A stretch of 25,871 bases of DNA, taken from positions 1 to 25,871 of the IMG/VR virus record IMGVR_UViG_3300035698_005660; one strand, 5' to 3'. The position numbers were made by a program, and so were the translations under genes. The notes beneath the pieces are model-generated. The model worked only from the letters and a program-made list of their open reading frames with translations. It made no database searches and was not told where the DNA came from. Positions 1 to 25,871 of this stretch are shown here, piece after piece; positions within the stretch are counted from its first letter, which is position 1; each line of letters begins with the position of its first letter. Source of the stretch: a virus.

Positions 1-1
1 T

Positions 2-124
2 TATAACAACACTACTGCTGGTATTTTAGTTGCTTCGGGGGAAACACCAGCAGCTCCCGTTTGCACTTGGTCTTCTGCCGGTATTCGTGGCCGAGCTCTA
101 ATGATGACGTGGGATGAAGCCTAG
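2..124 (+). CDS. C-terminal end of an unidentified virion gene (partial)
   Basis: An open frame enters from the left edge and ends at TAG 122-124, giving about 40 residues that finish in WSSAGIRGRALMMTWDEA. The start lies outside the window. The residue mix (Thr/Ser/Gly/Ala with scattered aromatic residues) and the position just before the lysis cassette fit the end of a tail or fibre protein, but no domain can be recognised from so short a piece. A 20-base gap containing a purine-rich stretch (GGAATGAGGATAG) separates it from the next gene. The frame is convincing because it stays open to the edge and is co-directional with the operon; the function is open. Confidence 0.55.
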   Translation, partial: YNNTTAGILVASGETPAAPVCTWSSAGIRGRALMMTWDEA

Positions 125-144
125 GAATGAGGATAGTTTAGCAG

Positions 145-435
145 ATGGTAAAGCTACAAGATGATCTTGAGCATCCTGGTTGGCACTTAGATAAGCGAGT
201 TCCACTTGCTTTGATTATTGCACTTGTTATTCAAACTATTGGGGCTTTCTGGTGGGCCGCAACAATTCAGGAACGAGTTAATAACTTTGAAGTTTTTCGA
301 GCAAACACTTTTGCACGAGGTGAACGAGTAACTCGGCTAGAGGCTAACCAAAATAATATCGCAAAAACAGTGAATCGAATAGAAACAAAGATCGATCGAC
401 TCAATGAGAGAAACAAAGATCGATCAACTCAATGA
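145..435 (+). CDS. Small single-pass membrane protein, holin-like or lysis accessory
   Basis: This 96-residue protein has a short charged N-terminus (about 1-18), one strong membrane segment (about 20-40, LALIIALVIQTIGAFWWAA) and a charged, probably coiled-coil tail from residue 43 with heptad-like spacing (VTRLEANQNNIAKTVNRIETKI). It lies directly ahead of the endolysin, so a holin or other lysis-accessory role is inferred from position and topology; no family is certain. Its last 17 codons are affected by a 28-bp tandem duplication (381-436). Without the second copy the frame would read NESK and stop at TAA 443-445, overlapping the endolysin ATG, and the protein would be 90 residues. The present C-terminus (RNKDRSTQ) is therefore probably recent. 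Confidence 0.8.
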   Translation: MVKLQDDLEHPGWHLDKRVPLALIIALVIQTIGAFWWAATIQERVNNFEVFRANTFARGERVTRLEANQNNIAKTVNRIETKIDRLNERNKDRSTQ

Positions 436-436
436 G
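381..436 (+). repeat. 28-bp tandem duplication, two copies
   Basis: Copy 1 is 381-408 and copy 2 is 409-436. They differ at one base (G at 398, A at 426). Each copy begins AGAAACAAAG and ends CAATGAG. The unit is not a multiple of three, so the second copy is read in another frame of the membrane-protein gene and supplies its TGA stop at 433-435. Confidence 0.95.
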
Positions 437-444
437 AGTAAGTA

Positions 445-1209
445 ATGCTTGATCAGAAGAAATTTTTCGATGGTGTTCGTCATGGTCCATTTCCGGGTCG
501 GCTATCTGGGAGTCAAGTTTCTGGAATGCTTAGCATTTTAGAGGAGTGGAAAAAAGTTTCTAGTCCGCGTGTTGATTGGGTTGCTAATTCGTTAGGGCAA
601 ATCTATTGGGAAGTCGGCGGACGTATGCAACCTGTTCGCGAAGGTTACGCGGTAAATGATGAGGCGGCTATTGCCCACGTTACCCGACTTTACAAGGCAG
701 GCCGGATTCGCACTAATTATGCCCTCCCTCATCCCAAAACGGGGCAAAGTTACTATGGACGTGGGCTTATTCAACTGACGTGGTATGATAACTACGTTAT
801 CCAAGGAAATAAGCTTGGAGTTGATTTGGTGAATAATCCTGATTTAGCACTCGATCCCGAGATTAGCGCAGCTATCGCTGTTCAAGGTATGATCGATGGG
901 GATTTTCGAAAAGGACACTCCTTTAAAACTTACTTCAATGACGACGGGCAGGATTGGTTGGGTTCCCGAGCTATTGTCAATCACCCCTCAGATCATTCAA
1001 GCGATATTGCAACTCTTTCGAAAGCATTCTATGTCGATATTTTGGCAGCTCAAAAAGAAGATGATGGCGAGCTTGAGCCAGTTCCTGGCGTTCCGGAAGA
1101 AGTTAAGTTTACTGCGGAGGATTTAGGCCTAGATGCTTCGCACGTTGAATTGCTTACTTGGGCCAAAACCGGCGGGTTTACTCCTGCTATTTTATTAGAG
1201 AAAGGCTAA
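445..1209 (+). CDS. Endolysin, glycoside hydrolase family 19 (chitinase/lysozyme-like)
   Basis: This 254-residue peptidoglycan hydrolase is expected to cut the cell-wall glycan at the end of infection. The GH19-type core spans about residues 45-200. WEVGG carries the likely catalytic Glu56, YYGRGLIQLTWYDNY (103-117) is the family's most typical block, GVDLVNNPDLALDP (125-138) follows, and RAIVNH (175-180) fits the conserved R-x-V-N substrate-binding stretch. After an acidic Pro linker (about 205-220) a short C-terminal module of about 35 residues follows, which I do not recognise; a wall-binding role is possible. There is no signal peptide or anchor, so release should depend on a holin, consistent with the small membrane proteins on both sides. 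The next gene starts three bases after its stop. Confidence 0.9.
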   Translation: MLDQKKFFDGVRHGPFPGRLSGSQVSGMLSILEEWKKVSSPRVDWVANSLGQIYWEVGGRMQPVREGYAVNDEAAIAHVTRLYKAGRIRTNYALPHPKTGQSYYGRGLIQLTWYDNYVIQGNKLGVDLVNNPDLALDPEISAAIAVQGMIDGDFRKGHSFKTYFNDDGQDWLGSRAIVNHPSDHSSDIATLSKAFYVDILAAQKEDDGELEPVPGVPEEVKFTAEDLGLDASHVELLTWAKTGGFTPAILLEKG

Positions 1210-1212
1210 GAG

Positions 1213-1410
1213 ATGAAAGGTTGGCGAACTATTCTGGTTAATGTGGGAATTGTGGCTTTGACGGCAATTCTGCAATGGGCGGTTGGATTCAACTGGATCG
1301 AAGCAGTCGGCGAAATTGCCGCAATGACTATCGTTGCTCTGGCAAATGCCGGACTTCGCTATATCACGACGACTCCGATTGGCGAGAGCGCCCCGGTCGT
1401 CCGGCTCTAA
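1213..1410 (+). CDS. Small two-pass membrane protein, probable holin
   Basis: This 65-residue protein has two hydrophobic stretches, about 6-25 (ILVNVGIVALTAILQWAVGF) and 28-50 (WIEAVGEIAAMTIVALANAGLRY), followed by TTTPIG. The pattern MKGWRTIL...NAGLRYITTTPIG is one I know from small proteins near phage endolysins. Size, two helices and the place between endolysin and spanin genes make it the better of two holin candidates here. AGAG before the ATG could serve as a ribosome site. The function is inferred; pore formation cannot be read from sequence. Confidence 0.75.
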   Translation: MKGWRTILVNVGIVALTAILQWAVGFNWIEAVGEIAAMTIVALANAGLRYITTTPIGESAPVVRL

Positions 1411-1411
1411 C

Positions 1412-1675
1412 ATGGTAAAGTTGCGTATCTTCTTGCTTTTGTTGCAGCTTATCAAGATATTCTATCGAGAGATCGCTAAAGCGCAGGAGCAAGAAGATCG
1501 CTTCCAGGAGCTTATGAAAGGAATGGAGAAGTTAGGAGATGAAGCTATTCTTGCTCGTAGGAGTGTTGATACCTCTCCTTCTGGGGTGCGAGACGATCCT
1601 TGGAACGAAGACAACTGGGGCGATCAAGCTCACACAAAGCCAAAAGAGCGAGATCGGGAAGGCGGTAGTTTGTAG
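1412..1675 (+). CDS. Putative inner-membrane spanin (Rz-like)
   Basis: This 87-residue protein begins with a hydrophobic N-terminus (about residues 3-17, KLRIFLLLLQLIKIF), followed by a charged helical segment (YREIAKAQEQEDRFQELMKGMEKLG) and a hydrophilic tail rich in Asp, Lys and Pro. This is the usual plan of an inner-membrane spanin subunit. The ATG at 1412 was chosen because it lies one base after the previous stop and begins just before the membrane segment; a longer reading from 1334 would run through the holin gene. The lipoprotein gene at 1539 starts inside it in another frame, the nested layout typical of Rz/Rz1 pairs. The membrane segment is short and the family assignment rests on context. 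Confidence 0.65.
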   Translation: MVKLRIFLLLLQLIKIFYREIAKAQEQEDRFQELMKGMEKLGDEAILARRSVDTSPSGVRDDPWNEDNWGDQAHTKPKERDREGGSL

Positions 1676-1805
1676 GGCGTTTGAACCTATTCCATTTTCA
1701 CAAGCGAAAAGTCGAGCTAAAGACGTTACAAGTATCCAACGGCATAACGCAGCTTATTCAACTTTCGGATGTAAAGATGACAGACCTGCCAGCACCAGAA
1801 ATTAA
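1539..1805 (+). CDS. Putative outer-membrane spanin lipoprotein (Rz1-like)
   Basis: This 88-residue protein has a clear lipoprotein signal: MKLF, a hydrophobic stretch, then LLLGC, so Cys17 would be lipidated and the mature form would have 71 residues. The mature part ends with CRAFEPIPFSQAKSRAKD and HNAAYSTFGC, a pattern of paired cysteines and H-N-A-A-Y/W that I recognise from small phage lipoproteins next to lysis genes. It begins 137 bases inside the preceding gene and runs about 29 bases into the next, in separate frames. GGAG about ten bases before the ATG is a plausible ribosome site. It is expected to sit in the outer membrane and pair with the product of the 1412 gene to fuse the membranes. 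Confidence 0.7.
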   Translation: MKLFLLVGVLIPLLLGCETILGTKTTGAIKLTQSQKSEIGKAVVCRAFEPIPFSQAKSRAKDVTSIQRHNAAYSTFGCKDDRPASTRN

Positions 1806-3357
1806 TGACCTCTCAGCGCTAGGGGTTATTCGAGATGTTGAAGATTATCAACTTGAACCCGAAGCTTGGGGAGTTGGTAACAATATTCGATTCGACAATA
1901 AAGGGGTTGAGCGGGTTGCTGGTCGGGCTCAGCAATTTGGGACGCCAGGAATCGCTCCCCATTTTACAATTCCAGTCGCTAACGTTTCACAAACTTTTTG
2001 GTTGTACACCTCTTTGACTGCGGCTTATGTGTATGATGGAAGTTCTCATTCAAACATTACTCGAGCAAGTGGAGCCTATACGCCAAGTAATAGCCGAGAG
2101 TGGAATGGGACTGTTTTGGGTGGCGTGCCTATCTTGAATAGTGGTACAGATGCTCCTCAATTTTGGTCCTCGTATAGCACTTCTCAAGTGTTGCAAGATT
2201 TGACAAATTGGCCGTCTGGAGACCTAGCTGCAATTATTCGAGCTTTTGGTCCTTATTTAATGGCCTTTAATATCTTTGATGATAGTGTAAGTGCCCGGTT
2301 TCCTCATCTAGTTCGTTGGTCTCACCCTGCCGATCCTGGCGCAGTTCCTGTTTCTTGGGACGTTACAGATGCGACTAGAGATGCAGGAGAATTTGACCTC
2401 CCGGATGTTAATGCTGGAATTATCCTAGAGGCGCTTCCCTTGGGCGGGCGGATGTTCGTCTATAAGGCAGGATCTACTTGGGAGATTTCTATACGTGGGG
2501 GCCGGTTTGTTTTCGGGAATAAAACGAAATGGGAGACTTCGGGGATCTTAGCCCCGAGATGTGTGACAATTACGGGCGATGGAACTCGTCATGTCGTAGC
2601 GACGCAAGATGATATTGCCGTGCATAACGGAGCAAGCATTGAGTCCATTTTAGATAAGCGCTACAAGAAATATTTATTCAATGAGATCGACACGAACAAT
2701 TTCTTGAATAGCTTCATGTTCACTAATCCTCGTCAAGATGAAGTCTGGTTCTGTTTTCCCGAAAGTGGACAAACGCACCCTTCAAGAGCTATTGTTTGGA
2801 ATTATCGAGAAGGCGCTAAAGGTGCTATCTCTGAGGTTGAAATTAACTTTAGAAATGCAGCGGAAGGCGTTATTGAGTCTGCGACGAGCGATACCTGGGC
2901 GACGGTTGTAGGGGCGTGGGATAGTATCGAAGGACCTTGGGCTACAAGTTCTCGTCGAAAAGTTATTACGTGCGATCCGGCTAATACTAAGTTTATTGAG
3001 CTGGACTCCGGTAGTACTTTTGATGGCGCAGCTTTTGAGGCCACCTTGCAGCGAACTGGTTTGGGGATCGTCGGACGGAAACGAAATGGGCAGTGGATTG
3101 TTGACTTCGATCAAAGAAAGTTTGTTTCACGAGTTTGGATAAAAGGGTCTGGCGGCCCGATCAATGTTCGAGTTGGTTTTCAAGATCTCCCAGATGGCCC
3201 GGTCTCCTGGAGTCCCACTAAAATATTTAACCCCTCTACTCAGAAATTCGTGGATTGTATTGGAAGTGGAAGCGCCGTAGCAATTGAGTTTACTGGCAGC
3301 GTTCCTTTCAGAATTACAGGATATCGTCTCGAAGGTGACCTGGATGGAGAATACTAA
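1777..3357 (+). CDS. Virion structural protein, probable tail nozzle/stabilisation protein
   Basis: This is a protein of about 526 residues, rich in Gly, Trp, Phe, Thr and beta-branched residues, with repeated short strands and turns, as in a beta-propeller. The N-terminal third carries WGVGNNIRFDNKGVERVAG, FGTPGIAPHFTIPV and LYTSLTAAYVYDGSSHSNIT, a block I recognise from tail proteins of short-tailed phages. P22 gp10 and T7 gp12 are the functional models, but homology to them is not shown here. The ATG at 1777 (MTDLPAPEIN) is preferred over a TTG at 1681, which would put the first 32 residues entirely over the lipoprotein gene. It overlaps that gene by 29 bases and the next one through TAATG at 3355-3359. 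Confidence 0.65.
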   Translation: MTDLPAPEINDLSALGVIRDVEDYQLEPEAWGVGNNIRFDNKGVERVAGRAQQFGTPGIAPHFTIPVANVSQTFWLYTSLTAAYVYDGSSHSNITRASGAYTPSNSREWNGTVLGGVPILNSGTDAPQFWSSYSTSQVLQDLTNWPSGDLAAIIRAFGPYLMAFNIFDDSVSARFPHLVRWSHPADPGAVPVSWDVTDATRDAGEFDLPDVNAGIILEALPLGGRMFVYKAGSTWEISIRGGRFVFGNKTKWETSGILAPRCVTITGDGTRHVVATQDDIAVHNGASIESILDKRYKKYLFNEIDTNNFLNSFMFTNPRQDEVWFCFPESGQTHPSRAIVWNYREGAKGAISEVEINFRNAAEGVIESATSDTWATVVGAWDSIEGPWATSSRRKVITCDPANTKFIELDSGSTFDGAAFEATLQRTGLGIVGRKRNGQWIVDFDQRKFVSRVWIKGSGGPINVRVGFQDLPDGPVSWSPTKIFNPSTQKFVDCIGSGSAVAIEFTGSVPFRITGYRLEGDLDGEY

Positions 3358-3623
3358 TGAGTGATGTTGGTTATGTTCCGGAATCTGCACCCGAGATAGA
3401 AGAAGAAGACGCGCAGCAATTGGGTTTTTGGGCTAAAACCGAACTTGATAAGGTTGCAGACAGTTTTAACGAGACTTCATTCAGCCGGCTTTCGGTGCTT
3501 AATGCGGAGCCTGCAAAACCCCGGAATGGCATGATAGTCTATGCCGACGGGACAAATTGGAATCCTGGCGGCACTGGTGAGGGATTCTACGGGCGAGTTG
3601 CAGGAGCTTGGGCAAAACTATGA
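3357..3623 (+). CDS. Small tail-associated protein
   Basis: This 88-residue protein has an acidic N-terminus (EIEEEDAQQ) and a C-terminal module reading PRNGMIVYADGTNWNPGGTG and ending GFYGRVAGAWAKL. This latter pattern is common at the ends of phage tail or fibre proteins, where it probably forms a small beta-structured attachment unit. The start shares its first base with the previous stop (TAATG) and the end overlaps the next start (ATGA), so it is translated with its neighbours. The exact role is unknown; a small tail or adaptor component is the best guess from position. Confidence 0.65.
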   Translation: MSDVGYVPESAPEIEEEDAQQLGFWAKTELDKVADSFNETSFSRLSVLNAEPAKPRNGMIVYADGTNWNPGGTGEGFYGRVAGAWAKL

Positions 3624-4060
3624 TACAAGTTTCGGAAGTTTTTCAATATACCGGGGAGCAAATTGAAGCCCATTGGCCCTCGATCGATGAAGCTTTGGAA
3701 GCTGATACTTCTTTATGGGATTCGATGTATTCCAAATTGGCATTAATGGAAGGTTTTCAAAGCGGATTTATTCAACTTTGGGGTGTGTCTTCCTCCGACG
3801 CAGTTCATGCGCTTTTCATGACTCGAGTGTTTGAGGTTCCTGCCGGGAAGACGGTGCAGTTATTTTGGATGTTTGGTCGTGAAGTCGTTTCTCAGTTAGG
3901 AAATCTAGATACTGTTATGGATAGGTTCGCCGCGAGTGCTGGCGCGACCCGAATTGAGATAGTTGGACGCAAAGGTTGGGAAAAACTCCTGAAACCCCTT
4001 GGGTTTGAATTCGCTACTATTAGCGTGGCAAGACCTGTTAAAGTCTTAAAGGATAGTTGA
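3620..4060 (+). CDS. GNAT-like (acetyltransferase-fold) phage protein
   Basis: This 146-residue protein is read from the ATG at 3620, which overlaps the previous stop as ATGA; a TTG at 3608 would add only four residues. The pattern includes WPSIDEALEADTSL near the start, central strands (ALFMTRVFEVPAGKTVQLFWMFG), a helix with TVMDRFAASAGATRIEIVGR and the ending GWEKLLKPLGFEF. This order, with the final R-x-G-W-x-x-L-L-K-P-x-G-F, matches GNAT-like proteins found among structural genes of podoviruses. The usual acetyl-CoA loop (Q/RxxGxG/A) is not evident, so it may be a non-catalytic structural use of the fold. It belongs to the late operon. Confidence 0.6.
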   Translation: MIQVSEVFQYTGEQIEAHWPSIDEALEADTSLWDSMYSKLALMEGFQSGFIQLWGVSSSDAVHALFMTRVFEVPAGKTVQLFWMFGREVVSQLGNLDTVMDRFAASAGATRIEIVGRKGWEKLLKPLGFEFATISVARPVKVLKDS

Positions 4061-4061
4061 A

Positions 4062-4949
4062 ATGGGTGGTGGAAATGATACCCCACAACAGCAAACAACT
4101 CAAGCCAATTTGGCTCCCGGAGCGCAGCAGGCTAGCTCGTTGGGAAACCAGCAGCTGAAGTTGTTTGAGGATTTACTTGGAGGGGGGAGTTTAACCTCTC
4201 CTTCAGTTAGTGGAGTTGCTGGGTTTGATCCCTTGCAAATTCAAGCTCAAGATCAAGCCTTGGGGGCGAGGGGTGCTCAACAAGACCTTGTAACTTCTGG
4301 GGCGGCTGGAGTTAATTTCCTTCTTGGAGATAGTGGTGCGGACGTATTGTTTGCAGACTCGAATCCAGCACTTCGTGAGAGGTCTCAGTTTATTGGGGAC
4401 GAAGCTGTTCGACAAGCTACCGAGTTGGGTGAAGGTCTCAATATTCGCAACGAAGCGGTGGGAAGTGGACAGTTCGGCGGCTCTCGGCAAGGTATAGCTG
4501 AGGGTAAATTGGCCGAAGCTACTTTACGCCAATCTTTAGGGGCACAAGCTGGTCTAGAATCGACTGCATTTGGACAGGGCTTAGATGCTATTCGGGGCCA
4601 GCAAGCTTTAATCCCCGGATTGAGTGCAGCTCAACTTCAACCAGGACTTACAACTGGAGCTGTAGGGGATACTCGACAAGCTCTCGAACAAGCCCTTCTA
4701 GGGGAACAGATTTCTAGAGAGCAATTCGATCAGTTGGCTCCATTGCTTACTGCTCAACAACTCTTCAATACCGCTCAAGGCGTACCTGGCGGAAGCATCA
4801 CTACAACAGCAAGTCAACCGAAAACCTCGAAACTTAATTCTGCTCTTGGGGGTGCGGCTGCTGGGGCTTCTATTGGCTCTGCATTTGGGCCAATCGGAAC
4901 GGGTGTAGGTGCTGGTGGCGGTGCTCTTCTTTCCCTACTTCTCGGATAG
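4062..4949 (+). CDS. Probable internal virion/DNA ejection protein with glycine-zipper tail
   Basis: This 295-residue protein is rich in Gln, Ala, Gly and Leu with almost no cysteine or tryptophan, typical of elongated helical virion proteins. The N-terminus is polar (MGGGNDTPQQQTTQAN); the middle is predicted to be mostly helical (about 80-235), with the block GQFGGSRQGIAEGKLAEA known from ejection-type proteins. The last 36 residues (about 260-295) alternate Gly/Ala with hydrophobic residues (GAAAGASIGSAFGPIGTGVG), a membrane-inserting glycine zipper. It starts two bases after the previous stop. By analogy with T7 gp14 or P22 gp7 it may leave the virion and help form the DNA-entry channel; this is inference from composition and position. 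Confidence 0.6.
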   Translation: MGGGNDTPQQQTTQANLAPGAQQASSLGNQQLKLFEDLLGGGSLTSPSVSGVAGFDPLQIQAQDQALGARGAQQDLVTSGAAGVNFLLGDSGADVLFADSNPALRERSQFIGDEAVRQATELGEGLNIRNEAVGSGQFGGSRQGIAEGKLAEATLRQSLGAQAGLESTAFGQGLDAIRGQQALIPGLSAAQLQPGLTTGAVGDTRQALEQALLGEQISREQFDQLAPLLTAQQLFNTAQGVPGGSITTTASQPKTSKLNSALGGAAAGASIGSAFGPIGTGVGAGGGALLSLLLG

Positions 4950-4964
4950 TAAAGGAACTTAATT

Positions 4965-5507
4965 ATGATGAATCCGTTTGGTGTCGATACTAGCGAGGGC
5001 TTTCCCTCGGTGCTGGAAATGCTGAAAATTGGCGGAGCCTTGGGGGGTTTGATTAAGGAAAAGCCTTTACAATCAATGGGGGTTCCTGTTGGTGGTGCAA
5101 TTGGAGATGCGTTAAGTACAGGAGCCCCGGAGATTGAGGGATCTGGAGCGATTCCCCCAATCGGGAGTTTTTTGAGTCCAGATACTGGCGGGATTGCCCC
5201 TCCTCCAGGAAATCCGATAAGACGCGCAGCGGGTCCGCAAGGAGAACTTGCTCCTGGGGGCTTCACTCCGGATGATGGAGGAGATGCTTTTGCTCCTGGG
5301 GCTGCCCCAACTCCGGCTGATCCGAGAAATCCGCTTAGTGGAGTACAAGCCCCGGCCGCTCCTAAGGCTCAAACAGTGCGGAGTCCAGCAGCTCCAACAG
5401 CTCGGCCGATTTCAGATACGGGAATTTTGCAAGCTCTTTCTAGCGCGGGCGGACAACCTGTTGATGTGCTGCGGCTTCTTGAAGCTCTGGGCAATGAAGG
5501 TGCGTAA
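4965..5507 (+). CDS. Pro/Ala/Gly-rich virion protein, unknown
   Basis: This 180-residue protein has a short ordered N-terminus (MMNPFGVDTSEGFPSVLEML), a Gly-rich hydrophobic patch (GGALGGLIKE and PVGGAIGDAL) and a long, probably disordered stretch of Pro, Ala and Gly (about 60-150). It ends in a compact helical segment (GILQALSSAGGQPVDVLRLLEALG) with a run of hydrophobic residues suited to docking on another protein. AAAGGAA about ten bases before the ATG is a good ribosome site. The stop shares a base with the next start (TAATG at 5505-5509). Lying between two ejection-type genes, it is probably also an internal virion component; I do not recognise its family. Confidence 0.65.
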   Translation: MMNPFGVDTSEGFPSVLEMLKIGGALGGLIKEKPLQSMGVPVGGAIGDALSTGAPEIEGSGAIPPIGSFLSPDTGGIAPPPGNPIRRAAGPQGELAPGGFTPDDGGDAFAPGAAPTPADPRNPLSGVQAPAAPKAQTVRSPAAPTARPISDTGILQALSSAGGQPVDVLRLLEALGNEGA

Positions 5508-6169
5508 TGGAACCTACAATTGGACAAAGTCTTGCGCAAACTGTTGGCACGCCTCAATTTAGGTCGGGCCTCTTGCAAGCTGGGATTGCTCTTATGCAAC
5601 CAACACCTTTTGGCCAGAGTGAAGTTGGTCAAATCGGCCAAGCTCTGGGTCAAGGTTTCGAGGCGGCGGATAGGGTAACTCAGGGAGAAATCGATGCTCA
5701 GAAAGCGCAAGATACTCAAGCTCTCGCGCAACAAAGAGCTGATGCAAGTACGACAGCGGCCACATCATCTGCGGTTCGGGCTCAAGCTTCGCAGAGATCA
5801 GCGGACGCCAAAGTCTTGGAAGCCACCAATATTGGAACCAGTCTCACACTTTCCCAGAGGTTGACGAAGCAGCGACAAGCCAAACAGGATTTTGATAAGT
5901 GGCTTGAAGCTCGAGATCTTAATCCGACGGCCGCGACTGAAGTCAAAGCCGATCCTCTTCAGTTACAAAAAGCTATTCAACAATGGCAAGCTGAGCGAAG
6001 AGGTTTTCTTGAAAGTTTGAAAAGCGATCCAAACTCGGCGCCAATTGCTGGCGCTCCGGCCGTTCCTGGGGAACTTGCACCTCCAGTACCGGGTGCTCGT
6101 CTAGCTCCTGATGGGAACTGGTATGTTGAGCAACCTGCTGGTAGCGGACAATTTTTTAAGGTGGGATAA
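5507..6169 (+). CDS. Probable internal virion protein, helical Gln/Ala-rich
   Basis: This 220-residue protein has an N-terminus (about 1-55, QFRSGLLQAGIALMQP and GQSEVGQIGQALGQGFEAA) that resembles a segment seen in phage internal or ejection proteins. A long charged and Gln/Ala-rich helical region follows (about 55-165), then a Pro-rich linker (PAVPGELAPPVPG), and it ends in APDGNWYVEQPAGSGQFFKVG, a small beta module. Both ends join neighbours through TAATG, so stoichiometry with the giant protein downstream is probably set by coupled translation. A partner role in the ejection complex is inferred from position. Confidence 0.6.
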   Translation: MEPTIGQSLAQTVGTPQFRSGLLQAGIALMQPTPFGQSEVGQIGQALGQGFEAADRVTQGEIDAQKAQDTQALAQQRADASTTAATSSAVRAQASQRSADAKVLEATNIGTSLTLSQRLTKQRQAKQDFDKWLEARDLNPTAATEVKADPLQLQKAIQQWQAERRGFLESLKSDPNSAPIAGAPAVPGELAPPVPGARLAPDGNWYVEQPAGSGQFFKVG

Positions 6170-9100
6170 TGACAACTCTGACGCCCGTTGATTTCAATCC
6201 TTTTGCGGATTCTCCTGAAGCTGCTCAAGACCCTATACTTAGCGAAGTTCCGGATGTCGCAGGGTCTCTGACTCCTGTGGAGGGGAACCCGTTTGAAGGT
6301 CAACCTCACATTGCAGCTCCAGTTGAGACGGGAGAAGTCCCGCAAGTTGCTCCAGTTCCTGAAGATGCTGATGGTCCGAACGCTTTTATGCGTGGGCTTA
6401 AGCAACAAATTTTTGATGGAAATCCAAAGCTCGTAGCGAGCACTCTTGAAGGGTTTGCGGATCTGACAGGAAGTGATACGTTAAGAAGCTTTAGCAAAAG
6501 TGTCAAGGATTTGGCTGATGCTCCCGACGGGGATGAACGTTTGCGAGCTAAGCGTCTACGAGACCTCTCTTCTTTTGATGAAAGCTTAACTTTCCTGGGC
6601 GAGATCGCTGGTGCGGGTACGGGGAGTTTAGCAGCTCCTATTGCAGGCGCAGCCGTGGGTGCCGGAACAGGAGGCTTAATTGCGGGTCCAGCCGGAGCTG
6701 TGATCGGGGCGGGTGTAGGTGGCCTCACAGGTGGTGGGTTGTTGAACTTTGGCGAAGTGCGTTCAGCTCTAGTTGATGCTGGGGTTGCTCCTAAAGACGC
6801 CGCTGAGGCTATGCTTATTGCAGGTCCGATTATGACGGCTTTGGATGCTCTTCCTATTGGTGGAGTTATTACTAGATTGGGAGGGTTAAATGAAGTTAAG
6901 CGTCAAGCGGCCCGATCTCTGGCTGGTAGGATGGCTGCTGAAGGGGGTAAGTTTGCTACTGCTGAAGGTATTACAGAAGCTGCCCAAGAAGTGGTTAAGG
7001 AAGCCGCAGTTAGCATCGAGGCGGACAAGCCGTTCTGGACTCTAGACAACCTTGAAGGAATTGTCACTGCCGGTATTGGGGGTCTCGTTGTTGGTGGTGG
7101 TATGGGAGTTGCTACAGGGCTAATTCCGGATAGAATTAGTACTCCACTCGATGAGGCAGCAACTAAAGCTTTTGCAGAAACTACACCACCACAAGTTGAA
7201 CCCATTGAAGTCGGAGATCAGCCTAATACTTCGACGCATACTCGAGTAGGGGAGCTTCTTGCTGAAGAAGGAGTTGATCCTTTAGCTGTTCATGAGGCGG
7301 AGCAGATTGCCCGTGAGGCTCTTCAAAATCCGGATTCTCAATTCGACGCCGATACTGGACAAGAGTCTAGTCAGTCAGTAGCTCTGGAAAGTTTAGCAGC
7401 GGGCGATCCAATTGCTGGGTTCTTCTCGCAAATCCAGAAGGTGATTGATGAAAAAATTCCTAATCGGGCTTCGCCGGCGCAAATACGAGCGACACTTGAG
7501 AAAGCTCCAGGAGTTAAGAAAGAAGAATTGGCTCATTTGGCGCTTCCGGCTTGGTTAGATGCTCAGAAAGGAAAAGTCTTAAAGAGTGATTTAATTGCTC
7601 ATGTTGAGTCCCAGTCGCTTCGGCTTAGAGAGGTGACGCGGGGAAATATTCAAGATCCAAAAGTTCCCTTTATTGAAAATCCTGATGGAAGCACTTCTTT
7701 GCAAATTGGACCTGCCCGAGTTGAAATAAGAGAGTTAAAAAGAGCCTTTGGTCGACGATTTTTTGAAGTAACTCGAATTCAAGAGGGAGAATTAATAAAA
7801 GGAAGTGTTTATGGAACTAAAGAAGAAGCGATTGCGGATGTAACCAAGACTTTCATGCGATCCGAGGTAGGGAACACCAATAGCAAAAGGGCGAAATTTA
7901 GAGATTATTCTTTACCAGGTTCTCAAGGCTACAGTGAAATTCTCATAACTTATCCAAGAGAGCAACGGCAGGGCCGAACTCTTGCTAATACTAGACTAGA
8001 ACAAGAAGGTCGAGAAGTTCTGCAAAAAATGCAGGGCGCTTTCAAAACTTTAGATGTTGAGAGATTTTTTGGAACAGATCCAGAAAGAAATGCTCACGCA
8101 CTACAGCAACTGCAAGATGATGGAGTTATTACGGTAGAGGACAAAAGAGCTTTTAATAATTATCTCACACATGTAAGAAATATACGAAAATTTGAAGATG
8201 CAAAATTCGAGTCAACCCATTTTCCCGAAGAGGATTTACTTGCTCATACGAGGTTGAGTTCTTGGATTGACGCTGAGGGTAAGAAAACCCTTCTTATTGA
8301 AGAAATCCAATCTGATATTGTTCAACAAGGGCGGAAACACGGTTTCCAAATGAGCCCCGTAAAAATTCTTGAGATTGAGAACTCGCAAGCCCAAGCAGAA
8401 GTTGCTTTACAAAACTTTCTAAAAAGTAAAGGAGTTTCTATAGATGAAATTAGTCCATACTTAGACGCGGCGTTCTTTAATATTGGAGTTGATACTAGTC
8501 CTTTGGCTGCGTTGGAGTTAGCAAGGGGCAAAGGCATTCAAGAATTTATGGGGAATTTCGACGCGTCAAATCAATTTATTAAACTGGAGAGAGAATTTGC
8601 ACAGGCGCGAGAAGCTGCATTGGCAATTCCTAATTTTGGAGCGGTGCCAGATGTGCCGTTTAAGACTTCTTGGGAAGAACTTGTTATTAAGAAAATCTTC
8701 CGGTATGCTTGGGAGAAGGATTTTGAAAGAGTTGCAATAACTCCTCCAGAAGTGCAAAATGCTCGATTTCGTAACACAGGAGATGGAGCCCAACAAAGCT
8801 TTAAGGAGCGTTATGGGGTAAGATTACCTTCACTTATGAAGAAATGGGCGCGTAAACTCGGCGGACCTACCGGGGTTACGAGCCTCCCAGTTAAAAAAAG
8901 CGATGCTTTTTCCCAGAAAGGACAAGCCCTTTTTGCAGACAATACGACAGTAGATGCTTCAGAGTTGGGGTTCTTTTTTGTTGACGTAACTCCAGCTATG
9001 GGGTTGAAGTTACAGCAAGGATTGCCTCAGTTTAGTATTCCCGTTGAGAGTGGGATCAACACTGCGACTTTAGATATTGATGCTCAGAGTGGAGTTAGTT

Positions 9101-12100
9101 CGAAAGGTGCGGACTTGGTGCCGGCTATTCGCAAGCTTGGCGCGGCTGTGGAGAGTCTTGCCAAGAAGATGGGAATTGATCAACCTATTGAAATAGTTCC
9201 ACGAAGTCGAGAGTCTAGTCAAGGGCAGCTAGGACGAATGGATTCGTGGCGCACGGCTGACGGAGACTACAAAGCTTTCCGAATTAATATTTGGCTCAAC
9301 GCGCATGAGAACGAGTTTGCTGTCTACGCGACAATGATGCACGAGTTTGGCCATATTATTTACCAGACGATCTATCAAAAGGCTCCGATGAAAGTTAAGC
9401 TCGCAATGGACGCGGCTTATAACACGTTCCTTTTGCAAAACAAATTTACGAGCAGCATGTCACAGCTTCTGAGAAAGCGAGATAATTTTCTTACGAACTC
9501 CTTTGATGTGCGCAGACGTAACGATCGTAGCGTGGCGAGTTTAGCTCCAGAGCAAAAACATTATTGGCTAGGGTTTGAGGAATGGTTTGCCGAGCAAGTT
9601 GCGAAATGGGCAACTACGCAAGAGACTCCGTTAAACTTCGTGGATAGTTTCTTTAAGGGAATTGCGAAGAAAATACTGAACGCGTTTAAAATCTTCAACA
9701 GGGCAGGATTTGCTTATCAGGTTACGCCAGAGCAACTTTTCAGTGAATGGCTGGACAGTCTTGTCTCGCAACCCGACTTCGCGTATGAGACCACACTCGC
9801 AGCTCTCGATACTTCGCGAAAAGCTAACCAGAATGCTATGAATAAAGTGGGGCATAATGAGTTTCCAGCGGAGCCTGAAACGTTCGAAACGGGGTTAATT
9901 CGTGATGCTCATGAAAGTATGGGAAATCCTGCAGGAGATGCCGGTCGAGCTACCATTGCAGCTATGGATAGGTTCAATAAATTCTACAAGTATGCGATCA
10001 GCGTAGTCCAGTTGGCTGATTTGAACGAGCACATTAAACCCTTGCAGAGATATCGGGAACTCTTCCAACTCATGAGCCTTGAGCGTATGAAGATTATGGA
10101 CGAGGCGCAAACAACCATCAAGGCGTGGAACCGCTTAGGAAGATTAAGAAGCGCTCGTCTTGGAAACTTCATCGATCATTATATGAATATGAATTATCGA
10201 ACTCAAGTTGAAGTAGATGCCGGAACTGCACGGTTGCCAAGTCCCGCAGAGCGGGCACAGATGGCCCAAGACTTCAATATGGACCAGGAGATGGTTGATA
10301 TTTTCTCTCGAATTGAGAGTGATTTCAATAACATGCTTCGGCGCTATCGAGACATGCTACTACAGGATGCTCAGAATATCGCTGATCCTGCAGAGCAAGC
10401 AGCACGGGTGAAAGAAGTAAATGATCGAATTGCGAATTATCAGCGCCAGCCTTACTTTCCTGCTATGCGCTTCGGCGATTTTACAGTTACTGTTACTGAC
10501 GCAGCTGGGAAGCTTCTGCACTTTGAAACCACAGAAACTCGTAAGAAGCGAGGTAATGCAGCAGAACTATTACGACAGCAATTCCCTAACGCTGAAGTAG
10601 TTGAGAGTATTATGTTTGAGGATGCTAGTCCCATGACTGGTATGCCTGCTCCGGTTTTACAGAAGATCGGCGAGAAGCTGGCGTTATCTGGGCAGCAGCG
10701 AGCCATGCTCGATCAGCTAATGTTTGAGCTAAGCCCAGCGCAGTCATTCAAGCATAGGTTTCAGCGAAAGAATAGAACTCCAGGATACAGTGAAGATTTC
10801 AAACGAGCGTATGCGAATTATTTCTTCCACGGAAGTAACTTCCTAGCTCGCATTAAGTTCTTTGATCGCTTGCAGAACGAGATTCGAAGTGTTAAAGCTT
10901 CGGCTAAAGGGTTAGCTTCGCCAGAACGAAGGGTCAATATTGCGAACTTCATGAGTGAGCATTTGCATTACTTCATGGACCCCAAGCCAGACTTTACGCT
11001 GATTCGAGTAGCTACGGCTTTCTGGGCACTTAGTTTTAGTCCTGCTGCGGCCGGTATTAATTTAACTCAAATGTTGATCGGGTCTACCCCTTTCTTGGGG
11101 GCGCGGTTCGGAACACTACCCGCTTTGTCTGCTATGAGTAAAGCAGGGGCAAACCTATCGACTTACTACCGCAGAGCCACGCTAAAAGGAGTTACAAATG
11201 ATTCGGAACTTCGGGCCCTGAATGAAGCTATTGAAGAAGGAATTATTACGGAAGCGCTGACTACAGAAGTTGCAGCGGTCTCCGAGATGGATAATCTTTC
11301 GCCGGGAGTTAGAAGTCGGATTGGGCGTACCTCTCAAACAGTCATGAATTGGGGAATGAAGCTTTTTGAGTTGAGTGAACAAACCAACCGAAGAGTTACA
11401 TTCCGAGCTGCCTATAGGCTTGCGTTGGATAACCCAGATGCGAAGTATGTCACGGACTCTGTGGAGAAGCATCGCTTGCAATTTAATAGACTTGTTCAGG
11501 GAAGTGTGCAAAGACAAGCTTTCTCTCCACAAGAAGCGGCCGCGTTTGTCACGGCGAAGGATGCAGTCGAGGCGACCCAATATATCTACCAGCACTACGC
11601 TCAGCCAAGGATATTCCGGGGTAAGCTCCGCACAGTGTTTATCTTTAAGACCTTTCTCCAGAATACTATGTTCTTGGTGGGGGGAGGTAGAGGAGTTGAT
11701 ACTGCAGCGAGGGGGCTTTTGGTATTGGGAATGCTCGGGGGCTTCATGGCTTTGCCAGGGGCTGAAGACTTAAAGGGAATTTTGAAAGGGATCGCATTTA
11801 AGCTCTTCGGGAAGGATTTTGATCTAGAGAGAGAAGCCAGGGAATTTATGGTCGAGCATCTTGGGGCCTCTCCCAGAGTGGCGGATTTAGCCCTGCTGGG
11901 AAGTGCCAGAGAAGGCTTCGGTATTCCTGCAGTGATGGATATGATGGGAGTTCCGTTCCCCACGATTGATCGCTCACGTGCGGTTTCTTTGGGGCAAATA
12001 TCTCCTGTTGATATTGGAATTTTACTGGGTCCGGAGAAGGATCAAACCCGCGCGATTAGTGAGAGCGTGCAGAGAGCCTCGGGAGCAGCCTTCGGTATAG

Positions 12101-12678
12101 GGTTCAATATTTATCGAGCTATTACAGATGGGCAGCTTGAGTGGAATGAACTCAAAAGATGGCAGAAAGCTATGCCGAGAAGTTTGGCGTCGCTGACTAA
12201 AGCTTATCAGGCATTTTCAGGGCAAGGTGTTCAAACCAGAAATGGTGCCCAGATTGTGAACTTTGACTTCAACGACCCCGCTCAAATGATGGAAGCCATT
12301 GCGCTAGGTGGTGGGTATCAAAACGTTAGGACGTCCCGAACTTGGGATCGTATAATGGCTCAACGTGAAGTTAGTGAGTATTGGAATATTACTCGACAAG
12401 CTCTTCTGAGACAAGCTGGAGCTGCCCAAGGTCGCGGGGATAAAGGGGAGCTTACTAGGGTTATCGAACGAATTAAAAAGTTCAATAGCGAGTTGCCGAA
12501 GAGCGCGAAACTTAAGACCATTACAAGAGATTCACTCAAGCAAAGTATTCAAAATCGGGCAAGGTCGAGAGCGCTGGCAGAAAGAGGGATACCAAACAAT
12601 AAGAGTGATATCCCAATCTCGCAAGAAATTCAACGTTTGATGGTCGATCCGAATGTTACGATTCGGAAGGTCCGATAA
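6169..12678 (+). CDS. Giant polyvalent internal virion protein with zinc-metallopeptidase motif
   Basis: This 2169-residue protein takes up a quarter of the window. In order: a disordered acidic N-terminus with two copies of TPVxxNPF (5-12 and 35-42); Gly/Ala zipper membrane segments (about 146-195 and 298-320) around a helical part with EGITEAAQEVV; and a domain (about 590-960) with LITYPREQ, LLIEEIQSD (near 711), a helix FRYAWEKDFERVAI, and VDVTPAMGLKLQQGLPQFS. This last domain is typical of large polyvalent proteins of phages and conjugative elements. A gluzincin-like unit follows, HEFGH at 1058-1062 with WFAEQ supplying a third ligand at Glu1142. The C-terminal 900 residues are helical, with hydrophobic stretches near 1619-1648 and 1850-1865, and recall LPD38/PLxRFG-type regions. 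It is probably packaged in the capsid and ejected with the DNA, and the peptidase may act in the host. The membrane and delivery roles are inferred. Confidence 0.8.
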   Translation: MTTLTPVDFNPFADSPEAAQDPILSEVPDVAGSLTPVEGNPFEGQPHIAAPVETGEVPQVAPVPEDADGPNAFMRGLKQQIFDGNPKLVASTLEGFADLTGSDTLRSFSKSVKDLADAPDGDERLRAKRLRDLSSFDESLTFLGEIAGAGTGSLAAPIAGAAVGAGTGGLIAGPAGAVIGAGVGGLTGGGLLNFGEVRSALVDAGVAPKDAAEAMLIAGPIMTALDALPIGGVITRLGGLNEVKRQAARSLAGRMAAEGGKFATAEGITEAAQEVVKEAAVSIEADKPFWTLDNLEGIVTAGIGGLVVGGGMGVATGLIPDRISTPLDEAATKAFAETTPPQVEPIEVGDQPNTSTHTRVGELLAEEGVDPLAVHEAEQIAREALQNPDSQFDADTGQESSQSVALESLAAGDPIAGFFSQIQKVIDEKIPNRASPAQIRATLEKAPGVKKEELAHLALPAWLDAQKGKVLKSDLIAHVESQSLRLREVTRGNIQDPKVPFIENPDGSTSLQIGPARVEIRELKRAFGRRFFEVTRIQEGELIKGSVYGTKEEAIADVTKTFMRSEVGNTNSKRAKFRDYSLPGSQGYSEILITYPREQRQGRTLANTRLEQEGREVLQKMQGAFKTLDVERFFGTDPERNAHALQQLQDDGVITVEDKRAFNNYLTHVRNIRKFEDAKFESTHFPEEDLLAHTRLSSWIDAEGKKTLLIEEIQSDIVQQGRKHGFQMSPVKILEIENSQAQAEVALQNFLKSKGVSIDEISPYLDAAFFNIGVDTSPLAALELARGKGIQEFMGNFDASNQFIKLEREFAQAREAALAIPNFGAVPDVPFKTSWEELVIKKIFRYAWEKDFERVAITPPEVQNARFRNTGDGAQQSFKERYGVRLPSLMKKWARKLGGPTGVTSLPVKKSDAFSQKGQALFADNTTVDASELGFFFVDVTPAMGLKLQQGLPQFSIPVESGINTATLDIDAQSGVSSKGADLVPAIRKLGAAVESLAKKMGIDQPIEIVPRSRESSQGQLGRMDSWRTADGDYKAFRINIWLNAHENEFAVYATMMHEFGHIIYQTIYQKAPMKVKLAMDAAYNTFLLQNKFTSSMSQLLRKRDNFLTNSFDVRRRNDRSVASLAPEQKHYWLGFEEWFAEQVAKWATTQETPLNFVDSFFKGIAKKILNAFKIFNRAGFAYQVTPEQLFSEWLDSLVSQPDFAYETTLAALDTSRKANQNAMNKVGHNEFPAEPETFETGLIRDAHESMGNPAGDAGRATIAAMDRFNKFYKYAISVVQLADLNEHIKPLQRYRELFQLMSLERMKIMDEAQTTIKAWNRLGRLRSARLGNFIDHYMNMNYRTQVEVDAGTARLPSPAERAQMAQDFNMDQEMVDIFSRIESDFNNMLRRYRDMLLQDAQNIADPAEQAARVKEVNDRIANYQRQPYFPAMRFGDFTVTVTDAAGKLLHFETTETRKKRGNAAELLRQQFPNAEVVESIMFEDASPMTGMPAPVLQKIGEKLALSGQQRAMLDQLMFELSPAQSFKHRFQRKNRTPGYSEDFKRAYANYFFHGSNFLARIKFFDRLQNEIRSVKASAKGLASPERRVNIANFMSEHLHYFMDPKPDFTLIRVATAFWALSFSPAAAGINLTQMLIGSTPFLGARFGTLPALSAMSKAGANLSTYYRRATLKGVTNDSELRALNEAIEEGIITEALTTEVAAVSEMDNLSPGVRSRIGRTSQTVMNWGMKLFELSEQTNRRVTFRAAYRLALDNPDAKYVTDSVEKHRLQFNRLVQGSVQRQAFSPQEAAAFVTAKDAVEATQYIYQHYAQPRIFRGKLRTVFIFKTFLQNTMFLVGGGRGVDTAARGLLVLGMLGGFMALPGAEDLKGILKGIAFKLFGKDFDLEREAREFMVEHLGASPRVADLALLGSAREGFGIPAVMDMMGVPFPTIDRSRAVSLGQISPVDIGILLGPEKDQTRAISESVQRASGAAFGIGFNIYRAITDGQLEWNELKRWQKAMPRSLASLTKAYQAFSGQGVQTRNGAQIVNFDFNDPAQMMEAIALGGGYQNVRTSRTWDRIMAQREVSEYWNITRQALLRQAGAAQGRGDKGELTRVIERIKKFNSELPKSAKLKTITRDSLKQSIQNRARSRALAERGIPNNKSDIPISQEIQRLMVDPNVTIRKVR

Positions 12679-13027
12679 AGTCGCCGCTGTATATTTTGTT
12701 CAGGGAGAGGTATTTGATGGGAATGCTGTGCTCGTCAGCAAAATCCACCTCTCCTTGAACACCCACGGAGTCCTCCCACCCGTCGAAAGTTAAGACCCAC
12801 ATCTCTAAAGCACGTCCGAGCATTGAGAAATTGTACCACGCCCAAAATTCAGCGTCTTTGGGAAGATTGTGACGCTTAGCAAGACTATGGCAGTGGACGA
12901 TTGGCGAGTAAACTGATACCTTATTGATGAGAAGTTCGGCGACGGCGCAGCGAGTTTGAATATAACGAGCTTCCATCATTGATGGCTCGTTGTGGGTGTA
13001 AGGTGATGCGAGATAAACAAAGCTCAT
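12656..13027 (-). CDS. DUF1937-type protein (nucleoside deoxyribosyltransferase-like fold)
   Basis: This 123-residue protein begins MSFVYLASPYTH and continues with helices, VYSPIVHCHSLAKRH, FWAWYNFSMLGRALEMWVL, and GWEDSVGVQGEVDFADEHSIPIKYL. The YLASPY start, the SPI-x-H strand and the GW-x-x-S-x-G-V-x-x-E signature match the DUF1937 group, related to nucleoside 2-deoxyribosyltransferases, where the serine and glutamate of S-x-G-x-x-x-E would bind the nucleotide. A role in nucleotide salvage or clearance fits its place behind the replication genes, but the substrate is unknown. It is the last gene of the minus-strand unit, and its 3-prime end overlaps the giant plus-strand gene by 23 bases. 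Confidence 0.75.
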   Translation of the reverse strand: MSFVYLASPYTHNEPSMMEARYIQTRCAVAELLINKVSVYSPIVHCHSLAKRHNLPKDAEFWAWYNFSMLGRALEMWVLTFDGWEDSVGVQGEVDFADEHSIPIKYLSLNKIYSGDFIGPSES

Positions 13028-13043
13028 TCAGTTGATCCTTCTT

Positions 13044-14264
13044 TTAGTTTATTGTTGAGGGTCTGCATTTAACTCCTAGGGTTCCACCTCTCCTTTCACT
13101 ATCGAGTATGCCACCCCGAACGGCGGACTTAAGCGCTTCTTCAAAATCCTTCTGTGACATCAAATTCATAACTTTTTTCCATATGTCGTCAGATGTCATC
13201 CACTCATGAGCTTGCACAAAAGCAACGATTTCTCCTACATGGCGAGCCCCATCGACAAATCCGATTGCCTCGAAAACCTTGCTTTGGGAGTCTTCGGCTG
13301 TCGCGAGAAGATCAGTAGCTTCTTCAAGTTCCTTTTGATGGATCACCATCTCGGAGTGCTTGGCTGCGCTGAGGATCATTGCTAGCTTAACCAAATGGGT
13401 TTGTTTACGCGCGAGATAGGCATCGTGACGAGTGCTTGCCAAATGCACGGGACGCTCGGTATTGTGGCGATGATACCAGGTCTCCATCCAACCTCCGTCC
13501 CGATCTACACAAGGCTCGAACTCATAGTTCCCCACTAGAGTTGCTATCTCACTTAAGTCCTCTACTAGAAGAGTTTCGAGTTCTTTGAAGCGCGCGTTCT
13601 TAATTCTCTTAGAAGGGAGGGCCGATAAGCGACGCTTCTTACTGCCGAAGACGAACACAATCCGTGACATAAGACCCTCCCCAATGAGGGATGCGGGGAC
13701 ATTCCGCTGAATCCACTCGGGGGTGGTAGCCCCAATGATGTTGAGGAGAGGGTTTGGGACTTCGACCGTTCCACGGCCAACTGTTCGGTGCGTATAGGGT
13801 CGTTTTTTGCCGTCCCAAATGTCTGTAAGGAAGGAAATCGCATGTTCATCATCCGGTCTAAAAAAGGTTCCTAGTTCACTAGCGGCGATTGTAATCGAAC
13901 TCATTACTTCAAGCTCACCCTCCGGGGCTCCTGGTATTTCGAAATACTCGGTACTTTCAGATAGGGCGTCTCCGAGAGCTTGCCAGGAGCCCGAATCTTG
14001 CCCGAACTTAATGCCCTCGATCTTGCGTAATAGATTAACTCCGAGGTTAACCGTGGTGGACTTTTGAGCTACTCCAGCAGGCCCGACTAAGATGATGTAG
14101 AAGTTAGGCACCCATTGGAAGATAAGTTCGTCCCGCCAGACCTTACGTCGCAACGCTCCTGCTATAGTGCCAACGCCCGTCCAGAGATGGAAGCTATCCG
14201 GGGCTTCGGACGCTTGAGTATATTCCATGTAGGCTTGAAGCCAATTCTTGAAGTTCCGCGCCAC
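13044..14264 (-). CDS. DUF3987-type P-loop ATPase, putative replicative helicase/primase-associated
   Basis: This 406-residue protein starts at GTG 14262-14264. A helical N-terminus (NWLQAYMEYTQASEAPDSFHLWTGVGTIAG) precedes FYIILVGPAGVAQKST, an atypical Walker A (61-70, Lys68) in which the usual Gly before Lys is Gln. ITIAASELGTFF (125-135, Glu130) fits Walker B with its glutamate, NIIGATTPEWI (175-185) a sensor, and GLMSRIVFVFG (197-207, Arg201) an arginine finger. This order is that of the DUF3987 group, phage and plasmid helicase-like proteins often beside replication genes. The C-terminal 120 residues contain a winged-helix-like end. A conserved dyad lies 17 bases upstream. Helicase activity is likely from neighbours but not shown. 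Confidence 0.7.
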   Translation of the reverse strand: MARNFKNWLQAYMEYTQASEAPDSFHLWTGVGTIAGALRRKVWRDELIFQWVPNFYIILVGPAGVAQKSTTVNLGVNLLRKIEGIKFGQDSGSWQALGDALSESTEYFEIPGAPEGELEVMSSITIAASELGTFFRPDDEHAISFLTDIWDGKKRPYTHRTVGRGTVEVPNPLLNIIGATTPEWIQRNVPASLIGEGLMSRIVFVFGSKKRRLSALPSKRIKNARFKELETLLVEDLSEIATLVGNYEFEPCVDRDGGWMETWYHRHNTERPVHLASTRHDAYLARKQTHLVKLAMILSAAKHSEMVIHQKELEEATDLLATAEDSQSKVFEAIGFVDGARHVGEIVAFVQAHEWMTSDDIWKKVMNLMSQKDFEEALKSAVRGGILDSERRGGTLGVKCRPSTIN

Positions 14265-14280
14265 AATATAATTCCCATTA

Positions 14281-14313
14281 AGGGGGCAAAAAATGTGTTG
14301 TTTACTGCCCCCT
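14281..14313. promoter_or_regulatory. Conserved dyad element, copy 1 (putative operator)
   Basis: On the minus strand the element reads GGGGCAGTAAA-N5-CATTTTTTGCCC. Its outer arms AGGGGGCA and TGCCCCCT (14281-14288 and 14306-14313) pair over eight bases. A second copy in opposite orientation is at 23528-23556; the two share 24 of 28 bases. This copy fills most of the 52-base gap in front of the DUF3987-type gene. No good -35/-10 pair is visible here, so it may be an operator, or a hairpin with a 17-base loop acting in RNA. Confidence 0.6.
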
Positions 14314-14316
14314 GTA

Positions 14317-15069
14317 TTACAAAAAGTTAATTTTAGCGCAGTCCCCCCAAGACTTTTCGCTGCGCTTGATGTCCCAGTTTATAAGAAGAGGATCATCATA
14401 TGGCACGGGAATTCGTAAACCTTCTTGTAATCGGGCTATATCGTCGGCGTACTTGAAAGGAACTTGAAAGACTAAGTTGTCATGAACTTGAAGTAGGATC
14501 TCCACATAGGGACAATGCTTCTCAAGTTGAATAGCTCCCTTAAAGCAAACCAGGGCTACGGTTGATTGAGGACCCCAAGCAAGAGCTTCCGGGAGAAGTG
14601 ACCCAACGCGATCGAAGTATATAATGCGGTAGCCGAATTTATTCCAAGCTGTTTTGTCTAGGTGGAGCCGTGCGTCTACTCGATGCTGCCATTCGCGAAT
14701 GCCGGGATGGAGATGAAACCAGTGTTCTTGAAACTCATTTGCAGCTGAGATTTTCCAACCCAACACCATAGCCATAGCTCGAGCACTGCCACCGTAATTA
14801 GTCAAATGGACGCCTTGCTTGCACTCTTTTCGTTTCTTTGCATACTTATAAGTTTCTGGATCAATGCAGGTGAAGTCTTCTTGCCACAAGTCTGTTGCGT
14901 TCTTGTGATGGATGTCAAGCCCTTCTTTGAAAGCTTTTCGTAAGTCTATGTCATTGGCTTCAGCGGCCACAACTTGAGCATCGGCCCCTTTCAGGTCTGC
15001 ATCGAATATCATGTAGCCGGGGTCTGGAACAAAAATCTTCTTAATGTTTGGTAGTGTGTGTAGTTCCAT
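14317..15069 (-). CDS. DNA polymerase I family A, catalytic palm/fingers fragment
   Basis: This 250-residue protein carries the polymerase half of a family A enzyme with no thumb or exonuclease. It begins LPNIKKIFVPDPGYMIFDADLKGADAQVV, placing motif A near residues 23-32 (catalytic Asp25). Motif B is R80-x3-K84-x7-Y92-G93 within KQGVHLTNYGG, with His88 at the position of E. coli Phe762. Motif C is LLQVHDNLVFQVP (Asp197), where the usual Glu after Asp is Asn. The missing upstream part is at the end of the 580-residue gene at 16006, which stops at LQAIPEGEED. The two chains must assemble to give a full enzyme. Two hairpins lie in the 110-base spacer upstream. Confidence 0.88.
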   Translation of the reverse strand: MELHTLPNIKKIFVPDPGYMIFDADLKGADAQVVAAEANDIDLRKAFKEGLDIHHKNATDLWQEDFTCIDPETYKYAKKRKECKQGVHLTNYGGSARAMAMVLGWKISAANEFQEHWFHLHPGIREWQHRVDARLHLDKTAWNKFGYRIIYFDRVGSLLPEALAWGPQSTVALVCFKGAIQLEKHCPYVEILLQVHDNLVFQVPFKYADDIARLQEGLRIPVPYDDPLLINWDIKRSEKSWGDCAKINFL

Positions 15070-15090
15070 AGGAGTCCTCGATTAAAGTGA

Positions 15091-15121
15091 GGGGAAGAAC
15101 CGAGGCTGTTGATTCTTCCCC
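15091..15121. other. Inverted repeat, 9-bp stem (hairpin 1 before polymerase fragment)
   Basis: GGGGAAGAA at 15091-15099 pairs perfectly with TTCTTCCCC at 15113-15121 across a 13-base loop. It lies in the non-coding spacer upstream of the catalytic polymerase gene. Read on the minus strand it is followed by TCACTTTAATC, only weakly T-rich, so it may be a weak terminator, an attenuator or an RNA-stability element. Confidence 0.6.
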
Positions 15122-15134
15122 CCGTTCCACAAAG

Positions 15135-15169
15135 AGACGCAACGAGGAGAGCTAATCTGAATTGCGTCT
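15135..15169. other. Inverted repeat, 8-bp stem (hairpin 2 before polymerase fragment)
   Basis: AGACGCAA at 15135-15142 pairs perfectly with TTGCGTCT at 15162-15169 across 19 bases. It is the second dyad in the same 110-base spacer (15070-15179), just after the stop of the preceding minus-strand gene. There is no T tract on either side. Confidence 0.5.
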
Positions 15170-15179
15170 TAGAAACGAA

Positions 15180-15521
15180 CTATTTCATCTTAGAGAGTCC
15201 CTTTCTCGTGAGGGGCACCTGTGTCCTCAGTTTAGTTGGATCGGACGGGTCGAGGTGCTCCTTTTGCCCGATGAAAGACTTGTAGATTTCGCGAGTTGCT
15301 GCGTCGAGACGATGTTCTATGTTCTCCAAATTGATTAGAATCCGGCTTTCAGGTATACCTTGGTTTATTCCGGATAGCGCAGCTTCGGAAGAGAAATTAT
15401 AACTAGCGTAGTTTAGTGCTGCTCGAAGTTTGTGCGGAAGCTCATCCCAACAAAAGATATCAACTCTGGTTCCAACGGCTGTTATATCTTTAGGGAGTGG
15501 GCCGGTGTTGCCTGTGTTCAT
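15180..15521 (-). CDS. Unknown protein between the two polymerase fragments
   Basis: This 113-residue protein has a middle section, WDELPHKLRAALNYASYNFSSEAALSGI, that looks like a pair of amphipathic helices opening with L-P-x-x-L-R-x-A-L. Later parts include NLENIEHRLDAATREIYKSF and a basic tail ending LTRKGLSKMK. I recognise no family with confidence; the LP-x-x-LR-x-A pattern is seen in short phage proteins of unknown role. The start overlaps the dUTPase end by four bases (15518-15521), so translation is coupled. It lies in the space where the split polymerase would be continuous, so an accessory role in replication is possible but unsupported by any motif. Confidence 0.7.
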   Translation of the reverse strand: MNTGNTGPLPKDITAVGTRVDIFCWDELPHKLRAALNYASYNFSSEAALSGINQGIPESRILINLENIEHRLDAATREIYKSFIGQKEHLDPSDPTKLRTQVPLTRKGLSKMK

Positions 15522-16006
15522 GCTCCAGTACTCCCAAATCCTTTATTCCCGCGGTCTGTATCATCGAAAGCTTCAGAGACTTCAAGCACTGGTACAGTAA
15601 TGCAAGGCACGATGAGGAGCTGAGCAATTCGGTCTTCATGTTTGATGTACGCCGGTTGACTCGAAGAGTTGTGGACAAGGCAAATGATCTCGCCGGTGTA
15701 ATCGGGGTCGATAACCCCAGGGGCGTTAGCGAGGAAAATCCCGCGGGAAGCTAGCCCCGAGCGAGAGCACGCTAAACATAGGTGAAATTGAGGAGCTTTG
15801 ATTGATATCCCTGTGTGAACTTTTCGTGTTGCGTGCGGCGCCACGGTAATGGTTTGAAGTTTACCGTCGGGGTTCTTTGTGTAGGCGAAGATATCATACC
15901 CAGCCGCTTGGCTGTACGCCCGTTCGGGAGCTTTAGCGTCTTCATGTAGTTTGTAGATTTGAAGGTTCGCGCCAAAAGCTATTCCGTGAGAAACCGTGTG
16001 GGCCAT
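15518..16006 (-). CDS. dut: dUTP diphosphatase (dUTPase, trimeric type)
   Basis: This 162-residue enzyme hydrolyses dUTP to dUMP and pyrophosphate, keeping uracil out of phage DNA and supplying dUMP for dTMP. All five motifs of the trimeric family are present in order: AGYDIFA (35-41), SRSGLASRG (81-89), GVIDPDYTGEI (97-107, with the catalytic-site Asp100 and Tyr103), RIAQLL (126-131) and RGNKGFGSTG (152-161), which closes over the active site. Length is normal. The start overlaps the stop of the UDG-exonuclease-polymerase gene by one base (TGATG), and its end overlaps the next start by four. Pairing with a UDG-like domain suggests a shared uracil-control function. Confidence 0.95.
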   Translation of the reverse strand: MAHTVSHGIAFGANLQIYKLHEDAKAPERAYSQAAGYDIFAYTKNPDGKLQTITVAPHATRKVHTGISIKAPQFHLCLACSRSGLASRGIFLANAPGVIDPDYTGEIICLVHNSSSQPAYIKHEDRIAQLLIVPCITVPVLEVSEAFDDTDRGNKGFGSTGA

Positions 16007-17748
16007 CAGTCTTCTTCTCCTTCAGGGATTGCTTGTAAGTTGGCACCTGTACCAAAAGCGTTCTCGGACGCCGTCCAACGAAAGGTTGCGGTTTTACCGT
16101 ACATGCAACGCATTCGATCGTCGTGATCGAGAGATTTCGCAACAAAATTGGATCTAAAAACCCGAAGAGATCGAAAGTTCTTAAGTGCATCAAACAAATT
16201 AATAAATTCTGGATGAGACCCTTTAAGTTGGTTAAAAGCTTCTTTCCCAAGTGTGGGTTGTTTCGTCTTGCGATCTCTTGGGATTTTGAAACCCAGATCG
16301 TCTTTGAAGAATGTAAGCTGTTGCTTTGGGGAGCGATACCAAGGAGTAGGTTTCTTTGCCTTCGTCTGGAATAGCTCTTGGGGAATACGAGCATCGAACC
16401 ACACACCCATGTTAGAGGCTGCGGTTAATAACTCTAAAGCTAACACAGCTCGTCGTTCCCGATCGATGCGGACGCCTCGGTTCATCATTCGAAGACTTAA
16501 CCCGCCAAATTCTTGTTGCTCTCTCCATTGGGATTCCATCTTCAGCTTAACGATGAGTTCTCGAAGAACAGTATTCACTTCGTAGTTGCGCAAGCAATCT
16601 TCGGCGTTGTATTCGAGGTGAGTTATTAGGTCTCCCTTAAGATCCCACTCCTTATTGTCATCCTTCCAGTACCAGTGGTGTTCGCAGTACAAGCTCGATA
16701 GGTAGTCGAGCCCTTTGGGAGTGCCAGGAAAGAGTAGATGATGTGCCCACATCGAGTCGAAATCGAGGTTGGGGGTAAGGGCGAGGTGGCGTTGGAAGTA
16801 CTGGGTATCGTAAAGATAATTTTGCCCCTCAACGAGACAGTTAGGGTGGCTGAGAAGTCGACGAATTCTACTAACGATTTCATATTCTTGTTTCTCGTTC
16901 CACCAAGAAGTGAAAGATTTTCCCACGAGGTTAATGAAGGGGATGGTCATGGCGAACTTAGGAGAGTCAGCGAAACCCACGCATGTTATGAGGGCGCGAC
17001 TTGTTTCGATGTCGTTTACCAAGCGAAGCTTCTCTCCGGAAGTAACCTTATGGAGCCAGACGTCTAGCTTGGCGATAGCGAAGTCATACGTAGGGGGAGC
17101 TTTTATAACTCGACCTTGAGGGCGCCAATTATCTTTCAACGCTAGTGGGATGCGCTCGCGAAAGTCGTGAATGGTTACCTCGCGATTTCCCCAAGCTCGC
17201 ATAATAGCTGCAGGGTGGATAACGGGGAGGAGTTTGATACCGCATATATCTTCGGGAATACTTTGGGTGTATATTTGCGAGCCACGCCAAGACATAATTC
17301 CGGTAGGTGTACGTCGTCCAGCATCTTCCCCCTTGAGCGTGTTTCCGGTGAGACGGGTTAAAGCCCATAGCGAGTAGTTCCCTGCTGCGATAATAAGTTT
17401 CGGTTTGACGCGCCGGATTTGTTCGAATAAGTTCTCCATGCCCATCATCATGATAGGTTTTGGATGAAGACCCGCGACCATTAGGTCGGGTTTCTCTTTA
17501 GCCGGGTAGAAGAAATGCCATAGCTTGTTACCAGGGGGTTGAGCTGGAACAACGTTCGTTAGGAAGAATTTTGAACGATCGAAGCCGGCCTTGTTTAACA
17601 TACGGGTTAATTCGGAACCAGAGGTGCCGGGAATGTGGTCAATAAAGGGTCGCTTGTTGTAGGCTTCACGATCTCCCCAAGCTTCGCCGACAAGCATGAT
17701 GTCGGCATCCCGAGGGCCTGAAGTTCCGAACCAGCAATCTTCACTCAT
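16006..17748 (-). CDS. UDG-like domain fused to 3-5 exonuclease and N-terminal part of family A DNA polymerase
   Basis: This 580-residue protein has three parts. Residues about 15-205 form a uracil-DNA glycosylase superfamily domain: GEAWGDREA (21-29), PF at 34-35, GTSGSELTRML, TNVVPAQPPGNK (64-75), a strand KLIIAAGNYSLWAL and the closing IHPAAIM (177-183). The 3-5 proofreading exonuclease (about 240-400) keeps its acidic residues: DIET (Asp246, Glu248), GQNYLYD (Asn310, Asp314) and YNAED (Tyr380, Asp384). Residues 410-580 are the polymerase thumb and start of the palm, ending RWTASENAFGTGANLQAIP plus EGEED and a stop. Motifs A, B and C are absent and are encoded at 14317-15069. The Pro of the usual GEAPG is Trp, so glycosylase activity is uncertain. 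The start overlaps the small upstream gene by eight bases. Confidence 0.88.
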   Translation of the reverse strand: MSEDCWFGTSGPRDADIMLVGEAWGDREAYNKRPFIDHIPGTSGSELTRMLNKAGFDRSKFFLTNVVPAQPPGNKLWHFFYPAKEKPDLMVAGLHPKPIMMMGMENLFEQIRRVKPKLIIAAGNYSLWALTRLTGNTLKGEDAGRRTPTGIMSWRGSQIYTQSIPEDICGIKLLPVIHPAAIMRAWGNREVTIHDFRERIPLALKDNWRPQGRVIKAPPTYDFAIAKLDVWLHKVTSGEKLRLVNDIETSRALITCVGFADSPKFAMTIPFINLVGKSFTSWWNEKQEYEIVSRIRRLLSHPNCLVEGQNYLYDTQYFQRHLALTPNLDFDSMWAHHLLFPGTPKGLDYLSSLYCEHHWYWKDDNKEWDLKGDLITHLEYNAEDCLRNYEVNTVLRELIVKLKMESQWREQQEFGGLSLRMMNRGVRIDRERRAVLALELLTAASNMGVWFDARIPQELFQTKAKKPTPWYRSPKQQLTFFKDDLGFKIPRDRKTKQPTLGKEAFNQLKGSHPEFINLFDALKNFRSLRVFRSNFVAKSLDHDDRMRCMYGKTATFRWTASENAFGTGANLQAIPEGEED

Positions 17749-17938
17749 TAGTATCTTGTCCTTGAAGTTGAGCGATCTTGTTGATTAGCTCATGAGCTAA
17801 GTTTTGACAATCAAGAACTGTTGCTGGGCTCATGTTATGAATTGAGTGCTTATCATAATCTTCAGCATTAGCTTCGTGGATGAGATATGTTTTAAGAAAA
17901 CGAGTCACATCCTCAGTTATCCCATAGTTGTCGGTCAT
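17741..17938 (-). CDS. Small unknown protein
   Basis: This 65-residue acidic protein is probably two or three helices (EDVTRFLKTYLIHEANAED, then SPATVLDCQNLAHELINKIAQLQ). No family is recognised. It overlaps the ParB-methyltransferase gene by four bases (ATGA) and the polymerase fragment by eight, so it is coupled on both sides and very likely real. Its place suggests a replication-associated helper, but the sequence gives no specific clue. Confidence 0.7.
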   Translation of the reverse strand: MTDNYGITEDVTRFLKTYLIHEANAEDYDKHSIHNMSPATVLDCQNLAHELINKIAQLQGQDTNE

Positions 17939-19287
17939 AGCAAGTCCTCCTCAATCACATCAACGGGTTTCTCTTCGGGATCTCGCTCAGCCGCAATCAG
18001 CGCGAGGTTGTAAGCTGCTTCATCGATTTCAATTCCGAGGGCTCTTCTATCAAGATGTCGACAAGCTATTAAGGTGGAGCCGCTTCCGCAACACGGGTCG
18101 AGGACAAAATCCCCCGGCATTGTTGAGACCCCGATTAGCTCTTCGAGGAGTGAGACAGGTTTCTCTGGACCGTAGCGACGCTTCGATCTCGACACGCGCT
18201 TATGTGTGAGGGTATCTGTGGGGGATTGAAGGAGTCCCTTGTTACCCTTCGTGGCGAAGAAGATCATTTCATATGTGCGTCGAGGACCTTCTCTACCCCA
18301 AGGGGCTAAACCTTCGGTTTCAGATTTTTGCCAAATCAAAGGAGTTCGGAAAGGCTTCCACCCCATAGATGCAGCTTGGTCTTTGAAGAACGCGAAGTAA
18401 TCCACGTCGCCAAACATAAACAAGTTCGCTCGCGGTTTCGTCAAACGAAACGTCTCCACGAGAATAAACTTCATAGCATTGAGAGCAGCTTCAGGGCTGT
18501 CGTCGTAATTGTGATGCTCAACAGTACGACTACGAAACCCTCCAGTATCAGCACTGATCCCATACGGAGGATCCGCAAACACCAGATCGGCGAGACCGCT
18601 CTCCAAAGTGGGGAGTACATCATACATAGACCCATGTGTTACGCCAATGAAACTGGGGGCTTCGGGAGCTGCTAACTTCCGTCGCTTGATAACCTCAGCT
18701 TCGAGCTTGGCTTCTTCTTCTTTCATAAAAATGCCATAAGCTTCGGTAGCATTACGAGCTTTAGCGACGGCTGGACGATGCAAGTTTTCAGCGAGAATAG
18801 TAGCTTGTTTTATTTCTTTGCGAATGTGGAGAGGGTGGCGCGTGTCACCTTTCTCAATCAGAACTTCAGCCGTTTGGGGGTAGGTTTGTCCAGGGTTTTC
18901 TGCGACACGTCGCTTGTGAATACCCGCTAAAGCTTGAGATCGATCATGCCAATTTAAATCAGCTCGAATGATATTTTCTTCAAGCTCAGCTTCCATCAAA
19001 TCGGCGTCACTTAAGTCAGCGACGTTTACGAAAGGAACGAAGCCGAAAGGAACCAGCTCGTTATCAAATAGAAATGGAAGCTTCTCTTCGTGTAGGAGCC
19101 TCATCGCTTCGAGGCGGTGCATCCCAACTAAGAGAAACTGCTGGGCGGTTTCGGAATCGGTAGCTAGAACTGGCGCGTGAAGAAGTCCTTTACTTCGGAT
19201 CGAGTCGCAAAGCTGCTTCACGGTAGGCGGGGAGATTTCGCGCTGGCGGTCCCGGATCTCAATTTCTTCGATAGCAATCAGCATCAT
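17935..19287 (-). CDS. ParB-like domain fused to DNA (adenine-N6 or cytosine-N4) methyltransferase
   Basis: This 450-residue protein has a ParB/Srx-type domain at about 1-130, with LLVGMHRLEAM (52-62) as the G-x-H-R motif and ELEENIIRADLNW (101-113) as the E-N-x-x-R-x-x-L box. A helical linker follows, then the amino-methyltransferase: DLVFADPPYGIS (catalytic DPPY 239-242), a target-recognition part, and LDPCCGSGSTLIA (396-408) with GIEID (418-422) for AdoMet. DPPY before the AdoMet motif is the beta-class order, as in CcrM and HinfI enzymes. The enzyme probably marks phage DNA against host restriction or alters binding of host regulators; the target site cannot be told. GAGG five bases before the paired ATG-ATG is a good ribosome site. 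A terminator-like hairpin lies immediately upstream. It ends in EEDLL. Confidence 0.9.
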   Translation of the reverse strand: MMLIAIEEIEIRDRQREISPPTVKQLCDSIRSKGLLHAPVLATDSETAQQFLLVGMHRLEAMRLLHEEKLPFLFDNELVPFGFVPFVNVADLSDADLMEAELEENIIRADLNWHDRSQALAGIHKRRVAENPGQTYPQTAEVLIEKGDTRHPLHIRKEIKQATILAENLHRPAVAKARNATEAYGIFMKEEEAKLEAEVIKRRKLAAPEAPSFIGVTHGSMYDVLPTLESGLADLVFADPPYGISADTGGFRSRTVEHHNYDDSPEAALNAMKFILVETFRLTKPRANLFMFGDVDYFAFFKDQAASMGWKPFRTPLIWQKSETEGLAPWGREGPRRTYEMIFFATKGNKGLLQSPTDTLTHKRVSRSKRRYGPEKPVSLLEELIGVSTMPGDFVLDPCCGSGSTLIACRHLDRRALGIEIDEAAYNLALIAAERDPEEKPVDVIEEDLL

Positions 19288-19295
19288 AGCCTCGC

Positions 19296-19319
19296 AAAAG
19301 AAGGGGGCGAAGTGCCCCC
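19296..19319 (-). terminator. Rho-independent terminator or attenuator
   Basis: On the minus strand GGGGGC-ACTTC-GCCCCC forms a six-bp all-GC stem with a five-base loop (19303-19319), followed by TTCTTTT (19302-19296). It sits between the SSB-like gene and the ParB-methyltransferase gene. The methyltransferase ribosome site follows directly, so downstream expression needs read-through or a promoter inside the upstream gene. Confidence 0.75.
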
Positions 19320-19331
19320 CTCAAGTTGAAA

Positions 19332-19811
19332 TTAAACGACCGGAGCAATCGCCGTTACGTTGGCGTACTTCACCGAAGGGTCATTCTTTTTGGACGAGTG
19401 AGTGACCTTGCCGACGAAAGGACCGGCGCCGAGAAGTTGCTGTGCCGTCCAACCGGGAGTGTTTTGTTCAAGAGCTGTCCTGATTTGCCCGAGAAAGACG
19501 TTCTTGCCTTCGCTGGTGGAAAGCGCGTTTCCTTCGTCGTTCAAGTCAAGCCCGACCGGCGCCCGACATGTGACTTTGTCCCGTTCGAAACGTTGACGAA
19601 GTTTGTCATCAAGAACGATACAGGTGAGTTGGAGTTGGAAAAAGCTCCGGGCCTCGCCGGTATTCTTGTCGTTGAACTTGATTTCATTCGGGATGATCAT
19701 CTTGGGATCAGCGTCGAACAACATCTTGTACTCCCCTTCGGGAACCAAGAGGACTGTTGTCGAGAGTGGCTCGACTTGTTGGGAGGCGAAATCTTCTGCG
19801 GAAAACGTCAT
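19332..19811 (-). CDS. Putative single-stranded DNA-binding protein (phage OB-fold type)
   Basis: This 159-residue protein has alternating strands and turns: LLVPEGEYKMLFD, then FFQLQLTCIVLDDKLRQRF, VTCRAPVGLDLNDEGNAL, FLGQIRTALEQNTPGW, and a final SVKYANVTAIAPVV. The G-x-Y opening, the L-D-L-N-x-x-G turn, the L-G-x-x-R-x-A-L helix and a closing strand recall OB-fold SSB-like proteins (DUF669 type) that sit next to Sak4 recombinases. It follows the Sak4-like gene by 17 bases with AAAGGA as ribosome site, and its role would be to coat single strands during replication and recombination. The family is assigned from pattern and context; the acidic C-terminal tip of bacterial SSB is absent. Confidence 0.6.
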   Translation of the reverse strand: MTFSAEDFASQQVEPLSTTVLLVPEGEYKMLFDADPKMIIPNEIKFNDKNTGEARSFFQLQLTCIVLDDKLRQRFERDKVTCRAPVGLDLNDEGNALSTSEGKNVFLGQIRTALEQNTPGWTAQQLLGAGPFVGKVTHSSKKNDPSVKYANVTAIAPVV

Positions 19812-19828
19812 AATTTAGAAGTCCTTTG

Positions 19829-20707
19829 TTACACCAATTGGGTGGTGGGTTGAGGTTGTGAAGTAATTTGTGGAGTTACTTCGTCGGGCTCCTTCAAGTG
19901 TTCACGATATCCTGTGACGATGGGCTCAAAGGAGGGGTCGAGGTGGTCTCCAAGAGGGAGGTCCCCATTCTTCGTATCGACACCAGTATCAGCAGTCGAC
20001 CAGAAGAATTCTGTTGTCTCTTTCTTCGCGTATACCACGTTCGTGAAGAGCGGGGGAAGCTTCGGGCCTAGTTTGGCTCCGAGAGTAGAGACGTTGATTT
20101 GGGATAAGCCGGTGATTGCATTCTCGCCTCGGTCGACATGTCCAAGAAGAACGAAGTAGGATTTGCAATCCCCGCAAAGCTTCCCCATGAGATTGAGGAT
20201 GTTCGATTGCATGATCCCCCACTCGCCAATATTAGGGTTTGGCTTGAGGCCAACAGTGAGATTCCGGGACATGGTGCTGATACCAGTGAGGCCGTCCATA
20301 ACGAACGCGCAATCGCTCCCCCATTCAGTGGCGTCCCCTAGGTCTTCGCCAGTACGCTCTGATGTAAAGTTGGCGATACCGTGGAGCATTTTCATCCACT
20401 GTGTGCCGTCGGATTTGGCAATGCCCGTGTTGAGTTCCGCCATGTCTTTGATCGTAAGGGTGTTGATAAGCTTCGCGGACTGAAAGAGAGCGTCCCAAGT
20501 TGGCATAGCCGGGGAGACATGTTGCCAATCGAATTTCGAGTAGTCAACTCGTGTGGCTTTGCAGCGTTGGATAACTCGACTGGGAGAGGAAGGTTCGAAG
20601 CAAAGCATACGGACGTTGAGGCCCGTTTTTAATAAAGTGGCAATAGCGGAGGTCTTCCCGGTGCCGGCGGGGCCGATAATTAAAGTTGATGGAGGGTATA
20701 AGATCAT
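19829..20707 (-). CDS. Sak4-like RecA-fold ATPase (single-strand annealing/recombination)
   Basis: This 292-residue protein has Walker A IIGPAGTGKTS (10-20), DCAFVMDGLTGIS (132-144, Walker B Asp138), and YFVLLGHVDRGEN (184-196) as the sensor strand. The last 45 residues are Pro/Thr/Gln-rich and disordered. The domain layout and length match Sak4/AAA_24-type phage ATPases, RecA relatives that load or anneal single strands with a partner SSB; the SSB-like gene directly follows. The start overlaps the preceding small gene by ATGA. Together with the Cas4-like nuclease at 21453 it makes a phage recombination set. Confidence 0.85.
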   Translation of the reverse strand: MILYPPSTLIIGPAGTGKTSAIATLLKTGLNVRMLCFEPSSPSRVIQRCKATRVDYSKFDWQHVSPAMPTWDALFQSAKLINTLTIKDMAELNTGIAKSDGTQWMKMLHGIANFTSERTGEDLGDATEWGSDCAFVMDGLTGISTMSRNLTVGLKPNPNIGEWGIMQSNILNLMGKLCGDCKSYFVLLGHVDRGENAITGLSQINVSTLGAKLGPKLPPLFTNVVYAKKETTEFFWSTADTGVDTKNGDLPLGDHLDPSFEPIVTGYREHLKEPDEVTPQITSQPQPTTQLV

Positions 20708-20952
20708 ATCTTTCTAACTCCACCAGGTTTGTGAGTTGGGGCTGCTTCTTCTTGAACACGAGCATCGTGCAGGTGTGGGTTGATTTTTTTCTCGTGACTG
20801 CTGTAGTAGGTTTGCAGGTAGTGTTCGAGATTTGTGTAGGACTCGAAGCAACGAGTTTCTTCCTTCGAGTCGTTGTATTCTTTTGTCCAAGTTTTTACCA
20901 AGTAACCATTGGCAACTTCGGATATTTCAAGATCGCGGTCTTCTGCCATCAT
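20704..20952 (-). CDS. Small conserved-looking phage protein, unknown
   Basis: This 82-residue protein opens with a predicted beta pair, LEISEVANGYLVKTW, then TRCFESYTNLEHYLQTYYSS and a polar tail (EEAAPTHKPGGVRKI). The pattern G-Y-L-V-K-x-W followed by an F-x-x-Y-x-x-L-x-x-Y-L helix recalls short phage proteins of unknown role in early operons. It overlaps the Sak4-like start by four bases, so expression is tied to recombination genes. No active-site motif is visible. Confidence 0.65.
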   Translation of the reverse strand: MMAEDRDLEISEVANGYLVKTWTKEYNDSKEETRCFESYTNLEHYLQTYYSSHEKKINPHLHDARVQEEAAPTHKPGGVRKI

Positions 20953-20961
20953 TTTGGTTCC

Positions 20962-21264
20962 TTACAAGAGATCAGAATTGTCAGTTGGAGGTTTGGCTTT
21001 TCGTATTGCACGCAGGTAAGCTGCTCGGGGGTGTTTCTCCTTTTCATAAATTTGGGCTTCGCCTAGCACATAGGGGCCTTCTTCAAGAGCTAACGGAGAT
21101 GCTGCAGCAGCAAGCGCTTTACCAAGTCGTTCGTGCAAAGCAGCAGCAAACTCAAAAGTAAGTCCCAAATGAGATGGGGTGCGGAGGAGAACCAGACGTT
21201 CGCCCGCTTTTTCGTAAGCATGAGCTGATGGATAGTGGGGAGTTGTTTCCTGGTTGATTTTCAT
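20962..21264 (-). CDS. Unknown protein with DNSDLL tail
   Basis: This is a 100-residue protein when read from ATG 21262-21264. A TTG at 21307-21309 would give 115 residues, but the ATG forms ATGA with the stop of the 30-codon gene upstream, which settles the choice. Features are FEFAAALHERLGKALAAAASPLALEEG (a long Ala-rich helix) and HPRAAYLRAIRKAKPP. It ends PTDNSDLL, the same last six residues as the 78-residue protein at 23024. No family is recognised; a small adaptor binding DNA-processing partners is only a guess. Confidence 0.65.
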   Translation of the reverse strand: MKINQETTPHYPSAHAYEKAGERLVLLRTPSHLGLTFEFAAALHERLGKALAAAASPLALEEGPYVLGEAQIYEKEKHPRAAYLRAIRKAKPPTDNSDLL

Positions 21265-21353
21265 CCAATCATAACTCGATAGATCACGTAGGCAACTCCG
21301 CCTACGCAAAGAATTTCAAACACATTCCAGACGTTTTGAAGTTCGGCTTCCAT
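21261..21353 (-). CDS. 30-residue single-pass membrane micro-protein
   Basis: ATG 21351-21353 to TGA 21261-21263 encodes MEAELQNVWN, then a hydrophobic stretch VFEILCVGGVAYVIYRVMIG. It starts two bases after the stop of the 34-codon gene upstream and its stop overlaps the next start as ATGA, which supports real translation. Codons 16-22 contain a perfect 7-bp hairpin (CGTAGGC 21287-21293 with GCCTACG 21300-21306). The function is unknown; a membrane role is inferred from hydrophobicity. Confidence 0.6.
   Translation of the reverse strand: MEAELQNVWNVFEILCVGGVAYVIYRVMIG
21287..21306. other. 7-bp perfect hairpin inside the 30-codon gene
   Basis: CGTAGGC (21287-21293) and GCCTACG (21300-21306) pair across six bases. 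The hairpin lies about 20 bases before the start of the 100-residue gene at 21264, so it could modulate ribosome flow between the two coupled genes. No T tract follows. Confidence 0.45.
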
Positions 21354-21355
21354 AA

Positions 21356-21460
21356 CTAAAGCTCCCATCCTGCGTCGCCAACAAGCGTCTTGAAGTATTC
21401 AAACTCGGGATATAGACCACTCCAATAGTGTTTGGCTTCTCTTCGGTTTACTTTAGACAT
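21356..21460 (-). CDS. 34-residue unknown micro-protein
   Basis: ATG 21458-21460 to TAG 21356-21358 encodes 34 residues beginning MSKVNRREAKHYW and ending KTLVGDAGWEL. The start overlaps the end of the Cas4-like nuclease gene by eight bases and the stop is two bases from the next start, filling what would otherwise be a 190-base gap. Its basic start and aromatic centre (YWSGLYPEFEYF) suggest a short folded or binding peptide. No family is recognised. Confidence 0.55.
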   Translation of the reverse strand: MSKVNRREAKHYWSGLYPEFEYFKTLVGDAGWEL

Positions 21461-22394
21461 GAACAAGCACCTTTTCCTCGGTTGGGTTCTTCAAGAGAGG
21501 ATTCCAACGCACTACATGATAGTCGTTCAGCCATCGCTCGGGTTTGGGTGAAGTGCAAAGCGCTTTGAAGTCGCAGCCGCCATATCGCGAGCAGGCATCC
21601 CCGAAGTTCCAATCCCAATAAAACTCTTTCCACGCGGCGACCATGCGGTGTAGGTCCCGACGGAGTTGTTCAACCCAACGCTCGATCATCCACTTCGAGT
21701 ATTGTTTGAAAGCTTCGGCATGATTGATTGAGTTCTTTAAGATGCCAACGCCTCGAACGCAAGCTTGGTCGAGTTGAATGCCGCTTTGCTGGCAAGCCCA
21801 TACGTAACCGAGGAACTGACCGCGCAAGTCCCAACCTTCAGACCATTTGTTGCCGATCGAAGTAGTTGTCTTTTCGTCTCGGACGATGGGGAAGTTATGA
21901 TAGGTACCGAGCATATCAAAGCGGCCAGAGTAAAAGAAGGGCTCGCCGGACACGGGGTGAAGAGGGAAACCGTCCTCTTCTAAAAGAGGAATTGCAAACG
22001 TAAATTCCATCGTCGGCTCGCCGTTCCAAATGAAGGGCTGCACGGCGTCGGTAATGGGAGGGTAGGTAGTGAAGTAGCTTTCGACTGCTTCCCAAACCCG
22101 ATCTTTGGTTTTGGGAATAGAAGGGAGGTGCGGGATGACGTCTCCCCAAGCAAAGAAGAACCTAGCATGTGCGATAGCGAGACATTCTTCGAGAGGACGT
22201 CGGGTGATCCAGAATTCTCGATACACGCACTCGATGGCATCGGCGAAACAGCCTCCTGCGTGTAGGTGGATAGATAGCTCCTTGGGGCGCAAGCCTAAGA
22301 TGAACTCACGAAAGAACTTTTGCGGGCATTCAATGAAAGAACTGCGCATAGTCGAGTCGATGTTAGCCGGGAAAATGGGAACTAGCTCTAGCAT
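21453..22394 (-). CDS. Cas4/RecB-like PD-(D/E)XK nuclease, probable Fe-S type
   Basis: This 313-residue protein has FIECPQKFF near the start (Cys23), HAGGCFADAIE (45-55) as motif I, YSGRFDMLG (155-163, Asp160), VRDEKTT (171-177, Asp173/Glu174/Lys175) and the R-G-Q-F-L-G-Y helix (191-197). Together these give the full PD-(D/E)XK active site. Three more cysteines, Cys268, Cys274 and Cys280 in CSRYGGCDFKALC, together with Cys23 make the one-plus-three pattern of Cas4 and AddB, so an iron-sulfur cluster is likely. It probably resects DNA ends for the Sak4-like recombinase downstream. No CRISPR array or Cas1 is in the window, so this is a phage replication or recombination nuclease. Confidence 0.87.
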   Translation of the reverse strand: MLELVPIFPANIDSTMRSSFIECPQKFFREFILGLRPKELSIHLHAGGCFADAIECVYREFWITRRPLEECLAIAHARFFFAWGDVIPHLPSIPKTKDRVWEAVESYFTTYPPITDAVQPFIWNGEPTMEFTFAIPLLEEDGFPLHPVSGEPFFYSGRFDMLGTYHNFPIVRDEKTTTSIGNKWSEGWDLRGQFLGYVWACQQSGIQLDQACVRGVGILKNSINHAEAFKQYSKWMIERWVEQLRRDLHRMVAAWKEFYWDWNFGDACSRYGGCDFKALCTSPKPERWLNDYHVVRWNPLLKNPTEEKVLVHV

Positions 22395-22406
22395 AGCGAA
22401 ACCTTT

Positions 22407-23027
22407 TTAGTTGGAAGTTGAGGGAGCAGTGTGAGTGGGAGTGGGTATTTCGGAGGTGTTGTAAAACTTTTGGATAGCACGAGTAAGGGCGTAAGTTGCT
22501 TCGCCAAGCGTAGCGAAGTTATTTTCGAAAAGGATAGTTGGGGATGCTTTTCCCAAAGCACTTTCGTAGTTGTGGTAAGGTAAAGCACCTCGTTTAATGA
22601 AAACGTTCAGACAGTTCTCAACGCCAATTTTTCGTACAATAGCCTGCACGTCATATATTCTTGCCCACACAACGTCGTCGATAATGAAAGTTGAGAACCA
22701 TCCTAAGTCGTCAATCTGGTTCGCTAGGAAAATCCTAGCAAGGACGTCCTCTCCTAAAGTTTTTCGAAGAAACCCGATGTACTTTTCTTTGTAAGAAGAG
22801 TAGAAATGGTTTTTGAAGCTGGGTAGTTGTAAGTCTACTCCAAACCTATCGAAGACAATTGAAGGGTCGGCTTCGAAAAAAGTGCCGCGCACGGCGTCGC
22901 GAATTGGTTGTTCAAGCGAGCAGTGCTTGATTTCAGGGTGATCGAAGCTTAGGTGAGAGGCAATAGCAGATTTGCCAACGTTTGTGGGGCCACATAAGAA
23001 GATAATGGTGGGGAAATTTTTGATCAT
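22407..23027 (-). CDS. P-loop kinase, deoxynucleoside monophosphate kinase-like
   Basis: This 206-residue protein begins with a strand and P-loop, IIFLCGPTNVGKSAIA (8-23, Lys19). EQPIRDAVRGTFFEAD, FYSSYKEKYIGFLRKTLGEDVLARIF and FIIDDVVWARIYDVQAI follow the layout of phage dNMP kinases: a substrate-facing helix, a lid-like basic stretch, and a strand ending D-D next to a catalytic R. LNVFIKRG is a later core strand, and the Pro/Thr-rich tail is disordered. It probably phosphorylates dNMPs for phage DNA synthesis, fitting with dUTPase in the same operon. The base preferred is unknown. It overlaps the preceding gene by four bases. Confidence 0.7.
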   Translation of the reverse strand: MIKNFPTIIFLCGPTNVGKSAIASHLSFDHPEIKHCSLEQPIRDAVRGTFFEADPSIVFDRFGVDLQLPSFKNHFYSSYKEKYIGFLRKTLGEDVLARIFLANQIDDLGWFSTFIIDDVVWARIYDVQAIVRKIGVENCLNVFIKRGALPYHNYESALGKASPTILFENNFATLGEATYALTRAIQKFYNTSEIPTPTHTAPSTSN

Positions 23028-23260
23028 AGCAAATCCGAATTGTCTTGAGGAGGTGGCGGAGATGCGGATTTCTTCCTAGTGGAGGGAGCACTTCGCCTAC
23101 GTAGCGAGCGGGTTATAGCGAGCAATTCGGTGAGAGAATCATCGCTTAAGTTTGTATAGTCGGCTTCGGGACAAGCAGCTAGAAGCTCTTCACGTCGTGC
23201 GTGCAAGCCGGCAATGTCGAGTTGGTCTGTTTCTGAGTAAACTTCATTAACTTCAGGCAT
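23024..23260 (-). CDS. Small unknown protein with DNSDLL tail
   Basis: This 78-residue protein has two charged helices (IAGLHARREELLAACPEAD and DDSLTELLAITRSLRRRS), then a basic, Pro-rich linker (RKKSASPPPPQ) and the ending DNSDLL. The last six residues match those of the protein at 20962, although the rest does not. The start is 12 bases from the RHH gene end with GGAG in the gap, and the stop overlaps the kinase start by ATGA. A linker with a terminal peptide suggests docking to a partner; function unknown. Confidence 0.65.
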   Translation of the reverse strand: MPEVNEVYSETDQLDIAGLHARREELLAACPEADYTNLSDDSLTELLAITRSLRRRSAPSTRKKSASPPPPQDNSDLL

Positions 23261-23272
23261 CTTAGCTCCCGG

Positions 23273-23503
23273 TTAGTCTGCGATGAGTTCAGCAACAGTG
23301 GGCACGGCTGGACTTACGTTTAGCCCGTCGTGATAGGTGGCGAGCCAATTTCTTAGAAGCGCTGCAATAAGCTTCGAACGGGCGCCGTACTTAGGCTTGC
23401 GAGTAATGGGATCTATCAAAAGTAGGTCCACCTCAGCAGCAAGAGGAGCCGGGATTGAGAGCTTGTAGTTTGCTCTAAGCTCAGGATTGCGAGGACGTGC
23501 CAT
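23273..23503 (-). CDS. Ribbon-helix-helix-like DNA-binding protein, putative autorepressor
   Basis: This 76-residue protein begins with basic MARPRNPELR, then a single strand NYKLSIPAPLAAEVDLLL running into helix 1, a basic turn, and helix 2 GARSKLIAALLRNWL, the arrangement of ribbon-helix-helix (CopG/Arc-type) repressors, in which the strand of two subunits enters the DNA major groove. It is the first gene after a consensus-like promoter whose -10 is covered by a 29-base dyad, so self-control is a natural inference. A second copy of the dyad precedes the DUF3987-type gene. AAAGG about 11 bases before the ATG serves as ribosome site. Confidence 0.7.
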   Translation of the reverse strand: MARPRNPELRANYKLSIPAPLAAEVDLLLIDPITRKPKYGARSKLIAALLRNWLATYHDGLNVSPAVPTVAELIAD

Positions 23504-23527
23504 TTTTGAATAGACCTTTTCTTACTA

Positions 23528-23556
23528 GGGGCAGTAAATGTAACATTTTTTGCCCG
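23528..23556. promoter_or_regulatory. Conserved dyad element, copy 2 (putative operator)
   Basis: GGGGCAGTAAATGT (23528-23541) and its near inverse ACATTTTTTGCCCG (23543-23556) flank a central A; 11 of 14 positions pair, with a perfect inner AAATGT-A-ACATTT. It shares 24 of 28 bases with the element at 14281-14313, in opposite orientation. It covers the -10 of the promoter for the ribbon-helix-helix gene. Confidence 0.7.
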
Positions 23557-23565
23557 TTGTGTCAA
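23537..23565 (-). promoter_or_regulatory. Sigma-70-type promoter for the ribbon-helix-helix gene and downstream unit
   Basis: On the minus strand a perfect -35 TTGACA (23565-23560) is followed after exactly 17 bases by a -10 TACATT (23542-23537). The -35 begins within the stop codon of the upstream gene. Transcription would start near 23530, leaving a leader of about 27 bases before ATG 23503. Confidence 0.7.
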
Positions 23566-23993
23566 CCCCCTATCTTCGAGGTCTCCATTTCTTCTTCGAA
23601 ACGCAGGGCCAACTTTGCCATGTTAGCTTGATTTTTGTCGTAGGCTTCCCGGCTGGCTTTGTAAGCCATGGCCATCATTTGAAAGCCTCGATTGTTAGCG
23701 TCTAGTGCTCCTTCTCTATCGGCTGCTTGTAAAAGCAACTTCACTAGAGATATCGTTATCAAGTTTTGCATTACACCGAAGACAGCATCGCCAAAGTCAT
23801 TTTGCAAATCTCTATTGACATCTTTGCCTTGACGAATAACTTCAGAGTACGCAACAAATTGGAGATATGCGTGGTCTTTGGGACCCATTCCTTTGATTAA
23901 TGTTTTGAGGGCTTCGAGACCCTTGTATTCGGTTTCAGCATCGGCTGCAGCATCGAGCTTGGGATCGGCGAAAGCGCTTTTGGGTTCAGTCAT
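23562..23993 (-). CDS. Helical unknown protein
   Basis: This 143-residue protein is read from the ATG at 23991-23993 (MTEPKSAF). A longer frame reaches 24110, but its extra residues lie over the 116-residue gene and the ATG overlaps that gene's end by eight bases. The sequence is mostly helical with heptad-like parts (AVFGVMQNLITISLVKLLLQAADRE, then ANMAKLALRFEEEME). No family is recognised and there are no catalytic motifs. It ends exactly at the promoter of the ribbon-helix-helix gene. Confidence 0.6.
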   Translation of the reverse strand: MTEPKSAFADPKLDAAADAETEYKGLEALKTLIKGMGPKDHAYLQFVAYSEVIRQGKDVNRDLQNDFGDAVFGVMQNLITISLVKLLLQAADREGALDANNRGFQMMAMAYKASREAYDKNQANMAKLALRFEEEMETSKIGG

Positions 23994-24336
23994 TTTCAAG
24001 CTCCTCCAGGGGGTCAGATTTGAGAGTAGGAAGTGCCGTTCCCGAGACAGTGTTGAGAACATCGTCGAATTCGCTAACGCGTGGGTAAAGTACGAGAGTT
24101 GAAGAGTCATCTCCTTTTTTGGAAACTACAGTTCCGTAGAGAGGTTCCCATGCTTCTTTCTCTTCGAAACGTTCTTTCTTTGAGCGGCTTCGAAACGTAC
24201 AAAGTTGGGATTGTAAGCGGTGGGCTCGCCTCTCCGTGCCACAAGGGATCTCAAAGCGTTCGAAAGTACCCCGCAAGAGGAGTTCCCGAAAGCGCGGATC
24301 GAACCCGCTTAGTGGTATGTTCTTTGTGTCACCCAT
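23986..24336 (-). CDS. Unknown protein
   Basis: This 116-residue protein has an N-terminal half (PLSGFDPRFRELLLRGTFERFEIPC) that looks helical and charged, a basic and acidic middle (FRSRSKKERFEEKEAWEPLYG) and strand-like pieces (TVVSKKGDDSSTLVLYPRV) that may form a small beta unit. No family is recognised. Overlaps of eight bases at both ends make it part of a coupled series of short early genes. The calculated charge pattern suggests a soluble protein; a role is not visible. Confidence 0.6.
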   Translation of the reverse strand: MGDTKNIPLSGFDPRFRELLLRGTFERFEIPCGTERRAHRLQSQLCTFRSRSKKERFEEKEAWEPLYGTVVSKKGDDSSTLVLYPRVSEFDDVLNTVSGTALPTLKSDPLEELEND

Positions 24337-24598
24337 TTTGGGTCTCCTTAAGACGTCTAGCTGCGGCGCGCTTTCGTTTTGCTATTCCTCGAGCTTTGCG
24401 CCCGGCGCCCTTGATGCGAAGGATCTGAGAAAGCTCTTCTTCGGAACGACCCCAAATTATTCCGAGCTTGTGGGCTTTGCCTAAGATGGAGTTGCGAGTT
24501 CGATCGTGACGCAAAGCAATCTCGCTAGCGGTTAGGCGTAAGGTTTCGATCTCGTGCTTAAGACGAGCTTTCTCTTCCTCTGTCCAAGGGCCGTTCAT
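24329..24598 (-). CDS. GcrA-like helix-turn-helix protein
   Basis: This 89-residue protein opens with WTEEEKARLKHEIETLRL, then TASEIALRH and RTRNSILGKAHKLGI (about 33-47). The W-T order, the A-S-x-I-A helix and the T-R-N-(A/S)-(V/I)-(I/L)-G-K-x-H-(R/K)-L-G-(L/I) helix match the N-terminal DNA-binding domain of GcrA, the alphaproteobacterial cell-cycle regulator that acts with CcrM methylation. The rest is a basic tail (RKARGIAKRKRAAARR) in place of the sigma-factor-binding C-terminal domain of full GcrA. It may steer host or phage promoters, or mimic GcrA. It overlaps both neighbours by four to eight bases. Confidence 0.75.
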   Translation of the reverse strand: MNGPWTEEEKARLKHEIETLRLTASEIALRHDRTRNSILGKAHKLGIIWGRSEEELSQILRIKGAGRKARGIAKRKRAAARRLKETQNG

Positions 24599-24696
24599 GC
24601 TTCAACTAGCTCTTCAGCTATCATGTCGAAGGTGACAACTTTTCGGCTGGGCATATAGTTCCCGGTTGGTGTGTGAAGAATTGCGTAAAATTTCAC
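24595..24696 (-). CDS. 33-residue unknown micro-protein with GTG start
   Basis: GTG 24694-24696 to TGA 24595-24597 encodes 33 residues beginning MKFYAILHTPTGNY and ending MIAEELVEA. The start overlaps the previous stop as GTGA and its stop overlaps the next start as ATGA, so it fits the gap between two genes exactly. It looks like a short beta hairpin (KFYAILHTPTGNY and SRKVVTFDM) plus a helix. No family is named; the coupling makes translation likely. Confidence 0.7.
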   Translation of the reverse strand: MKFYAILHTPTGNYMPSRKVVTFDMIAEELVEA

Positions 24697-25091
24697 TGAC
24701 TAGGCTCCTCTCTTGTAGCCGATAAGCTTGAGATGAGTTTGGCCGCGTCGGCAGAGTCTCCGTTGTCAAGAGGATCTTCGACGATCTGCTTGGCTGTGTT
24801 CGTCATGCGGCCAATCGTTTCGAAAAGCGCTTCGAGCTTGACTAAAGAACGCAAAGCCGCATCGCGTTCGTTTTGTAAGCGAAGCCGTTCGTCATGTTCA
24901 TTGGCGAGTTCTCGATTGCGCTCGTGGAGTTGTGTTTGGAGCGACGTGATGGTTGTTTTTTGGCCTTCGAGTTCGTGCATCATCCGTTGTATGGCGTCGA
25001 GTCCTTCTTGGGCGCGAGCCGCGTCGCCACTTGGGGTGAGGGGTTGTGTTTTCGAACTTACGAGAGATTTAACCGTTTCGGTTACGTTCAT
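24693..25091 (-). CDS. Coiled-coil protein, unknown
   Basis: This 132-residue protein is dominated by a long charged helix (about 25-100) with heptad pattern, MHELEGQKTTITSLQTQL then RNRELANEHDERLRLQNERD, and a shorter helix to the end. It is likely to form a parallel or trimeric coiled coil. No signal, membrane segment or DNA-binding motif is seen. It overlaps its upstream neighbour by four bases and the 33-codon gene by four. The role may be structural or regulatory; coiled coils of this size are common in early phage operons. Confidence 0.65.
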   Translation of the reverse strand: MNVTETVKSLVSSKTQPLTPSGDAARAQEGLDAIQRMMHELEGQKTTITSLQTQLHERNRELANEHDERLRLQNERDAALRSLVKLEALFETIGRMTNTAKQIVEDPLDNGDSADAAKLISSLSATREEPSQ

Positions 25092-25336
25092 TTCAGGGAG
25101 CCTTTCTTAAAGACGCGATCAGCCCAAGCGAGTTGCTTTGACATCCAACTTAAGATACCAGTTTGACGCTTCGGGGTGGCCATGAGAGAGCGGCGCAGCG
25201 AAATGCGTCGAAAACCTTTGGTTGGATGGAGAACTCGAGTATGGGTAGCTTCGGGTTGCGAAAGCGTTTCGTTGGCCTTGTCAAGGTCCCCGTGGCGTTC
25301 GCGCGTGTAGCGAGAGTTTTGAAAGCTAAGCGGCAC
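25088..25336 (-). CDS. Small basic protein, unknown
   Basis: This is an 82-residue protein when read from GTG 25334-25336, which overlaps the previous gene by 11 bases and has GAGGAT eight bases upstream. The sequence runs SFQNSRYTRERHGDLDKA, then HPTKGFRRISLRRSLMA and a basic tail ending DRVFKKGSLK. The HPTKG-(F/W)-RR-(I/F)-S pattern recalls short phage proteins of unknown role. A shorter reading from ATG 25181-25183 gives 31 residues but would leave a 140-base gap without a gene, unlike the rest of this operon. A reading up to 25411 would overlap the winged-helix gene by 86 bases. Confidence 0.55.
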   Translation of the reverse strand: MPLSFQNSRYTRERHGDLDKANETLSQPEATHTRVLHPTKGFRRISLRRSLMATPKRQTGILSWMSKQLAWADRVFKKGSLK

Positions 25337-25691
25337 CGCTTTTATCCTCAATAACTTCGTCGTTCTCGTTAAGCTCTTCGGGAATGAGACCAGCAATGAC
25401 GCAAAGATCATATACCTTTTCGCCGGCTTCGGTCAAAATAAAGTTTCCGCCTTTACGAAAACCGTTTGCGCATAACTCCCCTTCAATATGAAGAGCGAGA
25501 CCCCGGTTTTCGAGCCCTCGATAGCCGGTAACAAATGAGTCGTTACGAATATCAAAAGCGGCTAGAGATGCGTCATCGCGACGTGCGCCCCAAGGATTTG
25601 TTTTGATTGCCCAGAGCGCCCAAAGGTGGGTTTTTGATAGAGATAAGTTGAAAGAGACGCGGGTGACGTGTTTGCGAAAAGCTTCATTCAT
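25326..25691 (-). CDS. Winged-helix-like DNA-binding protein
   Basis: This 121-residue protein has a helix LSKTHLWALWAI, then a helix-turn-helix-like section around SFVTGYRGLENRGLALHIEG, and the wing NFILTEAGEKVYDLCVIAGL. The pattern Y-R-G-L-x-x-R-G-L followed by L-T-E-A-G is typical of winged helices of MarR or phage early regulators. The C-terminus is acidic (EELNENDEVIEDK). It could regulate this early operon. A perfect 6-bp hairpin sits nine bases before its start. Confidence 0.65.
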   Translation of the reverse strand: MNEAFRKHVTRVSFNLSLSKTHLWALWAIKTNPWGARRDDASLAAFDIRNDSFVTGYRGLENRGLALHIEGELCANGFRKGGNFILTEAGEKVYDLCVIAGLIPEELNENDEVIEDKSGAA

Positions 25692-25871
25692 CTTCAGAGC
25701 CCGCCTCGGGCGGGAAGAGTTCGTCCCATTCTTCGTCGCTCATCCCGGTTAGAAGCATTTCGCGTTGGGAAGGCGTCCAATGCGGGAGAGCGTCTTGAAT
25801 AAGCTCTTCCCCAAGCATCCAAGCTTTGACGCCGTCGATAGATTCTTGTTTGGTGAGATAAGTTGTGTGAA
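25684..25871 (-). CDS. C-terminal part of unknown small protein (partial)
   Basis: An open minus-strand frame enters from the right edge and stops at TGA 25684-25686, giving 61 residues. They include SIDGVKAWMLGEELI, then HWTPSQREMLLTGMSDEEWDELFPP and an acidic end. The R-E-M-L-x-T-G-x-x-x-x-x-W-D-x-x-F-P pattern is one I recall from short early phage proteins of unknown role. Its end overlaps the winged-helix gene start by eight bases. The other two minus frames here are less protein-like or blocked by a stop. Confidence 0.7.
   Translation of the reverse strand, partial: HTTYLTKQESIDGVKAWMLGEELIQDALPHWTPSQREMLLTGMSDEEWDELFPPEAGSEDE
25700..25714. other. 6-bp perfect GC hairpin near the winged-helix gene start
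   Basis: CCCGCC (25700-25705) pairs with GGCGGG (25709-25714) around a three-base loop. It lies within the end of the partial gene and nine bases before ATG 25691. In the minus-strand RNA it would sit over or next to the ribosome site of the winged-helix gene. No T tract follows, so translation control is likelier than termination. Confidence 0.5.

Follow-up and report, generated by a model that had tools for sequence, protein, structure and literature searches.

Split phage polymerases are already known from Aeromonas phage 25 (gp43A/B) and MEP401, and a fusion of a uracil-glycosylase (UDG)-like domain to a polymerase is known from SPO1; the family described here is a large new variant. Gene 43 of Aeromonas phages 25 and 44RR is divided into 43A and 43B with sequence in between, and the two chains of phage 25 co-purify and show polymerase activity (PMC2988022). 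The NrdA of Aeromonas phage Aeh1, whose gene is interrupted by the mobE homing endonuclease, likewise forms a functional enzyme from two assembled chains (PMC2988022), and the PolB of Methanothermobacter is encoded by two polypeptides, according to the passage of PMC7776575 that cites Kelman 1999. Little work exists on natural family A polymerases of two chains: the single published case that we found is MEP401, one of the MEP401/MEP402-type OM43 phages in which a small ORF separates the two genes of a family A polymerase, and its authors left the involvement of an intron open (PMC10580990).

We compared these systems with a polymerase locus in a 25,871-nucleotide stretch of viral DNA (the window). 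As in phages 25 and 44RR, a replicative polymerase is carried by two genes with sequence between them, but the enzyme there belongs to family B and the one here to family A, and a seg homing endonuclease fills the break in phage 25, for which no UDG domain or dUTPase is described (PMC2988022). MEP401/MEP402 share the two-gene family A polymerase with an ORF in between; their break, however, comes about 15 residues later, immediately ahead of motif A (the first protein ends in ...EIKTLFLSRYGE and the second begins MILNADAK), and their exonuclease-bearing N-half lacks the UDG domain found here. The SPO1 DNA polymerase (gp31) resembles the present enzyme in joining a UDG-like domain (Pfam UDG, 79.7 bits), an exonuclease and the start of PolA in one chain, but its coding sequence is interrupted between TGRLSSNEP and NAQQFP, a few residues upstream of where the present enzyme is broken, by an intron whose removal yields a single chain. 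Aeh1 NrdA shares the division of a gene into two chains and differs in being a ribonucleotide reductase with a mobE insert, whereas the Methanothermobacter enzyme, as far as the cited passage goes, shares the two polypeptides and differs in being an archaeal, cellular family B polymerase.

Two genes encode complementary parts of one family A polymerase

A polymerase split into two genes, with a dUTPase and a 113-aa ORF between them, had been predicted for this locus, and all of these elements were confirmed on the minus strand. The N-half gene (16006-17748, minus strand; 580 aa) encodes a family-4-like UDG, a 3'-5' exonuclease, the thumb and motif 1. Its stop overlaps the start codon (TGATG) of the dUTPase gene (15518-16006, minus strand; 162 aa; Pfam 93 bits, NCBIfam dut above its cut-off), the stop of which is in turn overlapped by ORF113 (15180-15521, minus strand). 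Strong RNA hairpins and a GAGG ribosome-binding site are present in the intergenic stretch (15070-15179, minus strand) ahead of the C-half gene (14317-15069, minus strand; 250 aa), which encodes palm and fingers with motifs A, B and C. Directly downstream lies a DUF3987/primase-helicase-like gene (13044-14264, minus strand); almost every relative, split or unsplit, whose locus extends there has this gene at the same position. ORF113 had no relative in the relatives' fetched loci or in family libraries, and no minus-strand promoter-like site ahead of the C-half was found within 14900-17900.

The 580-aa and 250-aa proteins complement each other as parts of one family A DNA polymerase. Profiles of the N-half and C-half matched solved Pol I far above chance, with E values of 3e-17 and 1e-28, on disjoint, abutting Klenow chain positions (14-362 and 366-596, respectively). 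AlphaFold2 models of the two halves (pLDDT 92 and 96) both match Pol I structures in the thumb, palm and fingers fold (Z about 19-24): the N-half aligns with Klenow 328-684 (VIA-align Z 20.6) and the C-half with Bst Pol I 631-876 (Z 23.7), and since the N-half model covers Bst 297-631, the two meet at residue 631. The prediction that motif 1 and motif A are parted at one precise spot is supported; the break falls in the palm loop right after NLQNIP, which corresponds to Bst residues about 628-633. The C-half also matches PF00476 (positions 140-352; 74.4 bits against a cut-off of 34.3), and the N-part of this profile is matched by the N-halves of relatives.

The N-half ends, as proposed, in the palm motif LQAIP plus EGEED: its C-terminus is ...GANLQAIPEGEED followed by the stop, and motif 1 (TFRWTASENAFGTGANLQAIP; 16024-16086, minus strand), the final conserved block ahead of the break in the alignments, runs into NLQAIPEGEED. 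The C-half lies where it was predicted and carries motifs A (D25, D30), B (K84, H88, Y92) and C (H196, D197), but the starting sequence originally given for it needs a small correction: five residues, MELHT, come before LPNIKK (MELHTLPNIKKIF...). Across 56 aligned sequences, the exonuclease residues D246 and E248 (the DxE motif), D314 and D384 are invariant, as are T555, R557 and N570 of the thumb and motif 1; in the C-half, D25 and H88 are found in 56/56, K84 and Y92 each in 55/56, and D197 in all 54 sequences that have the column. The window has an odd Ala for the nearly invariant Asn of NLQNIP (Asn in 55/56). Nothing on a His at position 762 was found in Nasko 2018.

The N-terminal domain (aa 11-188; 17185-17718, minus strand) is a family-4-like UDG by motifs and fold. 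It keeps the GExxGxxE and HP motifs (E22 in 55/56 sequences, E28 in 54/56, H178 in 52/56, P179 in 56/56), and this part of the N-half model matches Thermus UDG 1ui0 with Z 21. The four Fe-S cysteines of classical family 4 UDG are absent, no column of the UDG region being Cys in more than 25 of the 56 sequences, and the domain scores below the curated family cut-off (TIGR00758, 60.7 bits versus 125.3). The original view that fusion to such a domain is unusual is not supported: the SPO1 DNA polymerase has the same architecture, and unsplit UDG-PolA enzymes are common among the relatives.

The same break recurs with different inserts

Nor is it supported that the split is a one-off. A search of phage genomes returned both the same break and unsplit relatives: at least 42 non-duplicate relatives are broken at this position, giving 43 non-duplicate loci with the window, and two further contigs in genome assemblies are broken at the same loop. 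Dozens of phages share the split, which has been gained and/or lost on several occasions. Sequencing or assembly error is ruled out, as the break recurs in dozens of independent contigs with differing inserts.

In split loci the C-half carries a start codon of its own immediately ahead of LPNIRK, and a ribosome-binding site usually accompanies it: among the 35 loci whose start lies within 15 aa of LPN, 27 show a Shine-Dalgarno match of 4 nt or more, versus 20% of internal codons. ATG, GTG or TTG is absent within 15 aa of LPN in 8 of the 43 loci, whose C-halves thus either carry an N-terminal extension or start elsewhere. The locus has the form of a gene in pieces, two ORFs that together cover one enzyme and have separate translation signals. 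From the N-half stop to LPN the distance ranges from 14 to 2905 nt and is just 14-35 nt in four loci, and the C-half occupies the three frames relative to the N-half in 17, 14 and 12 of the 43.

What the break contains is unrelated in many of the phages; dUTPase, RNR, exonuclease and small ORFs occur, with dUTPase inside the break in 26 of the 43 loci. No homing endonuclease was found in the window's insert, and the relatives' inserts yielded one HNH-like ORF by eye (locus L024), unconfirmed and with no Pfam match. Vibrio phage vB_VspS_VS-ABTNL-3 (PVS_29/PVS_27) shares the break loop and has a DUF3987-like gene downstream, but its break holds a 184-aa gene of no assigned function rather than dUTPase. 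The record of this phage annotates two proteins, without a split-enzyme interpretation.

Assembly from two chains and its alternatives

The halves are the sole PF00476 matches in the split records searched. No second full family A polymerase, which could have marked the pair as inactive remnants, was found in the window record, a 25.9-kb fragment, or in 17 relatives (contigs of 38-52 kb), and neither PolB nor Pol III alpha was found in these records. Since the only polymerase found is two genes broken at one loop, it is most likely assembled from two protein chains; judging from sequence and models, we consider it highly probable that a family A replicative polymerase is made as two separately translated chains and assembled without splicing. 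Chain 1 would supply the uracil-glycosylase-like domain, proofreading exonuclease, thumb and motif 1, and chain 2 the fingers and the rest of the palm, including catalytic motifs A, B and C; the two would dock non-covalently and rebuild one active site with neither RNA nor protein splicing. Their genes lie in one co-oriented, often overlapping run, which would be co-transcribed and which has taken up nucleotide-metabolism genes at the break, above all dUTPase. We infer a physical complex of the halves and its activity. The core of the original prediction stands in these respects (one enzyme from two chains, a precise break, no intein block, no second polymerase found), whereas neither an unusual fusion nor a one-off split is supported.

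It is very improbable that the halves act apart, the N-half as a free UDG or proofreading nuclease, and the C-half as a transferase or alongside some other partner. Two complete nuclease/repair-like domains in the N-half would suit such a division, and equal amounts of the two chains are not required; however, the N-half retains a thumb and motif 1, sensible only together with a palm, the C-half is without a DNA-gripping thumb, and the distances of the two halves correlate in split loci (r 0.78) much as in unsplit ones (0.84), the correlation between N-half and dUTPase being only 0.46.

We give still less credence to RNA splicing, with dUTPase and ORF113 lying within a cis or split trans-splicing intron. 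The SPO1 polymerase intron near this break and the strong hairpins ahead of the window's C-half speak for it, but no Rfam intron match was obtained in the window or in 22 relatives' loci, the hairpins are not common to relatives (mean z -0.34 over 43 loci), and the 14-35 nt of the four shortest gaps is below the size of any self-splicing intron. The separate start and ribosome-binding site of the C-half and the unrelated insert contents also argue against it.

Ribosome hopping or frameshifting, by which one chain would be produced, has a precedent in T4 gene 60 bypassing and would suit the four very short gaps, yet it is hardly credible with other gaps that contain whole genes (up to 2.9 kb), three frames used about equally and separate ribosome-binding sites. 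Equally hard to credit is that the halves are decaying remnants in a phage that relies on the host polymerase or another enzyme: a palm break would kill a single-chain enzyme, but dN/dS is about 0.1 in both halves (0.09-0.16), the catalytic residues are invariant in essentially all 56 sequences, the split persists over a large divergent clade, and the window record and 17 relatives revealed no alternative polymerase. Joining by a split intein can practically be dismissed, although fractured phage genes with split inteins are known and one C-half (L078) carries an in-frame intein-like insert at another place than the break, as the N-half ends at most 5 residues past the motif-1 block and the C-half starts 5 residues before LPN, short inner ends that leave no room for intein halves in the window and most relatives and bear out the absence of an intein block at either edge.

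Beyond assembly from two chains, the break might be maintained, with the UDG-exonuclease chain, dUTPase and catalytic chain forming a uracil-excluding replication module made from one overlapping run, a proposal we regard as unlikely. If true, the two-chain state would let the phage tune, exchange or regulate proofreading and uracil handling against synthesis, and this would account for the presence of dUTPase at the break across most of one clade.

An active site divided between two chains at one exact loop would characterize a large group of phages, for which unsplit sisters and apparent re-fusions are available for comparison. This makes it directly testable how a replicative polymerase survives division within its palm, why breaks keep arising at a single position beside a known intron site, and whether a break comes to attract partner genes, dUTPase for instance. 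The natural break points could be used in engineering split polymerases, and phage polymerase counts that rest on one full-length gene overlook such enzymes.

Repeated splitting or re-joining

Splitting or re-joining occurred repeatedly. A single origin of the split was rejected (AU p 4e-78 against the split rows as one clade), and the tree holds at least 6-8 changes between split and unsplit states, with an uncertain root state and very long outgroup branches. The SPO1 intron, with its homing endonuclease, sits about 6 residues upstream of the break position, and because the break loop adjoins this known group I intron site, an early invasion of the loop by a mobile element is plausible.

Two genes encode complementary parts of one polymerase

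The subject genes lie on the minus strand of an IMG/VR record of 25,871 bases that is probably a fragment. In reading order, a 65-aa ORF is followed by the N-half of a family A polymerase (16006–17748; UDG, exonuclease and thumb/motif-1 regions), a dUTPase (15518–16006), ORF113 (15180–15521), the palm/fingers C-half (14317–15069) and a DUF3987 primase/helicase-like gene (13044–14264), confirming that the dUTPase and the 113-residue gene sit inside the break. The N-half stop and dUTPase start overlap in the sequence TGATG, dUTPase shares 4 bases with ORF113, and GAGG lies a few bases 5' of the C-half ATG. The gap between ORF113 and the C-half (15070–15179, minus strand) contains strong predicted RNA hairpins (MFE −41.2 kcal/mol, z −3.5) that relatives do not share.

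Against a 381-position family A profile, the window C-half matches positions 140–352 and the N-halves of relatives about 6–139; in comparison with solved structures, the N-half and C-half profiles cover Klenow chain positions 14–362 and 366–596, respectively. AlphaFold2 models were confident (pLDDT 92 for the N-half, 96 for the C-half), and VIA-align placed the N-half onto Klenow 328–684 and Bst 297–631 and the C-half onto Bst 631–876 (Z about 19–24 over both halves' matches). These profile and structure placements locate the cut in the loop of the palm that follows NLQNIP and precedes the strand leading to motif A, and identify the proteins, as judged from sequence and models, as two halves of one enzyme. 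The abutting placements, with a break common to relatives, bear out the original prediction of two complementary parts separated at one precise point between motifs 1 and A. Motif 1 of the window (16024–16086, minus strand) reads NLQAIP; 55 of 55 other aligned sequences have Asn at the Ala position.

The UDG domain has no conserved set of Fe-S cysteines and scores below the curated family-4 cut-off, making its UDG activity uncertain. A split at this point joined to such a domain was originally considered unusual; the fusion of UDG and polymerase is itself already known in phage SPO1.

The same break recurs in related phages

An N-half profile search gave 80 viral loci, in each of which both halves were read. 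The polymerase was split in 49 records (43 without duplicates), all broken at the same loop, with the N-half ending in NLQNIPKGEED and a stop and the C-half starting with LPNIRKxFxPDPGY preceded by mostly 2–14 aa, sometimes more. Another 23 records having both halves were unsplit, so the suggested search of phage genomes recovered both the same break and unsplit relatives. Vibrio phage VS-ABTNL-3 is split at this place, Microcystis phage Mel-JY34 and phage ctMlz233 are unsplit, and two of six contigs from bacterial genome assemblies are split. UDG-type polymerases are broken elsewhere in Caulobacter phage Kuura (L005, 5971–9375; in the exonuclease domain) and phage ctLwi270 (L097, 1727–4364; at the exonuclease/polymerase border).

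A dUTPase occupies the break in 26 of the 43 non-duplicate split loci; none adjoined the unsplit polymerases examined, and of 10 unsplit records just one contained a dUTPase anywhere. Other breaks hold ribonucleotide reductase (L047, L057 and, assigned by length and sequence, L089), an exonuclease with a weakly Mom-like protein (L061), DUF3310, DUF7768 or small ORFs. The second ORF in the L024 break (153 aa) has no Pfam match and resembles, on visual inspection, an HNH-type endonuclease; it would be the sole endonuclease seen in any break.

Two-gene polymerases are likewise known from phage 25, whose gp43A/B chains co-purify and are active (PMC2988022), and from MEP401 (PMC10580990). Within the open-licence literature searched, the group's extent, the exact shared break in UDG-type PolA, the recurrent acquisition or loss of this break and its occupation by dUTPase appear to be new, and may have been described elsewhere.

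The halves are probably translated separately and appear functional

Among C-halves with a start near the LPN of LPNIRK, 27 of 35 have a Shine–Dalgarno match of at least 4 nt, compared with 20% of internal codons. The C-half lies in frame 0, 1 or 2 relative to the N-half in 17, 14 and 12 loci, only 14, 19, 22 and 35 nt separate the N-half stop from LPN in L065, L039, L062 and L034, and in 23 of 43 split loci the following start overlaps the N-half stop. Taken together, these features make it very unlikely that ribosomal frameshifting or bypassing joins the halves, and they exclude an intron or, as predicted, an intein as a general explanation. In one split relative (L078, 6851–8476, plus strand), an intein-like insert of about 300 aa interrupts the C-half gene, in frame, between AWVPQ and STVA.

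Exonuclease residues D246, E248, D314 and D384 (N-half numbering) and polymerase residues D25 and H88 (C-half numbering) are invariant in 56 of 56 sequences, K84, Y92 and motif-C D197 are essentially so, and dN/dS was 0.09–0.16 for both halves where computable. Distances of the two halves correlated nearly as well in split (r = 0.78) as in unsplit (0.84) polymerases, whereas the dUTPase correlated more weakly with the N-half (0.46) and C-half (0.41). The halves thus behave as one enzyme and the dUTPase as a more exchangeable passenger; unequal rates and the shortness of the dUTPase sequences may sharpen this contrast. The split contigs searched, the window being a fragment, held no family A match beyond the two halves, and no second full polymerase that would make them remnants; searches of the window record and 17 relatives turned up neither a family B nor a family C polymerase. 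All 56 sequences, unsplit included, have His at the E. coli F762 position of motif B (C-half residue 88; window 14806–14808, minus strand), a position that controls how known family A enzymes discriminate dideoxynucleotides.

Splitting changed repeatedly

A tree of both halves contains one clade of 37 split records, inside which lie the two unsplit records L042 and L059. Other splits (L061, L077, L062 with L085, and L065/L002/L075) fall among or beside unsplit records. Grouping all split records in a single clade is rejected. At least six split/unsplit changes are needed, five forced by well-supported branches; with more records and outgroups, there were eight, again five forced. With very long outgroup branches, the changes may be either breaks or re-fusions. 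SPO1 has its intron a few residues upstream of the shared loop, between TGRLSSNEP and NAQQFP, and the MEP401 break lies about 15 residues downstream of the loop; a mobile element drawn to conserved DNA at the loop could have made the first breaks.

Elsewhere in the window, an ORF that weakly resembles GcrA and scores under the Pfam cut-off (24329–24598, minus strand) and a CcrM-like methylase whose N-terminus is weakly ParB-like (17935–19287, minus strand) jointly hint at an alphaproteobacterial host. A 2169-aa giant protein (6169–12678, plus strand) carries a PLxRFG domain (NCBIfam tail-700, 289 bits).
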